64,000 nucleotides of DNA from Capnocytophaga bilenii. GTDB lineage: Bacteria; Bacteroidota; Bacteroidia; Flavobacteriales; Flavobacteriaceae. The DNA is taken from the NCBI RefSeq assembly GCF_017565765.1, contig NZ_JAGDYP010000001.1:152358-216357 (forward strand). The letters are read 5' to 3'. The translations under genes and the position numbers were made by a program. Of this stretch, positions 1-64,000 are shown piece by piece (position 1 is the first letter of the stretch; each line of letters begins with the position of its first letter). Below the pieces are notes generated by a model. That model saw only the letters and a program-made list of their open reading frames with translations, made no database searches and was not told the origin of the DNA.

Positions 1-398
1 ACGGCAACAAATGGCTTATCAAACGCCGTCAGAAATCCGATGTGTCCTGTAATGTACGTCTGTTGGATATAGCCGAGAAAATTATTGAAAAATATGAGGG
101 CACTACTCGTACTGAGGCATTGTTTCCTACGCCCTCCAATGCTAATTGCAACCTCCTGATCAAAAAGATGATGAAAGATTGTAACATCATTCGTGAAAAA
201 CCTATCTCCTTTCACTGGGCACGCCATACCTTTGGTACTCTGTTCTTAACAGAAGGAGTCCCCTTGGAAAGTGTTAGCAAGATGATGGGACATAAGAATA
301 TCAAAACCACCCAGATTTATGCTAAAATCACCAATGAGAAAATTAGCAAGGATATGGAAATTGCTGCCGAACGATTAAAAAACTTAAAGATAGGATAA
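1..398 (+). CDS. Tyrosine recombinase (integrase), C-terminal part
   Basis: Catalytic half of a phage-integrase-family site-specific recombinase; the reading frame is open from base 3, so the gene begins left of the window and the GTG at 42 is not its start. Visible catalytic residues are the H-x-x-R box (HWAR, near 213-224), the second His in MMGHKN, and the tyrosine nucleophile in TTQIYA near 318-320. The arm-binding and core-binding domains are outside the window. Such enzymes integrate and excise conjugative transposons and genomic islands in Bacteroidota. A strong hairpin follows at once and then 1.1 kb of non-coding DNA, which suggests the end of a mobile element. Which element it belongs to cannot be read from this window. 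Confidence 0.93.
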   Translation, partial: GNKWLIKRRQKSDVSCNVRLLDIAEKIIEKYEGTTRTEALFPTPSNANCNLLIKKMMKDCNIIREKPISFHWARHTFGTLFLTEGVPLESVSKMMGHKNIKTTQIYAKITNEKISKDMEIAAERLKNLKIG

Positions 399-421
399 CT
401 AACAAATTCCCTCTGAGAATT

Positions 422-467
422 AAAATCCATTGATAACATTTCAAAAAGAGATGTGTCAATGGATTTT
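422..467 (+). terminator. Hairpin terminator after the integrase
   Basis: Perfect 12-bp inverted repeat (AAAATCCATTGA and its complement) separated by 22 nt and followed by a T run, 24 nt after the integrase stop. Confidence 0.6.
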
Positions 468-605
468 TTTGTTGCCTTACAGAAAGCTATTAGAAGAGAA
501 AAAGACTTCAACAAATAAGGAAAAGGGTATTCGTTTGTCACAAATAGAAATACGTCATTAAGACTTACCTATTTTTCCTGTTTTAAACACTTAAGGCACG
601 TAATG

Positions 606-787
606 GCGGTTCGTTGTTCGAGTGCAAAGGTATTTCTGTGTTCTTAACGCTTCTTGCAAGGTCAAGCCCGATGGGTTTTCAAAAAAATCTCCAGCCCTTG
701 TCCGTTGTCCTGCGGGTAGTATTTTTTTGAAAAACCTTGCAGAAGCTAAACACAGACCTTTTATGGCACTCGAAACGAAACCAGCTC
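606..787. repeat. Large imperfect inverted repeat
   Basis: The left part (about 606-663) and right part (about 731-787) are imperfect reverse complements of each other. Matching words include CGAGTGC, AAAGGT, CTGTGTT, GCTTCT and GCAAGGT in order. The arms are about 50 bp with small gaps, flanking a GC-richer centre. It could form a long stem in RNA or a cruciform. It lies in non-coding DNA next to the recombinase gene. Confidence 0.55.
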
Positions 788-1156
788 ATTCCGACCTTTA
801 AGCGAATAAAAAAAAATGTCAAATATGAGAAAAATGCTGCTTCTTACAGATTGTTTTTTGAAACGAATACCGCTTTTCCTCCCATTGTCGAATGAAAAAA
901 ATTCAAAGTATGTAGCTACTTAATTACGTTTTTACTTTCGTACATACTTGCTTGCTTTGATACGTGAATGCAAAGTAATGTACAAATATACATATAGCTT
1001 TACATAGAATTGTAAATAACTTTGTAAGTAAGTGATTGATTAAATATATTGCTAATATGCCCTAAATCACTTTATGAGCTTGTAGTGTTTATCTTCTTTT
1101 CTTATGGTTAATTAAAATTTGACCTTTAGGGAGAATTTTCTGTTCACCCGAACAGA

Positions 1157-1210
1157 GCAAGTTGTGTTTTGAGGCACGCATTAGGCGTTTAGGCACTCAA
1201 AACAACTTGC
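1157..1210. repeat. Inverted repeat near the presumed element end
   Basis: GCAAGTTGTGTTTTGAG (1157-1173) faces CTCAAAACAACTTGC (1196-1210); the arms match except for a two-base insertion in the left one. The loop is about 22 nt. No gene is adjacent, so this may be a recombination or transfer site rather than a terminator. Confidence 0.5.
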
Positions 1211-1288
1211 CCTTGCAGGGAGCTTAAAACGCACTCCGAAGTCGTGGTTTTTTAATTTTATATTTTTATTGCATTAAACTAAACGACG

Positions 1289-1329
1289 AAAAAAGTCCTT
1301 ATAAAGTTTTCTTTCATAAGGACTTTTTT
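1289..1329 (-). terminator. Strong hairpin terminator
   Basis: Perfect 14-bp stem (AAAAAAGTCCTTAT and its complement) with a 13-nt loop and flanking A and T runs, so it could work in both directions. It is the first terminator downstream of the minus-strand Rhs and immunity genes. Confidence 0.7.
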
Positions 1330-1510
1330 ATTTATTATATTTCTATTAGACTTATTCTTAAGCATAGAAGTGAAAAATATTTTTCTCTATGAATTCTAAA
1401 ATGAAATAAACCTTTGTTGTTTTTGTGTTAGATTGACTTCTAATGTAACAAAATTTTAACAACTCATTTGAGGCATTACCGAAAACACACACCAATTAGA
1501 GCAGAAAGTA

Positions 1511-1981
1511 TCATTCTCTTTTTAGATGAACAATCCTATTCGGTATAAAAACCGTTGCTTCATCTCCAATAGTTTCAAATACCCACTCATTTTTATCTTT
1601 CCAACACTTTTTTTTGAGTTTTCTGAATAAAGATTGCACATCTTTTTTAAACTCAGGAAACTCATTTGCCCCAAAATAGGCTAAGCGACCACTATAATAC
1701 TTATCATCGTCTATTCCTGATGGAGAATATTCAATAACAGGACTATCATAAATAGAAATGGACGATTTACCTGAAAGGGTGATTATTTGAGAAGCCAAAC
1801 TTTCATAAGTTAAATAAATTTCAAAAGGAGCGGGAGGAAATTCTTCTATCTCTTTTATTATACTTTCTTTCTTCCCAAAGTAATCTCTTACATAAAGAGA
1901 ACCGAACTTCTTTAAAAGTTCTTGTCTTATAATTTGCTCTCCTTGTTCGTCTGCAAAATAATTAAACTGTATTGAACTCAT
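1511..1981 (-). CDS. Candidate immunity protein for the Rhs toxin
   Basis: 156-aa soluble acidic protein with no signal peptide and no family I can name. The ATG at 1981 lies two bases after the Rhs stop codon, so the two genes are almost certainly co-transcribed and translationally coupled. Position is the main evidence: in polymorphic toxin loci the gene immediately after the variable C-terminal toxin encodes its cognate inhibitor. A TTG at 1990 would give three more residues but overlaps the upstream stop. The function is inferred from context only. Confidence 0.65.
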   Translation of the reverse strand: MSSIQFNYFADEQGEQIIRQELLKKFGSLYVRDYFGKKESIIKEIEEFPPAPFEIYLTYESLASQIITLSGKSSISIYDSPVIEYSPSGIDDDKYYSGRLAYFGANEFPEFKKDVQSLFRKLKKKCWKDKNEWVFETIGDEATVFIPNRIVHLKRE

Positions 1982-1983
1982 AA

Positions 1984-4900
1984 TTAACAACTATTTTTTC
2001 TATGTTTTTTACTTGGCTCTTTCCAATCATCGGCTTTGTCGGGGTCTATAAGTGTTACCTGTCCCTTTTTATCGTGGAAAACTATTCTTACATTATCCCC
2101 TAAAGCCTCTCTAATATCCATAATTGCCCCTCGCTCTCTTGATGAAGGTCTAAACCCGCCACGAGTACGCATATCCCCGATTTGATGTACTTCTAATATT
2201 TGTTTCTTTTTATCGTCTGCATATACTACTACATCACCAAATCTTGATTTATCGTTTTTTAATTTTATCTGCCCTTCTGTTCCTACATTTTTGCCCAAAC
2301 CTTTTAAATCATCTCGTAGTTGCTCTTGAATTTCCTTATGTTTAGCACCACCACGACCGCTTAACCCCAATGGGTCTATCCAACTATTTGGGTCAAAAAC
2401 ATACCCATATAGTGTAGGATTCCCTCCCGCAAGTCCTATTGGGTCTTGTGAAATATAAGCCCCCGTTTCAGGAGAATAGTAACGATAACGATTATAAGCA
2501 AGATTGGTCTCAAAATCATAATACTGCCCTTGATAAAGGAATGGTATAAATGGGCGTACGTCATCTCCTAATGAGGATGCTTTAATTTCTCTTTTTACCC
2601 TGCCATATATATCTAATTGTCGATTCCAAACCTCATTCCCCTCGCTATCAATAGCAAGTATAGGAGTGCCTAAGTGGTCGCTTATGATAGAGTACGCTTT
2701 GCCATTCACCAACTTGGCGGTAGGCACAAAACCTTCAAAGACCCAAGTAGTAAGCTCAGTGTTTTCGGAGTTGTCTTTTTTGAAAGTTTCGTGCAGGAGC
2801 ACATTCCCGTCCCATACAAAACGGAACGTGGAAGCCATACGGCGTTTTTCTAAACGCCTACCGAAAGCATCGTATCTAAATCTATAAGTAACGCCTTTTA
2901 GGTCTGTAACAGAGCGGAGTGAGCCATTAGCGTTCCAAGTATATAAAAAGCCTTTACCAGTGCTTTTGGGATTTATGCCTAAGTCACGGAGTTCACTACC
3001 ACTAAAGAAAGGACGGAAACCAACGTCTTTAATATGCTCTTTAAAGATAAGGTTACCTTCTACATCATAGTGGTAAAAATAGGTTTGGTCTTGTTGGAGT
3101 TGGCTGTTTTTATACTTGCGGTCTTTCTTGTCCTTTGTCTCGTATAAGTTACCGAGTTTGTCAGGAGTACGGAACTGTTCTTCTTTCTTGGCATAAATAG
3201 CACGTACGAGGTAGCCCTTATCATCGTAGTCAAAGGCAACATCACGGTCTTTATAGGTATGGTCTATGATGTTGTACAAGCGGTAGTCTATGCCCCATTG
3301 GTATTCTTTCCAATAGATATTTGCCCCTTGTCCATCTTTGGTTACTTGGTGGCGCATACGCCCCAAGCGGTCTCTTCGGGTTTCGTGTTTTACACCTCCT
3401 GTAAGCTGTCGGTAAATTTCTAAACCTAACTCGTCGTAGTCTATTTTAGCTTCCCAAGAATCCTGCCCCTCCAAAGAAGGGGAGGTTGTGGCGTGAATAT
3501 GAGAGATGTTACTTAGTTTATCAAGTTCAAAAGATATCTCTGCTCCTAAGTTGCTACTTAGTTTGATACGTCTGCCGAGAATGTCGTATTCGCTATAGAC
3601 TTCGGTTACTTCATCGCTATTGGTGCGTTTGGTACTTTCTTTGGTGATGTTGCCTAATTTGTCTCTTTCAAAGCTCACTACTGCATCGGCATTAGTGGCT
3701 TCTTTTAAAAATCCTGCTTCGTAGAGGTACTGCTCGCTGCTGCCGTCGTGGTAACTTACTTGGGCTATACGTCCGTTAGGGTCGTAGTCGTAGTTTGTAT
3801 AGCGTTTTTTAGTGCGTTGTACTCTTGTTACCCAACCTGCTTGGTTGCGCTCATATTCTCTGATGAGTCCGTCAAAAGCGTTTTCTTTGCGTACATTGCC
3901 ATTGCCGTCCAAATCAAAGAGATATTCTTCGCCTTCTTCGTTTACAATACGGCGTAGTTGTCCTTCGGTATCGTATTTAAAGCGTACAGTGCTATCACCC
4001 TCAGTGCGTTCTATGAGTTTGTTTAAGCCTTTGTAACGGTAGCGGATGTCCTTGCCGTTGCTGTCTCTATAACGCACCACATTGTCCATCGCATCGTAGC
4101 TCAATGAGATGTTGTTGTTGTCAAAGTCCTGTAAGTATTCCACACGTCCCAACAGGTCATAGTGGCGCAGTTGCCTTAGCTGGTGAGGGTTGGTAATAGC
4201 CGTACATTGCCCTAAGTGGTCGTATTCGTATTTGGTATAGCCTTCATTAGGGGCTTTTATCTGCTTGATGTTCTTTTGGTCGTCGTATTTTACTTCCGTA
4301 GTAGCTCCCAATGCATCGGTGAGGGAGCGCAACAGTCCTTCTTCGTATTTAAAGGCTGTGGTAGCTCCCAAAGGCGTTTTGCGTTCGGTAAGGTTACCTA
4401 CCTCGTCGTAGTTCCATTCCCATTTGCCTCCTCTTGGGTCAGTGGCTTCGGTAAGCAGGTGTTTGTTATAAGGGTCGTAGTACTCCATTTGGGTAAGGCT
4501 CCCATCGGGTTCTATGACCTTTACCACATTGCCCCATTTATCGTGGAGATAGCTGGTGGTATTACCCAAGGGGTCAGTTTCCATTTCCAATTCGCTAAAG
4601 CTGTTGTAATGGGAGTTCCATTCGCCTTTTTCGGGGTCTATGTATTTTATGACACGTCCGTTGTGATGATAGAAAGATTTGGTATAGCCCAAGCTATCTC
4701 TTACCAGTGTGCAATGTGGGTCGGAGTAATCAAAGGTATAGTGCAAGAGGTCTTCACTACCTCGTACTTCTACGCATTTAGCTCCTGTGCCTTTGCCATC
4801 GTAAGTAAATGTCCATACCGTACCATTGCGCCAAATTTCTTTTACCATTAGGTGGTTTTGGTAGGCAAAGTGCATAGGCTGCCCTAAAGCATCGGTATGG

Positions 4901-6639
4901 GTGAGCAAATCTCCTTCCTCGGAGTAGCTATATTGTGCGATCGCAAAGCGTTCGTTTTCTTGTTTGGGGTGAGGTGCGTATATAGTGGTGATACGTCCCT
5001 CGTTATCTGTTTCAAAGGTTAAGGTACGTTCGGCTGAGTCTATTAGCTGGGTAAGGGCTCCATTGGCTTTATAGCTCAGTTGTATTTGGTGTCCGTTTCT
5101 ATCTACTATTTTCTCCAGCAGCTGTTGCTTGCGCTCACTGCCTTTCATTGGGTATGCTGTTTCCGTAAAATAGTAGCAGAGTCCTGAGGTGTCTTTTACG
5201 TAATAACGTCCGCTTTCATCCACACATAAGTAGAGTTTTTCTAAGCGGTGGAAAGTAGGTTTGTCGGGACTGTTAGGTAGTTCTATATCTACCCCTCGTC
5301 CGTCGTTCATTCTGATAGTGGCTACTCTGGCTTCCCAATCAAAACCTATAGCCATATCGTAAGAGTGGTGCCAGCCATAGCCTAAAGGACCTTCGTAAGG
5401 GCTATAGCTATACCAAGTGCGTTCCCATACCAAAGGAATCACTCCTGAGAGGCTAAAGTCTTCATTATCGGTATAGAAATATCCTTCGGCTACTTCCACA
5501 GGGTGGCTTTGTCCTGTACCCAGATGTTTAGAGAGTTTGGTTTTGGTAGCACAAGAAAAGGGCAGTTTGGAGATGCCTTTTTCGGCTAACTTTCGGAAGC
5601 GTTGTCCTAACTTGAGTTTGCCCAAACCTGCTTTGAAGAGTCTATCGCCTATACTCAAAGGGTTGATAGGGGTAGGTATGGTATTGACCAGTACAGGTCG
5701 GCTCCAAGGGATAGGCAGGATACTGCCTGAAGGGACAAAGAGTTCTGTTTTAGGGTTTTTAGGGTCGGGTGATTTTTTGGTACTATTGCGTTGGCTTTTG
5801 AACAGGTCTATAATGCCTATATCCCAGCAGTCATAGTTCAGGTGCATCATCCCTGCCATAGGGTCGCCATCGGCTGTTACAAAGAGGCTTCCTAAATAGA
5901 CTGTACCGTTGTCTTTAGCCACAGGCACATCAAAGCTAGGATGAAAACCTGCTCCCATAGGGATATGTGGAATTACTCTTGAGGTAGTGCCTGTAATAGC
6001 TCGTGGTAGTACGCCTCCAATAAGCACGGTGGCACTAAGCCCTGCCATTCCTAAAGCCGTAGATACTAAGCCATCGGCTTGATTGATGAGTTTATCAGTT
6101 TTGGCTTGTGCGGCTTCTTCTGCTTCTGTTTGAGGTTCATTGGCATTGGGTTGTGCTTCTTGTACCGCACTCATTACTTCTGCCTTTACCATATTGACCA
6201 TACAGCTAACCCAATCCTTAGCTCTGAAAAGTACAGAAATGTAAGGGTGAGGCAGGGGAACAGGAGTCCCTGGCGGAACAGTAACAAAGTGTACATCTAT
6301 CCCCATTACAGGGTCTAACTGCTTTGCTACAGGCAAAAAGGCTTCACCTTTAAACGCTGCTAAGTGAGTCATCAGGGGCATCATCAGCGACTCGGAGAGC
6401 TGTCCTGAGAGTCCTTGTACTGCATCGATAGCCGCTTTGATGTCTAAGGCTGCCTCTATAGGGCTTACACTCCCATCGGCAAGTCCTTTTAGGGCATTTA
6501 CTGCCCCAACAACAGCTTCAGAGTTCTGCAAAAGGTTTTCCTCAGCTCCCTGCAACGCTTGGTCTGTACTACCTGCGTCAGCTATGGAGTCCTCTCCGTC
6601 CTTCTTGAATATCTTCTTTAAATAGTTGTTGTTTGACAT
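1984..6639 (-). CDS. Rhs-family polymorphic toxin with PAAR-like N-terminus
   Basis: 1551-aa protein. An N-terminal helical stretch leads to a PAAR-like segment (PPGTPVPLPHPY, then a Gly/Pro-rich part to about residue 270) typical of type VI secretion tips. A DUF6531-like module (GYFYTDNEDFSL) follows, then many YD repeats of the form YDxxGxL, the Rhs core box (YNRYRYYSPETGAYISQDP) and the cleavage-site motif DPLGL near residue 1425. The last 124 residues are the variable toxin. They contain RFGDVVVY and ILEVHQIGD, with D and E-x-H-Q spacing reminiscent of PD-(D/E)XK nucleases. No signal peptide is seen, in keeping with T6SS delivery, but no T6SS structural genes are in the window. The toxin activity is an inference. 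Confidence 0.92.
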   Translation of the reverse strand: MSNNNYLKKIFKKDGEDSIADAGSTDQALQGAEENLLQNSEAVVGAVNALKGLADGSVSPIEAALDIKAAIDAVQGLSGQLSESLMMPLMTHLAAFKGEAFLPVAKQLDPVMGIDVHFVTVPPGTPVPLPHPYISVLFRAKDWVSCMVNMVKAEVMSAVQEAQPNANEPQTEAEEAAQAKTDKLINQADGLVSTALGMAGLSATVLIGGVLPRAITGTTSRVIPHIPMGAGFHPSFDVPVAKDNGTVYLGSLFVTADGDPMAGMMHLNYDCWDIGIIDLFKSQRNSTKKSPDPKNPKTELFVPSGSILPIPWSRPVLVNTIPTPINPLSIGDRLFKAGLGKLKLGQRFRKLAEKGISKLPFSCATKTKLSKHLGTGQSHPVEVAEGYFYTDNEDFSLSGVIPLVWERTWYSYSPYEGPLGYGWHHSYDMAIGFDWEARVATIRMNDGRGVDIELPNSPDKPTFHRLEKLYLCVDESGRYYVKDTSGLCYYFTETAYPMKGSERKQQLLEKIVDRNGHQIQLSYKANGALTQLIDSAERTLTFETDNEGRITTIYAPHPKQENERFAIAQYSYSEEGDLLTHTDALGQPMHFAYQNHLMVKEIWRNGTVWTFTYDGKGTGAKCVEVRGSEDLLHYTFDYSDPHCTLVRDSLGYTKSFYHHNGRVIKYIDPEKGEWNSHYNSFSELEMETDPLGNTTSYLHDKWGNVVKVIEPDGSLTQMEYYDPYNKHLLTEATDPRGGKWEWNYDEVGNLTERKTPLGATTAFKYEEGLLRSLTDALGATTEVKYDDQKNIKQIKAPNEGYTKYEYDHLGQCTAITNPHQLRQLRHYDLLGRVEYLQDFDNNNISLSYDAMDNVVRYRDSNGKDIRYRYKGLNKLIERTEGDSTVRFKYDTEGQLRRIVNEEGEEYLFDLDGNGNVRKENAFDGLIREYERNQAGWVTRVQRTKKRYTNYDYDPNGRIAQVSYHDGSSEQYLYEAGFLKEATNADAVVSFERDKLGNITKESTKRTNSDEVTEVYSEYDILGRRIKLSSNLGAEISFELDKLSNISHIHATTSPSLEGQDSWEAKIDYDELGLEIYRQLTGGVKHETRRDRLGRMRHQVTKDGQGANIYWKEYQWGIDYRLYNIIDHTYKDRDVAFDYDDKGYLVRAIYAKKEEQFRTPDKLGNLYETKDKKDRKYKNSQLQQDQTYFYHYDVEGNLIFKEHIKDVGFRPFFSGSELRDLGINPKSTGKGFLYTWNANGSLRSVTDLKGVTYRFRYDAFGRRLEKRRMASTFRFVWDGNVLLHETFKKDNSENTELTTWVFEGFVPTAKLVNGKAYSIISDHLGTPILAIDSEGNEVWNRQLDIYGRVKREIKASSLGDDVRPFIPFLYQGQYYDFETNLAYNRYRYYSPETGAYISQDPIGLAGGNPTLYGYVFDPNSWIDPLGLSGRGGAKHKEIQEQLRDDLKGLGKNVGTEGQIKLKNDKSRFGDVVVYADDKKKQILEVHQIGDMRTRGGFRPSSRERGAIMDIREALGDNVRIVFHDKKGQVTLIDPDKADDWKEPSKKHRKNSC

Positions 6640-6663
6640 CTTTTGTTAATTTTGTGTGTGTTA

Positions 6664-6762
6664 TTATTTATTGTCCCTTGTATGTAAGGCTATATAGGAG
6701 AAATAAAATCCTATGACTATAAAGAGTATTCCTATGAAAAAGCCAATAATGTGTGCCTTATA
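6664..6762 (-). other. Possible small membrane protein without a standard start
   Basis: A 32-codon open frame between the helical-repeat gene and the Rhs gene encodes one hydrophobic segment (HIIGFFIGILFIVIGFYF) ending in charged residues. This composition is unlike random AT-rich sequence. The frame opens after a TGA at 6763-6765 and has no ATG, GTG or TTG before the hydrophobic part. It may be the remnant of a longer gene, or may start at ATT. Confidence 0.3.
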
Positions 6763-6781
6763 TCACGCCCTAAGTAGCGAC

Positions 6782-8155
6782 TTATCTGTCGCATTGTTCA
6801 GCCATTTTATTTAAAGTTTCCTCATCAGAGACCTTTTTCCAACTTGATACTATCTCTCTCCACTGTTTACCAAATAGAGGTTCGCAGATAGCTTCTATCT
6901 CATCATAGCTAAGATACTTTTCATAGTTCTTTTCCATAAATGTATCCACTGCAATGCGGTAAGAAGAACCAAAAGCAGCTTCTTTGCTTAAAACTTTTCC
7001 TAATGAAACAGCTACTTTTAAAGCCTCCATTGCTTCTTTGGTTTTGTTACAGTGAAAGCCTGCATTAGCCAACATTCTTGCTGCCTCAATCAATAAGATA
7101 GGGTTATCTGATTGCAAGTAAAGTTCATAGGCTGTAAGATAATCAGTATATGAGTTTTCCCATTTTTCTTTAATATAATAGATAGTTCCTCTATACAGTA
7201 AGGTTTGTGCAAGGAGCGCTTGAGATACTGATTTTTCCAATTGACTTTCAGCGATAACAGCAGTAGCTACAGCTTTGTCAGCATACTCTAAAACTTCTTT
7301 GTCTTTTTTATAACGCATTTTATCATTAGACAAAATGGTATAAATTACCACTAATTGAGTAAGCCAATAAGGGTCTTTACTCAATAAGTTTTGAGCTTCA
7401 GCGATACATACCTCTCCATACTTTTCGGCTTCACTCTCTTTTTCTTCTTCTATAGCCTTAGTCATACTTATAAAAGCCTTACGGTATTTGACAGAAGGCT
7501 CATCAGGAGGAAGCATTGAAGTAATTTGTTGCATAGCCAAAGGCATATTTAAGTTTAAAAAAATTGTATAAACTTTTTGTTTGCCTTCCCTACTTAAGCT
7601 GTCAAATACAAGAGTATTCACTGTATCAGTTACAAGGAAACGTACTTTTTCACTAATACCATAGTCAAGGCATTTAAAAAGCCATTGGATAAAGTTTTTG
7701 CTTTTGTTGGTGTTTTTAAGAATAGCTACGGTATAGTTGCCTTCTAAGAGATGGAGTGCTTCGGCTAATTTATTGAAATTAGCTGTAAAAACACCTGCCC
7801 ATCCCATTTCTTTTCCTATATTGTAATCTACTTCCCAATCAATTTTTTCGGAAGTTTCCTGTTCGTCTTCTCCTACCTCTTTTTGATTTGTATTCCAAAT
7901 GGTGATAGTTTCTTTTAATTCCTCTAACAGAGATTTAGTATATTCTTCATCATTGGTATACATTGCATCGAAATGGAAAGCAATATCCATAATATCAGTA
8001 TCTGTAGCAATCATATAAGTAAAGAAAGTATCTACTATATCCTGCTCATCTCTTTGAGAGAGTATACGCACTATACGTGCTTGGGAGTCCGTTTTTGAAA
8101 TGTCCCACTCATCTACTATTTGCTCGATACGTTGTTCAATAGGGTTTGTTGCCAT
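6782..8155 (-). CDS. Helical-repeat protein upstream of Rhs (possible adaptor)
   Basis: 457-aa soluble acidic protein with no signal peptide. Its second half (about residues 230-430) reads as TPR-like helical hairpins (for example ALLAQTLLYRGTIYYIKEKW and ARMLANAGFHCNKTKEAMEA). No catalytic motif is visible and I cannot name a family. It is the first gene of the Rhs operon: a promoter lies 240 nt upstream and the Rhs ATG 142 nt downstream. Proteins encoded directly before a T6SS effector often load it onto VgrG or keep it folded, so an adaptor or chaperone role is plausible but inferred from position only. Confidence 0.6.
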   Translation of the reverse strand: MATNPIEQRIEQIVDEWDISKTDSQARIVRILSQRDEQDIVDTFFTYMIATDTDIMDIAFHFDAMYTNDEEYTKSLLEELKETITIWNTNQKEVGEDEQETSEKIDWEVDYNIGKEMGWAGVFTANFNKLAEALHLLEGNYTVAILKNTNKSKNFIQWLFKCLDYGISEKVRFLVTDTVNTLVFDSLSREGKQKVYTIFLNLNMPLAMQQITSMLPPDEPSVKYRKAFISMTKAIEEEKESEAEKYGEVCIAEAQNLLSKDPYWLTQLVVIYTILSNDKMRYKKDKEVLEYADKAVATAVIAESQLEKSVSQALLAQTLLYRGTIYYIKEKWENSYTDYLTAYELYLQSDNPILLIEAARMLANAGFHCNKTKEAMEALKVAVSLGKVLSKEAAFGSSYRIAVDTFMEKNYEKYLSYDEIEAICEPLFGKQWREIVSSWKKVSDEETLNKMAEQCDR

Positions 8156-8397
8156 TTTCTAATTTGATTTTAAGATACTTCCTTGAATAGAAGTGTCCAC
8201 TTGAGGTTACTGTTGCTTTTCTTTCTTTAGTGGTACTTTAGCACTCACTGATGAGGTTTTTACCTCCTTACTAAGTCAGTATTTTTAGAGTCAGATTTAA
8301 CAATCTTTTTAGATATGAAACCTTTCCTATGATAAAGCTGTTTTTACCTTAGAATAGCTATCACCATATCTTTAATGATTTTAAATTAAATATGGGG

Positions 8398-8428
8398 CAA
8401 AGCTACAAAAGATTTTTCAGTCTTACAA
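8398..8428 (-). promoter_or_regulatory. Promoter of the Rhs operon
   Basis: On the minus strand TAGCTTTG (8398-8405) fits TAnnTTTG, with TTG 20 bp upstream. It implies a 5' leader of about 235 nt before the gene starting at 8155. Confidence 0.5.
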
Positions 8429-8506
8429 AGGCTTGGGCAAGTTTTTTGATTTTTGTAGTAATTCTACTACATAGATAGGCAGAACATTGACATATTACCA
8501 GCCCCA

Positions 8507-8566
8507 CACAAACGTGCGTTGCTGCACGGGCTTTTATAAAAGCCCGTGCAGCAACGCACGTTTGTG
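8507..8566. repeat. Perfect 60-bp palindrome
   Basis: Two 30-bp arms are exact reverse complements with no spacer, centred between 8536 and 8537 on CTTTTATAAAAG. Each arm is GC-rich and carries GCCCGTGCAGCAACGCACG. It lies between divergent transcription units. It has no T run, so it is not a typical terminator. The word GCCCGTGC also occurs in the dispersed repeat at 50609. Confidence 0.9.
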
Positions 8567-8833
8567 GGTGCAAAGGTAAAATTTTTTGGTTATATTGTCA
8601 AGATGTTGTACCTTTGCACCTAGAAGTTACTGAGAAAATAGGTGTAATCAAATGAAATAAGAGCTATTACTAAATCATTACCTAATCTTCTTGTAATTCC
8701 TGTATCTTCTTTATTTAAAATAGATTATATAAGTAGTTTCAATTTTTCTGCAAAAAGCCCATATAGGCGAAGTACAGGCTTCTGTATGGACAGATGATAT
8801 GGTACTACTTTGTGAAAACAACGGAATGAAACT
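8567..8833. other. Intergenic DNA with a spare promoter and possible gene remnant
   Basis: TACCTTTG at 8609-8616 fits the -7 motif on the plus strand, but no gene follows closely. A 36-codon open frame at 8733-8840 without a start codon has amino-acid-like composition (for example ASVWTDDMVLLCENNGMK) and may be the 3' remnant of a lost gene. Nothing else is recognised. Confidence 0.25.
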
Positions 8834-8864
8834 TTTGTAATTTGCTAATTATATCGTATTTTTG
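8834..8864 (+). promoter_or_regulatory. Promoter of the ABC exporter gene
   Basis: TATTTTTG at 8857-8864 fits TAnnTTTG, with TTG about 19 bp upstream near 8835-8837. Transcription would start near 8871, so the ATG at 8895 is the usable start. Confidence 0.65.
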
Positions 8865-8894
8865 CACCCAAAAAGAAAACATAATTCACTAAAA

Positions 8895-10637
8895 ATGGCG
8901 CACTTAAAACACGTACGTAAATACTTTTTTAAATACAAATACCACCTCCTTTTAGGAATCTTTATTACTATTATATCACGTGTATTTTCACTCTTTATGC
9001 CCCGATATGTAAAGAATGCAATTGCTGCTATTGAAAATTTTGCTCGTTCTACTACCAAAAATACAGACCAAATAATATCATTGCTCATAGAATACGCTGC
9101 TATTATCATTGGAACTACCATTATTTCGGCAATTCTTATGTTTTTTATGCGCCAACTCATCATCAATGTGTCTCGTTACATAGAATACGATATGAAAAAT
9201 GAGATTTTTGCCAAATATGAGCAACTATCATTGAGCTTTTATAAGCAAAACCGCGTTGGCGACCTGATGAATCGTATTAGTGAAGACGTAGGAAAAGTAC
9301 GTATGTATGCAGGGCCTGCCATAATGTACAGCGTGCAAACCATCACGCTTTTTGCTTGTGTAATCCCACTGATGTTTATCATTTCGCCGAAACTTACCCT
9401 CTTTACGCTTATCCCACTGCCTTTGCTCTCAATTCTCATCTACACAATGAGCAAAAAGATAAACGTAGAGACAATGAAAGTACAAGCTTTCTTATCTGAT
9501 TTTTCTACCTTTTCACAAGAGACCTTCTCGGGTATAGGGGTTATCAAAGCCTACAACCACGAAAATACTACCCAAAAACAATTAGCCACATTGGTAGAAG
9601 ACGGACGACAAAAAAACATCAAATTAGCCAAAATACAAGCCTTTATTTTCCCAACAATGATACTAATGATAGGGCTAAGCCTTATAATGGTGATATTCGT
9701 TGGGGGCAGACTTTATTACACTGGTGAAATACAATCTATAGGGGTGATTGTAGAGTTCAGTATCTATGTAATGATGCTCACTTGGCCTGTAGCTACCGTA
9801 GGCTGGGTAAGCTCTATTGTGCAACAAGCCGAAGCTTCTCAAAAACGCATCAACGAGTTTCTTGCCGTAGTGCCCCAAATACGCAATCTAAACCCACACC
9901 CTACCCCTATCAACGGCAATATAAGTTTTGAAAACGTATCCTTCACCTATGACGACACACATATACAAGCACTTAAAAATGTGTCTTTTGATATTAAAGC
10001 AGGACAGACGGTAGCTATAATAGGCAAAACAGGTAGCGGAAAAAGTACCATTTTAGACCTTATATCGCGTATGTACGATGCCGATGAGGGCAAGATACTC
10101 ATTGGTAATCAACCTATACAACAGCTAAATCTTCACAATCTGCGACAAGCCATTTCGGTAGTACCTCAAGAGAATTTTCTATTCTCGGATACCATTCGCA
10201 ACAACCTGCGCTATGGCAATAACGCTACCGAAGCGCAGATGATAGAAGCCTGCCAAAAAGCTGTAGTACATCACAATATTATAGATTTCACACACCAATA
10301 CGACAGTATGCTGGGCGAGCGAGGTGTATCGCTTAGCGGCGGACAGCGACAACGCGTAGCCATTGCCCGTGCCCTGCTAAAACCTGCTGAAATTTATTTG
10401 CTGGACGATTGCCTTTCAGCCGTAGATACCGACACTGAAGAGAAAATACTTAGCAACCTGCGCGATAGCCTTCAGCACAAAACAGTTATCATTGTTAGCC
10501 ACCGCGTATCGGTAGCCAAGTACGCCGACAAAATATTGATGCTCAGCAACGGAGAATTAGTTGAGCAAGGAACCAAAGAAGAGCTTTTAGCTAAAAATGG
10601 TGCTTTCAAAGCCTTTTACGACACCCAAACATTCTAA
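8895..10637 (+). CDS. ABC transporter, fused permease and ATPase
   Basis: 580-aa half-transporter of the MsbA/LmrA (YheI-like) exporter type, acting as a dimer in the inner membrane. A six-helix transmembrane domain (residues about 15-310) is followed by an ATPase domain with Walker A GKTGSGKST (377-385), the Q-loop VPQENFLF, signature LSGGQ, Walker B YLLDDCLS and the H-loop VSHR. The Asp after Walker B, where many ABC proteins have Glu, is also found in YheI-type exporters. A start at 8862 (TTG) is rejected because it lies inside the promoter. The substrate cannot be told: lipids, drugs and peptides are all possible. Confidence 0.92.
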   Translation: MAHLKHVRKYFFKYKYHLLLGIFITIISRVFSLFMPRYVKNAIAAIENFARSTTKNTDQIISLLIEYAAIIIGTTIISAILMFFMRQLIINVSRYIEYDMKNEIFAKYEQLSLSFYKQNRVGDLMNRISEDVGKVRMYAGPAIMYSVQTITLFACVIPLMFIISPKLTLFTLIPLPLLSILIYTMSKKINVETMKVQAFLSDFSTFSQETFSGIGVIKAYNHENTTQKQLATLVEDGRQKNIKLAKIQAFIFPTMILMIGLSLIMVIFVGGRLYYTGEIQSIGVIVEFSIYVMMLTWPVATVGWVSSIVQQAEASQKRINEFLAVVPQIRNLNPHPTPINGNISFENVSFTYDDTHIQALKNVSFDIKAGQTVAIIGKTGSGKSTILDLISRMYDADEGKILIGNQPIQQLNLHNLRQAISVVPQENFLFSDTIRNNLRYGNNATEAQMIEACQKAVVHHNIIDFTHQYDSMLGERGVSLSGGQRQRVAIARALLKPAEIYLLDDCLSAVDTDTEEKILSNLRDSLQHKTVIIVSHRVSVAKYADKILMLSNGELVEQGTKEELLAKNGAFKAFYDTQTF

Positions 10638-10683
10638 CACTTTACCAATAATCACTAACCTCAACAACGAATCATCAGAAAAA

Positions 10684-11718
10684 ATGATAGAAAAAGCGCA
10701 AAGCCTATACACACAACAGCTGCCTTTTGTATGCACAAAGCAACCTTTTAGCAACAAAGTAAGCCTACATTGGCAAACTGACGATACCTTGCATTATTTT
10801 CAAGAAAATCGGGCAACTGACGGCTTTTTATTCGCCCCTTTTAGCAGTGATAGTCCCACTGTTTTTCTTCCTTTTAGTACCGAAAATACTTTAGAAAGCT
10901 ATTTGCCTACCGAAAAAGCAGATATTCCCACTCAAACTGCTTTGCCCAACAACGAAGCCGAAAAGGCACAACACATCGCTTTGGTAGGACAAGCTGTGCA
11001 AGCAATACAAGAAGGCAAACTACAGAAAGTAGTGCTTTCTCGCAAAATAACTCTGAACAAGGCGGCTGACCCTATAAAGAGTTTTCAAAATATGTTGGTG
11101 AGCTACCCGAGTGCTTATTGTTATTTATTCTATCACCCACAAGTAGGCACGTGGTTAGCAGCCACCCCTGAAGTGTTATTACATCACCAGAACGGGCATT
11201 TTAGCACAATGGCATTGGCAGGCACACAGCCTTTTAAGGAGGGTGAAATACTATGGCATACTAAAGAAAAAGAAGAGCAACAAATAGTTACCAACACCAT
11301 TGTAGCACAGCTGGAAGGTTATGCCACTTGTTGCGAGGTAGCCCCTGCCAAAACAGTACGCGCAGGTGGCATAGTACATTTATGTACCGAAATAAAAGGT
11401 GATTTACCTAACAATCTCGTTTTCAAAACAGTAGAACGTTTGCACCCTACCCCTGCTGTATGCGGCTATCCCACCGATAAAGCCCGCCAATTCATCTTGG
11501 AAAACGAACCCTACCACCGAAAATACTACACAGGCTATTGTGGAGAAATGCAAGAAGGAAAAGAACTGCGCTTATATGTAAACCTGCGATGTATGGAAAT
11601 AAGCAATAGCGACACTTACCTATATGTAGGAGGAGGTATCACCAAAGATTCTGTACCCGAAAAAGAATACGAAGAAACACAAAATAAAGCACAAACAATG
11701 TACAAAATTATTGCTTAA
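10684..11718 (+). CDS. menF: Isochorismate synthase
   Basis: 344-aa chorismate-utilising enzyme that converts chorismate to isochorismate, the first step to menaquinone, the usual quinone of Flavobacteriia. Family motifs are VVLSRKI, AATPEVLL, MALAGTQP, the isochorismate-synthase box LHPTPAVCGYP, YCGEMQ and YVGGGIT near the C-terminus. An entC-type siderophore role is possible, but no siderophore genes are nearby. The ATG at 10684 was chosen over one at 10597, which would overlap the exporter gene by 41 bp. It lies 46 nt after that gene and is probably co-transcribed with it. Confidence 0.88.
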   Translation: MIEKAQSLYTQQLPFVCTKQPFSNKVSLHWQTDDTLHYFQENRATDGFLFAPFSSDSPTVFLPFSTENTLESYLPTEKADIPTQTALPNNEAEKAQHIALVGQAVQAIQEGKLQKVVLSRKITLNKAADPIKSFQNMLVSYPSAYCYLFYHPQVGTWLAATPEVLLHHQNGHFSTMALAGTQPFKEGEILWHTKEKEEQQIVTNTIVAQLEGYATCCEVAPAKTVRAGGIVHLCTEIKGDLPNNLVFKTVERLHPTPAVCGYPTDKARQFILENEPYHRKYYTGYCGEMQEGKELRLYVNLRCMEISNSDTYLYVGGGITKDSVPEKEYEETQNKAQTMYKIIA

Positions 11719-11721
11719 GAG

Positions 11722-11752
11722 TTTGCAGAATCAAAAATAATTAGTACCTTTG
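11722..11752 (+). promoter_or_regulatory. Promoter of yifB
   Basis: TTTG at 11722-11725, 19 bp spacer, TACCTTTG at 11745-11752, ideal for Bacteroidota sigma. The ATG follows 20 nt later. Confidence 0.8.
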
Positions 11753-11772
11753 GAGCAAAAATCAGCCGAGAT

Positions 11773-13311
11773 ATGTTAGTAAAAATTTATGGAAGTGCCG
11801 TATTTGGCGTAGAAGCAACTACAATTACCATTGAAGTAAATATAGATAAAGGCGTAGGCTACCACTTAGTAGGTCTTCCCGATATAGCTATTAAAGAGAG
11901 TAATTACCGCATAGCTGCAGCCCTACAAAACAACGGCTATAAAATACCAGGCAAAAAAATAACCATCAATATGGCACCTGCCGATATGCGCAAAGAAGGT
12001 TCTGCTTACGATTTGAGCTTTGCTATTGGTATTCTTGCTGCCAACGAGCAAATCATAGCCGATAAAATTGACAAATATATTATTATGGGCGAACTATCAT
12101 TGGATGGCAGCTTACAACCCATCAAAGGAGCTTTACCCATTGCCATACAAGCCCGCAAAGAAGGTTTTGAAGGCTTTATACTACCTGCACAAAACGCTAA
12201 AGAAGCTGCTATCGTAGACCAACTAAAGGTGTATGGTGTTACAAATATCAAAGAAGTAATAGCCTTTTTCAATGGTGAAAAAGAGTTGGAAGCTACCAAA
12301 ATTGATACTCGCAAAGAGTTTTACAAAAACTTAGACAATCCCGAATTTGATTTTGCTGATGTAAAAGGACAAGAGATGGTAAAACGCTGTATGGAAATAG
12401 CAGCTGCAGGAGGGCATAATATCATCTTGATAGGGCCCCCTGGATCAGGAAAAACAATGTTAGCAAAACGTCTACCAAGTATCCTACCCCCTATGACACT
12501 ACACGAAGCTTTGGAAACTACCAAAATACACAGCGTAGTGGGGCGCATCAAAGACAGTGGACTGATGAGTCATCGCCCATTCCGCAGCCCACACCACACC
12601 ATCTCTGATGTAGCTTTAGTAGGAGGAGGGGCTTATCCGCAACCAGGTGAAATATCATTAGCCCATAATGGAGTGCTCTTTCTTGACGAATTGCCCGAAT
12701 TTAAAAGAGCGGTGCTGGAAGTGATGCGACAACCCTTAGAAGACCGAGAAGTAACAATTTCGCGAGCTAAATTTTCGGTTACTTATCCCTCATCATTTAT
12801 GCTGGTAGCAAGTATGAATCCTAGCCCTAGTGGTTATTTCAACGACCCCGATGCGCCTATGGTTTCTACTCCTGCCGAAATGCAGCGGTATATGAATAAA
12901 ATATCGGGTCCTTTGCTTGATAGGATTGACATACATATAGAAGTAAATCCTGTACCATTTGAAAAGCTATCGGATAGCAGACCAAGCGAAAGTAGTAGCC
13001 AGATTAGGCAGCGCGTGATTGAAGCACGCAATATACAAACGGAACGTTTCAAAGACTATGAGCATATTCATTACAATGCACAGATGAACACCAAGCAAAT
13101 TCAGAAGTTTTGCAAAGTAAATGAAGCCTCATTATCTTTATTGAAAAGTGCAATGGCACGGCTAAACCTATCGGCACGTGCCTACGACCGCATACTGAAG
13201 GTAGCACGCACCATTGCCGATTTGGCTAAAAGTGAAGAGGTATTGCCAGAGCATATAGGCGAGGCTATACAGTACCGAAGTCTTGATCGTGAAGGTTGGT
13301 TTGGAAATTAA
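11773..13311 (+). CDS. yifB: YifB/ComM-family Mg-chelatase-like AAA+ ATPase
   Basis: 512-aa member of the YifB/ComM family. The N-terminal Lon-S5-like fold (about residues 1-170) is followed by a Mg-chelatase AAA+ core with Walker A GPPGSGKT (221-228), Walker [11 protein letters not shown] and a C-terminal helical lid. In naturally transformable bacteria ComM is a DNA branch-migration helicase that helps integrate incoming DNA. Whether this host is transformable is not shown here. Length and motifs are typical. It has its own strong promoter, and the next two small genes follow on the same strand. Confidence 0.93.
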
Positions 13312-13329
13312 TAATTAACTATATAAAAA

Positions 13330-13893
13330 ATGAAAATTCGCAGTATTTTTACAATGTGTATTGCCCTATTGGGCTTTGTAGCTTGCAACAACAGCAAGCA
13401 GCTTGATAATGACGAAATTACCGAACTCATTAGCAGTCATTTAGAAGAGCAGCCCCTATTTGAAACCGCTAAATTCCGCACTGATAAGCAGAAATTAGTA
13501 ACCAACAAAGATAGGGAAACTATTGATGCTATACAAAAGCTAACAGATGATGGATTTATAGAAATCAACGATGAAAAAACACGCAAAAGATGGTTTTCAA
13601 AAGATAGCGTGCACATCATTACCCCTGTGCTTACCAAAGAGGCTTTGCCTTATTTAGTAAAACAAAACAAGAATAGTGCCGAAGTAAAAACAATCATTTA
13701 TAAGCTAAATGAGAAAAAAATAACTATTGAAAAAAATACTGAAAACGTAGCTGTTTGCACGGTGATATTGGATAAAGAAAAAACACCTTTTTACGCTTTT
13801 GGCAAAGACCCTTATCCTAATGCCTCATTCATTACCCAAAAATTCAAACTGAAATACAACGAAAATACAGGCTGGAAGATTATCAAAAAATAA
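13330..13893 (+). CDS. Putative lipoprotein, unknown function
   Basis: 187-aa protein with an N-terminal signal peptide and lipobox ending LLGFVAC, so Cys 19 is the likely lipidated residue. The Asn after the Cys does not forbid surface or inner-leaflet sorting. The rest is soluble, lysine-rich and mixed alpha/beta, with no recognised domain. It sits 18 nt after yifB and 4 nt before the next gene, so the three are probably one transcript. Confidence 0.75.
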   Translation: MKIRSIFTMCIALLGFVACNNSKQLDNDEITELISSHLEEQPLFETAKFRTDKQKLVTNKDRETIDAIQKLTDDGFIEINDEKTRKRWFSKDSVHIITPVLTKEALPYLVKQNKNSAEVKTIIYKLNEKKITIEKNTENVAVCTVILDKEKTPFYAFGKDPYPNASFITQKFKLKYNENTGWKIIKK

Positions 13894-13897
13894 GTAT

Positions 13898-14326
13898 ATG
13901 AAGAATTTTAGTATATTAACTCTTGTACAAGCTTTATTAAGCCTAATATCGGGGGTGCTTATTTCAAAAATGTCGTTTATAGGCAGAATAGGCGTAAGCA
14001 CAGCATACAACCAATACGCTGTTTTCAAAGTATGGTGGAAAACAGCTATTTTGTTATTTATAGTGCAGTTTATATTAGCACTATTTTTACAAACCTTCAA
14101 GAGCAAAGTAAGTCATAATTTTGCGCGATTGCTTGCCTTACTGCTAATAATAGTGGGAGGTATAGGTGCTTATCTCACTTATATAGATTTTACCACTACA
14201 GCTCATAAAGTAATGAATATTAAGTTTCATTCGGGTTTTTACTTATTTTGGGTAGGGTGGTTTATCACTTGTTTTTATTTTTTGTTATCAAAGGCAACAA
14301 AACAAACGACAGCCCCCCAAGAATAA
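13898..14326 (+). CDS. Small integral membrane protein, unknown
   Basis: 142-aa protein with about four hydrophobic segments (near residues 5-25, 45-65, 75-98 and 115-135) and a basic C-terminus. No family recognised. It follows the lipoprotein gene by 4 nt. Its last 62 bases overlap, tail to tail, the end of the minus-strand flippase-like gene; both frames look coding. Confidence 0.7.
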   Translation: MKNFSILTLVQALLSLISGVLISKMSFIGRIGVSTAYNQYAVFKVWWKTAILLFIVQFILALFLQTFKSKVSHNFARLLALLLIIVGGIGAYLTYIDFTTTAHKVMNIKFHSGFYLFWVGWFITCFYFLLSKATKQTTAPQE

Positions 14327-15221
14327 GGGTCATAGCAAATTGAGAACTCCATACAAGCCAACCAAAAGCTGTGCTTATGGGAGTAGCAACCCCAAACAGC
14401 AGTAACACTTCGGCTATAAAAAACGGATAGGAACCAAAGCCTGCATTGGTAAAGGTCATAGCAAAGCTACCTACTACAAAAGCCGTAAGCACATTGGGCA
14501 AGCTAATATTGGCTGTTTCGGGCAAAGCAAAAAAGGGAATATAAAACATCAAGAAATACATAGCCCATATAAAAAGGGTATGTAACAAAAACAATAGTTT
14601 ATGGCGTATTTTCAGTACTGAAAGTACGCCTTCTTTTATACCATTGAGAAAGTTTTTTAATTTTATAAATAGTTTATTTTGAGAATTATAGATGAAGTAC
14701 AACAGCACAACGAAGAGTAATCCGCCCCCAATGAGCAGCCACAAAAGCTTTTGGAAAGGAATTTTAGACAGCAAAAAAGTACTTATCACTTCAAATTGCA
14801 ATACGAAAGCTACAGCAGTAAATAGCAAAAGTAGCAGCATATCAATTACGCGTTCGGAAATAATTGTGCCGAGCGATTGGTCTATAGGCACTTCATCGTA
14901 ATTGCTTACCAATAGGGCTCTTGATACCTCGCCCGAACGTGGAATGGTTACATTTACTAAATAGCCAATAAAGACAGCCATTGTTCTATGTAAAAGAGAG
15001 GTGCGATAACCTAAAGGACGGAGCAGGAATTCCCAGCGAATAGCGCGTGAAAAGTCGCTTAAAAAGCCTAAAAATACAGAAAAACCAATATAATAATAGT
15101 TGGCGCTTAAGAAAGTAGTTTTTACCTGTGATAGTTGTTCTTCAGTAAATTGACTATAGGCATAGGCACACAAAAACACTCCCACAGCAAGCGGGAGTGT
15201 TATTTTTAATAGTTTTTTCAT
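14265..15221 (-). CDS. YbhN/UPF0104-family flippase-like membrane protein
   Basis: 318-aa integral membrane protein with about eight transmembrane helices, of the lysylphosphatidylglycerol-synthase transmembrane-region (YbhN, UPF0104) family. The family features are [18 protein letters not shown] near residue 55 and [20 protein letters not shown] near residue 95, followed by the glycine-rich C-terminal helices. Relatives move or modify lipids; the substrate here is unknown. Its ATG overlaps the stop codon of panD by 4 bp, so it is the second gene of that operon. Its 3' end overlaps the plus-strand membrane gene by 62 bp. Confidence 0.85.
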
Positions 15222-15568
15222 TTCAGTAAGTTAGTCTGTTCATCGGGGAAAATAATAGCAGGCTTGAAGTTTTTAGCCTCTTCAAAATTCATAAGAGCGT
15301 AAGAAATAATAATGACGATATCACCTTTTTGTACTCTACGAGCTGCAGGCCCATTGAGGACAATAGCACCAGAGTTTCGCTTTCCCTTAATAATATAAGT
15401 ATCAAAACGTTCGCCATTATTCACATTCACGATTGATACTTTTTCACCTTCAATCATATTAGCAGCTTCTAAAAGAGCCTCATCGATGGTAATACTACCT
15501 ATGTAATCTAAATCGGCACCCGTAACCTTTACGCGGTGTATTTTAGATTTTAATACTTCTATTTGCAT
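15218..15568 (-). CDS. panD: Aspartate 1-decarboxylase
   Basis: 116-aa pyruvoyl enzyme that makes beta-alanine from aspartate for pantothenate and coenzyme A. It is made as a proenzyme cut between Gly24 and Ser25 in the motif YIGSITID, giving the catalytic pyruvoyl group. [20 protein letters not shown] and the C-terminal ISYALM are also typical. Length is normal. It is coupled by a 4-bp overlap to the flippase-like gene, a pairing without an obvious metabolic link. Confidence 0.96.
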
Positions 15569-15594
15569 TTCTCATTAATTTTATAAAAGTGCGG

Positions 15595-15602
15595 CAAAGA
15601 TA
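15595..15602 (-). promoter_or_regulatory. -7 element for panD
   Basis: Minus-strand TATCTTTG 27 bp before the panD ATG; a TTG lies about 22 bp further upstream, so the spacing is loose. Confidence 0.55.
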
Positions 15603-15729
15603 GGAATTAATTGGTAATTACGAGCAAGAAAAGCTAAAAAATATAATAATTAATATTTTTATAAAGTATTGAAAACTAACTTTATATAAAATAAATGTTA
15701 CGTTTTGTTATTTTTTTATTGCTTAAAAG

Positions 15730-15759
15730 TTGTAGATTTAAAAAAAATACTTATCTTTG
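15730..15759 (+). promoter_or_regulatory. Promoter of sucD
   Basis: TTG at 15730-15732, 19 bp spacer, TATCTTTG at 15752-15759. The ATG at 15789 follows by 29 nt; the upstream in-frame ATG at 15705 lies before the promoter and cannot be the start. Confidence 0.8.
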
Positions 15760-15788
15760 CTTCAATAAAAGTTAAAAAATTAACCGCA

Positions 15789-16664
15789 ATGAGTGTATTA
15801 GTCAATAAAAATTCAAAAGTAATTGTACAAGGCTTCACAGGAAGCGAGGGTACTTTTCACGCAGAGCAAATGATTGCTTATGGCACGAATGTAGTAGGAG
15901 GTATTACCCCTAATAAAGGGGGACAAACTCACTTAGGCAAGCCTGTATTTAATACAGTAGCCGATGCCGTAAAAGCTACTAATGCTGATGTATCGATTAT
16001 CTTCGTTCCGCCTGCCTTTGCTGCTGATGCCATTATGGAAGCTGCCGATGCTGGAATAAAAGTGATTATAACTATCACAGAGGGTATTCCTGTAGCTGAT
16101 ATGGTGAAAGTAGCTTCTTACATCAAGAACCGAGACTGCCGTTTGATAGGTCCTAATTGCCCTGGTGTAATTACTCCTGAAGAAGCTAAAGTGGGTATTA
16201 TGCCTGGTTTCATCTTTAAAAAAGGTAAAGTAGGTATCGTTTCTAAATCGGGGACACTTACTTATGAGGCTGCCGACCAAATTGTTCGCCAAGGATTGGG
16301 TATTACTACTGCTATAGGTATAGGAGGTGACCCTATTATTGGTACTACTACTAAAGAAGCGGTAGAACTACTAATGAACGACCCTGAAACTGAATGCATT
16401 GTGATGATTGGTGAAATTGGGGGGCAATTGGAGCCTGAAGCTGCTCGCTGGATTAAGGCTAATGGTAATAAGAAACCTGTGGTAAGCTTTATTGCTGGTG
16501 AAACTGCTCCTAAAGGACGTACTATGGGACACGCTGGTGCTATTGTGGGTGGTGCTGATGACACTGCCGAAGCTAAAAAACGTATCCTTAAAGAATGTGG
16601 TATACACGTAGTTGATTCGCCTGCTAAAATAGGTGAGAAAGTAGCGGAGGTAATGAAGAAATAA
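15789..16664 (+). CDS. sucD: Succinyl-CoA ligase, alpha subunit
   Basis: 291-aa subunit of the TCA-cycle enzyme that converts succinyl-CoA to succinate with phosphorylation of ADP or GDP. The CoA-binding Rossmann fold starts at [11 protein letters not shown]. The phospho-histidine is in [11 protein letters not shown] near residue 243. Length is normal. The beta-subunit gene sucC is not in the window, so the two subunits are encoded apart, as is common in Flavobacteriia. The gene stands alone between its own promoter and a strong terminator. Confidence 0.96.
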
Positions 16665-16689
16665 TTATATAACTCGTTCCATAATAGTG

Positions 16690-16733
16690 AAGTGTTCGGA
16701 AAGGTTTTAAAACTTTTCTGAACACTTTTTTTA
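16690..16733 (+). terminator. Terminator of sucD
   Basis: 19-bp stem (16690-16708 with 16709-16727, two G-U pairs) with almost no loop, followed by a T run. Confidence 0.8.
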
Positions 16734-16753
16734 TGTCTTTTCATTATTTTTAC

Positions 16754-16761
16754 TACTTTTG
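16754..16761 (+). promoter_or_regulatory. -7 element for the serine hydrolase gene
   Basis: TACTTTTG fits TAnnTTTG, 29 bp before the ATG. The -33 element is weak. Confidence 0.5.
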
Positions 16762-16790
16762 CCGCACTTTTAAAATATTCATTAATATTT

Positions 16791-17939
16791 ATGAAAAAAC
16801 TAATTTCAATTACTTTGCTTTCAACAATATTTACTTTTTTCAGCTCATTATTCGGACAGAAACGACTTTTAGATACTGAAGTATTTAGAAAGAATCCTTC
16901 GGAAGTAACTTCTTTTGAGGAGGCACGTGGTGAAGGTGAGAAGATAATCAATTACCTTATTCAGGAGGAGATGATACCAGGTGCCTCAATAACAGTAGCT
17001 AAGGAAGGAAAAATACTATGGCAAGAGGGCTATGGTTATGCCGATATTGCTAAAAAAACACCTATCAACCCTAAAAGTACTTTGTTTAGAATAGCAAGTA
17101 TGAGCAAGGCTATTACTGGAGTGGTTTTGGCACGCCTACAAGAGCAAGGCAAGTTTGATTGGAACACTTCTTTGTACGAATATGTGCCTAACTTCCCTGA
17201 AAAGCCATTTGATTTTACTATCAAACAGTTGGCAGGGCACTTAGCAGGCATTCGTTCTTATAAAGGCAATGAATATACGCTTAATAAACCATTTACTATA
17301 GAACAGGGTATTGACTTGTTTAAAGATGATTTATTACAATCGGCACCTGGTACTAAGTTTTTATATAGTAGCTATGGCATCAACTTAATTTCATACGCTA
17401 TTGAAAAGTGTTTGTATAGAAAATTTGAAGATATTGCTAAAGATGAAGTATTCAAACCGCTAAATATGTGGAATACCTTTCCTGATAGAGGAAAGATTAT
17501 CAATAATGAGGCTACCCCCTATACTCGTAGCAAGAAAGGATTAAATAAGGCTACTGAAGTAAATAACTACTTTAAATTGGCAGGAGGTGGCTTTTTATCT
17601 ACCTCACACGATATTGCTAAAATGGGAATTGCTATTGAACGACACAGTTTTCTTTCGCAAGCTATTGAATATGAAATGCTACAAAAGCAATGTACTATTG
17701 ATGATGAAGAGGTAAATTACGGTATCTGCTGGCAAAACCAAACTGACTGGAATAGCCGTGAGTATTTTGGTCATACAGGTATGGGTGTAGGTGGTTATGG
17801 GTGGCTATCAGTATATCCTAATGAAAAAGTGGTTATCGTAATGCTTTTTAACGTTACTGACCCTCAAATTAGTATTTATTTGCAGCGGCTTACGGATTTT
17901 ATATTGGAAGGTGCTGAACACGTGAACAGTGCTAATTAA
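16791..17939 (+). CDS. Beta-lactamase-family (class C-like) serine hydrolase
   Basis: 382-aa exported enzyme of the serine beta-lactamase / penicillin-binding protein superfamily (Beta-lactamase domain family). The signal peptide ends near SSLFGQ. The SxxK active-site motif is SMSK, the second motif is YSSY (in place of YxN) and the third is HTG near the C-terminus. Such proteins are mostly D-aminopeptidases, esterases or peptidoglycan enzymes, so antibiotic resistance should not be assumed. The gene has its own promoter and ends at a bidirectional terminator shared with fumC. Confidence 0.88.
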   Translation: MKKLISITLLSTIFTFFSSLFGQKRLLDTEVFRKNPSEVTSFEEARGEGEKIINYLIQEEMIPGASITVAKEGKILWQEGYGYADIAKKTPINPKSTLFRIASMSKAITGVVLARLQEQGKFDWNTSLYEYVPNFPEKPFDFTIKQLAGHLAGIRSYKGNEYTLNKPFTIEQGIDLFKDDLLQSAPGTKFLYSSYGINLISYAIEKCLYRKFEDIAKDEVFKPLNMWNTFPDRGKIINNEATPYTRSKKGLNKATEVNNYFKLAGGGFLSTSHDIAKMGIAIERHSFLSQAIEYEMLQKQCTIDDEEVNYGICWQNQTDWNSREYFGHTGMGVGGYGWLSVYPNEKVVIVMLFNVTDPQISIYLQRLTDFILEGAEHVNSAN

Positions 17940-17957
17940 TTACCTATTAAAAAAAAT

Positions 17958-17996
17958 AAGGGCTACCTGAAAGTATTTTTCGGGTAGCCCTTTTTG
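17958..17996. terminator. Bidirectional terminator between the hydrolase gene and fumC
   Basis: Stem 17958-17972 with 17978-17992 (core AGGGCTACC/GGTAGCCCT), with A and T runs on both sides, between converging genes. Confidence 0.85.
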
Positions 17997-18007
17997 TATG
18001 CTGTTTA

Positions 18008-19405
18008 TTATTTAAGGCTTCCTACCATATCTTCGGGGCGCACCCATTTATCAAAGTCTTCTGCGGTAACGTAACCTAAACGCACTGCTTCTTCTTTGAG
18101 GGTAGTGCCGTTGCGATGTGCTGTTTGAGCTATTTCGGCAGCTTTGTAGTACCCTATCTTGGTATTGAGTGCAGTAACTAACATTAATGAATTATCTACT
18201 AATTCTTTAATTCGTTTGTAGTTAGGTTCTATACCACTTGCACAATGTTCTTCAAATGACACACATACATCGCCTAACAATTCTGCTGACTGAAGGAAGT
18301 TGGCAGCTAATAGCGGTTTGAATACGTTTAGCTCGTAATGACCTTGAGTGCCACCTACTGTAATAGCTACATCATTACCCATTACTTGTGCGGCAACCAT
18401 AGTCATCGCTTCGCATTGTGTAGGGTTTACTTTACCCGGCATAATAGAGCTACCTGGTTCGTTGGCAGGGATAAGGATTTCGCCAATACCTGAGCGAGGT
18501 CCTGAAGCCATCATACGAATGTCGTTCGCAATTTTATTGAGTGAAACAGCTAATTGTTTTAGAGCCCCGTGACTTTCTACGATAGCATCGTGAGAGGCTA
18601 AAGCCTCGAACTTATTAGGAGCGGTAACAAAGGGGTGCCCTGTAAATTTAGCAATATATTCGGCTACTTTTACATCGTAACCTTTAGGGGTGTTAAGCCC
18701 TGTACCTACAGCTGTACCTCCCAAAGCGAGTTCTGAAAGGTGTGCAAGTGTATTTTTAATTGCTTTGATAGCGTGGTCGAGCTGGGCTACATAACCAGAG
18801 ATTTCTTGACCGAGTGTAAGAGGAGTAGCGTCCATAAGGTGTGTACGACCTATTTTTACTACATCTTTAAAAGCTTCAGCTTTAGCTGCTAATGTGTCGC
18901 GTAGTTTTTGAACCCCTGGTAGTGTTTTCTCTACCACCATTTGGTAGCAGGCAATGTGCATACCTGTAGGGAAGGTGTCGTTAGACGATTGTGATTTATT
19001 TACATCGTCATTGGCTTTTAATACGGGGTCGCCTTCGCCAATTTGTTTTCCTGCCAATACTTGAGCACGGTTGGCAATCACCTCATTGACGTTCATATTT
19101 GATTGTGTACCTGAGCCTGTTTGCCAGATAACCAATGGAAATTGGTCATCGAGCTTTCCTGCAAGGATTTCATCGCATACTTGTGCGATTGCATCTCTTT
19201 TTTCGGCTGGAAGTACGCCCAAATCGAAGTTGGCATAAGCAGCGGCTTTTTTGAGGTAGGCAAAACCGCGAATAATTTCTTTTGGCATAGAGGCAGGAGC
19301 CCCAATTTTGAAGTTGTTACGTGAGCGTTCGGTTTGAGCTCCCCAATATTTATCGGCGGGGACTTTTACTTCGCCCAAAGTGTCTTTTTCAATTCTGTAA
19401 CTCAT
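18008..19405 (-). CDS. fumC: Fumarate hydratase, class II
   Basis: 465-aa enzyme of the TCA cycle that interconverts fumarate and malate as a homotetramer without an iron-sulfur cluster. The superfamily signature [11 protein letters not shown] is present, with [18 protein letters not shown] and the catalytic-loop region [11 protein letters not shown]. Length is normal. It is a single gene with its own promoter. The TCA gene sucD lies 1.4 kb away on the other strand. Confidence 0.96.
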
Positions 19406-19483
19406 ATTCTATATTTACATTTAAAAAGATGATTTATAATCAGATAGCGTAAGAAAACGAATGATTTCTTCTGAATAACGCTA

Positions 19484-19513
19484 CAAATGTACGATAATTT
19501 GTCTAAATATCAA
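19484..19513 (-). promoter_or_regulatory. Promoter of fumC
   Basis: Minus strand: TTG (19511-19513), 19 bp spacer, TACATTTG (19484-19491). Confidence 0.7.
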
Positions 19514-19578
19514 AATTATTTTAAATATTTTTTTACACTCTTTTGAAATTCCTTAGTAACAATATCTCGGTCATAATT

Positions 19579-20127
19579 TTATGTATCTAAATCTTTTTCA
19601 AAAAAGCTAAACACACAGCCTCCGTACTTTTTTTCGTAGGAAAAAAAAGGGAGCGTAGAGGTATCGGTACGGGTGGAATGTTCAATAATGAGGATACCAT
19701 CTTCGTTAAGTAGTTCATTATCAAATACAAGTTGTACTATTAGTGCTATTTTTTCTAAAGGGAAATCATAGGGTGGGTCGGCAAAGATGACATCAAATTG
19801 TTGCTTGGTGCGTTTTAGGTATTCAAATACATCGGCTTTTAGTGCTGTAATCGGGTAATTGAGTTCGCGGGCTGTTTTATTTACAAACTGTATGCAGGCA
19901 TTATAGCTATCTACGGCTATTACAGCAGGACAGCCCCTACTTGCAAACTCATAAGATAGGTTGCCTGTACCTGTAAAAAGGTCGAGTACAGAGAGTTGTT
20001 CAAAATAGTAATCATTATTAAGGATATTGAAAAGGGCTTCTTTTGCAAAATCTGTTGTGGGGCGCACGGGTAGTTTGGAGGGTGCTATAAGTTGTTTTCC
20101 TTTGTTTTTTCCTGAAATAATACGCAT
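19579..20127 (-). CDS. rsmD: 16S rRNA (guanine-966-N2)-methyltransferase
   Basis: 182-aa SAM-dependent methyltransferase that modifies G966 of 16S rRNA in the small subunit. The N-terminal MRIISGKNKGKQL, the SAM-binding motif VLDLFTGTGNL and the catalytic FADPPYDFP (N6/N2-methylase D-P-P-Y) are all visible. Length is typical. It stands alone, next to metK, which makes its methyl donor, but the two have separate promoters. Confidence 0.94.
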   Translation of the reverse strand: MRIISGKNKGKQLIAPSKLPVRPTTDFAKEALFNILNNDYYFEQLSVLDLFTGTGNLSYEFASRGCPAVIAVDSYNACIQFVNKTARELNYPITALKADVFEYLKRTKQQFDVIFADPPYDFPLEKIALIVQLVFDNELLNEDGILIIEHSTRTDTSTLPFFSYEKKYGGCVFSFFEKDLDT

Positions 20128-20149
20128 TTTCTTATTTATTTTTCATAGG

Positions 20150-20179
20150 CAAAGATATAAAATAATGTTTAATAAGCAA
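20150..20179 (-). promoter_or_regulatory. Promoter of rsmD, with conserved spacer
   Basis: Minus strand: TTG (20177-20179), 19 bp spacer, TATCTTTG (20150-20157). The spacer contains ATTAAACATTATTTT, shared with the metK, rho and mltD-like promoters. Confidence 0.75.
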
Positions 20180-20219
20180 TGATTAATCATTAATTTAGTA
20201 TCACATATTTGGCAATTGC

Positions 20220-20297
20220 TGACTTTCCTTCGGTGCGTTTTATCCTTCGCTCAAGGTTCGCTTATCCTTCGCTCATCCTTCGCTCAAGGTTCGCTGA
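20220..20297. repeat. Dispersed GC-rich repeat, copy A
   Basis: Contains ACTTTCCTTCGGTGCG followed by tandem words CCTTCGCTCAAGGTTCGCT, CCTTCGCTCAT and CCTTCGCTCAAGGTTCGCT. The same words occur at 43301 and 62287. No coding potential seen. Confidence 0.7.
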
Positions 20298-20313
20298 GAG
20301 TATTGCAAAAAAA

Positions 20314-20344
20314 ACTTTGGCAAACTATAAAAGTTTGCCAAAGT
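20314..20344 (-). terminator. Terminator of metK
   Basis: 13-bp stem ACTTTGGCAAACT with its complement and a 5-nt loop; on the minus strand a T run follows. Almost the same hairpin ends the TolC gene at 55919. Confidence 0.8.
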
Positions 20345-20387
20345 CGTGATACTATTTTTCTTCTTATAAAGACTTTTCAGCTTCGTT

Positions 20388-21641
20388 CTATGATAGTTGG
20401 AAGGCTTCTTTTACCTTTTCTACATAATCTAATTTTTCCCAAGTGAAAAGCTCTACAGTAAGTTCTTTGGTTTTGTGATACGGTGATGAAAATACCTTAG
20501 TAACTACTTGGGGGGTACGTCCCATATGCCCATATGAGGCGGTTTCGCTATAAATAGGATTTCGCAATTTCAAACGTTGTTCTATATCATAGGGACACAA
20601 CGAAAAAATTTCTTGTATTTTTTTTGCTATTTCACCATCAGTTAGGTTTACTTTGCTTGTTCCATAAGTATTCACATATACTCCCGTAGGTTCAGCTACC
20701 CCAATAGCATAGCTTACTTGTACAAGCACTTCGCTAGCAACCCCTGCAGCGACTAAGTTTTTAGCAATATGACGCATCGCATAAGCCGCACTGCGGTCTA
20801 CCTTGCTAGGGTCTTTGCCTGAAAAAGCACCTCCTCCGTGAGCCCCTTTTCCTCCGTAGGTATCAACAATAATTTTACGTCCTGTTAAGCCTGTATCGCC
20901 GTGAGGACCCCCAATTACAAAGATACCTGTAGGGTTGATGTGGTAAATGATATTGTCATCAAAGAAGGGTGCGTACTGGGGGTACTTCTTAATCACGCGA
21001 GGAATGAGGATGTGCACAATGTCTTCTTTGATTTTTTTTAGCATTGCTTTTTCGGTATCGAAATCATCGTGTTGCGTTGAGATAACAATGGTATTGATGC
21101 GCACAGGCTTGTTGTTATCGTCATATTCTAAAGTTACTTGGCTTTTAGCATCGGGGCGTAAATAGGTAATTTCTTTATTTTCGCGGCGCAAATCGGCTAA
21201 TTCTCTTAGTAATGCGTGCGAAAGGTCTAAAGCCAATGGCATATAGTTTTCAGTTTCGTTTACGGCATAGCCAAACATCATTCCTTGGTCGCCAGCACCT
21301 TGTTCTTCAGGTTTTCCGCGTTCTACTCCTTGATTGATATCGGGCGACTGTTCGTGTATTGCTGATAATACCCCGCACGAGTTTGCTTCAAACATATACT
21401 CGCTTTTGGTGTAACCAATTTTTTTGATTACATTGCGCGCAATTTGTTGCACATCAATATAAGTGTTAGATTTCACTTCCCCTGCCAATACCACTTGCCC
21501 TGTGGTTACTAAAGTTTCGCAAGCCACCTTGGAATGTGGGTCAAAGGCGAGAAAGTTATCAATAAGGGCATCGCTAATTTGGTCTGCCACTTTGTCAGGG
21601 TGTCCTTCAGAAACGGACTCAGAGGTAAATAAATATCCCAT
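20388..21641 (-). CDS. metK: S-adenosylmethionine synthetase
   Basis: 417-aa enzyme that makes S-adenosylmethionine from methionine and ATP, acting as a tetramer in the cytoplasm. Motifs seen are [17 protein letters not shown] at the N-terminus, [12 protein letters not shown] and the [18 protein letters not shown] phosphate-binding loop. Length is slightly above the usual 380-400 residues, as in other Bacteroidota. The leader of about 155 nt carries a SAM-II-like riboswitch, so expression is probably repressed by its own product. Confidence 0.97.
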
Positions 21642-21724
21642 TTGTTATTGTATTTTTAGGTAGAAGACAATTGTTGCCCTGCTTTTATTTGGGGTACTAT
21701 GATGTTGAAGAGTAATGAAAATTA

Positions 21725-21775
21725 CTGTTTTAGCATTTTTAGGGGAGTACCCCAAGAGGTTGCAATCAGTACAAA
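21725..21775 (-). promoter_or_regulatory. SAM-II-like riboswitch in the metK leader
   Basis: On the minus strand the leader reads GTACTGATT (P1 5' strand and loop), AACC, TTG, GTAC (P1 3' strand), then TAAAAATGCTAAAA. This order and spacing line up with the class II SAM riboswitch pseudoknot as I recall it (CUGAUUU, AACC, UUGC, UAAA, GCUAAA). In addition TTGGGGTACT at 21746-21755 can pair over 10 bp with AGTACCCCAA at 21689-21698, closer to the start codon. That pairing competes with P1 and offers a switching mechanism. The class assignment is by eye. Confidence 0.68.
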
Positions 21776-21802
21776 TTTGTCCTCCTGTTATTATTTCTGC
21801 GG

Positions 21803-21832
21803 CAAAGATACAAAATAATGTTTAATTGTCAA
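21803..21832 (-). promoter_or_regulatory. Promoter of metK
   Basis: Minus strand: TTG (21830-21832), 19 bp spacer, TATCTTTG (21803-21810). The spacer shares ATTAAACATTATTTTG with the rho promoter. Confidence 0.8.
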
Positions 21833-21869
21833 GTTTAAAATAATTATTTTTTGCGAGCTGCACGGGATG

Positions 21870-22415
21870 TTATAGTCCTATTACTACCCCTATATTGGGT
21901 ATAAATCGGCTGCCAAAAATACTTTTTCCTTCTTTGTAAAGTATATTATAGCTTCCGCCAAAGCGCATATATACATTAGCTCCGAGTTGTTGCATATAGC
22001 CCGCTCCAATATATAGCGCATCTTCGTTGGTGTTATAAGTAGTATCGAGTGTTTTGTGTTTTTGTGATACAAAATAATGCTGATAGGAGGTGCTAAGGTA
22101 AGCAACTCTACCTATATAGTACGATGCCACAGGGCCTACCCCCAAAAGAAGACTACGAAAGTACTCTGAATTTTGCAAACTACCATTCACTACAATCCCT
22201 ACTTCTAAATCATCTGTAACTTTTAGCCCTATTTGAGGTGATAAGTCTATTCCTAAGCCGTAACTCGTGAAGTTTATGCCAACGTTTCCGCCATAAGTCC
22301 ATATATTTTTCTTATTTTGTTGGTAGGAAGGTGATAAAATATTGGGACTTTGCCCCATAACGTAGCTACTTACTAATAAAAAAGTAATAAAACTAAAAAA
22401 AAGTCTCATTTTCAT
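21870..22415 (-). CDS. Putative outer membrane beta-barrel protein
   Basis: 181-aa exported protein with a signal peptide ending near YVMGQ and alternating hydrophobic/polar strands rich in Gly, Tyr and Ser (GGNVGINFTSYGLG, GVGPVASYYIG, YIGAGYMQQLG), typical of a small eight-stranded outer membrane barrel. Its specific role is unknown. It lies 26 nt after the LolC/E-like gene on the same strand and is probably co-transcribed with it. Confidence 0.7.
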   Translation of the reverse strand: MKMRLFFSFITFLLVSSYVMGQSPNILSPSYQQNKKNIWTYGGNVGINFTSYGLGIDLSPQIGLKVTDDLEVGIVVNGSLQNSEYFRSLLLGVGPVASYYIGRVAYLSTSYQHYFVSQKHKTLDTTYNTNEDALYIGAGYMQQLGANVYMRFGGSYNILYKEGKSIFGSRFIPNIGVVIGL

Positions 22416-22441
22416 ACGATAATTTATTTAAAAGTTCTTTA

Positions 22442-23680
22442 TTATTTTATTTTCATTGTTTCTGTAGGGGATATTTTAGTAATTACGTAAGTAGGTACTA
22501 ATAACATCAGCAGACATAAGAGCAATACACCTATGTTTAGCAATATCACTGCAATACTGCTTATTGCAATGGGTACTTCGCTTACGTAATAAGTTGCGGC
22601 ATCTAACTTGATGAGGCTATATCGCTGTTGCAGCCATAATAACAAAAAACCTAAGACATTTCCCCATAAAAGCCCTAAGCCAATGATGTAAGTGGCATTG
22701 TACAAAAATATTTTTCTGATACTGCGATCGGTCATTCCTAAGCTTTTCAGTACGCCAATCATAGGTGTTTTTTCTAATATAAGTACTAAAATGGCTGTAA
22801 TCATATTAAAACCTCCTACAATAATCATTATACCGATAATTAGGTATATATTGAAATCGAACATACCTACCCATTCAAAGATAAAGGGAAATTTCTGAAT
22901 AATTGTTTGGGCATCTAAAAATGACCCTACAGCACCATATACTTTGTAACCTACATCTTCAATACGGTCAAAATCATTGATAAAGAGTTCAAAATTACCT
23001 ACTTCATCTTGTTGCCATTTGTTCATTTTCTGTATTTGTCGTATATCTGTAAAAACGTAGGAGGCATCAAACTCCTGAAAACCACTGTTATACAGACCTA
23101 CAATTTTAAAACTACGCTGGTTGGGCGTTTGCGAATCTTCATCTTTTAGAAAAATAGCGTGGCAATGATCTCCAATTTTTAGATGCAGCCGGTTAGCTAA
23201 ATAGGTAGAAAGAAGAATTTCGTTTGAGATTTCTTCGCCCGATACATTAGGGGTACGCCCTTCGGTGATAAAATCTTGCAAAAGTTGCCAATTATAATCT
23301 TTGCCTACTCCTTTAGCTAAGATAGACTCATAAGTGTTTTCAGTACGTATAATTCCTCCTTTAGTAGCAACTGCTTGTATATGAGTAACTTCTGGAACTT
23401 GCTTAAAGTAAGGATAAAATTCTTGGTTTATGGAAATGGGATGGGTACTTACTTCTGAGGCGTTATTGTCATACGCAAAAATCTGTATATGCCCGTGAAA
23501 GACTACTAATTTTTCACGAATTTTTTGGCGTAATCCTGTACCTGTAGCAATAGCAATAAGCATCATCACCATTCCTATTGCAATAGCTGCAATTGCCATT
23601 TTGATAATTGGTGAAGATATTGTACCTTTGTCGCCCTTTGAAAATATAACCTTTTTAGCTATGAAATATTCTGTATTCAA
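22442..23680 (-). CDS. LolC/LolE-like ABC permease (MacB/FtsX family)
   Basis: 412-aa inner membrane protein with one N-terminal helix (about residues 27-48), a periplasmic domain of about 200 residues and three C-terminal helices, the layout of FtsX/LolE permeases that extract lipoproteins for the outer membrane. No partner ATPase is next to it. There is no ATG before the first helix: the frame opens after a TAA and the usable start is TTG at 23680, giving the typical family N-terminus NTEYFIAKK. Its first 20 bases overlap the divergent NamZ gene. Confidence in the family is high; confidence in the exact start is moderate. Confidence 0.85.
   Translation of the reverse strand: MNTEYFIAKKVIFSKGDKGTISSPIIKMAIAAIAIGMVMMLIAIATGTGLRQKIREKLVVFHGHIQIFAYDNNASEVSTHPISINQEFYPYFKQVPEVTHIQAVATKGGIIRTENTYESILAKGVGKDYNWQLLQDFITEGRTPNVSGEEISNEILLSTYLANRLHLKIGDHCHAIFLKDEDSQTPNQRSFKIVGLYNSGFQEFDASYVFTDIRQIQKMNKWQQDEVGNFELFINDFDRIEDVGYKVYGAVGSFLDAQTIIQKFPFIFEWVGMFDFNIYLIIGIMIIVGGFNMITAILVLILEKTPMIGVLKSLGMTDRSIRKIFLYNATYIIGLGLLWGNVLGFLLLWLQQRYSLIKLDAATYYVSEVPIAISSIAVILLNIGVLLLCLLMLLVPTYVITKISPTETMKIK
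23601..23630 (+). promoter_or_regulatory. Promoter of the NamZ-like gene, inside the divergent permease gene
   Basis: TTG (23601-23603), 19 bp spacer, TACCTTTG (23623-23630). The whole promoter lies within the coding region of the minus-strand permease gene. Confidence 0.75.
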
Positions 23681-24905
23681 AACAATATGCCCTTTTTATG
23701 GTGCCAAAGTTACAATTTTTTTAATATGTACGCTCATATCTTGCAAAAATAATGGACAACCACGTACCGACACTACTCAGCAAACAAAGGATAAACACCC
23801 TAAAGAAATAGTAGAAGGTGCTAATCGAATGTATCTATATACCAATGATTTACAAAATAAGAATGTAGGAATAGTTACGAATCAAACAGGTATTGTTCGC
23901 ACTAAAAAAAATACCTATGTTCATTTAGTTGATACGCTTCTGAAGAAGAAAATTAAGGTAACTAAAGTATTTGCTCCCGAGCACGGTTTTAGAGGGCAAG
24001 CCGATGCAGGAGAAGTGATTAAAGATGGTAAGGATACTCAAACAGGTCTTCCTATAATTTCTTTATATAGCAAAAATAAAAAACCATCGCCGCAACAACT
24101 TAAAGATATAGATGTTATGCTTTTTGACCTCCAAGATGTTGGGGCTCGCTTTTATACCTATATCTCTACACTGCACTATGTGATGGAAGCCTGTGCCGAA
24201 CAGCATATTCCTCTTATAGTGTTAGATCGTCCTAACCCTAATGCTCATTATATTGACGGACCTGTATTACAACCTGCTTTTAAAAGTTTTATAGGAATGC
24301 ACCCTGTACCTATTGTATACGGAATGACCATAGGCGAATATGCTCAAATGATTAATGGTGAAAAATGGCTTGAAAAAGGAGTTACTGCCAATCTTAAAGT
24401 TGTAAAATTGGCTTATTACAATCATCAAATGCCTTATAAACTGCCTGTAAAACCTTCACCCAATTTGCCCAATGAGGTAGCGGTCAATCTCTATCCAAGT
24501 TTGTGTTTCTTTGAAGGAACTAATGTGAGTATGGGGCGGGGTACTAATCAGCAGTTTCAAATATATGGCTCTCCTTATTTTGCTAAAACAACTTTTCACT
24601 TTACCCCCAAGCCCAATGAAGGCGATAAAAGCCCCAAATTTAATGGCAAACAGTGTTATGGTGAAGACCTAAGCCATACACCCTATCTATCACAAATAAA
24701 TCTTACTTGGCTCAAAAAAGCCTTTGAACAAGGCAAAAGTGTAAAAACACCTTTCTTTACCTCATCATTTAATAAAATTGCAGGCAATGATTTGCTAAAA
24801 AAACAAATTACTGAAGGGAAAACAGAAGCCGAAATACGCCTAAGTTGGCAACAAGAACTCAATAAATTCAAAAAAACAAGACAAAAATACCTGCTTTATC
24901 CATAA
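23661..24905 (+). CDS. DUF1343 lipoprotein, NamZ-like exo-N-acetylmuramidase
   Basis: 414-aa lipoprotein (lipobox ending CTLISC) of the DUF1343 family. Characterised members (NamZ) release N-acetylmuramic acid from the non-reducing end of peptidoglycan fragments. Family motifs are NVGIVTNQTG, FAPEHGFRG, MLFDLQDVGARFYTYISTL, VLDRPNPN and FEGTNVSMGRGT. A Flavobacteriia host could use it for cell wall recycling or scavenging. The ATG at 23661 gives a clean lipoprotein signal; the 23601 start lies at the promoter. The stop codon is inside the terminator stem. Confidence 0.9.
   Translation: MKYSVFKTICPFYGAKVTIFLICTLISCKNNGQPRTDTTQQTKDKHPKEIVEGANRMYLYTNDLQNKNVGIVTNQTGIVRTKKNTYVHLVDTLLKKKIKVTKVFAPEHGFRGQADAGEVIKDGKDTQTGLPIISLYSKNKKPSPQQLKDIDVMLFDLQDVGARFYTYISTLHYVMEACAEQHIPLIVLDRPNPNAHYIDGPVLQPAFKSFIGMHPVPIVYGMTIGEYAQMINGEKWLEKGVTANLKVVKLAYYNHQMPYKLPVKPSPNLPNEVAVNLYPSLCFFEGTNVSMGRGTNQQFQIYGSPYFAKTTFHFTPKPNEGDKSPKFNGKQCYGEDLSHTPYLSQINLTWLKKAFEQGKSVKTPFFTSSFNKIAGNDLLKKQITEGKTEAEIRLSWQQELNKFKKTRQKYLLYP
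23705..23712 (-). promoter_or_regulatory. -7 element for the LolC/E-like gene
   Basis: Minus-strand TAACTTTG. Transcription would start near 23698, about 18 nt before the TTG start, which supports that start. Confidence 0.5.
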
Positions 24906-24919
24906 GCAGGTATTTTTTT
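24883..24919. terminator. Bidirectional terminator between the NamZ gene and rtcB
   Basis: 14-bp stem AAAAATACCTGCTT with its complement, 7-nt loop, A and T runs on both sides, between converging genes. Confidence 0.85.
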
Positions 24920-24925
24920 GTTGAT

Positions 24926-26317
24926 TTACTTGTCCATTCTTACTATTTTAGGCTGAAAAGTGCCAATAACAGCTACCAAATCAGTTTGTGACTGCATTAC
25001 AGCTTCAATGTTTTTATACGCCATAGGTGCTTCTTCAGCATTACCCCCAATAAGGGTAATATCTTTGGTTTTCAGAGCTTTCTTAATATCCGAACTCGTA
25101 AAGCGGTTTTTGCTCTCATTGCGCGAGAAGGCACGCCCAGCCCCGTGTGAGGCTGAATTGAAACTCTCGGCATTGCCCTTGCCACGCACAATGTAGCCAG
25201 CATCGGTCATCGAGGCAGGGATAATACCCAATACTCCCTCACCAGCAGGGGTAGCCCCTTTGCGGTGTACTATCACCTCCTTGCCATTATGAATTTCTTT
25301 CCAAGCAAAATTGTGGTGGTTCTCAATACGCGCTCTGAGTCGCCCACCTACCGCACGAATAAGTCGGCGATGAATGTCATCGTGACAAGCTGAAGCGTAA
25401 TCACCAGCGAGGTTCATAGCCGTCCAATACTCCAATCCCAAGTGAGTATTGAGGTCAAGCCACGCAAACTGCTGCGCTTCTTTGGGTAGCGGACATTGTT
25501 CGGCTGCCACACGTACGTAATACTGCGCTATCTCCGCCCCGAACCCACGCGAACCGCTATGCGAAAGGATACCCAAGTACTTTCCTTTAGGGAGCCCTAT
25601 TTGTGGGTCGTCTGCTAAGAGTTCTACCTCGCCAAACTCTACAAAGTGGTTGCCACTGCCCGAAGTACCCATCTGCTTAATTGCCTTATCTTTCAATCGT
25701 TTGAGGATAGGGATAAGCGAAAAAGTATCGCGGTCAAAAATCTCGTGTTCTACGTGCGATTTGTGGGTTTCGTACATACCAAACTTCGTATGTTCGGCGA
25801 GGGCTTTCTCGTACTTATCACGAGCCCCCGAGAGATACGACACTGGTATATCCAAGATACTGAGGCACATACGGCAACCGATATCCAACCCTACCCCATA
25901 AGGAATCACTGCATTCTCTACCGCTAGCACGCCCCCTATGGGCAAGCCATAGCCGCTATGGGCATCAGGCATCAGGGCACCCCCAACCGAAATAGGGAGT
26001 TTCAGAGCCGTATAGAGTTGTGTTTTTGCCTCTTCGGTGATGTCCTCGCCAAAGATATGATAAGGGGCACGCAAGCTGTTGAGCTGTCTTTTTTCAGTTT
26101 TAGTAGACGAAAGTAGCGCTTCGGCTATCTGACCAAAAGTAAGATGACCTTCGTATTGTGCAGGATTTTTTAAAATATCTTCGAGCACCGACTTAACATA
26201 CGCTAAGTTTTTAGTAGCGTAATTGCGCTTCATCACTTCCAACGCTACATTAATAGATTGATTATTTGGGAAACCTAACTTCAGTAGGTCTTTCCCTTTG
26301 AGTTTTAAATTTGCCAT
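24926..26317 (-). CDS. rtcB: RNA-splicing ligase RtcB
   Basis: 463-aa GTP- and Mn-dependent RNA ligase that joins 2',3'-cyclic phosphate or 3'-phosphate ends to 5'-OH ends. The metal-binding residues are visible in DIGCRMC, SGNHFVEFG, ENHHNFAW and SHGAGRAFSR (GMP-linked His). The ATG at 26317 (MANLKLKGKDLL) is preferred to 26338. It is the last gene of an operon with prfH 49 nt upstream. RtcB2-PrfH pairs are known to deal with ribosomes damaged by cleavage near the decoding centre, so rRNA repair is the likely job. Confidence 0.95.
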   Translation of the reverse strand: MANLKLKGKDLLKLGFPNNQSINVALEVMKRNYATKNLAYVKSVLEDILKNPAQYEGHLTFGQIAEALLSSTKTEKRQLNSLRAPYHIFGEDITEEAKTQLYTALKLPISVGGALMPDAHSGYGLPIGGVLAVENAVIPYGVGLDIGCRMCLSILDIPVSYLSGARDKYEKALAEHTKFGMYETHKSHVEHEIFDRDTFSLIPILKRLKDKAIKQMGTSGSGNHFVEFGEVELLADDPQIGLPKGKYLGILSHSGSRGFGAEIAQYYVRVAAEQCPLPKEAQQFAWLDLNTHLGLEYWTAMNLAGDYASACHDDIHRRLIRAVGGRLRARIENHHNFAWKEIHNGKEVIVHRKGATPAGEGVLGIIPASMTDAGYIVRGKGNAESFNSASHGAGRAFSRNESKNRFTSSDIKKALKTKDITLIGGNAEEAPMAYKNIEAVMQSQTDLVAVIGTFQPKIVRMDK

Positions 26318-26366
26318 AATAATTTGTTGATTTGTCAATTTGCTAATTTGCTAATTTTCTCATTTG

Positions 26367-27059
26367 CTAATTAACAAATTCCCTAATTTCCCTCTTAGCC
26401 GCAGTGCGTTCCTTCTTATAGCTCTTCTCTACGTAAGTGCTTTTGAAGTCAGAGCCATTAAAGGTACGAACAGGATTGCCCCGCTGCACTTGGGTGTGAT
26501 TGTTCCAATGGTTTTGCGCTTGCTCGGCAAGTTGCCGAAGCTCTATTTCAGCGAGCTTTTCCCTCAGACGGTTGAGGGCGAGCTTCTTATTGTCGAGTTG
26601 CGAACGCGAGTCCTGCGCAAATACGCTGACACCAGTAGGCAGGTGGGTAGCACGTACTGCCGAATTTACCTTGTTTACATTCTGTCCGCCATTGCCTTGC
26701 GACCGAGTAGTTTGGAATTGTACATCGCGCTCCGAGAAAGGCTGGCGTTGCAGTTGGTTAAGTTCAAAAACGCCTATATACCAATTGCTTCGCTGGTGGA
26801 ATTTGCGAAAGGTGCTCTTGCCAACCCAACAAACCGTACCGAGCCAACTTTTCAGGAAATCCGATAGCTCCTTTCCTTTAAGTTGTAACGTAACCGATTT
26901 TATAGTCAGATTAGCATCGCCTTCCTCTCGGCTGAGAATAGTATAGTTGATACCTGCTTGGGTAGCCTCTTGCAAAAATATTTTCAGTACTTTAGCTACC
27001 ACCCATTGGCATTCTAAGGGACCACGCCCTGCGGTGATTTGTATGATTTTTTCTTCCAT
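26367..27059 (-). CDS. prfH: Peptide chain release factor homologue PrfH
   Basis: 230-aa class I release factor homologue that keeps the catalytic domain with GGQ (RSQGNGGQNVNKVNSAVRAT) but lacks the codon-recognition domain of RF1/RF2. In the PrfH-RtcB pair it frees peptides from ribosomes whose 16S rRNA is cut near the decoding centre, so that RtcB can re-ligate the rRNA. The N-terminus KIIQITAGRGPLECQW and the basic C-terminal tail are typical. The start at 27059 was chosen; an ATG at 27086 is also possible and would overlap the small upstream gene by 14 bp. Confidence 0.93.
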   Translation of the reverse strand: MEEKIIQITAGRGPLECQWVVAKVLKIFLQEATQAGINYTILSREEGDANLTIKSVTLQLKGKELSDFLKSWLGTVCWVGKSTFRKFHQRSNWYIGVFELNQLQRQPFSERDVQFQTTRSQGNGGQNVNKVNSAVRATHLPTGVSVFAQDSRSQLDNKKLALNRLREKLAEIELRQLAEQAQNHWNNHTQVQRGNPVRTFNGSDFKSTYVEKSYKKERTAAKREIREFVN

Positions 27060-27072
27060 TTTTTCTTTTATT

Positions 27073-27291
27073 TTATAATTGCACATATGGCTTGCACTCT
27101 AAAAGCATCTCCCCTATTTCTATTGCTGGGGTGTGATACTTAAGGGGGGCAATCTCTTTCAGTGGAGTGCGTTTGTACTTTTCCTTAGGTGTATAGTGCT
27201 TTTGATATTGATTCCACGAATAACTACCTCCATAGATTTTACTATTGCGAAGACGAGAAACGCCTTCGGGGGTAATATATAGATTTCCCAT
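27073..27291 (-). CDS. Small protein of the prfH-rtcB operon, unknown
   Basis: 72-aa soluble, basic and Tyr/Lys-rich protein (GGSYSWNQYQKHYTPKEKY) with no signal peptide and no recognised family. It ends 13 nt before the prfH ATG, so it is the first structural gene of the RNA-repair operon. Composition and spacing look genuine. It could be an RNA-binding accessory factor, but that is conjecture. Confidence 0.65.
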   Translation of the reverse strand: MGNLYITPEGVSRLRNSKIYGGSYSWNQYQKHYTPKEKYKRTPLKEIAPLKYHTPAIEIGEMLLECKPYVQL

Positions 27292-27326
27292 TTTTCAATT
27301 GACAATTAATAATTAACAATTTAATT

Positions 27327-27459
27327 GCTTCGGGAAAATGTGATAGGAAGATGTCCTAAAAATTCTATTTGTGAGGAAAAACAAAAAGCCCGAAGCGGGT
27401 GCTTCGGGCTCTTCTATATTTTATACTATTATTCTAATCAAGCAGATACGCCACGAAGC
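27327..27459 (-). promoter_or_regulatory. Putative transcription attenuator before the prfH-rtcB operon
   Basis: Four complementary segments follow each other on the minus strand: GCTTCG inside the leader ORF (27454-27459), CCCGAAGC in the first terminator arm (within 27401-27410), GCTTCGGG in the second arm (within 27387-27396), and CCCGAAGC at 27327-27334. Segments 2 and 3 form the terminator. Pairing 1-2 (6 bp) and 3-4 (8 bp) would dissolve it. This is the layout of ribosome-mediated attenuation. The mechanism is an inference. Confidence 0.5.
27387..27410 (-). terminator. Leader terminator before the prfH-rtcB operon
   Basis: Perfect 10-bp GC-rich stem AGCCCGAAGC with its complement and a 4-nt loop, followed on the minus strand by TTTTGTTTTT. 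It lies 27 nt after the leader ORF and 95 nt before the first structural gene. Confidence 0.85.
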
Positions 27460-27512
27460 GTTACCTTGTGCAAAGGTAATACAGATGCGATATGTAACTT
27501 GATGTAGGTCAT
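27438..27512 (-). CDS. Leader ORF of 24 codons
   Basis: ATG at 27512, TGA at 27438-27440. The peptide begins MTYIKLHIAS and ends VTLRGVSA. The ATG lies about 46 nt after the predicted transcription start and the stop 27 nt before the terminator. Segment 1 of the putative attenuator lies on its Thr-Leu-Arg codons. No run of one amino acid is present, so a simple amino-acid sensor is unlikely. Small size makes coding uncertain. Confidence 0.5.
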   Translation of the reverse strand: MTYIKLHIASVLPLHKVTLRGVSA

Positions 27513-27564
27513 TTCTTCGTGTGTATTTATAAGGTTAAACAATGATTTGTTCGTAATTCGGCGG

Positions 27565-27594
27565 CAAAGGTACTACTATTTTTTGAATTAGCAA
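27565..27594 (-). promoter_or_regulatory. Promoter of the prfH-rtcB leader and operon
   Basis: Minus strand: TTG (27592-27594), 19 bp spacer, TACCTTTG (27565-27572), an ideal match. A second TACCTTTG without a -33 element lies inside the leader ORF at 27471-27478. Confidence 0.8.
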
Positions 27595-27615
27595 GAAAAA
27601 AAGAAGAATTATTTT

Positions 27616-27779
27616 TTAAATAGTGTTGTTCCCTAAATAGTTAAACATAAATTTATAAGCTATATTTCTGTTGGCTTGTTCTGAAAGTTCTTTTATAAGC
27701 TTATCTTTTTCAGCATTGGTTAGTTTTTTTTAGCTTCTTTTTTAGCGGGTTTAGCTGTTTTTGTAATTAATGTCTGCAT
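27616..27779 (-). pseudogene. Small lysine-rich gene broken at an A8 tract
   Basis: From the ATG at 27779 the frame runs 19 codons (MQTLITKTAKPAKKEAKKN) and stops at 27720-27722, just after eight consecutive A residues (27724-27731). With one extra A the frame continues as LTNAEKDKLIKELSEQ to a TAA at 27616, giving a 54-aa protein that looks like normal coding sequence. It may be a pseudogene, a sequencing indel, or a gene expressed by slippage on A8. It is the last element on the strand of the RiPP-like cluster, 102 nt after the M50 gene. Confidence 0.6.
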
Positions 27780-27881
27780 AGTATTTTAGTTTTTGTGGTT
27801 ACACAAGGTAATAATAAAATCTGAACAAACAAAAATCTATATATAATTCCAGATTTCTACCAATTCCAGAAACAAGAATAT

Positions 27882-29054
27882 TTATTTTTTGCAGAAAATT
27901 CCCTTTAAAAAGCTGAACAAGAGATAAAAGAATAGCATTGGTACAATCAACTCACCAAATGATACCAAACTAATGGTAGCGTCCTTATTACATAAACTTT
28001 TAAGGAAATGATATAAGTTTTGAGGGAAATGTAATATAGAGTTAGGATTCTTAAATAGTACATAATACACAAACAGTACAATAAAACTATAGCTTATTAA
28101 ACCGTAGACTAATAAGAGAAAATCTATTTTTGTCCACTGTACCTTTTTACCTTTGATCATTCTAAAAATATCACCTATTTTGCGGAAAGAGTGTTGCAAA
28201 AGGTTAGGTTTATTTGTAATATCTGAGAGTATCCAATAACCATCGCTTCTGAGAAATGGATTGAGATTAAAAAAAGTATGTAAACAAACAATAATAGCAA
28301 TGAGAGTTAGACTTATTTGTCCTAACAATAACCCTACTAATGAGAGCAAGGTACAGAAAATGATTTCAAAATACATTCCTGCACAATTTACTACCACCCG
28401 TTGCCATTTCTTGAGTCGCCATACATCAGTAACATCGGCAAAATAAACAGGAGTAAACAAATAGAAACCACCGCCGATTCCTCCGTGTTCTGCCCCAAAA
28501 TGGCTTGCTGCGGTAGCGTGCCCCAATTCGTGAAAAGTAACACTTATAGCCATTACCACCAAAAAGAAAATAACACTTTCTTGCACCTTAAAACTCTTAT
28601 AACCATCTAAAAGTAAATAAAGCTCTGTACCTATCACCATTGTACAGACGAATAAGATAAGCCAAGCGATTTTCTTGCGAAAAAGAAAATGTAGTGAAGG
28701 GGTGATTTTAGCAATAAAACGCTTGCTAAAAATGATAAAACTCAGCTTGAGATAAGAAGGCTTTTGATAAGGTTTTATTTGTTCTTCTTCGCCTTCTAAC
28801 AATCCATACTTTGAGAGTTTGTTGTAAAGAAGAAAGTGCAGAGCGTTTACTGTAATTTTCTTTTCAGATTGCTGGTTGTGTAGTTCACATATCTCTTGAA
28901 GAGAGCGCTCATTGTCTATGAGTGAAAGGAGGTCATAAGTATCTTTATTAATTTTCAAATAATGCTTATGCAGAATGTTACAGAGAATAAACTCTTTATC
29001 ATTGAGTTTATTGAAAGTAATAGAGGGATTAATATGTGGAATTTTGTTTTGCAT
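27882..29054 (-). CDS. PqqD-like domain fused to M50 membrane metalloprotease
   Basis: 390-aa protein. Residues about 1-90 resemble a PqqD-like peptide-binding domain (RiPP recognition element): LNDKEFILCNILHKHYLKIN, then DTYDLLSLID and SLQEICELHN. The rest is an integral membrane site-2-type zinc protease with HELGH (175-179) and the second metal motif NPFLRSDG (265-272), plus about seven helices. Such proteins (YydH-like) process or help export ribosomally made peptides. The ATG overlaps the stop of the terpene-cyclase-like gene (TAATG), so translation is coupled. A longer TTG start at 29063 is unlikely. The peptide-processing role is inferred from domains and neighbours. Confidence 0.85.
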   Translation of the reverse strand: MQNKIPHINPSITFNKLNDKEFILCNILHKHYLKINKDTYDLLSLIDNERSLQEICELHNQQSEKKITVNALHFLLYNKLSKYGLLEGEEEQIKPYQKPSYLKLSFIIFSKRFIAKITPSLHFLFRKKIAWLILFVCTMVIGTELYLLLDGYKSFKVQESVIFFLVVMAISVTFHELGHATAASHFGAEHGGIGGGFYLFTPVYFADVTDVWRLKKWQRVVVNCAGMYFEIIFCTLLSLVGLLLGQISLTLIAIIVCLHTFFNLNPFLRSDGYWILSDITNKPNLLQHSFRKIGDIFRMIKGKKVQWTKIDFLLLVYGLISYSFIVLFVYYVLFKNPNSILHFPQNLYHFLKSLCNKDATISLVSFGELIVPMLFFYLLFSFLKGIFCKK

Positions 29055-30883
29055 TAGAAGCAAAGGGCTTTAAGGGCGTAAGCCGTAGTGAGTGTCTCGC
29101 TTTTATAAGGTTCGTACGCTTTAGGTTTGATAAAGTTCATAGCTTCCCACCCTCCTGAGGTATTTTGAGTAGCAAGCAATTGTTCTTGTAGGATTATAGC
29201 AGTTTCATCAGTGTTGAGCTCCACTATTTTTAAAGTGAGTAAAGCCAATGCCATAGAAAGGGGTTCAGTAGGGAGATGAGTTTTGATATAATTGACAGCA
29301 CGCTGTATCTGGTTTGTATATTGCTCACTAAAGCGTTGCAACAAGCGCACACAAACGTAGGTACCATAGTAATTGCCGTAATACCAACGACTCTCCCAAT
29401 AACCTTCTTCTTTTTGTTGAGAGAATAAATAACTAATTCCTTTTTGGATAACAGACAAATAGGCTTTTGGGTCATAAAGATGGAGCGCATACAAGAAGTT
29501 AGCTACTACCTCCACATCGGGACCTGTACCCCATTTGCTTTCGTTGAAATACTGTTGCTTTTGCTGTAGAGGTGTTAGGTTGTGCTTGGGAAGTATCCAC
29601 GTTTCAATGCCCCCATTAGTACAACTTCTACTATTGATAGCCGTATCAATAGCTTTTTGACAGTGTTTAGCAATCTCATTTTTTTTGCCAATATGAATAA
29701 AGAACTGCATTATTTGCGCCAAATCGTCAATATCAGGAGCTATTTCTTGTACGGTGGGGAAGTATTGCCAAGCGCCTACTTCGGGATTGATACGCTCCAT
29801 AAAGTAGTGGAATTCCTCCTCAAAGAAAGATGTAATGAGCAACTGGTATCTTTGAGCAATAGTGTAAAAGCAATCGTCTAATAGTGCACGTTGGAAAGTA
29901 TCGGAGGTATGTACCTGACAAGTGTTCTCAAAGCCTTCGGCATTACCTAAGTACATAGTATGTTTCAGTTCAGCGTAATGCTGACGGAAATCTTGCTCTA
30001 TAAAATCCAAGCCTTTGTGTATGCTCTCTTCTTTTACTGCTGAAAAATTGAAAAGAGGGGCAGTGTTTCGTTCTTTTTTAAGAGCAAGAGTGGTTTTTAG
30101 CACAGCCAAATAACCTTCGGTAGTTTCCAAATAGCTTTGGATAGTAGTAATCATCTGCTCAATAGTTTGCAACCACCCGCTGGGAATATTCAGCTCAGCT
30201 ACTACAGCTTTTGCCTTTTCAAACTGTACAATAGCTTCTTTCAGCAAGTCTTGCCCCACGCCTTTTACAAACAAATATTTGTGAAGGGTGTTAGGCTCGT
30301 GTTGTTCTCCTGCAAAATCTACTTTTTGTTGCAACTGATAAACCGCCCAATTGAATTGCCCACGGCGTACATCACGTGCAAAATCTTTTACATCGTCATA
30401 GAGCTGAAACCCTACTGAAAAATAGCGATGTGACAATAATAATTTTTTGTACACAGCCTTGTTTTGAGAGTTGCTTTGTACCCAAAGGCTATCTATAGCT
30501 ATTTTGCCAAAAGCCGACTTGTCATCTGCTAAGCTACTGTATTGTTCAAACGATACTTCAGGGGTAGTAAGTAGGCGTTTTTCGGTTTGTATAGCCTTAA
30601 AGTACTCCGCTTTACGCTGTTGCCATAGTTCCCAAAAAGACGATTTATAACCGTAAATACTTGTGAGAATTTTAATTGTTTCCTCTTGCAAGGCAAGCAT
30701 CTCTACCAATGCTTTTGTATCGCCCTCATCTACTAAGGCGTCTAAACAAAGCACTGCATTGTAATAGGTATAACCTGCTTTGCAGAGCAAATGTAAGGTT
30801 TCAGCACTTATAGTAGGAAAATAAGTGTGAAACAAAGCGGGGTAATGCTTGTAAAATTCTGGAGATTTCTCAGTGGAGGGCAT
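29054..30883 (-). CDS. Terpene synthase/cyclase-like fusion protein
   Basis: 609-aa soluble protein with two halves. The N-terminal half is all-helical, with Asp-rich motifs DALVDEGD (48-55) and DDVKDFARD (163-171) followed by RRGQFNW, like class I isoprenoid synthases. The C-terminal half has DIDD (384-387), the DxDD acid motif of class II terpene cyclases, and squalene-cyclase-type repeats (EEGYWESRWYYGNYYGTYV, SGGWEAMNF). Such fusions make cyclic diterpenoids in other organisms, but no prenyl-diphosphate supply genes lie beside it. It starts 4 nt after the CarboxypepD_reg gene and overlaps the M50 gene by 1 nt. Whether it acts on a free isoprenoid or on a peptide is unknown. Confidence 0.75.
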   Translation of the reverse strand: MPSTEKSPEFYKHYPALFHTYFPTISAETLHLLCKAGYTYYNAVLCLDALVDEGDTKALVEMLALQEETIKILTSIYGYKSSFWELWQQRKAEYFKAIQTEKRLLTTPEVSFEQYSSLADDKSAFGKIAIDSLWVQSNSQNKAVYKKLLLSHRYFSVGFQLYDDVKDFARDVRRGQFNWAVYQLQQKVDFAGEQHEPNTLHKYLFVKGVGQDLLKEAIVQFEKAKAVVAELNIPSGWLQTIEQMITTIQSYLETTEGYLAVLKTTLALKKERNTAPLFNFSAVKEESIHKGLDFIEQDFRQHYAELKHTMYLGNAEGFENTCQVHTSDTFQRALLDDCFYTIAQRYQLLITSFFEEEFHYFMERINPEVGAWQYFPTVQEIAPDIDDLAQIMQFFIHIGKKNEIAKHCQKAIDTAINSRSCTNGGIETWILPKHNLTPLQQKQQYFNESKWGTGPDVEVVANFLYALHLYDPKAYLSVIQKGISYLFSQQKEEGYWESRWYYGNYYGTYVCVRLLQRFSEQYTNQIQRAVNYIKTHLPTEPLSMALALLTLKIVELNTDETAIILQEQLLATQNTSGGWEAMNFIKPKAYEPYKSETLTTAYALKALCF

Positions 30884-30887
30884 AAGG

Positions 30888-32030
30888 CTATTGGTTTATA
30901 AATTCTTGTTCTTCTTTAGTAAGTAAAAACTTGGCTTCACCTTGTTTGTGAGGGGTAACATATTCAAAGAAAGGTTTTTCTACGTCTATTCTATTTTCTT
31001 TTTTGATATGTTTGTTTTGTATACCTGTGCGTAAAAAAGATTGCTCAATATTAACATAATCTTGCTTGTTTTCATATTGAAACATACAACTCATTTTTAC
31101 AGTAAATGAACTGAATAATAATTTATTGTTGTAAGAGGTAAAGGTAAGTTCCCAAGTACCTTTGTTATTAATTGTCTTGTAAGGTATCTTTTTCTTTTCT
31201 GACACTCCGCCTCCATTTATAGGTTTTTGAGTGAATGCAATTCGCTTGATAGCATTAGTAGTATTATCAAAATAAATTACTGAATTTGCAAACTGTATTA
31301 TTTCTTTATTGGAAATAATGTCAAAATCAAAAGTTACAATAGTATGCTCTTTATCCTTTTCTACTTTTTTGATTTGTATATTCTTAGCATTATACAAAAA
31401 CACTAAATATGGATTGAGATGAAGATACTGAAAAATAAAAGTAGGTTCAAAAAATGCTGAGTTGGTTCCGTCTTCAAAATTAGAAATCTTGGAATAATCA
31501 GTATTTTTAAGGTGTATTTGTACATTTTTATTTAATGGTTCTTTAAACTGATATACATAATTCTTACTCCACCAGTCTAATTGTATTTGGTAAAGTCTTC
31601 TTAGAGTATCATTTCTTATCATCTTTTCTCGATAAGTACACTCTACTATCTTTGCCTTAGTGTCATATAATTTGAAGTAATTATCTAAAACATACTTCAC
31701 TCTCTTCTTCAAATCAAAATTGTACAACACAACTTCCTCAAGTTGTATTTCCTGAGGATTGAGATAAATGGTTGCTTTAGCAAAGGTTTTATCTGTGAAA
31801 TTCTTCTTAGTAGTATAGCCTATATGACTCAAAGTAAGGGTATCATTTTCTAAAGCTATTTTTGCCTTGCCTTCTTCGTTAGTAATAGTACCATTGATAG
31901 AGTTAGTATAATATATCTCTACATTACTTATAGGTAGTTTTGTTGTAGCATCAAGTACAGTAAATTCTATTGTTTGAGCTTGTAATAAACTTTGCAACAA
32001 GAAAAATTGTATTAGTAAAACTTTTTTCAT
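30888..32030 (-). CDS. Exported protein with CarboxypepD_reg-like domain
   Basis: 380-aa protein with signal peptide (cleavage near LLQAQ), then a carboxypeptidase-regulatory-like beta-sandwich (residues about 22-95: FTVLDATTKLPISNVEIYY, NEEGKAKI, LSHIGYTTK), then a region rich in beta strands of about 270 residues with no named domain. The fold is common at the N-terminus of TonB-dependent receptors, but no plug or barrel follows. It may act in the periplasm or at the outer membrane. It is the second gene of the RiPP-like cluster, separated from the precursor by a stem-loop. Confidence 0.75.
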   Translation of the reverse strand: MKKVLLIQFFLLQSLLQAQTIEFTVLDATTKLPISNVEIYYTNSINGTITNEEGKAKIALENDTLTLSHIGYTTKKNFTDKTFAKATIYLNPQEIQLEEVVLYNFDLKKRVKYVLDNYFKLYDTKAKIVECTYREKMIRNDTLRRLYQIQLDWWSKNYVYQFKEPLNKNVQIHLKNTDYSKISNFEDGTNSAFFEPTFIFQYLHLNPYLVFLYNAKNIQIKKVEKDKEHTIVTFDFDIISNKEIIQFANSVIYFDNTTNAIKRIAFTQKPINGGGVSEKKKIPYKTINNKGTWELTFTSYNNKLLFSSFTVKMSCMFQYENKQDYVNIEQSFLRTGIQNKHIKKENRIDVEKPFFEYVTPHKQGEAKFLLTKEEQEFINQ

Positions 32031-32047
32031 ACTTAGGTTTTAAAATA

Positions 32048-32074
32048 AGGGTAATTAGAAAAACTAATTACCCT
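32048..32074 (-). terminator. Stem-loop after the precursor-like gene
   Basis: Perfect 11-bp stem AGGGTAATTAG with its complement and a 5-nt loop, starting 13 nt after the stop codon. On the minus strand TATTTTAAAA follows, so it may be a leaky terminator, making precursor transcripts outnumber those for the enzymes. Confidence 0.7.
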
Positions 32075-32087
32075 ATGCGAAATTAAT

Positions 32088-32282
32088 TTATTTAATAGGA
32101 AGTGTTGCTCCAGCTTTACCTCCTAAATTCCCATTGTGGTCTACAGTGATTTCGAAATTCATAGAACCACCACTAAACCATCCCATTTCATAGCGCTTTT
32201 CAAGTTCCTCTACTTCAAACGCATTTACTAAAGCTTTTTCGTCAAGTTCGCAAACTTGCACTTTGTTTACATTTGTTTCCAT
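32088..32282 (-). CDS. RiPP-precursor-like small peptide
   Basis: 64-aa peptide with an acidic helical first half (CELDEKALVNAFEVEELEKR, residues 11-30) and a Gly-rich second half (GWFSGGSMNFEITVD, NGNLGGKAG) ending in LPIK. A leader rich in Glu/Leu followed by a short distinct core is the usual layout of precursors for modified peptides. Gly-Gly at 38-39 or 54-55 could mark a cleavage site. It heads an operon that includes a PqqD-like/M50 protease, and a stem-loop separates it from the enzyme genes. No homologue is recalled; the assignment is by composition and context. Confidence 0.65.
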   Translation of the reverse strand: METNVNKVQVCELDEKALVNAFEVEELEKRYEMGWFSGGSMNFEITVDHNGNLGGKAGATLPIK

Positions 32283-32354
32283 AACTATTTATATTTTAAT
32301 ACTGGAAATCAAACCTTCTTTGGGTAAGGCATCGGTTACTTCCTTTTTACGGTA

Positions 32355-32387
32355 CAAAGATAAAAAAAAGTATTTTAAAGTAACCAA
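32355..32387 (-). promoter_or_regulatory. Promoter of the RiPP-like cluster
   Basis: Minus-strand TATCTTTG (32355-32362) with TTG 22 bp upstream; leader of about 70 nt before the precursor ATG. Confidence 0.6.
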
Positions 32388-32592
32388 AAGAAAAGTACAG
32401 TTTAACTCAAATTTAACAGTAAATTCTTTATAAAATAAACAATTATAAAGGTATAACCTACTAAAATTTTTAGAACTCTTAATTTTTTGAAAAAATGATA
32501 TATTTGGAAGGTATTTTTTAACAACTTAGCAAAGATAGTGTAAAAACGATACTTATCTAATGATAATATAGAGAATATTTTTACAAAAAAAA

Positions 32593-33360
32593 TCAACATA
32601 AAAAATACTGAATTGAATTTAGAATAGCCTTTTGCCCCTCTGCTACATAGCCTGTAGCTGAGCGGTATTTAAACATAAATGCTGTGAGAAACGAATATAA
32701 TTCTCTATCTATAGTTAAGCTAGTGCGTTTAGTGTGTTCTATTAGTACATTTATCTTGTTATATTGGTCTTCTGAAATAATACTGATGTTATTAATGCTG
32801 TTTACCGGTATCTCGATGATATGCAATAGCTTAAAAATGTATAATTTATCTTGACATAGCATAAAGGGAGGTAAGTGATACAATAGTCTCGATACTTGCT
32901 TTACCTTTTCCAAATAGGCAAAATCTTCTTCGCTCATCTCTGCCAAGAGCAGTTGTTGCGCTTGTGTAGTCCTATTGATAATGTAGTATAAATAATAGAA
33001 AATTATTAGCAAATATGGGACAAATGTGGTAATAGACGTTAACAATATATAACCAAAAAGCAAGTAGGGTACGCTATCCATTTGGCGTATCACCTCAAAA
33101 TCGACACACAGCCCAATAAACAGAAAAGGGATTAACGAAAAGACAATTGCTGCGATTATAAAAATATATTTTATAATTTTTTTTCGCTTAGTGATGTATA
33201 GCTGTCTCGCCTCAGGTAGAGGAGAAGACGGGCAATAGGCTTCTACTCGCTTTTCAAAATCATTTCTGTGCGTTTTTAAATACCATTTAAGGGCATAAAA
33301 AACACCTACTGCTACCGAAAGCTCTATAGTAAAAAATAGAATCTGATCCATAAAAAACAT
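32593..33360 (-). CDS. Membrane protein, unknown function
   Basis: 255-aa protein with an N-terminal transmembrane segment (about residues 8-25), two more near 60-85 and 98-130, and a soluble C-terminal domain of about 120 residues (KLYIFKLLHIIEIPVNSI, INVLIEHTKRTSLTID). A second ATG three codons in is equally likely as start. It lies between the tRNA-Ser terminator and the RiPP-like cluster. No family is recognised and no link to either neighbour is evident. Confidence 0.65.
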   Translation of the reverse strand: MFFMDQILFFTIELSVAVGVFYALKWYLKTHRNDFEKRVEAYCPSSPLPEARQLYITKRKKIIKYIFIIAAIVFSLIPFLFIGLCVDFEVIRQMDSVPYLLFGYILLTSITTFVPYLLIIFYYLYYIINRTTQAQQLLLAEMSEEDFAYLEKVKQVSRLLYHLPPFMLCQDKLYIFKLLHIIEIPVNSINNISIISEDQYNKINVLIEHTKRTSLTIDRELYSFLTAFMFKYRSATGYVAEGQKAILNSIQYFLC

Positions 33361-33395
33361 AAAAGCTAAAACAATATCGCATTGTTTTAGCTTTT
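33361..33395 (-). terminator. Terminator after tRNA-Ser
   Basis: Perfect 15-bp stem AAAAGCTAAAACAAT with its complement and a 5-nt loop, 11 nt after the tRNA 3' end. It precedes the membrane-protein gene. Confidence 0.85.
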
Positions 33396-33406
33396 CATAA
33401 ATTTTG

Positions 33407-33491
33407 CGGAGAGAGAGGGATTCGAACCCCCGGAGGTGTTACCCTCAACGGTTTTCAAGACCGCCGCATTAAACCGCTCTGCCATCTCTCC
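33407..33491 (-). tRNA. tRNA-Ser (anticodon TGA)
   Basis: 85-nt class II tRNA with acceptor arm GGAGAGA/TCTCTCC, a long variable arm, T-loop GGTTCGAATCC and anticodon loop CTTGAAA (anticodon TGA, reading UCA/UCG). The discriminator is G and CCA is not encoded. Confidence 0.95.
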
Positions 33492-33529
33492 ATTTGCACC
33501 AATATTCCGTTGTTTCATTTATGCGGGTG

Positions 33530-33559
33530 CAAAGGTACGACTATTTTTTAAACTTGCAA
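33530..33559 (-). promoter_or_regulatory. Promoter of tRNA-Ser
   Basis: Minus strand: TTG (33557-33559), 19 bp spacer, TACCTTTG (33530-33537). Confidence 0.75.
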
Positions 33560-33625
33560 ATTTTTTGTCAAAAAAATATCAACTTTTTTTACTGCAAAAA
33601 TATAATACATTATTAATCAGCGCAT

Positions 33626-35284
33626 TTAATCATTCATTGTCAATAAAAACTCTTCATTGTTCCTACTCTGTTTTATCCTATTTTCCATAAATTCCATTGC
33701 CTCAATAGGGTTCATATCTGCCAAATATTTTCGTAGCACCCAAATTCGGTTCAGTGTCTTTTCGTCAAGTAAAAGGTCATCACGGCGCGTAGAAGAAGCC
33801 ATTAGGTCAATAGCAGGGAAAATACGCCTATTAGCAATACGGCGGTCTAATTGCAGTTCCATATTACCCGTACCTTTAAATTCCTCAAAAATAACCTCAT
33901 CCATTTTAGAACCTGTATCTGTCAGTGCTGTAGCTATGATAGATAAAGAACCACCATTTTCTATATTACGAGCAGCACCAAAAAAGCGCTTCGGACGATG
34001 CAAAGCATTAGCATCCACCCCTCCAGTAAGTATTTTGCCCGAAGCAGGTTGCACCGTATTATAAGCACGCGCCAAGCGAGTTATCGAATCCAGAAGTATC
34101 ACCACATCGTGCCCACATTCCACCATTCGTTTCGCTTTTTCCAATACAATATTAGCTATTTTTACGTGTTCAGCAGCCTCTTTGTCAAAAGTAGAAGCAA
34201 TAATCTCACCACGCACATTGCGTTGCATGTCAGTAACCTCTTCAGGACGCTCATCTATCAGCAGTACCATCAAATACACCTCAGGGTGATTTTTGCTAAT
34301 AGCATTAGCAATTTCTTTTAGTAAGGTCGTTTTTCCCGTTTTAGGTTGTGCCACAATCATTCCTCGTTGTCCCTTACCTATGGGTGCAAAAAGGTCTATT
34401 AAGCGTGTTGAAGTAGTACTTCCCTTGCCAGCCAATTCAAATTTCTCATTAGCAAATACAGGTACTAAGTGTTCAAAAAGCACGCGGTCTCTCACCACTT
34501 GAGGGTCTAACCCATTGATTTTTATAACTTTTAATAACGGATAATACTTTTCTCCCTCTTTAGGCGGACGTACCTCTCCGTGTACCGTATCACCCGTTTG
34601 CAATCCAAATAAACGAATTTGTGAAGGGGAAACATAGATATCATCAGGCGAAGCTAAATAATTATAGTCCGAAGAACGCAAAAAACCATACCCCTCAGGA
34701 GCAATGTCCAACACCCCCTCACAATCAACAATACTATCAAACTCAAAATCAGGAGCGCGATAACGATTCTTTTTCTCCTTATCAAAGTTATAAGAATCTA
34801 TATAACTATCATAGCTATTGTTATTGCTGTTATTATTGTTATTATTGTTATTGTTGTTGCTATTATTGCCGTTACCATTACCATTATTATTACTATTATT
34901 AGTAGTGCTAACAGCAGCATTATTAGGGTTCTGATTTTTGTTTTGCAGATTATTCTTTTTCTGATTATCTTGGTGTGAGCTACCTACTTTTTGTGGAGTA
35001 TCTATTTTTTTCTTCTTTGTTTTCTTGCTCGTAGGCTCTTTTTTAGCAGTAGACTCATTAATTTTCACTTTGGGTAGAGTAGTTGTTTCTTTTTTAGCAG
35101 CAGCTTCTTGTGGTTGGTCGTCAGCCTTATTATCTTCAGCAGGAACTGTTTTTGCTTGATAATTAATAATTTGTTCAATTAGTTCAGGCTTATTTAGCGA
35201 CCTATATTTAGGTACATTTAGCTGCTTAGCCATTTCCTGTAATTCAGTTAGCTTTTTTGCTTTTAATTCTGTAAAATCAGACAT
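33626..35284 (-). CDS. rho: Transcription termination factor Rho with Asn-rich insertion
   Basis: 552-aa hexameric RNA helicase that ends transcription. The N-terminal helical domain (residues 1-45, [13 protein letters not shown]) is followed by a low-complexity insertion to about residue 175: first Lys/Thr/Glu-rich, then nearly pure Asn/Gly/Ser. After it come the RNA-binding cold-shock-like domain ([15 protein letters not shown]), Walker A QPKTGKTT, the Q/R loops and [13 protein letters not shown]. Large disordered inserts at this site are known in Bacteroidota Rho and can promote condensate formation. Length exceeds the 420 residues of E. coli Rho because of the insert. Confidence 0.97.
34817..34900 (-). 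repeat. Asn-codon low-complexity tract within rho
   Basis: Codes for residues about 129-156 of Rho, almost all Asn with some Gly and Ser, written with both AAT and AAC. Mixed codon use argues for selection on the protein rather than simple slippage. Confidence 0.85.
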
Positions 35285-35415
35285 TTCTAGGTAAAAAATA
35301 GTTGTTATTAAGGTGAATGATTATATACTAGTAGTTGAAAATCTTTGGTTTTTCATTCTTGTTTCTCAGAAAGTTACGTGGTTATTCTGATATAATAAGG
35401 AAGAGGAATCGGGCG

Positions 35416-35445
35416 CAAAGATACAAAATAATGTTTAATGTTCAA
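35416..35445 (-). promoter_or_regulatory. Promoter of rho, with conserved spacer
   Basis: Minus strand: TTG (35443-35445), 19 bp spacer, TATCTTTG (35416-35423); spacer ATTAAACATTATTTTG as at metK. The leader is about 125 nt, long enough for autoregulation. Confidence 0.8.
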
Positions 35446-35680
35446 TTTTTAATAAATATTTTTTTTTGCGCTGCCAATGCCACCCCCAAGTAATTTTTTT
35501 AGTTTGTCTTTTGGTAAAATAAATCTTTAGGTTCGGTCTGTTATTAATTTTATATTGATATTTCTTTATATCTTCAATAGTCATTTGTAGTTGTTTGACA
35601 ACAAAGAAAAACATTTATTTTTGTTCAGTAAATTGCATTTACTACTAGAACTTACAAAAAACAAAATTAAGCACTAATCA

Positions 35681-35710
35681 TTGATAATTAAACATTATTT
35701 CATATCTTTG
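35681..35710 (+). promoter_or_regulatory. Promoter of the MltD-like gene, with conserved spacer
   Basis: TTG (35681-35683), 19 bp spacer containing ATTAAACATTATTTC, TATCTTTG (35703-35710). Confidence 0.8.
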
Positions 35711-35731
35711 CCCCGAAAAATAGTTTCAATA

Positions 35732-36712
35732 ATGAAAAGAACAATACGACATATTTTAATAACAGGTAGTATTATATTGATGTCAGGTTTTTTAGTGAAT
35801 GCAATGTCAGTAAAAAAAGATGAAAAAAACATCTACGAGCAAGCTGAAGAATTGCGTTCAGACGAAACAACTACCCTAGAAGATACTGAGGATTCCCCCC
35901 TAAAAGAGAGCTTTTTTAATAATTACAAAGTATATGCAATTGATTTGCCTGAAAAATTAGACTTTGCAGGCGAAAGAGTTCCTATTGAAGAACCCGATGT
36001 ATATGAGCGTCTTGACCGTGAATTTTTAGTAAATACCTATTGGCAATCAAATGGATTGTTGTATATCAAGCGAGCTAATAAATACTTCCCTATTATAGAG
36101 CCTATTTTAAAACGTAACAATATCCCCGATGATTTTAAGTATTTAGCACTTATAGAAAGCGGACTTACCAATGCGGTATCACCAGCAGGAGCAAGTGGTT
36201 TTTGGCAGTTTATGAAGTCGGCAGCTAAGGAATATGGTTTAGAAGTAGGTGATCAAGTAGATGAGCGTTACCATTTAGAAAAAGCCACTCAGGCTGCTTG
36301 TGATTATCTAAATGCAGCCAAACGCAGTACTGGCAGCTGGACAATGGCTGCAGCAGCTTACAATGCTGGCGTAACCGGAATGAATAGGCAAGCCAATCTG
36401 CAAGAAACTAATAATTATTATGACCTTTGGCTAAACAATGAAACCTCTCGCTATGTTTTTCGTATTTTAGCAGTGAAAGAAATAATGAAAAACCCTAAGA
36501 AGTATGGTTTCATATTTGATAAAAGACATTTGTATAACGAGCTGCCTACTTATAGTGTAATGATAGATTCTTCAATAACCAACTTAATCAGCTTTGCTAA
36601 ACAGTACAATATCACTTATAAAGATTTAAAAATATACAATCCTTGGCTGCGTGATAGAAAATTAGAAAATAAAGATGGTAAAACCTATTATATAAAAATA
36701 CCAAAAAAGTAA
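35732..36712 (+). CDS. Lytic murein transglycosylase (MltD-like, with LysM)
   Basis: 326-aa exported enzyme that cuts the glycan strands of peptidoglycan, forming 1,6-anhydro ends. The signal peptide covers about residues 1-25. The SLT domain has the catalytic Glu in LALIESGLTNAVSPAGASG, WQFM, and the C-terminal AAAAYNAGVTGM. A C-terminal LysM-like module (residues about 275-326: YSVMIDSSITNLISFAKQYN) would bind peptidoglycan. The ATG at 35732 follows the promoter; the 35681 ATG lies inside it. Confidence 0.93.
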   Translation: MKRTIRHILITGSIILMSGFLVNAMSVKKDEKNIYEQAEELRSDETTTLEDTEDSPLKESFFNNYKVYAIDLPEKLDFAGERVPIEEPDVYERLDREFLVNTYWQSNGLLYIKRANKYFPIIEPILKRNNIPDDFKYLALIESGLTNAVSPAGASGFWQFMKSAAKEYGLEVGDQVDERYHLEKATQAACDYLNAAKRSTGSWTMAAAAYNAGVTGMNRQANLQETNNYYDLWLNNETSRYVFRILAVKEIMKNPKKYGFIFDKRHLYNELPTYSVMIDSSITNLISFAKQYNITYKDLKIYNPWLRDRKLENKDGKTYYIKIPKK

Positions 36713-36720
36713 ACCTATAA

Positions 36721-36750
36721 AAAGATGTAAGCACAGCAGCTTACATCTTT
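36721..36750. terminator. Terminator between the MltD-like gene and murI
   Basis: 12-bp stem AAAGATGTAAGC with its complement, 6-nt loop, T run on the plus strand. Its right arm covers the murI stop codon. Confidence 0.8.
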
Positions 36751-37550
36751 TTTATTTGTAGATTAGGCATATTTTTTGGAGCAAACATTTCCAATATAGG
36801 TAAATTTCCATTAGTAATCCATAAATGCGAAGGTGTAGTTGTTTTCTCATTCAATAGGTGATATTTAGCAAGTATATTACGGGTCTGTTTAGCAACTGCG
36901 TAACCCGAATCTATTACTTTTATATGAGAAGGTATAATTTGTTGTATTTGAGGTAATAAATAAGGATAGTGCGTACACCCCAACACTAAATAATCTATTC
37001 CTTGTGCAACCATTGGTAAGAGATATTTGCGTAACAAAACTTCCATTTCAGGACTTTCTATAGCACCAGCTTCTATCAAATCTACAAGCCCCTCCCCTAC
37101 TTGCTCTATAATTTGTACTTGTTCTTCTTGTTTCAAATGCTCACTTGTTTGGGCAAATAGGCTACTTGTGAGCGTACGCCGTGTTGCCAGCACACCTATT
37201 TTTTTAGTAATACTTTGCAAACCAGCAGGTTTAATGGCTGGTTCTATACCTATAAAAGGTATTTGTTTATATTTATCTCTCAAATAAGTAATAGCATTGG
37301 TAGTACCTGTATTACAAGCTACTACTATTATTTTAGCTCCGCTATCCAATAAAAATTGCGTATTTGCGTCACATAAAGCTATAATCGCTTCACGACTTTT
37401 TTCACCATAGGGAGCATTTTTATTATCTGCCAAAAACAAAGTATTTTCATATGGCATTAGGCTAACAATTTCTTTCCAAATAGTACTCCCTCCTACTCCC
37501 GAATCAAAAAGACCTATAGGTGCTGTATTTTTATCATTTAAAGTGTCCAT
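36741..37550 (-). CDS. murI: Glutamate racemase
   Basis: 269-aa cofactor-independent racemase that supplies D-glutamate for peptidoglycan. The two catalytic cysteines are in VVACNTGTTN and LGCTHYPYL. The N-terminal FDSGVGG motif is intact and length is normal. It lies 80 bp after the OmpH genes of the envelope operon, but a terminator hairpin stands between, so read-through or a weak promoter must supply it. Confidence 0.96.
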   Translation of the reverse strand: MDTLNDKNTAPIGLFDSGVGGSTIWKEIVSLMPYENTLFLADNKNAPYGEKSREAIIALCDANTQFLLDSGAKIIVVACNTGTTNAITYLRDKYKQIPFIGIEPAIKPAGLQSITKKIGVLATRRTLTSSLFAQTSEHLKQEEQVQIIEQVGEGLVDLIEAGAIESPEMEVLLRKYLLPMVAQGIDYLVLGCTHYPYLLPQIQQIIPSHIKVIDSGYAVAKQTRNILAKYHLLNEKTTTPSHLWITNGNLPILEMFAPKNMPNLQIKKM

Positions 37551-37581
37551 TCTTAATCATTTTTTACAGTACAAAATTAAA

Positions 37582-37608
37582 AAAAGTGTTCTAATTAAGA
37601 ACACTTTT
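37582..37608 (-). terminator. Terminator after the OmpH-like gene
   Basis: 11-bp stem AAAAGTGTTCT with its complement and a short AT loop; on the minus strand a T run follows. It separates the BamA/OmpH operon from murI. Confidence 0.75.
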
Positions 37609-37630
37609 CCAAAAAATTAACTTACTATGA

Positions 37631-38164
37631 TTAAAATCCTAATTTCTTTTTTACTACACTATACAAGTCTTCTCCTGTAGCTACAATTACGCTTGAGCCT
37701 GTACTTGAATCTAATACATACTGAAGTCCTTTTTCTTTAGCTACATTTTCAATTGCTGTTTTCACTTTCTTAAGCAAAGGTTCTACTAGCTCTTGTTGTT
37801 TCTTTTGTAGGCTTTGTGCAGCTGTTTGTTGTGATTGACGGATGTTTTCTTCCATCTTTTGTAACTCTTCTTGTTTTTTTAAGAACTCCGTTTCACGAGC
37901 TTTTAATTGAGCTTCTGTAAGTGCTGCTATTTCCTTTTGATACTTTTCTGCACGAGCTTGTAGTTCTTTTATAGCTGCCTGAATATCGTTGGTATAGCTT
38001 TGTTCCAATTTCTTCAATTGGGCTTCTACCGATTTTCTTTCGGGCATTTCTTCCAAAAGTTTTTGCACATCAATATGTGCTATTTTCACTTGTGCAGTTA
38101 CTGCCGTAGTAGCTCCTATAAATAGAGCTAATGCTATCATCAGCGTTCTAATTTTTTTCATCAT
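37631..38164 (-). CDS. OmpH/Skp-family periplasmic chaperone
   Basis: 177-aa exported protein with signal peptide (ATTAVTAQ), beta strand VKIAHIDVQKLLEEMPE, then a long coiled coil rich in Gln/Glu/Lys (residues about 40-130) and a C-terminal strand GLQYVLDSSTG. This is the Skp layout of tentacle trimers that hold unfolded outer membrane proteins. It follows bamA and a second ompH-like gene in one operon, as in most Flavobacteriia. An ATG one codon later is an equal start. Confidence 0.9.
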   Translation of the reverse strand: MMKKIRTLMIALALFIGATTAVTAQVKIAHIDVQKLLEEMPERKSVEAQLKKLEQSYTNDIQAAIKELQARAEKYQKEIAALTEAQLKARETEFLKKQEELQKMEENIRQSQQTAAQSLQKKQQELVEPLLKKVKTAIENVAKEKGLQYVLDSSTGSSVIVATGEDLYSVVKKKLGF

Positions 38165-38196
38165 TGGCTTTATAATTAATTGTTTTTAAAAGTTTA

Positions 38197-39051
38197 CTAT
38201 TTTCCTTGTTGTTTTTTTGCTTCTCTTTCTTGTTGCAATTTTTGTGCTTGTTCAGCTTGTGCTTTTTGGCGTTGTGCTTTTTGGGCTTCCCGCTCTTCTT
38301 TCAGTTTTTGCTGGCGTTCTTCTTGCTCTTTTGCTTTTTGTAATCGCAAGGCTTCGCGCTGTTGCTTCATTTCTTCCGTTTTTCGTAAGCGTTCTTGCTC
38401 ATATTGCACTCGGCGCTCTTCACGTGCTTTTTCAGCCTCTTTTCGCTTCTTTACTCGTTCCTCTACAAACTCAAAATCATAACTCTCTTTTAGCAGTTCA
38501 GCCATATCTTTATTCCTATCTTCGGCATTATCTTTCTTCTTTAATGCTCGAAGTACCACTTTGCTCAAGTTATGCTGTTCAGTAGAATATAACATTGTAG
38601 CTTCGCTTTTTTCAAATATAAAGTCATATTTGCGCATTTTACCTATCTCTTGTACTATATTGAATACTTGATCTTGTATAGGCTTTGCCAACATAAACTT
38701 CTGGCTTATATACTCTCCTTTCTCAGGGTCAAATTTTTGTTCTTTATAAGCATTCAAGTTTCGTTCCAATAGGGCTATTTCTTCTTCTTTATCTTTGATA
38801 AGTTCAGGAGTAAGAAGAGCACGCTCTGCTTCCAATTTTGCTTTTTCGGCTGCTATTTTTTCTGTTCTTTTGTCTATTTCTTGTTGCCATTGGGCTACTT
38901 GCAAAGCAAATTGCTCACTTGCCACTTTATAGTCTTCTAATTGCCCCAAAATGTATTCCATATCTACATAACCTATCTTAGACGGTTTTTGTGAATAGGA
39001 TACCTTTACAGCGCATAAGAATATCAAAAATAATATCTGTATTTTTTTCAT
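38197..39051 (-). CDS. OmpH/Skp-family protein with long charged tail
   Basis: 284-aa exported protein with signal peptide (AVKVSYSQ), the Skp-type start KIGYVDMEYILGQL, a coiled coil, and the strand YDFIFEKSEATMLYS. An extra C-terminal region of about 85 residues is almost only Glu, Arg, Gln, Lys and Ala (KRKEAEKAREERRVQYEQE), predicted to be one long helix. The start at 39051 gives the signal peptide; 39108 would overlap bamA by 37 bp. It lies between bamA and the second ompH-like gene. Confidence 0.9.
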   Translation of the reverse strand: MKKIQILFLIFLCAVKVSYSQKPSKIGYVDMEYILGQLEDYKVASEQFALQVAQWQQEIDKRTEKIAAEKAKLEAERALLTPELIKDKEEEIALLERNLNAYKEQKFDPEKGEYISQKFMLAKPIQDQVFNIVQEIGKMRKYDFIFEKSEATMLYSTEQHNLSKVVLRALKKKDNAEDRNKDMAELLKESYDFEFVEERVKKRKEAEKAREERRVQYEQERLRKTEEMKQQREALRLQKAKEQEERQQKLKEEREAQKAQRQKAQAEQAQKLQQEREAKKQQGK

Positions 39052-39071
39052 AGAAAATATCGTGCCAAAAA

Positions 39072-41615
39072 TTAAAATTGCTGACCGAAAATAAAATGTG
39101 TTTGCCAACCACTGCGATTATTAGAATTAGCAGGATTATCAAAACCATATCCAAAATCTATACCAAGCATACCAAATTGTGGCATAAAAAGTCGTAATCC
39201 TAAACCAGCAGAACGTTTTACCTGAAATGGATTGAAATTGCTCAACCCGTTATACACATTCCCTCCTTCGGCAAATGCCAATCCGTAAATTGAAGCCATA
39301 GGTTTTAGCGTAATAGGATAACGCAGTTCTAATGAGAATTTATTAAATACATTCTCTCCATCGTCGGTAGATAGTCCGTAGTTTTCATAACCACGTAATT
39401 GTATTGTTTCGCGGCTATCCATATTGTAATAGCTCAAACCATCACCTCCCATAAAGAAACGTTCAAAGGGAACAATACCACGTTGTTTATTATAAGCCCC
39501 TAAGTAACCCATTTCAGCACCGAATTTCAGTACAAATTTGCTATACAAATTGGTATACCAAGCCGAGGTGAATTTCACTTTGTAAAACTCTAACCAGCGG
39601 AAGCGCTGTTGGTCTATTTCAGATATTCTATCGGCGTTTTGTGCAGTTACAGCTGCTGTGCGTTCATTGGCAAGTTGCTCATAATTTACACCATTAAAAA
39701 GCGAATATGGAGGGGTAAGCTTTAAGCTAATATTAAAGTTACTGCCCGACATCGGATAAATAGGGTTAGGTCCACTTGAGTTTCGTGATAATGATAGTGT
39801 ATAAGCCAATGAGTTTGACACGCCATCTTTGAAGGTAAAAAGCCCTAAGTTGGCATAATTTTTCAAATCGTAGTGGGTGTAGCCCAAGCTATGTGAAATC
39901 TGAAAATAGTCATCGGGAATGCGCAAGCGTTTTGCTAAACCTACACTTGCCCCTGTGATATAAACACGTCTGCTTTTATCTACATCATAATTGCGGTAAT
40001 TGTAACCAAATTGCTCGGTACGATTAAACGACACCGAAAACTGCACAGGCTGTTTGCCTCCCATCCAAGGTTCTGCAAATGTAAAGCCATAAGTGCGGTA
40101 ATACCTACTCACTTGTACACTAAGTGAAAGCGACTGTCCATCACCCATAGGTACGGGGCGATATTCCTTAAAGTTAAAAAGGTTCTTAATAGAAAAATTG
40201 TTGAAAGACAATCCCACTGTACCTATAAAAGTACCACCACCATAACCACCTTGTAATTGTACTTGGCTAGAACCTGTTTCGGTAAGGTTGTATTCTATAT
40301 CTACCGTTCCTGCATTAGGGTCGGCATTTTTAAAATCGGGATTGATGTTTTGTGCATCAAACAATTGTAATTGCCCCAACTCACGCACGGTACGCACTAC
40401 TGCATCTTTGCTGTACAAATAGCCAGGACGGGTGCGCAACTCTCTATATATTACATAATCATTGGTACGCTCATTTCCTACTACTGATATTTTATTGAAA
40501 TAAGCAGGTTTCCCTTCTACTATGCGTATTTCAAAATTAATAGTGTCATTAACTACTGATGTTTCCACAGGGTGTACCTGAGAGAACAAGTAACCACTAT
40601 TTTGGTATAAATTTGCTATATCTTCAGAATCGGGTTTTGAGTTGTCTTGAATACGTTTTTTCAACAATACTCCATTATAGACATCTCCTTTTTTTATACC
40701 CAATACTTCATTTAGTACACGGTCGTTATATACAGAGTTACCTAAGAAGCGAATATCGCCAAAGTAGTAACGTTTTCCTTCTTCAATAGCAATTTTCAAA
40801 TCAATATTACCATCTTTATTGCGTATGAGAGTATCATTCACTACACGAGCATCGCGGTAACCTCGCTCTTTATAGAAGTCTACTAATTTTGTTAAATCTT
40901 CTTCAAAGTCTTTTTTTACGTATTTTGAGCGTTTCCAAAAGCGTCCCGCAAAGCGTTGTTTTGTCTTTCTGAGTTTTTTACGTAGTTTTTCTTGTTTAAA
41001 TTCCTTATTTCCCTCAAAAGTAATATTATCTATTTTTACTTTACTACCTTTATCTATATGGATAAGCATTGAGAGCCCGTTAGCATCAGTAATTGTATCT
41101 ACGGGTTTAGTATTTATTGTTACTTTGGTATTTAAAAAACCTTCTTTTCTATACTTATTAATGAGATAATTTCGGGTATTAGCTATTAGGCTTTCATTTA
41201 CCTTTACTCCTTTTTTGTCAAGACCAACATCCTTTAGCAAACTTTCTTTCTTTTTTTTGCTAACTCCTGATATTTGGGCATCAACAAGTGAGGGTGTTTC
41301 CTGTATAGCCAATTCTAAGAACACCTTATCGCCTTCGGTACGTTGTATGTATATATTTACATCGCTGAACAACTTATAGCCCCACAATTTATGTATAATA
41401 GCACTAAATTTTTCACTTGGTATTTCTATTTCGTCACCTACTTTTAGTCCTGAAGTTGTGAGTATTGTTTGAGAGTTATAACGTTTTGCTCCCGTTACTT
41501 CTATGCCTCCTATAGTATATTTTTTTCCTTGTCCTAATGAAATTCTCTCTTCTTCTTGAGCATTAGCTAAGCTTATGAGCGTTATAAATGCTACGAATAA
41601 TATTTTTTTCAACAT
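39072..41615 (-). CDS. bamA: Outer membrane protein assembly factor BamA
   Basis: 847-aa central component of the BAM complex that inserts beta-barrel proteins in the outer membrane. After the signal peptide (LISLANAQ) come five POTRA domains (residues about 30-430, e.g. YTIGGIEVTGAKRYNSQTIL) and a 16-stranded barrel with the family motif IQLRGYEN near residue 735 and the C-terminal HFIFGQQF ending in Phe. The ATG at 41615 was chosen because the longer start overlaps uppS. It is essential in Gram-negative bacteria and sits with uppS and its Skp-like helpers. Confidence 0.96.
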   Translation of the reverse strand: MLKKILFVAFITLISLANAQEEERISLGQGKKYTIGGIEVTGAKRYNSQTILTTSGLKVGDEIEIPSEKFSAIIHKLWGYKLFSDVNIYIQRTEGDKVFLELAIQETPSLVDAQISGVSKKKKESLLKDVGLDKKGVKVNESLIANTRNYLINKYRKEGFLNTKVTINTKPVDTITDANGLSMLIHIDKGSKVKIDNITFEGNKEFKQEKLRKKLRKTKQRFAGRFWKRSKYVKKDFEEDLTKLVDFYKERGYRDARVVNDTLIRNKDGNIDLKIAIEEGKRYYFGDIRFLGNSVYNDRVLNEVLGIKKGDVYNGVLLKKRIQDNSKPDSEDIANLYQNSGYLFSQVHPVETSVVNDTINFEIRIVEGKPAYFNKISVVGNERTNDYVIYRELRTRPGYLYSKDAVVRTVRELGQLQLFDAQNINPDFKNADPNAGTVDIEYNLTETGSSQVQLQGGYGGGTFIGTVGLSFNNFSIKNLFNFKEYRPVPMGDGQSLSLSVQVSRYYRTYGFTFAEPWMGGKQPVQFSVSFNRTEQFGYNYRNYDVDKSRRVYITGASVGLAKRLRIPDDYFQISHSLGYTHYDLKNYANLGLFTFKDGVSNSLAYTLSLSRNSSGPNPIYPMSGSNFNISLKLTPPYSLFNGVNYEQLANERTAAVTAQNADRISEIDQQRFRWLEFYKVKFTSAWYTNLYSKFVLKFGAEMGYLGAYNKQRGIVPFERFFMGGDGLSYYNMDSRETIQLRGYENYGLSTDDGENVFNKFSLELRYPITLKPMASIYGLAFAEGGNVYNGLSNFNPFQVKRSAGLGLRLFMPQFGMLGIDFGYGFDNPANSNNRSGWQTHFIFGQQF

Positions 41616-41619
41616 AGTG

Positions 41620-42342
41620 TTATGTAAGTTGTTCGCTAATTTTTCCAAATCGTCTTTCTCTACCCTGATAGCTTAACAAGGCTGTTTCTAAATCTTTTTT
41701 AGTAAAGTCTGGCCAAAGTACATCAGTAAAATAGAGTTCGGCATAAGCTATTTGCCACAATAGAAAGTTACTGATGCGGCATTCGCCGCTGGTACGTATC
41801 AACAAATCTACATCAGGTAAATTGCTGGTATACAGATGTTGTTTAAATAGTGTTTCATCAATATTCTCTACAGCTAAATCTCCTTTACTCACTTTATTGG
41901 CTATGTGTTTTGCAGCTGTCAGCAATTCTTCGCGAGCACCGTAGCTAAGAGCCAAAGTAAGTGTAGTGCCTGTATTGTGTTTTAGTTTCTCTATGGTATT
42001 TAATAATACTTCTTTTGTTTTATCAGGAAATCTATCCAAATTACCAATCACATTCAGCCTCACATTATTCTTATTGAGGTCATCAAATTCTTTCTTCAAA
42101 AACTTGACTAATAAATCCATCAAAGCTTTCACCTCATCAGCAGGACGATTCCAATTTTCAGTCGAAAAAGCATAAAGTGTAAGATACGGAATCTTATGTT
42201 CTACACAATACTCTAAAGTTTGTCGTACAGAACGTGCCCCATTCTCGTGACCAAAAATACGTAGTAACCCCTGCTTTTTTGCCCATCTACCATTACCGTC
42301 CATAATGATAGCCAAATGTTTAGGATATTTCGTTATTTCCAT
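41620..42342 (-). CDS. uppS: Undecaprenyl diphosphate synthase
   Basis: 240-aa cis-prenyltransferase that makes the C55 lipid carrier for peptidoglycan and O-antigen. Signature motifs are LAIIMDGNGRWAKKQG (catalytic Asp), YAFSTENWNRP, and the C-terminal DLLIRTSGECRISNFLLWQ. Typical length. It starts 8 nt after the DUF6089-family gene and ends 4 nt before bamA. Confidence 0.97.
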   Translation of the reverse strand: MEITKYPKHLAIIMDGNGRWAKKQGLLRIFGHENGARSVRQTLEYCVEHKIPYLTLYAFSTENWNRPADEVKALMDLLVKFLKKEFDDLNKNNVRLNVIGNLDRFPDKTKEVLLNTIEKLKHNTGTTLTLALSYGAREELLTAAKHIANKVSKGDLAVENIDETLFKQHLYTSNLPDVDLLIRTSGECRISNFLLWQIAYAELYFTDVLWPDFTKKDLETALLSYQGRERRFGKISEQLT

Positions 42343-42350
42343 ATAAATTA

Positions 42351-43046
42351 CTATTTCCTACAATAACACGGTTCTTCTCCGAATGTATAAGTGAGTGTAA
42401 ATCCTGTAAATGTATACCAATCATTGGTAGCTTTATTACCAAAGGTAAAAGTGCGCCCTTGTGGGTTGCTACCGTCTAAGTTATTGGTAAGAGTATATCT
42501 GAATCCTACTTCTCCCGCCAAGATAAGTCGGCTTGTTATTTTCTTTTTAATTCCGAAAATAACGGGTACGGCGTATCCTGTGGAGCGTTTTGTAGTATCG
42601 GTAGCATCTACAGGGGGTTGTGTATGCGCATTAAAGTACAAGTCATCTTGCCAAAAACCCGCGATGCCCATATATACATAAGGTGTCATTGGTTTATCCA
42701 GCAGGTGTTTTATACGAAAACTATAAAAGTTAAATTCAAGCCCTGTTGTAAATTCAAGCAAGTGGTTTTTGTAACTAAATTGTCTATTTATTTTTCCCCG
42801 TATATCGGAGGTGCTGTCATCGCCTCGCAAAGATGCAGCTGTGATTTGAAAGCGGAGGGTTAGGCGCTCGTGCATATTCCATTTTACTAAGCCTCCAAAA
42901 GCGGGCTCATTAGGATAGACATAATAAGTGCTACCCACATCCGATATAGGATTGCTTCCTCCTAAGAAAGCTCCTATTTCATACCTTTGTGCCGATGCGA
43001 TTTGCACCGTTAATAGTATTCCGATAATATATAAACATCTATACAT
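42351..43046 (-). CDS. DUF6089-family outer membrane protein
   Basis: 231-aa exported protein with signal peptide (VQIASAQ) followed by beta-barrel-like strands (YEIGAFLGGSNPISDVG, FGGLVKWNMHERLTLRFQ, GFTLTYTFGEEPC). Its place directly before uppS-bamA matches the DUF6089 family of Flavobacteriia. Function is unknown; a helper role in outer membrane assembly is suggested by the neighbours. It is the first gene of the envelope operon. Confidence 0.8.
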   Translation of the reverse strand: MYRCLYIIGILLTVQIASAQRYEIGAFLGGSNPISDVGSTYYVYPNEPAFGGLVKWNMHERLTLRFQITAASLRGDDSTSDIRGKINRQFSYKNHLLEFTTGLEFNFYSFRIKHLLDKPMTPYVYMGIAGFWQDDLYFNAHTQPPVDATDTTKRSTGYAVPVIFGIKKKITSRLILAGEVGFRYTLTNNLDGSNPQGRTFTFGNKATNDWYTFTGFTLTYTFGEEPCYCRK

Positions 43047-43070
43047 ATATACGCTATTCTATGCAAGGTG

Positions 43071-43078
43071 CAAATATA
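43071..43078 (-). promoter_or_regulatory. -7 element for the bamA operon
   Basis: Minus-strand TATATTTG, 25 bp before the first ATG; the -33 element is not clear. Confidence 0.5.
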
Positions 43079-43300
43079 GGGGTTTTATATGAAACAACAT
43101 CTTTTTTTTACTTTTTTTTTTTGATTTTTTTGTATTTAAGATTTTTATAATATATATCTTGCTGACTTATAATAATATACAATTATTGTGCCATTTTGTT
43201 AAGTTTAATGTTTAAAGTGCATAGTACTACCATACTTTTTAAGAACGAATAATAATTGCTTGCCAATCCTTCGTTACATATTCGGCTACACCTGCTCACC

Positions 43301-43343
43301 TACTTTCCTTCGGTGCGAGCCGTATAGGCTTTTATGCTTCGCC
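43301..43343. repeat. Dispersed GC-rich repeat, copy B
   Basis: TACTTTCCTTCGGTGCGAGC, then CGTATAGGCTT. It matches copies A (20220) and C (62287). The rest of the 420-bp gap between the bamA operon and trxB is AT-rich with no gene seen. Confidence 0.65.
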
Positions 43344-43410
43344 GAAATTTTAAATGCTGGATTGGGTGATGTACTTTATAGTGTTATTAGCTTTTATTAT
43401 CAATTTTTTA

Positions 43411-43440
43411 TTGTTTATCAGTATTTCTTTTGTATTTTTG
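43411..43440 (+). promoter_or_regulatory. Promoter of trxB
   Basis: TTG (43411-43413), 19 bp spacer, TATTTTTG (43433-43440). Confidence 0.8.
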
Positions 43441-43466
43441 CACATCAAAAAAAATTAATCTTTATT

Positions 43467-44408
43467 ATGGCAAACATTGAAAAAATAAAATGCCTTATTA
43501 TAGGCTCTGGTCCTGCTGGTTATACAGCTGCTATTTACGCTTCTCGTGCTAATCTTTCTCCTGTGCTGTACCAAGGAGAACAACCTGGTGGACAGCTTAC
43601 TACTACTAACGAAGTGGAGAACTTTCCTGGTTATCCTGAGGGGGTAATGGGTAGTGAACTGATGATACATTTAGAACAACAAGCCAAACGTTTTGGTACC
43701 GATATACGCAATGGGTGGATTACTAAGGTTGATTTTTCAGCTCTGCCTCACAAAGTGTGGGTAGAAGATAAAGAAATTCACGCTGATGCGGTAATTATTG
43801 CTACTGGGGCTTCGGCTAAATACTTGGGATTGCCTTCAGAACAGCATTATCTTAAAACAGGTGGCGGGGTATCGGCTTGTGCGGTATGTGACGGGTTCTT
43901 TTACCGCAATCAGCACGTGGCTATCGTAGGAGCTGGCGACTCGGCTTGTGAAGAGGCTCTTTACTTGGCTAATATTTGTGCTAATGTTACAATGCTTGTG
44001 CGCCGCGATGAGTTCCGCGCTTCGCAAATTATGAAAGAACGCGTATTGAAAAACGAGAAGATTAAAGTCCTTTTCAATACTGAAACTGAAGAAATTATAG
44101 GGGACGGACAGGTAGTTACGGCTATCAAAGTACGCAATAACAAGACTAACGAAAGTACCGAAATTCCTATTACAGGTTTCTTCGTAGCTATTGGGCACAA
44201 ACCTAATACTGATGTATTTAAAGCTTATATAGATACTGATGAGGTGGGGTATATTAAGAATGTGCCTGGTACTTCACTTACCAACGTAAAGGGTGTGTTT
44301 GTGGCTGGTGATGCTGCTGACACTCGCTACCGACAAGCTATTACTGCGGCTGGTTCGGGCTGTATGGCAGCATTAGATGCTGAAAAGTACTTAATGACAC
44401 TTGAGTAG
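43467..44408 (+). CDS. trxB: Thioredoxin-disulfide reductase
   Basis: 313-aa flavoenzyme that reduces thioredoxin with NADPH. The FAD-binding motif GSGPAGYTAAIYASRA, the redox-active CAVC, the NADPH-binding GAGDSACEEALYLA and the C-terminal GVFVAGDAADTRYRQA are all present. Length is normal. The ATG at 43467 lies 27 bp after the promoter; the longer frame from 43260 lies upstream of it and is rejected. Single gene with its own terminator. Confidence 0.96.
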   Translation: MANIEKIKCLIIGSGPAGYTAAIYASRANLSPVLYQGEQPGGQLTTTNEVENFPGYPEGVMGSELMIHLEQQAKRFGTDIRNGWITKVDFSALPHKVWVEDKEIHADAVIIATGASAKYLGLPSEQHYLKTGGGVSACAVCDGFFYRNQHVAIVGAGDSACEEALYLANICANVTMLVRRDEFRASQIMKERVLKNEKIKVLFNTETEEIIGDGQVVTAIKVRNNKTNESTEIPITGFFVAIGHKPNTDVFKAYIDTDEVGYIKNVPGTSLTNVKGVFVAGDAADTRYRQAITAAGSGCMAALDAEKYLMTLE

Positions 44409-44434
44409 ATTTAGGGTTTAGATAAATATTTAAT

Positions 44435-44474
44435 AAAAAAGAGGCTGTTCTTATGGTGAATAGCCTCTTTTATT
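44435..44474. terminator. Bidirectional terminator after trxB
   Basis: Stem with core AAAGAGGCT/AGCCTCTTT (44438-44446 and 44462-44470), A and T runs on both sides, between converging genes. Confidence 0.75.
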
Positions 44475-44497
44475 TTATCTGTTTGTGCCGCTGGCAG

Positions 44498-46423
44498 CTA
44501 ATTTGCTAATTTGCGATGAATAATCCTATCCATATAATCCTGCATAAAGGCTTTCAGGTCTTTGATGCCCTTTTGTATTTCGGCATTGTCTTCTTTTCCT
44601 AATAGATTATCTTTAAGTCCTCCATCTTCTTTTTTATAGATGCCATTTACCTTTCCTGTTTCGTCTATTATATAGATGTAATTTCCTTGCATCATTTGGT
44701 AGTTCATAGCATTAGATATAAAAGCTCGTGGTGTTTCATCGGATAATTTAGTAAATACACTGCGCCCCCACGAGCGGAAGGGTTTGTTATAGCCCATTAA
44801 GTCGGCTAATGAGGGATAAATATCTATTTGTTGCGTTATTTCAGAATTTACCCCTGTGGGCACTAAGTTAGGATTAGGACTATAGAACATTATAGCAGCC
44901 CCCATACCTGTAATTGGCTGAAAATACTGCTCGTAATAGGTTTGATTGGGGTGGTCATTTACAAAGACGAAAATAGTATTCTGGTACCAAGCTTGTTTTT
45001 TAGCACATTCAAAAAATTGTTTCAGAGCATAATCGGTATAACCTATACATTGATGTATTTCTAAATGTCCTTTAGGAAACTTACCTTCGTATTTTTGAGG
45101 TATTTTGAAAGGGTGATGAGACGAAAGTGTAAAGATAGTACCAAAGAAAGGTTGTTGTTTTTGGGAGTAGGTATTGCACATATATTGGAAAAAAGGCTCG
45201 TCCCAAATGCCCCACATACCATCGTCATCGGCATCGTTATTGTATTCGGTTTTACCATAATAGTGGTCAAAGCCCAAGATATTAGAAAAACCTAAGAAAC
45301 CCATTGAGCCATTAGGTGCTGAGTGAAAAAAAGAAGTATTATACCCCATTTCCTTAGCTACCGAAACCACCGACTGCACGGGTTGTTGTGAATAAGGTGA
45401 TGATGTATAAGCCACTTGTATTGTAGGAATACCTGCTAATACCGATGACATTCCGTGTATGGACTGGCGCCCTGTACAATAGGCATTATCAAGTACATAA
45501 GAATGCTGCGAAAGCGAGTCTAAAAAAGGAGTATAGCTTTCAAAATTGGGAATATTCGTCTTTTTATTCATACAGCCCCAATACTCTTTGCCAAAACTCT
45601 CCAAAATAAATAACACTACATTAGGTTTTTGGGGTATTTGGCGGTTATATTGCTTAATAGGCTTTAAATTTTTGGATATATATGCTTCATCTACTAAGTG
45701 ATATTCCTTAAAGCCTTTACTTTTGCCCAATGTGCGTATCAGGGTAAAAGGAGTATTGAGTATCACATCAGCTTGAGCGGTAATATTCACGTGCCTGCTG
45801 GCATCTACAATATTTATTGGTCTTGAAGAATGCGACAAAGTACCACCTCTAATCCCTGTAAGTGTTCCTAAAACTGCCAAAGCTAAAAAGAGTACTGAAG
45901 TGATGAAATAAGGAACTATTGCAGGTTGTTTTTCATTCACTTTCACCCGCTTGTAAAGTAGTATCCATAAAAACAACAAACCTGCAAATAGTAATATCAT
46001 ATACCAATACAAGCCTACAAAATTCAGTAATAACTTTCCTTTTTCTTCATTTTCAATCACAGCGAAGGAAGCTGTTGTAAGGCGCGATTTGCTGTAAGGA
46101 TAGTACAAAACATCTACAAAATTAAGCAAATAAGCCACCCCATTCGTAATAAAGTAAACGTATAGCAACAGTTTTTGATAAAAAGGCTTGGTATTGATAC
46201 GCAAAGGCAAGAAGCTGAGCAATATAAATAGTAAATTTACGTACAATATAGCCGTAGTATCAAACTGCAAACCATAATACCACAATTTTAAGAAAAGAGA
46301 AAAAGTAGCAGGTTCTCCCATAAATTCAGCATTCAGGATAAAGAAAAAAGCTCTTGCTATGGCATAAAATAAGTATATCAACAATAAACGATACAAAAAT
46401 ACTAAGTACTCTCTAATTCTCAT
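44498..46423 (-). CDS. LTA-synthase-like sulfatase-family membrane enzyme
   Basis: 641-aa protein with five N-terminal transmembrane helices (to about residue 205) and a large periplasmic alkaline-phosphatase/sulfatase-fold domain. Motifs are NVVLFILESFGKEYWG, YCTGRQSIHGMSSVLAGI (nucleophile region, Thr or Ser), SSHHPFKIP and FVFVNDHPNQTYYE. Family members transfer phosphoglycerol or phosphoethanolamine to envelope glycans or lipids; Gram-negative members modify surface polysaccharides. It is the last gene of an operon with surE and a small membrane protein. The true substrate is unknown. Confidence 0.87.
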   Translation of the reverse strand: MRIREYLVFLYRLLLIYLFYAIARAFFFILNAEFMGEPATFSLFLKLWYYGLQFDTTAILYVNLLFILLSFLPLRINTKPFYQKLLLYVYFITNGVAYLLNFVDVLYYPYSKSRLTTASFAVIENEEKGKLLLNFVGLYWYMILLFAGLLFLWILLYKRVKVNEKQPAIVPYFITSVLFLALAVLGTLTGIRGGTLSHSSRPINIVDASRHVNITAQADVILNTPFTLIRTLGKSKGFKEYHLVDEAYISKNLKPIKQYNRQIPQKPNVVLFILESFGKEYWGCMNKKTNIPNFESYTPFLDSLSQHSYVLDNAYCTGRQSIHGMSSVLAGIPTIQVAYTSSPYSQQPVQSVVSVAKEMGYNTSFFHSAPNGSMGFLGFSNILGFDHYYGKTEYNNDADDDGMWGIWDEPFFQYMCNTYSQKQQPFFGTIFTLSSHHPFKIPQKYEGKFPKGHLEIHQCIGYTDYALKQFFECAKKQAWYQNTIFVFVNDHPNQTYYEQYFQPITGMGAAIMFYSPNPNLVPTGVNSEITQQIDIYPSLADLMGYNKPFRSWGRSVFTKLSDETPRAFISNAMNYQMMQGNYIYIIDETGKVNGIYKKEDGGLKDNLLGKEDNAEIQKGIKDLKAFMQDYMDRIIHRKLAN

Positions 46424-46441
46424 AAATAATTATAGTTTTTT

Positions 46442-46732
46442 TTAGATGATTTGCAATACAAGTATTACCACCGCCAGCAGCGCAGTCGCAATAAGCACTC
46501 CGCGTGCGCGTTCATTTTCATAGCGATGAATAAAGAAGAAAAAAACAGCGAGATTTAACAACGCTCCTAAGAGAATGAGTTTGCCTAAATAGCCTTTATA
46601 GAAGGCATCTAATAGGGTGTCATATATAGAATGTTGCGAGAAAATTAGTATATAAGCCAATATTCCTATAGCATCAGCAAGTAAGCCCACTATAAAACCA
46701 ATAATATGGTCTCTAATTTCTATAAATCCCAT
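46442..46732 (-). CDS. Small membrane protein, unknown
   Basis: 96-aa protein with three hydrophobic segments (about residues 9-28, 45-67 and 76-95). Its ATG overlaps the end of surE by 13 bp, and the sulfatase-like gene starts 18 nt after it, so it is in the same operon. No family name recalled. Confidence 0.7.
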   Translation of the reverse strand: MGFIEIRDHIIGFIVGLLADAIGILAYILIFSQHSIYDTLLDAFYKGYLGKLILLGALLNLAVFFFFIHRYENERARGVLIATALLAVVILVLQII

Positions 46733-47490
46733 TGTTTGAAGTGTTCTAATGAATTATACGCTGTGAGGTCAAACTGTATGGGTACTACTGATATATAGCC
46801 ATTTTCAAGTGCCCATTGGTCAGTATCAGTACCTTCATCTTGGTTTACAAAAGTACCTGTCATCCAATAGTAAACGCGCCCTTGAGGATTTACGCGTTTA
46901 TCAAATCTTTCAATCCAGCGTGAGCGTGCTTGCCTGCATATTTTCACCCCTTTTATTTCTTCTTGGCGAAGGTTAGGAATATTTACATTCAGCACGGTAC
47001 CTTTAGGAAGACCATTAGCAAGTACTTTTTCGGCAATACGTTTGATATAAGCACGAGCTTGTGAAAAATCGGCATTCCAAGTATGGTCTAAAAGTGAAAA
47101 ACCTATAGCAGGTATATCTTCAGTGCCAGCCTCTATAGCGGCACTCATTGTCCCCGAATAAATTACGTTGATAGAAGCGTTACTCCCGTGGTTGATACCA
47201 CTCACACAGAGGTCGGGCAAGCGCCCATTTAGCACCTCGTGTTTAGCAATCTTCACACAATCGGCAGGAGTACCACTACAAGCATACTCACGTGTAGCGC
47301 CATTTTGTGAAGGCACAGGGTCACAATACATAGTAGCATCTAAGGTTACGGCGTGTCCTTTGCCGCTTTGGGGAGAATCAGGCGCTACAACTACTACCTC
47401 ACCTAATTCTTGCATAATATCAATAAGATAACGAATACCAGGAGCGGTAATACCGTCATCATTAGTTACTAAAATTAATGGTTTTTGCAT
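46720..47490 (-). CDS. surE: 5'/3'-nucleotidase SurE
   Basis: 256-aa metal-dependent phosphatase that removes phosphate from nucleoside monophosphates. The acidic metal motif VTNDDGITAPG is at the N-terminus, followed by PDSPQSGKGHAVT, GTPADCVK and SGINHGSNASINVIYSGT. Length is normal. It leads a three-gene operon and its promoter stands back to back with that of upp, another nucleotide-metabolism gene. Confidence 0.96.
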   Translation of the reverse strand: MQKPLILVTNDDGITAPGIRYLIDIMQELGEVVVVAPDSPQSGKGHAVTLDATMYCDPVPSQNGATREYACSGTPADCVKIAKHEVLNGRLPDLCVSGINHGSNASINVIYSGTMSAAIEAGTEDIPAIGFSLLDHTWNADFSQARAYIKRIAEKVLANGLPKGTVLNVNIPNLRQEEIKGVKICRQARSRWIERFDKRVNPQGRVYYWMTGTFVNQDEGTDTDQWALENGYISVVPIQFDLTAYNSLEHFKQWDL

Positions 47491-47517
47491 ATAACATCAA
47501 GTTATTTTTTGAGGGTA

Positions 47518-47547
47518 CAAAGGTACGAAAATAATGATAAATGACAA
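47518..47547 (-). promoter_or_regulatory. Promoter of surE
   Basis: Minus strand: TTG (47545-47547), 19 bp spacer, TACCTTTG (47518-47525). It is only 15 bp from the upp promoter, pointing the other way. Confidence 0.75.
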
Positions 47548-47562
47548 ATGATTAAATGATTT

Positions 47563-47592
47563 TTGCTATCTCGTTTTTTTTCACTACCTTTG
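47563..47592 (+). promoter_or_regulatory. Promoter of upp
   Basis: TTG (47563-47565), 19 bp spacer, TACCTTTG (47585-47592). Confidence 0.8.
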
Positions 47593-47623
47593 AAGCGTAA
47601 AAGAACATTAAAATCAACAACCA

Positions 47624-48280
47624 ATGATTATTCATCATTTAGGGGAAGAACCCTCTGTATTAAATCGTTTTATCGCACAACTCCGCGATGTAAATATTCA
47701 AAACGACCGTATGCGATTCCGCAAAAACTTAGAGCGTATAGGCGAAATTCTCTGCTATGAGATGAGCAAGTTCCTTCACTACAAAAGCGAACTCATTACT
47801 ACACCTTTAGGCGAAAAGAAAGTGCAACTACCTAAAGACGAAATTGTTATTTGCTCTATACTGCGTGCAGGATTAGCACTCCATCAAGGGCTTATGAACT
47901 ATTTTGACAATGCCGATAGCGCTTTTATCTCTGCTTACCGAAAGCATACTTCCGAAACTGATTTTGACATCAAAATAGAGTATCTTGCTTCACCTTCATT
48001 AGAAGGAAAAATACTCTTCCTCGCCGACCCTATGCTCGCTACAGGGCGATCGTTTGCCAATGTATATACTGCTTTAGCACCTTTGGGAAAACCTAAAGAA
48101 GTGCATCTTTTTGCTGTTATTGGTTCGGTACAAGGTATTGATTACTTAGAAGATAAATTTCCCGAAACTACTCATCTATGGATTGCTACTATAGACCCTG
48201 CCTTAAATGAGCACGGCTATATAGTACCAGGTTTGGGTGATGCTGGCGACTTAGCTTTTGGTGATAAAATGGAGGAATAA
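47624..48280 (+). CDS. upp: Uracil phosphoribosyltransferase
   Basis: 218-aa pyrimidine salvage enzyme joining uracil and PRPP to make UMP. The PRPP-binding loop region is ILFLADPMLATGRS; ICSILRAGLALHQG and the C-terminal YIVPGLGDAGDLAFG are family signatures. Length is normal. Its last 30 bases overlap, tail to tail, the DUF6427-like gene on the other strand. Confidence 0.95.
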   Translation: MIIHHLGEEPSVLNRFIAQLRDVNIQNDRMRFRKNLERIGEILCYEMSKFLHYKSELITTPLGEKKVQLPKDEIVICSILRAGLALHQGLMNYFDNADSAFISAYRKHTSETDFDIKIEYLASPSLEGKILFLADPMLATGRSFANVYTALAPLGKPKEVHLFAVIGSVQGIDYLEDKFPETTHLWIATIDPALNEHGYIVPGLGDAGDLAFGDKMEE

Positions 48281-49192
48281 AAACACAGCTGGTAGTGATA
48301 ACATCAGCCAAAGGAGTGTTTCTTTTAGCCACCATACTCTTATTTTTTCTATATATAAGGCAAAAAGTACGGCTATAGGGGCAAAACTGTACAACACTTC
48401 GCCCGATAATACGGCTACACCTATAGAAACCCATAAAAACTGTATTACTATTAGTGAGCTTATAGTGTGGTAACTTCGTTTAAAATAATAAATAATAAGT
48501 GATATTAGCAATAATACCACCAAGCAAACTAAGGCTACTAAGTAGGGTATAGAATAATTGTGAAAGATTTCTAAATATGTCCATTTATATTCTGTAACAG
48601 AAGTATATAAAAAAGGAATAACGGGATAGTACGAATTTACCACAAGCGTCACACTGCCAGCAAGTATAGCTACCACTACAATTGCTAATAATGGTATAAA
48701 CCAATAACGCCGTTTTTGGGCTCCATAAAATAGTAGGGAAATCCATACGTTTAGCAAAAATAATAAAGCCCAATAATGCAACAAACTGGCACACACTATC
48801 AATAAGGAGGTATCGAACAATTTTTGGGCGATACCTTCTCCCGTTTTTAGAGTAAGAACGCGCCAAAGTGCAATAACTATCAGTAAATTAGCTCCTATTA
48901 GGTTAGGTTCTGCAAATACAGAAGGAAATAGCACTACAAAAATACTAAAAAATGCTATAGAATAGCTATTTTTTGTTTCGGTAAGTTCATTCCAACGGTC
49001 TATCTGGTGTAGTAAAAGCAAAGTAAAAAACAAAAGTACAAACGAAAGTAAAAGTTTCCCTACTCTGTACATATCGTGAGTAGTCGGCGCAAATACTACA
49101 TACTCATAAAGGGCATCACCTATAAGTAATGCCACAAGTACAATAGCAAAAGTGCTAGGCTTTATATTTTCAAGGTATTTTGAAAGCATCAA
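48251..49192 (-). CDS. Polytopic membrane protein (DUF6427-like)
   Basis: 313-aa very hydrophobic protein with about ten transmembrane helices and few charged loops; the fold suggests a GT-C-like or flippase-like membrane protein. The arrangement next to upp matches the DUF6427 family of Flavobacteriia, which I recall but cannot verify. An ATG one codon later is an equal start. It overlaps the Rieske-like lipoprotein gene by 4 bp upstream and upp by 30 bp downstream. Confidence 0.7.
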   Translation of the reverse strand: MMLSKYLENIKPSTFAIVLVALLIGDALYEYVVFAPTTHDMYRVGKLLLSFVLLFFTLLLLHQIDRWNELTETKNSYSIAFFSIFVVLFPSVFAEPNLIGANLLIVIALWRVLTLKTGEGIAQKLFDTSLLIVCASLLHYWALLFLLNVWISLLFYGAQKRRYWFIPLLAIVVVAILAGSVTLVVNSYYPVIPFLYTSVTEYKWTYLEIFHNYSIPYLVALVCLVVLLLISLIIYYFKRSYHTISSLIVIQFLWVSIGVAVLSGEVLYSFAPIAVLFALYIEKIRVWWLKETLLWLMLSLPAVFLFLHFITKS

Positions 49193-49677
49193 TTACTGAT
49201 AGTTATAATATTACCTGCTACCGATACCGCATAATTAAGCAGTGGATAAACACCCTCCCGCTTATCTGTACTGATAACTCCTCCATTTGCCAAACTATAT
49301 ACAGTGTGGTCGCAAGAGCATTGCACAAATATAAAGGAGTGTTTATTAGGGTCATTACAAGGCTCAAAACGATCACTTTCAGATACTTTTGTAGCACAAG
49401 TAAGCCGCTCACAAGTATTTACTGAATGATTAGGGCAAGCAGCCTCCCAAGCGTAATACGTATTGCCGGTTGTATGCGTAACAAAAAAACCCTTTATCCC
49501 TCCATAGGGCACAAATACCGTACTAAAATCGCTTTTCAAAACATTATAAAGCGGTAAATTTGTATTAAGTGAATAGCTAAAACGAGCTTCACCCAAATTA
49601 GGATTCCGCAGCAAACGTTCTTTTTGGCAAGCCGATAAACAAAGTAGTGTTATCAAAAAAAATAAATATCGTTTCAT
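49189..49677 (-). CDS. Rieske-like lipoprotein
   Basis: 162-aa lipoprotein (lipobox LLCLSAC) with a Rieske-type fold outline: WEAACPNHSV, then about 50 residues later FVQCSCDHTVYSLANGG. In true Rieske proteins the cluster ligands are C-x-H and C-x-x-H. Here the first box reads C-x-x-H and two extra Cys pairs lie between, so cluster binding is uncertain. The periplasmic side of a membrane is the likely location. Its first-gene neighbours are a beta-barrel protein and a ferredoxin. Confidence 0.68.
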   Translation of the reverse strand: MKRYLFFLITLLCLSACQKERLLRNPNLGEARFSYSLNTNLPLYNVLKSDFSTVFVPYGGIKGFFVTHTTGNTYYAWEAACPNHSVNTCERLTCATKVSESDRFEPCNDPNKHSFIFVQCSCDHTVYSLANGGVISTDKREGVYPLLNYAVSVAGNIITISN

Positions 49678-50295
49678 CTATTTTCCAAAAACATAGCCTA
49701 CACCCAAGCTCAAAGTTCTGTTTTTAAAATCGTAGTTATTACTAAATCCTATTGTTGTAAGACTTGCATTATTTTCAAAAATATTAGTAACCCCTTGCAC
49801 CCATCGTATTTGGAACACCCAGCCTGTATCAGTAGTATAGCCTACGCCCAGTGTCATAGCACCATCTACTACATCTATAGCCTCTTGTTTCACGCGAGTT
49901 ACGGGATCTGTAGCATCAAAATAGAAGTTTGGGTTTGCAATGCGGTATTCCAACTGAGGTCCCACGTGCAAGTTAATACCTTTTCCTATGTTGAAACGTG
50001 CTAATACAGGCACCGAAAGATAATCCAAGTCCAATATACCTTTACCATATTGAGTCGTAGTAATTTTAGCACCACGCCTATTGTATATACATTCAGCTTG
50101 TGCCGAAAATAAGTTAGAAAGCGGAAACTCAAGAGTTACCCCTGCGTAATAGCCGTGATAAGCACTTATGGTGGCATCAGCCGCCATTTCACCTTTTAGG
50201 GTAGCGTAGTTATAGCCCGCTGTAATTCCTATGTACTGGGCTTTCAAGCTATAAAAGCTCAATGTAAGCATCATTAATAATATTATTTTCTTCAT
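49678..50295 (-). CDS. PorT-like outer membrane beta-barrel protein
   Basis: 205-aa exported protein with signal peptide (FYSLKAQ) and amphipathic strands: YIGITAGYNYATLKG, YYAGVTLEFPLSNLFSAQAE, GINLHVGPQLEYRIANP, and a C-terminal GVGYVFGK typical of a barrel closing strand. It fits the PorT/outer-membrane-beta-barrel family. It is adjacent, without gap, to the Rieske-like gene and 3 nt from the ferredoxin gene. The specific role is unknown. Confidence 0.78.
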   Translation of the reverse strand: MKKIILLMMLTLSFYSLKAQYIGITAGYNYATLKGEMAADATISAYHGYYAGVTLEFPLSNLFSAQAECIYNRRGAKITTTQYGKGILDLDYLSVPVLARFNIGKGINLHVGPQLEYRIANPNFYFDATDPVTRVKQEAIDVVDGAMTLGVGYTTDTGWVFQIRWVQGVTNIFENNASLTTIGFSNNYDFKNRTLSLGVGYVFGK

Positions 50296-50298
50296 TGG

Positions 50299-50529
50299 TT
50301 ATATTTTTTTAGTTGTTATAATTTTTACAGGACAAGCTTTCTGTGCCTTTTCACAGTTCTCAAAGATACTATCATCGTGCGATTTTATAGTAAAAAATCC
50401 CTTCTTTTCAGTAGATTTTAGCAATACACTTTTACCATCTTTTTTTGACATTTGAAACTGCTCGGGGGCTGCCTCTACACAATAGTTGCAGCCTATACAT
50501 TTATCCCGTTGTAAAGTTACTATTACCAT
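50299..50529 (-). CDS. Ferredoxin, single 4Fe-4S cluster
   Basis: 76-aa electron carrier with the cluster motif CIGCNYC near residue 11 and the fourth ligand in ACPV near residue 66; the region between carries only one other Cys, so one [4Fe-4S] cluster is expected. Size is typical. It is the first gene of an operon with the beta-barrel, Rieske-like and DUF6427-like genes. No matching oxidoreductase is adjacent. Confidence 0.88.
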   Translation of the reverse strand: MVIVTLQRDKCIGCNYCVEAAPEQFQMSKKDGKSVLLKSTEKKGFFTIKSHDDSIFENCEKAQKACPVKIITTKKI

Positions 50530-50608
50530 TTATTACTCTTTAGTCCTTAGTCTCTAGTTCTTAGCCGTTAGTCTCTAGTACATTAGTTCTCAGCTGTTAG
50601 CAAAAACT

Positions 50609-50626
50609 GCCCGTGCGGCTCGCACC
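50609..50626. repeat. Dispersed GC-rich repeat, fragment D
   Basis: Reverse complement contains GGTGCGAGCCGCACGGGC, matching the core of copies B and C. It sits after a stretch of short CTTAG/CTAGT repeats (about 50530-50600). Confidence 0.6.
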
Positions 50627-50632
50627 TAACGC

Positions 50633-51874
50633 CTAATTCTTAACTATTTTATACAATTTATCAGATAATCGCACTCTGAAATCTGTCTTGATAGTACAAG
50701 AATCACCTTTTTTAGCGCGCTCGGCAGGCTCATCATTCACCATCATACTGGTAAGTACCAGCTCTTGTACCCCCGTAGAAGGCCCCGTAATAAGCAGTTT
50801 ATCACCTATTTTTATATCAAAAGCCTCAATGGCAAATTCAGCGATGCCCGTTTTAGGAAAATAATGTTTTCCTTGTCCTATGTATACCTTCTTTTGGGTA
50901 GCGTTAGAACCAGGACTATCACTCCATTCTCCTAATTTTTGTCCTAAGTAATATCCCCCCCAAAAACCGCGATTATACACCGTTCTCAAGGCTTCTATCC
51001 AGCCTTCAAACTTTTCTTTGCTATAAGTACCCTCGTAATAAGCATCTATAGCCTCTCGATAAGTACGAATTACCGTAGCCACATATTCAGGAGCACGCCC
51101 ACGCCCCTCTATTTTTAGCACTTTAGCCCCCGTATCAATCACTTGGTCAAGGAAGTCTATAGTGCAAAGGTCTTTAGGCGACATCATATACTCATTGTCC
51201 AGCTCTATTTCAAAACCACTCTCTTGGTCTATTACAGTGTATTTTTTGCGACAATTTTGCTTACAAGCACCCCTATTAGCCGAGGAGTTATGTGAGTGCA
51301 AACTGAGGTAGCATTTACCTGATACCGCCATACATAGAGCCCCGTGTCCAAATATTTCAATCTCTACCAAATTTCCCGAAGGCCCCTTTATCTGTTCCTT
51401 CTCTATTTGCTCGCATATTTTTTTTATTTGTCGGAGGCTTAATTCTCTACTCATTACCATCGTATCGGCAAACATTGCATAAAAGCGTACCGTCTCTATA
51501 TTGGTAATATTTATTTGTGTAGAAATATGCACCTCCATACCTATTTGTCGAGCATAGGCTATTACTGCCTGATCCATCGCTATCACTGCTGTAAGTTTTG
51601 CCTTTTTAGCAGCATCCAGTAATGTTTTGATGATTGTAAGGTCGTGATCGTAAATAATTGTATTGAGGGTGAGATAAGTGCGAATACCCTTAGGTGCACA
51701 ACGGCGTGCTATTTCTTCTAAGTCATCAATTGTAAAATTGATACTTGCCCTTGCGCGCATATTCAGCTGATCTACCCCAAAATATACCGAGTCAGCACCA
51801 TTGTCTATTGCCGCTTGCAGCGATTCAAAATTACCCGCTGGTGCCATTAATTCTATCTTTCCTGTATTTGTCAT
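50633..51874 (-). CDS. Peptidase U32-family protein
   Basis: 413-aa member of the U32 collagenase-like family, whose better-known members (TrhP/YegQ, RlhA) hydroxylate tRNA or rRNA rather than degrade protein. Family signatures are MAPAGNFESLQAAIDNGADSVYFG at the N-terminus and the Cys-rich SANRGACKQNCRKKY near residue 195, with FGHGALCMAVSGKCYLS before it. The ATG at 51874 follows the promoter by 20 nt; the longer start at 51904 lies upstream of it. Function is given as family only. Confidence 0.9.
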   Translation of the reverse strand: MTNTGKIELMAPAGNFESLQAAIDNGADSVYFGVDQLNMRARASINFTIDDLEEIARRCAPKGIRTYLTLNTIIYDHDLTIIKTLLDAAKKAKLTAVIAMDQAVIAYARQIGMEVHISTQINITNIETVRFYAMFADTMVMSRELSLRQIKKICEQIEKEQIKGPSGNLVEIEIFGHGALCMAVSGKCYLSLHSHNSSANRGACKQNCRKKYTVIDQESGFEIELDNEYMMSPKDLCTIDFLDQVIDTGAKVLKIEGRGRAPEYVATVIRTYREAIDAYYEGTYSKEKFEGWIEALRTVYNRGFWGGYYLGQKLGEWSDSPGSNATQKKVYIGQGKHYFPKTGIAEFAIEAFDIKIGDKLLITGPSTGVQELVLTSMMVNDEPAERAKKGDSCTIKTDFRVRLSDKLYKIVKN

Positions 51875-51893
51875 TGTATAGTGAGTGAGGGTG

Positions 51894-51923
51894 CAAAGGT
51901 ACAAATAATTTATAAATTATCAA
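51894..51923 (-). promoter_or_regulatory. Promoter of the U32 peptidase gene
   Basis: Minus strand: TTG (51921-51923), 19 bp spacer, TACCTTTG (51894-51901). It lies just after the recG stop codon. Confidence 0.75.
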
Positions 51924-51924
51924 A

Positions 51925-54039
51925 TTACGAAATATATTTCCATAAGTTTTTATAACGTTGCAACTGCTCAAGAGTGTAAGCGATACACTGATGTTCTGGC
52001 AAAGTAAGATTAGGGTCTTTTTTAATAATTGCAATTGCTTCAGCACGTGCCGCTTTTAGTATATCTTGGTCTTTTACAATATCGGCTATTCTCAGGGCAA
52101 GTACCCCACTCTGCTGGGTTCCCATTAGGTCACCAGGACCCCGCAGTTTAAGATCTACTTCGGCAATCTCAAAACCATCGTTAGTGCGCACCATTGTTTC
52201 CATACGCACACGGGTATCGTTGCTCATCTTGTTGCCTGTAAGCAATATACAATAGCTCTGTTCACTTCCTCGCCCTACCCTACCCCTCAATTGGTGCAGT
52301 TGCGAAAGCCCAAAGCGTTCAGCACTCTCAATTACCATTACCGAAGCATTAGGCACATTCACCCCTACTTCTATCACAGTAGTAGCCACCATTATTTGGG
52401 TTTCGTTGCGCACAAAACGCTCCATTTCAGCATCTTTTTCAGCAGGTTTTAGCTTGCCGTGTACTATTGATACTTTGTATTTAGGGGCTGAAAATAAAGA
52501 AGTTATATAGGCATATCCTTCAGTAAGATTCTTAAAATCAAGTGCTTCCGACTCTTCTATCAGTGGGTATACCACATAGGCTTGTCGTCCTTTGTCTATC
52601 TCTTTTCTAATAAATTCGTAGGTTTCCACTCTTCGGTTTTCAAAGTGATGTAGCGTTTTTATAGGCTTCCGCCCTGGTGGCAATTCATCAATTACCGATA
52701 CGTCCAAATCACCGTAAACACTCATCGCCAAAGTGCGCGGTATAGGGGTAGCCGTCATCACAAGTATATGAGGCGGAATATGATTTTTACGCCATAGTTT
52801 AGCACGTTGCTCCACCCCAAAACGATGTTGCTCATCTATGATAGCCAATCCTAAATTGTGAAATTGTACCTTGTCTTCTAGCAAAGCGTGCGTACCAATC
52901 AAAATTGAAAGGGAGCCTGCTTGCAATTGTTCATCTAATAAGCGGCGCTCTTTAGTTTTTGAAGAGCCCGTGAGCAAAGCCACCTCCACCCCCGTATCTT
53001 TCAGTAAGTTTGCAATACTTTGATAGTGCTGGGTAGCCAATATTTCGGTAGGTGCCATCAAGCACGCCTGAAAGCCATTATCTACTGCCAACAGCATCGT
53101 CATTAGGGCAACAATAGTTTTCCCAGAGCCCACATCACCTTGCAGCAATCGGTTCATCTGTGTATTAGACCCCAAATCAGCGCGAATTTCTTTCAATACC
53201 CGTTTTTGAGCATTGGTAAGCGGAAAAGGCAAATGATGGTTGTAGAAGTTCATAAATACCTCGCCCACTTTCTTAAAAGGCATTCCTTGAAATTTCTGCT
53301 TTTGCAATAAATTCTTCCTAACTAATTGTATTTGAATGTAAAAAAGCTCTTCAAATTTAAGCCTTACAGTGGCTTTGGTAAGCATCGCTTGTGTAGTAGG
53401 AAAGTGAATATTGAGCATCGCCTCCTGCTTACCTATCAGGTTCAGTGTGTTTAAAAGATTTTCAGGAAGATTTTCAGCAAAAGTAGTCCCCACCTCTTCA
53501 AATAGCGTATGAATAAGCTGTCGCATCACCCTATTGCTAATGTTGCGTTTGGCGAGTTTTTCGGTAGAAGGATACACAGGTTGAATGCTGCTATAGCCTG
53601 CTTTATTGAAATCTACAAGCAAAACCATTTCAGGGTGAGGCATTGAAAAAGTATTGCCAAAATGATTGAGCCTACCAAATATTACATAAGGCTCGTTGAG
53701 TTTCAGCGTATCGCTAATCCATTTAATACCTTTAAACCACACCAATTCCATCTGTCCCGTTTCATCCACAAAAGTTGCTACTAAGCGCATTCCCTTTTGC
53801 TGTGCCGATTCTACAGTACGCCAATGCACCACCTTTCCTATAATCTGCACTTCAGCGTTATTAGGCTGCAACTCATTGATTTTATAAAACTTTGTACGGT
53901 CTATATAACGATTAGGAAAAAGGTTCATCAAATCTTGAAACTCTTCTATGCCCAATTCGCTCTTCAGCAGCTCAGCACGCTGTTTGCCCACACCGCGCAA
54001 GTATTCTATAGGTGTATGTAATACGTTTTCCGAAATCAT
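51925..54039 (-). CDS. recG: ATP-dependent DNA helicase RecG
   Basis: 704-aa branched-DNA helicase that reverses stalled replication forks. An N-terminal wedge (OB-fold) domain (about residues 60-160) is followed by a superfamily 2 helicase core with Walker A GDVGSGKT, the DEQH box (IIDEQHRFGVEQR), MTATPIPRTLAM and motif VI QLRGRVGRG. The C-terminal GDLMGTQQSG is characteristic. Length is normal. It has its own promoter and is followed by the U32 gene with a separate one. Confidence 0.96.
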   Translation of the reverse strand: MISENVLHTPIEYLRGVGKQRAELLKSELGIEEFQDLMNLFPNRYIDRTKFYKINELQPNNAEVQIIGKVVHWRTVESAQQKGMRLVATFVDETGQMELVWFKGIKWISDTLKLNEPYVIFGRLNHFGNTFSMPHPEMVLLVDFNKAGYSSIQPVYPSTEKLAKRNISNRVMRQLIHTLFEEVGTTFAENLPENLLNTLNLIGKQEAMLNIHFPTTQAMLTKATVRLKFEELFYIQIQLVRKNLLQKQKFQGMPFKKVGEVFMNFYNHHLPFPLTNAQKRVLKEIRADLGSNTQMNRLLQGDVGSGKTIVALMTMLLAVDNGFQACLMAPTEILATQHYQSIANLLKDTGVEVALLTGSSKTKERRLLDEQLQAGSLSILIGTHALLEDKVQFHNLGLAIIDEQHRFGVEQRAKLWRKNHIPPHILVMTATPIPRTLAMSVYGDLDVSVIDELPPGRKPIKTLHHFENRRVETYEFIRKEIDKGRQAYVVYPLIEESEALDFKNLTEGYAYITSLFSAPKYKVSIVHGKLKPAEKDAEMERFVRNETQIMVATTVIEVGVNVPNASVMVIESAERFGLSQLHQLRGRVGRGSEQSYCILLTGNKMSNDTRVRMETMVRTNDGFEIAEVDLKLRGPGDLMGTQQSGVLALRIADIVKDQDILKAARAEAIAIIKKDPNLTLPEHQCIAYTLEQLQRYKNLWKYIS

Positions 54040-54064
54040 AGTGGTAAAGGCAGATTATAAAGTG

Positions 54065-54094
54065 CAAAGATAGTAATAATTAGCAAATTCACAA
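54065..54094 (-). promoter_or_regulatory. Promoter of recG
   Basis: Minus strand: TTG (54092-54094), 19 bp spacer, TATCTTTG (54065-54072). Confidence 0.75.
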
Positions 54095-54145
54095 TTGGCA
54101 ATGCATAATTTTTCTATCAATTAGCTGTAATTCAATTTTTTTTCA

Positions 54146-54153
54146 TACTTTTG
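54146..54153 (+). promoter_or_regulatory. -7 element for the lipocalin-like/TolC operon
   Basis: TACTTTTG, 29 bp before the ATG; the -33 element is only approximate. Confidence 0.5.
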
Positions 54154-54182
54154 TATTCATAATCATTTAAAAGTTTATTTTT

Positions 54183-54596
54183 ATGCGTAAATTACTAACT
54201 TTTATATACTTTTTTTCTACGCTATCAGTAGTCTTTGCCCAGCAGCCCGATAGCCTTCCTACACACCCTCTCATAGGCACTTGGACGATACAAGAACAAC
54301 GCTTAGACGGCGGCAGTACACACCTAAATGACTGCGAAAAACAAAGCACCTATATTTTTACTACCGATGAAATCATTGAGAATTATTACAAAAACTACAA
54401 AGGCAATTGTGTTGTACTCAATACCAACAAAGATAAATATACCCTACAAGGCAATCGTATCATACGCCGTGACGAACCCGAACTGAACAATACTTTTTAT
54501 ATACGTGATAACATCCTTACCCTCACCTTCTCAGGTAAAGACGAAGACGGTAATAAACACATAGCCATCATTATTTTGAAAAAAACAAACCCATAG
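54183..54596 (+). CDS. Lipocalin-like exported protein
   Basis: 137-aa exported protein with signal peptide (SVVFAQQ) and the lipocalin-like start PLIGTWTIQEQ followed by about eight short strands (YTLQGNRIIRRDE, NTFYIRDNILTLTFSG). A small hydrophobic ligand is possible but not shown. It is the first gene of a two-gene operon with a TolC-family protein 8 nt downstream. Confidence 0.75.
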   Translation: MRKLLTFIYFFSTLSVVFAQQPDSLPTHPLIGTWTIQEQRLDGGSTHLNDCEKQSTYIFTTDEIIENYYKNYKGNCVVLNTNKDKYTLQGNRIIRRDEPELNNTFYIRDNILTLTFSGKDEDGNKHIAIIILKKTNP

Positions 54597-54604
54597 AATA
54601 TCAA

Positions 54605-55897
54605 ATGAAAAAAATACTTTTTTTGCTGTTAGTGCCCGTAATAGGTACTGCTCAAAACCTTTGGACGTTAGATGCTTGTATAGAATATGCCAAAAATAAC
54701 AACCTATCTATCAAACAATCAGAAGTAGATATCGAAGCTACTAATATAGATGACTTGCAAGCCAAAGCCGCTTTTTTCCCTTCAGTAAATGGTAACCTTT
54801 CTTATAACCTAAATCAAGGTAAAAACATCAATCCCGTTACCAACCAGTACGAAAACGCCTTCTTTCAATCTGCTTCAGAAGGGGTAAGTGTAGAGCTCAC
54901 CCTGTTTGCCGGACTACAAAACTGGCGCAAGCTACAACGGGCTAAGCTCAACCACCTTGCCTCGGTATACCAATCCGAAAAAATGAAAGACGATATCGTA
55001 CTGATGATTATCAATGCCTATGGCGAAGTATTGAGCTATAAAGAGCAGTTAAAAAACCAAAAAGCACAATTAGAAATATCTAAAGAAAGTTTAGAGCGCA
55101 CCCGCAACCTTATAGAAGCAGGCTCTCTACCACAAGGCGATATTTACGAAGCCGAAGCGCAAATACTCACCCAAGAACAACAAATCATTGCAACCGAAAA
55201 TGCCCTTTTTATTGGCAAAATGGGGTTAGCACAATTGTTATTACTCAAAAACTACCAAGATTTTGACATTGTTGATAACGGTTCCGAAAACCTAAATAAC
55301 GACATACTCAGCAAAACACCACAAGAAATTTACCAGCACGCACGTGAAGTAATGAATGATGTAAAAATAGCCGAAAACAACGTTACTTTAGCTCAAAACT
55401 CCCTAAGTATAGCCCATTCGGCTTACTCTCCACGCCTATCAGCCCAATGGGGTTATAACTCGCGATGGACAAAAAACGAACTGCAAAACTTTTGGCAACA
55501 ATTAGATGCCAACAAAGGTATGTTTGGCGGACTTTCATTAACGATTCCCGTATTCAACGGATTTAATACCTTAGGAAACGTAAAACGACAACAACTAAAT
55601 CTCATAAAAGCAAAGTTAGCCAAAGAACAAGCCGAACAAAATACCGAAAAGAAAATATACCAAGCCTATACCGATGCTGCTAATGCTAAAAAACTGTTTG
55701 AGGCTACCCAAAAAACTACTCAAGCCAAGCAGCAAGCCTTTCAGTACGCCCAAGAACGACATAACGTAGGCTTGATGAATACCTTCGATTTCAACCAAGC
55801 AAAATACCAATACGAAAATGCCCAAAACGACGTCGTAAAAGCAAAATACCAATATATTTTCAAATTAAAAGTATTAGAATACTACTTCCAGCACTAA
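54605..55897 (+). CDS. TolC-family outer membrane efflux protein
   Basis: 430-aa exported protein with signal peptide (VPVIGTAQ) and two OEP repeats of long amphipathic helices and strands: NLWTLDACIEYAKNNNLSIKQ, SEGVSVELTLFAGLQNW, SLTIPVFNGFNTLGNVKRQQ, RHNVGLMNTFDFNQAKYQYENA. It forms the trimeric outer membrane channel of a tripartite exporter. No membrane-fusion or inner membrane pump gene follows, which is unusual; the operon ends at a terminator. The partner must be encoded elsewhere. Confidence 0.92.
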   Translation: MKKILFLLLVPVIGTAQNLWTLDACIEYAKNNNLSIKQSEVDIEATNIDDLQAKAAFFPSVNGNLSYNLNQGKNINPVTNQYENAFFQSASEGVSVELTLFAGLQNWRKLQRAKLNHLASVYQSEKMKDDIVLMIINAYGEVLSYKEQLKNQKAQLEISKESLERTRNLIEAGSLPQGDIYEAEAQILTQEQQIIATENALFIGKMGLAQLLLLKNYQDFDIVDNGSENLNNDILSKTPQEIYQHAREVMNDVKIAENNVTLAQNSLSIAHSAYSPRLSAQWGYNSRWTKNELQNFWQQLDANKGMFGGLSLTIPVFNGFNTLGNVKRQQLNLIKAKLAKEQAEQNTEKKIYQAYTDAANAKKLFEATQKTTQAKQQAFQYAQERHNVGLMNTFDFNQAKYQYENAQNDVVKAKYQYIFKLKVLEYYFQH

Positions 55898-55918
55898 TTT
55901 AGTCGTATCCCTATACAC

Positions 55919-55953
55919 ACTTTGGCAAAGTTTTAGACTTTGCCAAAGTTTTT
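55919..55953 (+). terminator. Terminator after the TolC gene
   Basis: 13-bp stem ACTTTGGCAAAGT with its complement, 5-nt loop, T run. Near-copy of the metK terminator at 20314. Confidence 0.85.
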
Positions 55954-56009
55954 CCTCACAATCACACCACACACTTTGGCAAACTTTTCCCTCACAATCA
56001 CACCACACA
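55954..56009. repeat. Tandem 20-bp direct repeat
   Basis: CCTCACAATCACACCACACA occurs at 55954-55973 and 55990-56009, with a partial copy of the ACTTTGGCAAA terminator arm between them. A local duplication of terminator plus tail. Confidence 0.75.
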
Positions 56010-56014
56010 AAATA

Positions 56015-56049
56015 AAAAAAGACCATTACAAAAGTAAATGGTCTTTTTT
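56015..56049 (-). terminator. Terminator of the tRNA-Val cluster
   Basis: 13-bp stem AAAAAAGACCATT with its complement, 9-nt loop, T run on the minus strand, directly after the last tRNA. Confidence 0.8.
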
Positions 56050-56050
56050 G

Positions 56051-56125
56051 TGGACTCTACTGGATTCGAACCAGTGACCCTCTGCTTGTAAGGCAGATGC
56101 TCTGAACCAGCTGAGCTAAGAATCC
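56051..56125 (-). tRNA. tRNA-Val (anticodon TAC), copy 3 of transcript
   Basis: 75-nt cloverleaf; anticodon loop CTTACAA, T-loop GGTTCGAATCC, acceptor GGATTCT/AGAGTCC with one G-T pair. CCA is not encoded. The acceptor differs from the other two copies (GGGTTCT). Confidence 0.95.
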
Positions 56126-56161
56126 AAAGATTATAAAAATAATAATAAAATCTAAATTTTG

Positions 56162-56236
56162 TGGGTCCTACTGGATTCGAACCAGTGACCCTCTGCTTGT
56201 AAGGCAGATGCTCTGAACCAGCTGAGCTAAGAACCC
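56162..56236 (-). tRNA. tRNA-Val (anticodon TAC), copy 2 of transcript
   Basis: 75-nt cloverleaf, acceptor GGGTTCT/AGGACCC, anticodon loop CTTACAA. The body appears identical to the copy at 56274-56348. Confidence 0.95.
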
Positions 56237-56273
56237 CAAAAATAATAATAAAACCTTAAATTTTAAACCTAAG

Positions 56274-56348
56274 TGGGTCCTACTGGATTCGAACCAGTGA
56301 CCCTCTGCTTGTAAGGCAGATGCTCTGAACCAGCTGAGCTAAGAACCC
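56274..56348 (-). tRNA. tRNA-Val (anticodon TAC), copy 1 of transcript
   Basis: 75-nt cloverleaf, first gene after the promoter. The three genes are spaced 36-37 bp apart and form one transcript. Confidence 0.95.
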
Positions 56349-56367
56349 TTACGTTTTAAATCGGGTG

Positions 56368-56375
56368 CAAAAGTA
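56368..56375 (-). promoter_or_regulatory. -7 element for the tRNA-Val cluster
   Basis: Minus-strand TACTTTTG 20 bp before the first tRNA; TTG lies about 20 bp further upstream. Confidence 0.6.
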
Positions 56376-56462
56376 CAACCTTTTTTTGTAACCTCCAAAT
56401 ATTTTCCAAACTTTTTTACAAAAAATATACCTCAACAACCCTTACTACCTGATTATTAGCAG

Positions 56463-56877
56463 ATAGTGGCTAATCCTAACAACACAAAAATCTTTAAACG
56501 CTTTTTAAAATTCTTTGCAACTCTTCCTTACCACTACGCCCTTCATACTGTGCTATCCCCCTATTCCACCACGCACTATAACTATACTCTCGCCACACAC
56601 TTCAGCCGGACGCAAAAAGTAATTGCCAAAAGCTATATATTCCAACGCCTACGGATAATTTCCTTTGGCAAACACCTCGCCGTAAACCTTACCAATAACC
56701 ATAGCTTGTTGTACTACGCTCATACCATTCCTGCCCCACCTTATGATTATAAGGAGCAGGCAAATAATGACTCTCCCCCAAGAAAAGCACCTTTAAAGGA
56801 GCTTGAGAGTAGTGTTTTCCAATAAAAGGAAAAAGTTCAGGGTGTAAGCCGTAGCACGGCAAGCTGTTTTTCAACAT
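56463..56877 (-). pseudogene. Decayed gene
   Basis: From the ATG at 56877 a protein-like frame of 62 codons (HPELFPFIGKHYSQAP, KVLFLGESHYLPAPYNHK) ends at a stop at 56689. Coding-like stretches continue in other frames (for example NIIAFGNYFLRPAEVCGESI, then AQYEGRSGKEELQRILKSV). This suggests at least two frameshifts in a gene of about 140-200 codons. The family is not named with confidence. Confidence 0.55.
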
Positions 56878-57030
56878 AGCGCACTAAAATTATTGTTATG
56901 CATTTTCTCCAATTCAGCAACTCTTGCCTCATCAATACCTAAGGCAGTAGCTAAACGATTGAGTAAGCAGCGTTCGCGCTCTGAAATTGTTCCGTTTTGC
57001 AAAGAGTTTCTGTATTTCTTAACGAGGGTG
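56871..57030 (-). pseudogene. 3' remnant of another small gene
   Basis: An open frame without a clear start encodes KKYRNSLQNGTISERERC, then LNRLATALGIDEARVAELEK and ends at 56871, overlapping the ATG of the next decayed gene (ATGTTGA). It looks like the C-terminal part of a genuine helical protein whose 5' end is gone. The two fragments may be remains of one operon. Confidence 0.45.
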
Positions 57031-57142
57031 GTTACAACGCAGCAAAGATAACACTATTTTTAAAAACTCACAAATATTTATTAAAAATTTTAACAATATT
57101 TTTAGCTATCACAAGTGTACGGCATTTTTTTCCTTAAAAGTA

Positions 57143-57172
57143 TTGCATTTATAAAAAAAAGTCGTATCTTTG
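57143..57172 (+). promoter_or_regulatory. Promoter of rpmE2
   Basis: TTG (57143-57145), 19 bp spacer, TATCTTTG (57165-57172). Excludes the longer start at 57170. Confidence 0.8.
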
Positions 57173-57211
57173 CGCCCTGAAAATTACGTAATTAAAAGAT
57201 TTAACATTGCA

Positions 57212-57463
57212 ATGAAAAAAGAAATTCATCCAGCATCTTACCGATTAGTAGCTTTCAAAGATATGTCAAACGACGATATCTTTATCACAAAATCTACGGT
57301 AGATACTAAAGAAACTATTGAAGTAGAAGGAGTTGAGTATCCTTTAGTGAAATTGGAAATTTCTCGTACCTCTCACCCTTACTACACAGGAAAAGCGAAA
57401 CTTATCGACACAGCCGGACGTATCGACAAGTTCAAAAACAAATACGCTAAATTCCAAAAATAA
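57212..57463 (+). CDS. rpmE2: Ribosomal protein L31, type B
   Basis: 83-aa large-subunit protein. It lacks the CxxC zinc ligands of the zinc-dependent form, so it is the zinc-independent type B form, usual in Bacteroidota. Motifs are [19 protein letters not shown] and [13 protein letters not shown]. The ATG at 57212 follows the promoter by 39 nt. Confidence 0.96.
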
Positions 57464-57490
57464 AAAAACCTCCATATGGAGGTTTTTTTT
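57463..57490. terminator. Terminator after rpmE2
   Basis: Perfect palindrome AACCTCCAT/ATGGAGGTT with flanking A and T runs; works for both the rpmE2 gene and the converging CPBP gene. Confidence 0.85.
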
Positions 57491-57507
57491 ATGTCTTATC
57501 CCTAACG

Positions 57508-58383
57508 CTAAGGGGTTATCAAACGCCTATACCAGTTTTTCCAGCCGTATTTTCGGGCGTAAAGCCACAATAGCAACGGGAAAAGCAATAATGGCAAAAA
57601 TACACTGATGCCCAACTGAGGCTCAGATATATCACGCAATAGGGCGGGCACCTGAAAAACCGACCAATCAGAAGTTACAAACAACATCGTAAAAAAGTTA
57701 TTGGCGGTGTGAAATCCCCAAGCAAGCTCAAGCCCATCATCCATAAGGGTAGTAATACCCAAAAAGAATCCTGTTGCGATATAATATACCAGCAACCCCA
57801 TTCCCAACTTTCCTACTTCGGGGTTGGCAATATGCATCAGCCCAAAGGTAACCGAAGTGAAAAACAACGGCAACCACGCATTGCGCACTCGCACTCCTAA
57901 GACTTGCATCAGGTAGCCTCTGAAAAAAAATTCTTCAAAAGCAGTTTGTATAGGTACAAACACTATCGCCAGCAATAATAATATCGCAAACTTATCTGCC
58001 TGAAAGTTAGCTACATAATTTTCTGGATGCATAAGATAATCGGCTAGGGTAACCGATAGTGTTATAGCCCCCCATAGGCAAAAAGCCAAGAAAAATCGTT
58101 GCCAGCTAAAGCGTTCTCGGCACGATGCAAGCTTTATAAGCGGCAGCTGGTGTACGTATTTATACCACACCAGCAACACGCCTAAAAATACTGCAAAAAC
58201 AGCCATATTCTCAAATAGCACCTGCAATTCGCCTTTTTGGGCTATCATTGCTTTCGTTAGGGCAGTTACATCTATTACTTGGGCTATCAAAAAATTGAGT
58301 GCTGTGAATCCAAAAAGAAGCACAGGCAATACTATGTAAAACCACTTAGGGCTTGGCGATAATCTTCCGTTGTATAAATACAT
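57508..58383 (-). CDS. CPBP-family intramembrane protease
   Basis: 291-aa membrane protein with about eight helices and the CPBP (Abi) active-site motifs EEFFFRGYL and the later FGLMHIAN. Relatives process prenylated proteins in eukaryotes; bacterial members are linked to bacteriocin immunity and other membrane proteolysis. It overlaps the fucosidase gene by 1 bp (TAATG), so it is in that operon. The substrate is unknown. Confidence 0.9.
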   Translation of the reverse strand: MYLYNGRLSPSPKWFYIVLPVLLFGFTALNFLIAQVIDVTALTKAMIAQKGELQVLFENMAVFAVFLGVLLVWYKYVHQLPLIKLASCRERFSWQRFFLAFCLWGAITLSVTLADYLMHPENYVANFQADKFAILLLLAIVFVPIQTAFEEFFFRGYLMQVLGVRVRNAWLPLFFTSVTFGLMHIANPEVGKLGMGLLVYYIATGFFLGITTLMDDGLELAWGFHTANNFFTMLFVTSDWSVFQVPALLRDISEPQLGISVFLPLLLFPLLLWLYARKYGWKNWYRRLITP

Positions 58384-59849
58384 TATTGAATAGTGTTTTC
58401 TGATAGGTAAATACCCATATTGCTAATTAGCGGTGTGCTCTTAGCCTCCAAAATTGTAAAGCGAACTTTGGTAGCGGTTACCGTATCAAAACGCAAAAGG
58501 CGTTTGTAACCAATAGTAGTACCTTCTTCTATAGTAAGCCACTTGCCATTATTTTCGTACTCCAATTTAAACTTTTTAACGCGTTGCCCCAAACTGATAG
58601 GTTCTTGTACCAAAAAGCGATTGAAAGCTGTCGGTTTAGCAAAAGTAATTTCTATAGTACCCTGTGTCAAGCCGTCATCGGTTGCCCAATAGGTATTTTT
58701 ATCGTTGTCGGCTACATTTTCAGCAGCATATTGTGATGAGTTGCCTCGTACATTATCAGCTTTTAGGGTAGCTTCTGGCAATATATTATGAGCAAAATCT
58801 TTGTTGATAGATTCTTTTAGCTCCATTAGTCGTTTGATGTCGTTTTCGTGCACCAAGCCGCGTCTATCTACGGGCAAATTGAGCAATAAGCTGTAACCAC
58901 GACCCACCGAAGCGTAGTAAATATCGCGCATTTCGGCAAGCGAGCGCACTTTGTCATCTTCGTGGCTGTGGTAATACCACCCTGGGCGAATAGATACATC
59001 GGCTTCGGCTGGTATCCAAAATTCGCCGTTTTCTTCACCTGTTTGCAAGTGATTGCGGTAGGCAGTTTCATCGTGTTTAAAGTCTTTATTAGGGGTATAC
59101 AAAGCCCAGTTGGTAGGCGTACCTTTTCCTAATTCGTTGCCTATCCATCGTATATCAGGACCTTCATCGCCAAACATACAAGCTTCAGGCTGCAATTCAC
59201 GCACTATTTGGTATATTTTATCCCATTGGTAGTAAGTTTTAGCATCTATTTGTCGGTTTTCGTTAGCACCTCCGTAGTAACCTGTTCCGCCATTAGCCCC
59301 ATCAAACCACACTTCAAATACTTTCCCGTAATTAGTAAGTAACTCTCTCAATTGGTTGTGATAATAGGTTACGTATTCGTCTTTGCCATATTGAGGGTGA
59401 TTTCTGTCCCAAGGAGATAAATAAACCCCAAACTTGATACCTTCTTTTTGGCAAGCTTCAGACAATTCTTTTACCAAGTCGCCTTTGCCGTCTTTCCAAG
59501 GAGAATTTTTTACAGAATGCTCTGTATACTGCGATGGCCACAAGCAAAAACCATCGTGGTGCTTAGCTGTTATGATAATTCCTTTCATACCAGCATCTTT
59601 CACTACTTTCACCCATTGGTTTACGTCTAATTCAGTAGGATTGAAGAGCGTAGGGCTTTCAGCACCTGTTCCCCACTCCATATCGGTAAAAGTATTCATA
59701 TTGAAATGAATAAAAGCGTAGTACTCCATTTCGTGCCAAGCAATTTGTTTGGCAGTGGGTAAAGCTCCTATGGGCGTAGGTGCTGGTACTTCTTCTTTTT
59801 TACAAGCAGCAAGGCTCAAAGCCAATGCTAATAATACTAATTTTTTCAT
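58383..59849 (-). CDS. Alpha-L-fucosidase (GH29) lipoprotein
   Basis: 488-aa lipoprotein (lipobox ALSLAAC) with a GH29 barrel (residues about 25-350): KHHDGFCLWPSQYTEHSVKN, KFGVYLSPWDRNHP, and the nucleophile Asp in VWFDGANGG. A C-terminal F5/8-type beta-sandwich (about 360-488) may bind sugar. It would release L-fucose from host glycans at the cell surface or periplasm, fitting a mucosal habitat. It is not part of a SusCD locus here; its neighbours are a CapA-like protein and a CPBP protease. Confidence 0.94.
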   Translation of the reverse strand: MKKLVLLALALSLAACKKEEVPAPTPIGALPTAKQIAWHEMEYYAFIHFNMNTFTDMEWGTGAESPTLFNPTELDVNQWVKVVKDAGMKGIIITAKHHDGFCLWPSQYTEHSVKNSPWKDGKGDLVKELSEACQKEGIKFGVYLSPWDRNHPQYGKDEYVTYYHNQLRELLTNYGKVFEVWFDGANGGTGYYGGANENRQIDAKTYYQWDKIYQIVRELQPEACMFGDEGPDIRWIGNELGKGTPTNWALYTPNKDFKHDETAYRNHLQTGEENGEFWIPAEADVSIRPGWYYHSHEDDKVRSLAEMRDIYYASVGRGYSLLLNLPVDRRGLVHENDIKRLMELKESINKDFAHNILPEATLKADNVRGNSSQYAAENVADNDKNTYWATDDGLTQGTIEITFAKPTAFNRFLVQEPISLGQRVKKFKLEYENNGKWLTIEEGTTIGYKRLLRFDTVTATKVRFTILEAKSTPLISNMGIYLSENTIQ

Positions 59850-59896
59850 TATATATAGTTTTTTTTAGTTTTTAGGTATGACGACTAATGGCTATA

Positions 59897-60991
59897 TTAC
59901 TCTTCCCCTACCAATATATTGTTTTGGTGGAACAACTTGCGCGAGTTATTAATAAACACTTTCATCTCTTCTCTTGCTTTATCAGTAAGGTCTTTATAGT
60001 TAGCAGCTTCATAATCTTTACAAGGTAAAATTTCAAAAAGATATTTTTTATTAGCTTTAAGCGTGCGGTTCACCCATACCAATTGGTAGCTTTTTTTTTC
60101 TATAAAAGTGCTATAACCGTCTTTGAAAAGGGTAAGCCCCACCATAGCACCGCCATCAGATGGACTGGTGCGCTGGTTAGAAACGAAATTGCCCAGCGAA
60201 TAAACTACCAGCTGCTCGTTGTGCAACCCCGTTTGGGGGCTGTAGTACATTGGTTGCAATACGTGAGGATGCCCACCAATGATTATATCCACTCCGTTAT
60301 CAAACAGAAACTTAGCAACACTTTCTTGTTGTTTATTTTGATGCTGTTGATACTCAATTCCCCAATGAATTACGACAATCAACTTATCTAATTTATTTTT
60401 TTTAGCATTTTCAATATCTTGCTTCATCAGTTCGGTATTGATGCGATTCACTACCGTAGGTTCGGGTACAGGCAAACCGTTAGTGCCATAGGTATAATTG
60501 AGTATTCCTACCGTGATGCCGTTTTTAGACAGCACCAAGAGGTTGTTTTTGTCAAACTCTGCTTTGTTTCTGAAAGTACCTGTGTGAGGAATTTGCAGTG
60601 AGTCGAGAACATCTAAGGTACGAATAATTCCTTTTTTACCGCGATCGCAAGTGTGATTGTTAGCAGTTACAAAAGCACTGATACCCGCCTCTTTGCAGGC
60701 AGCCGCCAAAGCATCAGGCGATGAGAATTGCGGATAGCCTTTATAAGGTGCTCCTGCAAGAGTTACCTCAAGGTTGGCAATAGTAAAATCTGCTTCGGCA
60801 AACTTATGTTTTATTTTGGCAAAAACAGGAGTATAATCGTATTGCTTGGTAGCGGCATTGTAAGCTCCGTCTATTTGAGGCCCGTGCCCCATTACATCAC
60901 CTATAAATAAAAGCGACAAGCGGCTGCCCACCTCTTGCCCCTGCAAGGTAGTAATAATAAGTAAAGAAGCGTAAAAAAGTATTTTTTTCAT
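59897..60991 (-). CDS. CapA-family (PgsA-like) exported protein
   Basis: 364-aa protein with signal peptide (LITTLQGQ) and a calcineurin-like metallophosphoesterase fold of the CapA family: FIGDVMGHGPQIDG, NLEVTLAG, TANNHTCDRGKKGI and IGGHPHVLQPM. In Gram-positive bacteria CapA/PgsA helps make poly-gamma-glutamate, but the other cap/pgs genes are absent. In Bacteroidota the role is unclear. It overlaps the AAA ATPase gene by 1 bp. Confidence 0.88.
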   Translation of the reverse strand: MKKILFYASLLIITTLQGQEVGSRLSLLFIGDVMGHGPQIDGAYNAATKQYDYTPVFAKIKHKFAEADFTIANLEVTLAGAPYKGYPQFSSPDALAAACKEAGISAFVTANNHTCDRGKKGIIRTLDVLDSLQIPHTGTFRNKAEFDKNNLLVLSKNGITVGILNYTYGTNGLPVPEPTVVNRINTELMKQDIENAKKNKLDKLIVVIHWGIEYQQHQNKQQESVAKFLFDNGVDIIIGGHPHVLQPMYYSPQTGLHNEQLVVYSLGNFVSNQRTSPSDGGAMVGLTLFKDGYSTFIEKKSYQLVWVNRTLKANKKYLFEILPCKDYEAANYKDLTDKAREEMKVFINNSRKLFHQNNILVGEE

Positions 60992-62130
60992 TATTTAAAG
61001 CCTATTTTAGCAGGTTTTTCGTCTTCTTTTAGTTCTTTATTGTCAATATTTGTAAGCTCGGCTAATGAATAAGGTCTGTCTACCTTGAAACCCCTATCAA
61101 TAGATTGCAAATAGCGATTGCATTTTTCTATTGTAAGCTCTTTAAATTTATATTCGGCTATCAGGCGCCCTTTGCGAAGCAGTGCAGGATCTATTTTAGA
61201 AATATCCGAATTGAAAGTGCATATCAGTTGGCACTCCAATACATCCGAAAGCATACCATCAGCAATATTGAGGATAGAGGAAACCACATCAGTATTATTG
61301 TTCAGCACGGTGCGTTCAGCAATGTAATTTTCGCAGTCTTCAAGCACTAAAACCGAATTTTTATTATCGATAAGCAACCCAATAAAAGCGGGGTCGGTGA
61401 GTGAAGCTATCATAGAGGTAGGCACAAAAATGAATTTTTTGTTAGGTATTTGGCTGGTAAGCCATTTAATGTAGTTACTTTTTCCAGAACCAGCAATGCC
61501 ATGAAAAAGTACAACTCCTTTATCGCCGTTAGTAAGAGTTTCTTTCACGTGGTGATGTATTTCTAAAAAATCATCGTTGTACATTGTATCAAAGTCGATG
61601 CGATAAGGCTTAATAGTATGCGTTTTCACATCAATACCTCGCTGGGTTCTCAGCAGTATAGAGACTTTAGATTCTTTAGATACGTACTTTTCTAAATAAT
61701 CAGAAAAAATTTTTTTAAGGTTATCCTTGCTATTAGGGTTGAAATTCTCGTAGTATACCGAATTGACTTTGTAGAGTCCGTCCTCAAATATCTGGCTGTC
61801 GTATTCGTTAGAGAGGTTTCTATCAATGATAAGGAACACCTCTAATTGAGGGTGAAAATAACACTCTTCAGACTCGTACAATTCGTTTTGTTTAGAAGCA
61901 TAGTCGAAGATATAGAAATCAGTGCATTTTACGAAGTGTTTTAGCTTATCGCGCTGGATAACAAGGTCATCACTTCCGCAATAGATACGCGCCATAAGGT
62001 CGTCTAATAACGAGCGATAAGGATTTGCAAAAGTGAGTACTTTGTATTTGTCATATACTTCTAAATGGTCATCAGTATCCACTTGCAAGATATTTACAGG
62101 GTGGTAGTATTTAGATTCTTTTATTTTCAT
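60991..62130 (-). CDS. AAA-family ATPase, unknown role
   Basis: 379-aa cytoplasmic protein. An N-terminal region of about 170 residues of unknown fold is followed by an AAA core with Walker A FHGIAGSGKSNYIK, Walker B SVLVLEDCENYI, sensor 1 LICTFNSD and the arginine-bearing DPALLRKGRL of AAA proteins (BCS1/FtsH-type). It is the first gene of the operon AAA-capA-fucosidase-CPBP. The function and client are unknown. Confidence 0.82.
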   Translation of the reverse strand: MKIKESKYYHPVNILQVDTDDHLEVYDKYKVLTFANPYRSLLDDLMARIYCGSDDLVIQRDKLKHFVKCTDFYIFDYASKQNELYESEECYFHPQLEVFLIIDRNLSNEYDSQIFEDGLYKVNSVYYENFNPNSKDNLKKIFSDYLEKYVSKESKVSILLRTQRGIDVKTHTIKPYRIDFDTMYNDDFLEIHHHVKETLTNGDKGVVLFHGIAGSGKSNYIKWLTSQIPNKKFIFVPTSMIASLTDPAFIGLLIDNKNSVLVLEDCENYIAERTVLNNNTDVVSSILNIADGMLSDVLECQLICTFNSDISKIDPALLRKGRLIAEYKFKELTIEKCNRYLQSIDRGFKVDRPYSLAELTNIDNKELKEDEKPAKIGFK

Positions 62131-62170
62131 TATCTGCGATTTATATTTTTTTCAGAAATTTATTGAAATG

Positions 62171-62178
62171 CAAAGGTA
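62171..62178 (-). promoter_or_regulatory. -7 element for the AAA-capA-fucosidase operon
   Basis: Minus-strand TACCTTTG, 40 bp before the ATG; no clear -33 element. Confidence 0.5.
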
Positions 62179-62240
62179 GTGTTTTTTTTTGAATTATAAA
62201 ATTTAAATTAACTTTTTTGTTTTTTTGACATACTAGGCTG

Positions 62241-62363
62241 TAGTGCGAGCCGCACAGGCATCACATACTCCGCTGCGCCAGCTCGCGGACTTTCCTTCGG
62301 TGCGAGCCGCACAGGCTTATCGTTCGCTCATCCTTCGCTCAAGGTTCGCTCATCGTTCGCTGG
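62241..62363. repeat. Dispersed GC-rich repeat, copy C with extra fragment
   Basis: GTGCGAGCCGCACAGGC occurs twice (about 62242 and 62300), and the second is preceded by ACTTTCCTTCGG and followed by the tandem words TTCGCTCATCCTTCGCTC, AAGGTTCGCTCATCGTTCGC. It is the fullest copy of the family in this window. Confidence 0.75.
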
Positions 62364-62406
62364 AAAAGAATTTTGAATTTTGAAATTTAATTTTTTAACT
62401 TTTTTT

Positions 62407-62436
62407 TTGCATATACAATTATTATTTATAACTTTG
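62407..62436 (+). promoter_or_regulatory. Promoter of the phosphoethanolamine transferase gene
   Basis: TTG (62407-62409), 19 bp spacer, TAACTTTG (62429-62436). Confidence 0.75.
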
Positions 62437-62485
62437 CAGTCGAGAATATTAATGACTAATATGATGACTAAAAAGCTATAGAAGA

Positions 62486-64000
62486 ATGAAAAAATATTTA
62501 TTTGAGATATTTTTATTAATTTTCAGCATCGGACTTCCTTTTGCGCTAGATACGGCACTGCCTGTATATGGTATGCTCTCTACCTTTTTGTTATTCCTTG
62601 CGCTAAGACGTCTTTGGTATTGGCTCTTCTTTGCTGTTTTTGGCTTTGTACTTATCACTAGTGTACTCTTCTTGCCACAAACATTGTGGTTTGGGCATCC
62701 ACCCGCTACTATGATTGGGGCTTTCTTTGAAACCGACTTGCAAGAATCTAAAGAATTTGTACAATCACTACCTTGGTATGCCTATGGTACTTCAATCATT
62801 ACTTTCCTCTTCGGAATTTATATCCTCTATTTAGGCAAGAAAAAACAATATACCCCCAGTGTAAAACACCACTTTTATACATTTATTTTCACACTGATTG
62901 GTATCGGGACGGCACTTTATAAACCTATAAAAACGGTTTGCGAAGGGGGCAACTTCAGCTTGGTAGATTCGCGTACTTCTATTATTACATTTTACGCCTC
63001 TATCAATGCCAATTTGCAAGAATATTGGCAATTAAAAAAGGAACTTGAGCAGGGCATTGGGGGTACGCCCTCGTGGCAGATAGAGAACGTTCATCCTGAA
63101 TATAAAGACTATGTACTGGTGATAGGCGAAAGCGTACGCCGTGATTATATGCACGCTTATGGTTTCCCACTGCAAAATACCCCTTTTATGGAAAACGTAA
63201 AAGGCACTGTAATTGAGGGATTTACAGCTACCGCTCCTAATACAACTCCCTCTCTATTGCGCACTTTTGTAGTGAATAAAGGTACTCAGATGGATTATGC
63301 TAACAACCTGATAACGCTGGCTAATATGGCAGGATTTGAAACCTATTGGTTGTCCAATCAAGGGTATGTAGGGCAATATGATACACCTATTACCAAAATA
63401 GCCTCGCTGAGCAAATACATTACTTTTACCAAAAAGGGCTATTCAAGCTCTATGAATTATCACGACACAGTGCTACTGCCTGTATTAGATAAACTATTAC
63501 AAGAAAAAAGCGATAAACCTCGCTTATTTGTACTTCACTTGTTGGGCTCACATACGCTTTTTGAAGCGCGTTTAGAAGCACCTATCCACTTTGATTATTA
63601 CAACCGAAAAATATCGGCTTACGTGCAAACCATAGAACAGACGGACAAGCTGCTCTCTGGAATCTATAAAACACTACGCACCAATAGCCAAAAATTCAGT
63701 ATGATTTACTTTGCCGATCACGGACTGATGACGCAAGATAGAACATCAGCATTTGCATCGCTCACTCACGGCGATACGCACCCTAATAAGGCGTGCTACC
63801 GCGTGCCTTTTGTGCTTATCAACAGTAACGATACTGAACATAAACACTTAAAGGTAAACAAATCGGCTTTTAACTTCCTGAAGGGGTATGCTCATTGGTT
63901 GGGCATCAAAGAGCAGTCGCTGAATAACAACTATAGCTTCCTATCCCCCACCCCCGATAGTTTGCAGGTATTCAACCACTATGAAAATGTACCTTTTGAA
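62486..64000 (+). CDS. Phosphoethanolamine transferase (EptA-like), 3' end cut
   Basis: At least 505 residues, open to the right edge. Four or five N-terminal transmembrane helices (to about residue 150) precede a periplasmic sulfatase-fold domain with VLVIGESVRRDYMHAYGFP (metal-binding Glu), TATAPNTTPSLLRT (Thr nucleophile region), HLLGSH and YFADHGL. Such enzymes add phosphoethanolamine to lipid A or other envelope glycolipids and can lower sensitivity to cationic peptides. The exact acceptor here is not shown. The ATG at 62486 lies 50 nt after an ideal promoter. Confidence 0.9.
   Translation, partial: MKKYLFEIFLLIFSIGLPFALDTALPVYGMLSTFLLFLALRRLWYWLFFAVFGFVLITSVLFLPQTLWFGHPPATMIGAFFETDLQESKEFVQSLPWYAYGTSIITFLFGIYILYLGKKKQYTPSVKHHFYTFIFTLIGIGTALYKPIKTVCEGGNFSLVDSRTSIITFYASINANLQEYWQLKKELEQGIGGTPSWQIENVHPEYKDYVLVIGESVRRDYMHAYGFPLQNTPFMENVKGTVIEGFTATAPNTTPSLLRTFVVNKGTQMDYANNLITLANMAGFETYWLSNQGYVGQYDTPITKIASLSKYITFTKKGYSSSMNYHDTVLLPVLDKLLQEKSDKPRLFVLHLLGSHTLFEARLEAPIHFDYYNRKISAYVQTIEQTDKLLSGIYKTLRTNSQKFSMIYFADHGLMTQDRTSAFASLTHGDTHPNKACYRVPFVLINSNDTEHKHLKVNKSAFNFLKGYAHWLGIKEQSLNNNYSFLSPTPDSLQVFNHYENVPFE

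Follow-up and report, generated by a model that had tools for sequence, protein, structure and literature searches.

A Capnocytophaga operon predicted to make a terpenoid lipopeptide through a fused prenyltransferase-cyclase

A minus-strand operon in the window, the 64,000-nucleotide stretch of Capnocytophaga bilenii DNA analysed here, very probably directs the synthesis of a RiPP, a terpenoid lipopeptide, in which residue W35 of the precursor is prenylated, the attached chain is cyclised and the leader is removed by an M50 protease. The proposal rests on predicted folds, on motifs and on the conservation of gene set, leader and Trp, from which we infer every reaction step, the order of events, the prenyl donor and the point at which the leader is cut.

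Layout of the operon

Gene coordinates, the hairpin and Pfam matches all agree with the preliminary description of a single operon that encodes a 64-aa precursor, a stem-loop, an exported CarboxypepD_reg protein, a 609-aa protein and an M50 protease (Table 1). Read along the minus strand, the order is promoter-like site, precursor, hairpin, CarboxypepD_reg gene, 609-aa fusion gene and M50 gene. The tight coupling of these genes is as had been described, with 4 nt between the CarboxypepD_reg and fusion genes and an overlap of the fusion and M50 genes at a TAATG junction. The ATG within this junction was taken as the M50 start (the list of open reading frames gives an upstream TTG at 29063), and no operon part was found in positions 27616-27881.

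The promoter search used TTTG-N17-23-TAnnTTTG, which we take to be the Bacteroidetes-type consensus. This pattern occurs 19 times in the window against 4.9 expected, and its only match between 27000 and 33500 lies some 70 nt ahead of the start of the precursor gene. Over the same interval there are 7 terminator-like sites against 3.4 expected, and the hairpin behind the precursor folds at -14.4 kcal/mol (z -3.5), a stability equalled by none of 200 shuffles. The succession of promoter, precursor and hairpin may supply the precursor in excess over the enzymes.

All four genes are open and their motifs are intact. Together with the promoter-like site and the hairpin, this makes it unlikely that the window copy is the relic of a cluster now out of use, a reading that draws on the rarity of the enzyme in the genus: among 20 Capnocytophaga genomes, the enzyme gene is unbroken in one and in pieces in two. 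A scan of named genome contigs confirmed only C. leadbetteri.

Table 1 Features of the operon, in window coordinates
Feature	Position	Strand	Basis or conservation
Bacteroidetes-type promoter-like site (TTTG...TAnnTTTG), putative	32355..32388	-	Pattern search
Precursor peptide, 64 aa; leader end ELEKRYE, then MGW...	32088..32282	-	Leader motif common to precursors near homologous enzymes
Codon of W35, predicted terpenylation site	32178..32180	-	Comparable Trp position in relatives
Hairpin with T-rich tail, putatively attenuator-like, between precursor and maturation genes	32048..32074	-	Folding energy and terminator-like site search
Exported protein with CarbopepD_reg_2 domain, 380 aa	30888..32030	-	Pfam E 6.5e-11
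609-aa fusion gene	29054-30883	-	
P half, about residues 4-262, trans-isoprenyl-diphosphate-synthase fold, putative Trp prenyltransferase	30098..30874	-	Predicted fold
First Asp motif D48xxxD52	30728..30742	-	23/23 P domains
Q160 and second Asp motif D163D164xxD167xxxD171	30371..30406	-	Asp motif 23/23, Q160 22/23
C half, about residues 283-609, one-domain class II terpene cyclase fold	29057..30037	-	Predicted fold
DxDD motif D384-I-D386-D387	29723..29734	-	Profile alignment with DVDD of squalene-hopene cyclase
M50 intramembrane metalloprotease with N-terminal RRE/PqqD-like domain	27882..29054	-	Pfam, NCBIfam, model, Foldseek
RRE/PqqD-like domain, three strands then three helices	28806..29021	-	Model and Foldseek
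HELGH metal-binding motif	28518..28532	-	H178, E179, H182 invariant in 20/20 M50 proteins

The two halves of the fusion protein

The structure model of the 609-aa protein is confident and joins a trans-prenyl-synthase fold to a one-domain class II cyclase fold. Its DxxxD, DDxxDxxxD and DxDD motifs are all intact, which bears out the Asp-rich and DxDD motifs first read from the sequence. The Pfam family polyprenyl_synt falls under the cut-off on this protein (E 0.054), and the assignment is kept because the predicted fold supports it. Besides the start Met, the only residues conserved at 90% or more in an alignment of 25 proteins are D48, D52, Q160, D163, D164, D167 and D171; seven of the 25 rows lack the C half, so that C-half columns are unable to reach this level. 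An equivalent of Q160 is also present in ordinary prenyl synthases, and its presence is therefore no proof of Trp specificity. The P half would move a C15 or C20 prenyl group onto the indole of W35, and two ordinary polyprenyl synthases encoded in the window's genome are possible sources of the donor.

The C half matches Pfam SQHop_cyclase_C (E 1.2e-14) and is structurally closest to one-domain cyclases, MstE among them. The acid of its DxDD motif would protonate the far end of the chain, with ring formation to follow. Among 18 C domains, the motif is DxDD in 13, which favours the proposed pathway, and DxDS in five, which count against it. These variants, and the fact that alpha/alpha-toroid folds act on peptides in lanthionine cyclases, could suggest that both folds were recruited for other, non-isoprenoid peptide chemistry, for example as a leader-dependent side-chain cyclase. 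We consider this highly improbable: every P domain retains its metal motifs (23/23), and DxDS occupies the same aligned place in 8pak and 8paj, two one-domain cyclases with solved structures, so DxDS alone is no sign of lost function.

Precursor, protease and conservation of the gene set

The leader of the precursor recurs in peptides adjoining relatives of the enzyme, and we therefore regard this gene as more than a chance open reading frame. W35 is its sole Trp. In 18 of 21 precursors from fusion clusters, a Trp lies at +3 to +7 after the shared leader end LExRxE; the three without Trp at the usual place, which count against the proposed pathway, have it near the C-terminus (L026, L060) or have none (L070). 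No Trp lies at +3 to +7 in any of 17 precursors from two clusters with the leader, an M50 gene and an acyltransferase-like gene but without a P domain, nor, as judged by eye, in 7 further precursors. Pattern matches that were not precursors had been removed before these counts (L033 and L060 for the set of 21, L087 for a set of 10, L089 for the set of 17). An NCBIfam search of five precursors gave no match, and a sub-threshold Pfam match of the window precursor to Acb1 (E 0.23) was taken as chance. Two options had been raised at the outset, a terpenoid-decorated peptide and a cyclase fold recruited for peptide modification; the former is favoured because of the Trp just past the leader in 18 of 21 precursors and because of the ChrPC chemistry summarised in passages of PMC13290415.

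The modelled M50 protein contains long helices and shows the HExxH motif, distal Asp and membrane helices of site-2-type proteases; the distal motif D274-G-Y-W is invariant in 20 of 20 M50 proteins, and Pfam Peptidase_M50 matches with E 7.6e-7. Its best NCBIfam families are the daptide protease NF041824 (E 1.1e-37; 130.1 bits against a curated cut-off of 300) and the YydH/LiaK epipeptide protease NF058609 (E 1.2e-20; 74.2 bits against 225). No other daptide or epipeptide genes were seen in the operon. The PqqD-like domain proposed earlier is present in the model; in Foldseek, TbiB1 with leader peptide ranks first (probability 1.00, E 0.012), with no match at E <= 0.001, and the likeness is one of fold only. 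After prenylation the lipid would anchor the precursor at the membrane, the site of the protease, which, with a leader-binding-like domain of its own, would cut off the leader near LExRxE.

The CarboxypepD_reg protein has a signal-peptide-like start, judged by eye, and may serve outside the cytoplasm in transport, reception or self-protection; the proposed chemistry would not need it. Three genomes (G010, G013, G018) encode full-length homologues in the absence of the 609-aa gene, and the window's own genome holds a second copy. The gene is loosely linked to the cluster, and because of its standalone occurrence a role as pathway enzyme was set aside as the leading idea for its product. The preliminary description had named separation of the four genes in most genomes as evidence against its reading; for this one gene, the findings partly go that way. 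Precursor, enzyme and M50 gene occur together in most loci.

An M50 gene is found at 24 of 30 P-domain loci; the six without an intact one count against the pathway as the best explanation. They co-occur across five of the phylum's families (f1, f5, f29, f31, f38) as precursor, enzyme and M50 gene, and also on one Gemmatirosa and two Hymenobacter plasmids. This recurrence bears on whether the product is bound to a peptide at all. Both Asp-rich regions of chain-elongating synthases are present in the P half, whose nearest solved folds are GGPP and polyprenyl synthases, as would befit a protein whose product is a free terpene, or a terpenyl diphosphate, beside peptide genes present for another reason. 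That is very unlikely, given that the three genes recur as a set, that the Trp position tracks the fusion enzyme and that acyltransferase-like genes replace the enzyme beside the same leader and protease.

A single related family, covered by 197 genomes, holds 21 strong M50 matches that are unbroken, and each of them adjoins a putative lipid-attaching enzyme: 8 fusions, 8 prenyltransferases alone and 5 LpxL-like acyltransferases. This association is new here; for LpxL-like acyltransferases in RiPP clusters we claim no priority. The precursors of prenyltransferase-alone clusters carry Tyr. The LExRxE leader and the RRE-M50 protease may form a chassis dedicated to lipidated RiPPs, with interchangeable lipid-attaching enzymes, a proposal to which we give even chances. 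The fusion would then yield terpenyl-Trp, the prenyltransferase alone would modify Tyr at +4 and the LpxL-like acyltransferase would give fatty-acyl peptides; in each case the precursor, once lipidated, would reach the membrane and thereby become a substrate of an intramembrane protease. If true, one protease and leader family would give three classes of lipidated peptide, and Tyr would be a new acceptor for the trans-IDS fold. In two relatives, L033 and L067, the precursor core starts in the same way and the prenyltransferase half is similar but the cyclase half is different, a contrast that offers a handle on what determines the ring pattern.

Relation to known systems

In searches of literature titles, the operon was not described among the matches listed for squalene-hopene cyclase with RiPP or M50, among those listed for terpene cyclase with polyprenyl synthetase and precursor peptide, or in the best 20 of 170 for Capnocytophaga with prenyl or RiPP. 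The passages of PMC8549736 and PMC12715784 hold nothing on such a system beyond the reference to Hubrich et al. The solved cyclases MstE, 8pak and 8paj differ from the C half of the window protein in being stand-alone proteins, and MstE was solved with geranylgeranyl-dihydroxybenzoate, a prenylated small aromatic compound and not a peptide.

ComQ and PalQ resemble the P half as trans-IDS-like prenyltransferases of peptide Trp, but the passages on them in PMC10853753 mention no cyclase half. According to the same passages, PalQ acts on a precursor with an NHLP domain and a Trp at the C-terminus, and the second Asp-rich motif, present in the window protein, is missing from ComQ. All characterised peptide prenyltransferases of the trans-IDS fold take Trp, as stated in passages of a 2026 review (PMC13290415).

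The pairing of an M50 protease of RiPP clusters with a fused diterpene cyclase had seemed unfamiliar in the preliminary description; the enzyme kind, a fused prenyltransferase-cyclase RiPP maturase, is already in print, as passages of that review set out. NctPC is likewise a prenyltransferase-cyclase fusion, whose cyclase, like the C half of the window protein, is similar to MstE, but its prenyltransferase has the ABBA fold in place of the trans-IDS fold found here. In ChrPC, a trans-IDS-like prenyltransferase domain is fused to a cyclase domain and the target is a Trp inside a peptide, the P domain prenylating it with C10-C20 donors and the C domain cyclising the chain (PMC13290415, on Hubrich et al. 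2024, Chem 10:3224). The likeness is one of architecture only. The window shows three features of the ChrPC kind: the N-terminal part of the fusion protein has a trans-IDS-like fold with both Asp motifs, its C-terminal part has the class II cyclase fold and the DxDD motif, and the adjoining precursor has an internal Trp. Pathways of this kind, for which the passages of the review give two examples, ChrPC and NctPC, thereby gain an unbroken Capnocytophaga-like member, with a predicted ring-folded terpene on a ribosomal peptide, encoded by a compact four-gene operon that should be tractable in E. coli.

Operon organization and a putative leader-binding protease

The operon lies on the minus strand between 32388 and 27882, as read from the genes and sites of the window, in a 2.73 Mb, Capnocytophaga-like genome. 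Every element named in the preliminary description (the genes, their order, the hairpin, the intergenic gap and the TAATG overlap) was found again there, and that description is accurate. Directly past the M50 gene, a tiny ORF (27720–27779) stops behind an A run, with a longer open frame beyond.

Elements of the operon in transcription order
Element	Position	Strand	Basis
Bacteroidetes-type promoter-like site	first element of operon, from 32388	minus	pattern search
64-aa precursor	after promoter-like site	minus	ORF reading
Hairpin with T-rich tail	3′ of precursor	minus	folding and terminator-like site search
CarbopepD_reg_2 protein, 380 aa, signal-peptide-like start	3′ of hairpin	minus	Pfam
609-aa protein	4-nt gap behind CarbopepD_reg_2 gene	minus	ORF reading and Pfam
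M50 protein	TAATG overlap with 609-aa gene, to 27882	minus	ORF reading and Pfam

The top NCBIfam matches of the M50 intramembrane metalloprotease are the daptide HExxH (E 1.1e-37) and YydH/LiaK (E 1.2e-20) families, but it scores well below both cut-offs. The N-terminus of the predicted structure (mean pLDDT 85.2) consists of three strands and three helices. No Foldseek match to this model reached E ≤ 0.001; the top four were TbiB1 with its leader peptide (E 0.012–0.05, probability 1.00), followed by SpoIVFB and, further down, more RiPP enzymes that bind leaders, among them SkfB and heterocyclases such as TruD. Leader recognition in the cluster thus seems to be the task of a domain carried by the protease. 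The HExxH and distal DGYW motifs are invariant in all 20 M50 proteins aligned.

Distribution of the gene set

The 609-aa fusion, whole or half, has matches in 3 of 20 genus genomes (one unbroken, two in pieces), 7/395 order genomes, 11/395 phylum genomes and 12/197 genomes of family f5. C. leadbetteri DSM 22902 is the sole named genome matched. With the L033 and L031 proteins as queries, matches occur in 4 of 92 f38 genomes and 5 of 79 f31 genomes, respectively, query genomes counted. All these samples overlap in part, and several of the matched proteins are prenyltransferase-only or cyclase-only. The M50 protein matches 11/395 order genomes, including all seven matched by the 609-aa protein; one of the 11 (G291) holds a broken fragment only.

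An M50 gene lies near the prenyltransferase (P) domain in 24 of 30 loci with a P-domain match, five of the 30 (L024, L059, L061–L063) being almost one cluster from close relatives. The other six are L037 and L038, both decayed loci of the genus, L029, whose contig stops ~1.5 kb further on, L064, with an M50 fragment only, L068 and L069. A pattern search for the leader end LExRx[EQ] located precursors in 22 of the 30 loci and none in L037, L038, L063, L064, L068 and L069; L071 and L072 carry variant leader motifs recognised by eye. As a control, the motif occurs in 29 of 437 small same-strand ORFs near the enzymes versus 2 of 2086 other small ORFs in the loci, one of the two being an additional L023 precursor.

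Relatives covering all or nearly all of the CarboxypepD_reg protein (57–65% identity) occur in 6/20 genus genomes, the window's own included, and its common domain gives at least short matches in all 20. Three genomes (G010, G013, G018) have a relative without the enzyme, and the window's genome has a second copy adjoining apparent TonB-receptor and SusD genes, labels drawn solely from how their sequences start and how long they are. Both decayed loci, in which the 609-aa gene is degraded and no precursor or M50 match was found, keep one copy or more: one gene in L037 (C. leadbetteri-like), and one full-length, one broken and one distant in L038. The CarboxypepD_reg protein may function in reception or self-protection.

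Additional tailoring genes encode radical SAM/SPASM proteins in L031 and L033, and a radical SAM protein and a P450 in L026. Beyond Bacteroidota, Gemmatirosa kalamazoonensis plasmid 2 (L070) carries a fusion and an M50 gene; its Trp-less precursor-like ORF ends in what we take to resemble a PEP-CTERM sorting signal. L069 (7211–7832) has a prenyltransferase-like gene and two small ORFs ending VPWGQT and VPWS, resembling NHLP-leader peptides, and no M50 match in the 17 kb fetched. L025 (9270–10388) encodes a lone cyclase-half protein with DxDD, has genes for a PhyH-like protein and one of 2743 aa close by, and is another kind of cluster.

Acceptor residues and possibly exchangeable enzymes

Precursors were compared between the window and one locus per cluster kind, and the counts are of non-independent events. 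In fusion clusters, 18 of 21 precursors place Trp at +3 to +7 after LExRxE; that of the window has W35 at +3 as its sole Trp. The exceptions have Trp near the C-terminus (L026, L060) or no Trp at all, with Cys at +4 (L070). In prenyltransferase-only clusters, Tyr stands at +4 in 10/10 precursors and Trp within the first seven in 0/10, and the same Tyr recurs in two further precursors (L119, L120); reading of L121 found no precursor. These Tyr clusters (L027, L028, L034, L065, L066, L087, L088, L119, L120) often have Cys next. Two Hymenobacter plasmid clusters contradict a simple enzyme-to-acceptor rule: they are prenyltransferase-only, yet Trp stands at +2/+3 in their precursors, whose leader end varies.

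An M50 profile matches 25 of 197 f5 genomes. The strong, distinct matches, with E near or below 1e-50, number 22, of which one (G825:C23) is interrupted by stops. Another five, weak at E 1e-4 to 5e-4 over 47–75 positions, were excluded as fragments or other M50 proteins. A putative lipid-attaching enzyme adjoins each of the 21 unbroken strong matches: 8 fusions (five near-identical clusters among them, one in two ORFs), 8 prenyltransferase-only (L119 in two pieces) and 5 LpxL-like (L089, L090, L122–L124). The last assignment is of modest strength and sequence-based: L089 (22.9 bits), L124 (23.9) and L090 (27.2) barely exceed the PF03279 cut-off (22.3 bits), while L122 (E 3.4e-25) and L123 (E 1.9e-25), with no Pfam match, join through an L089+L090 profile. 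These five loci share the leader and M50 protease, with the acyltransferase-like protein replacing the prenyltransferase-cyclase. None of the 17 L089 and L090 precursors has Trp at +3 to +7, a single L090 precursor having one near its end, and the seven from L122–L124 have none. L090 has 14 precursors in tandem, with FabF/FabG-like genes (named by sequence starts) upstream.

L067 and L033 share the core start TKPWICG and 61% identity in the P half versus only 24% in the cyclase (C) half, which carries DxDS and DxDD, respectively; the cyclase half therefore looks exchangeable, the pair resembling a natural cyclase swap. The proposed protease/leader chassis with exchangeable lipid-attaching enzymes is worth follow-up.

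Proposed function and relation to ChrPC

The preliminary reading of a terpenoid-decorated peptide is supported by the fold, the motifs and the conserved acceptor, which point to prenylation of W35 by the P half and cyclisation by the C half, although this kind of enzyme is already known. The P half would transfer a C15 or C20 chain to W35, the C half would cyclise it there, and the membrane protease would then cut off the leader; the probable product is a leader-free peptide with a cyclised prenyl chain on W35. The passages and titles consulted, which do not include Hubrich et al. 2024, make no mention of Capnocytophaga or of the M50/leader set tied to this pathway. According to the review PMC13290415, which cites Hubrich et al. 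2024, ChrPC uses its P domain to modify an internal Trp with C10–C20 donors and its C domain to cyclise the chain. The P plus C architecture is common to ChrPC and the 609-aa protein; on that account the architecture is therefore known, and the window provides a new member.
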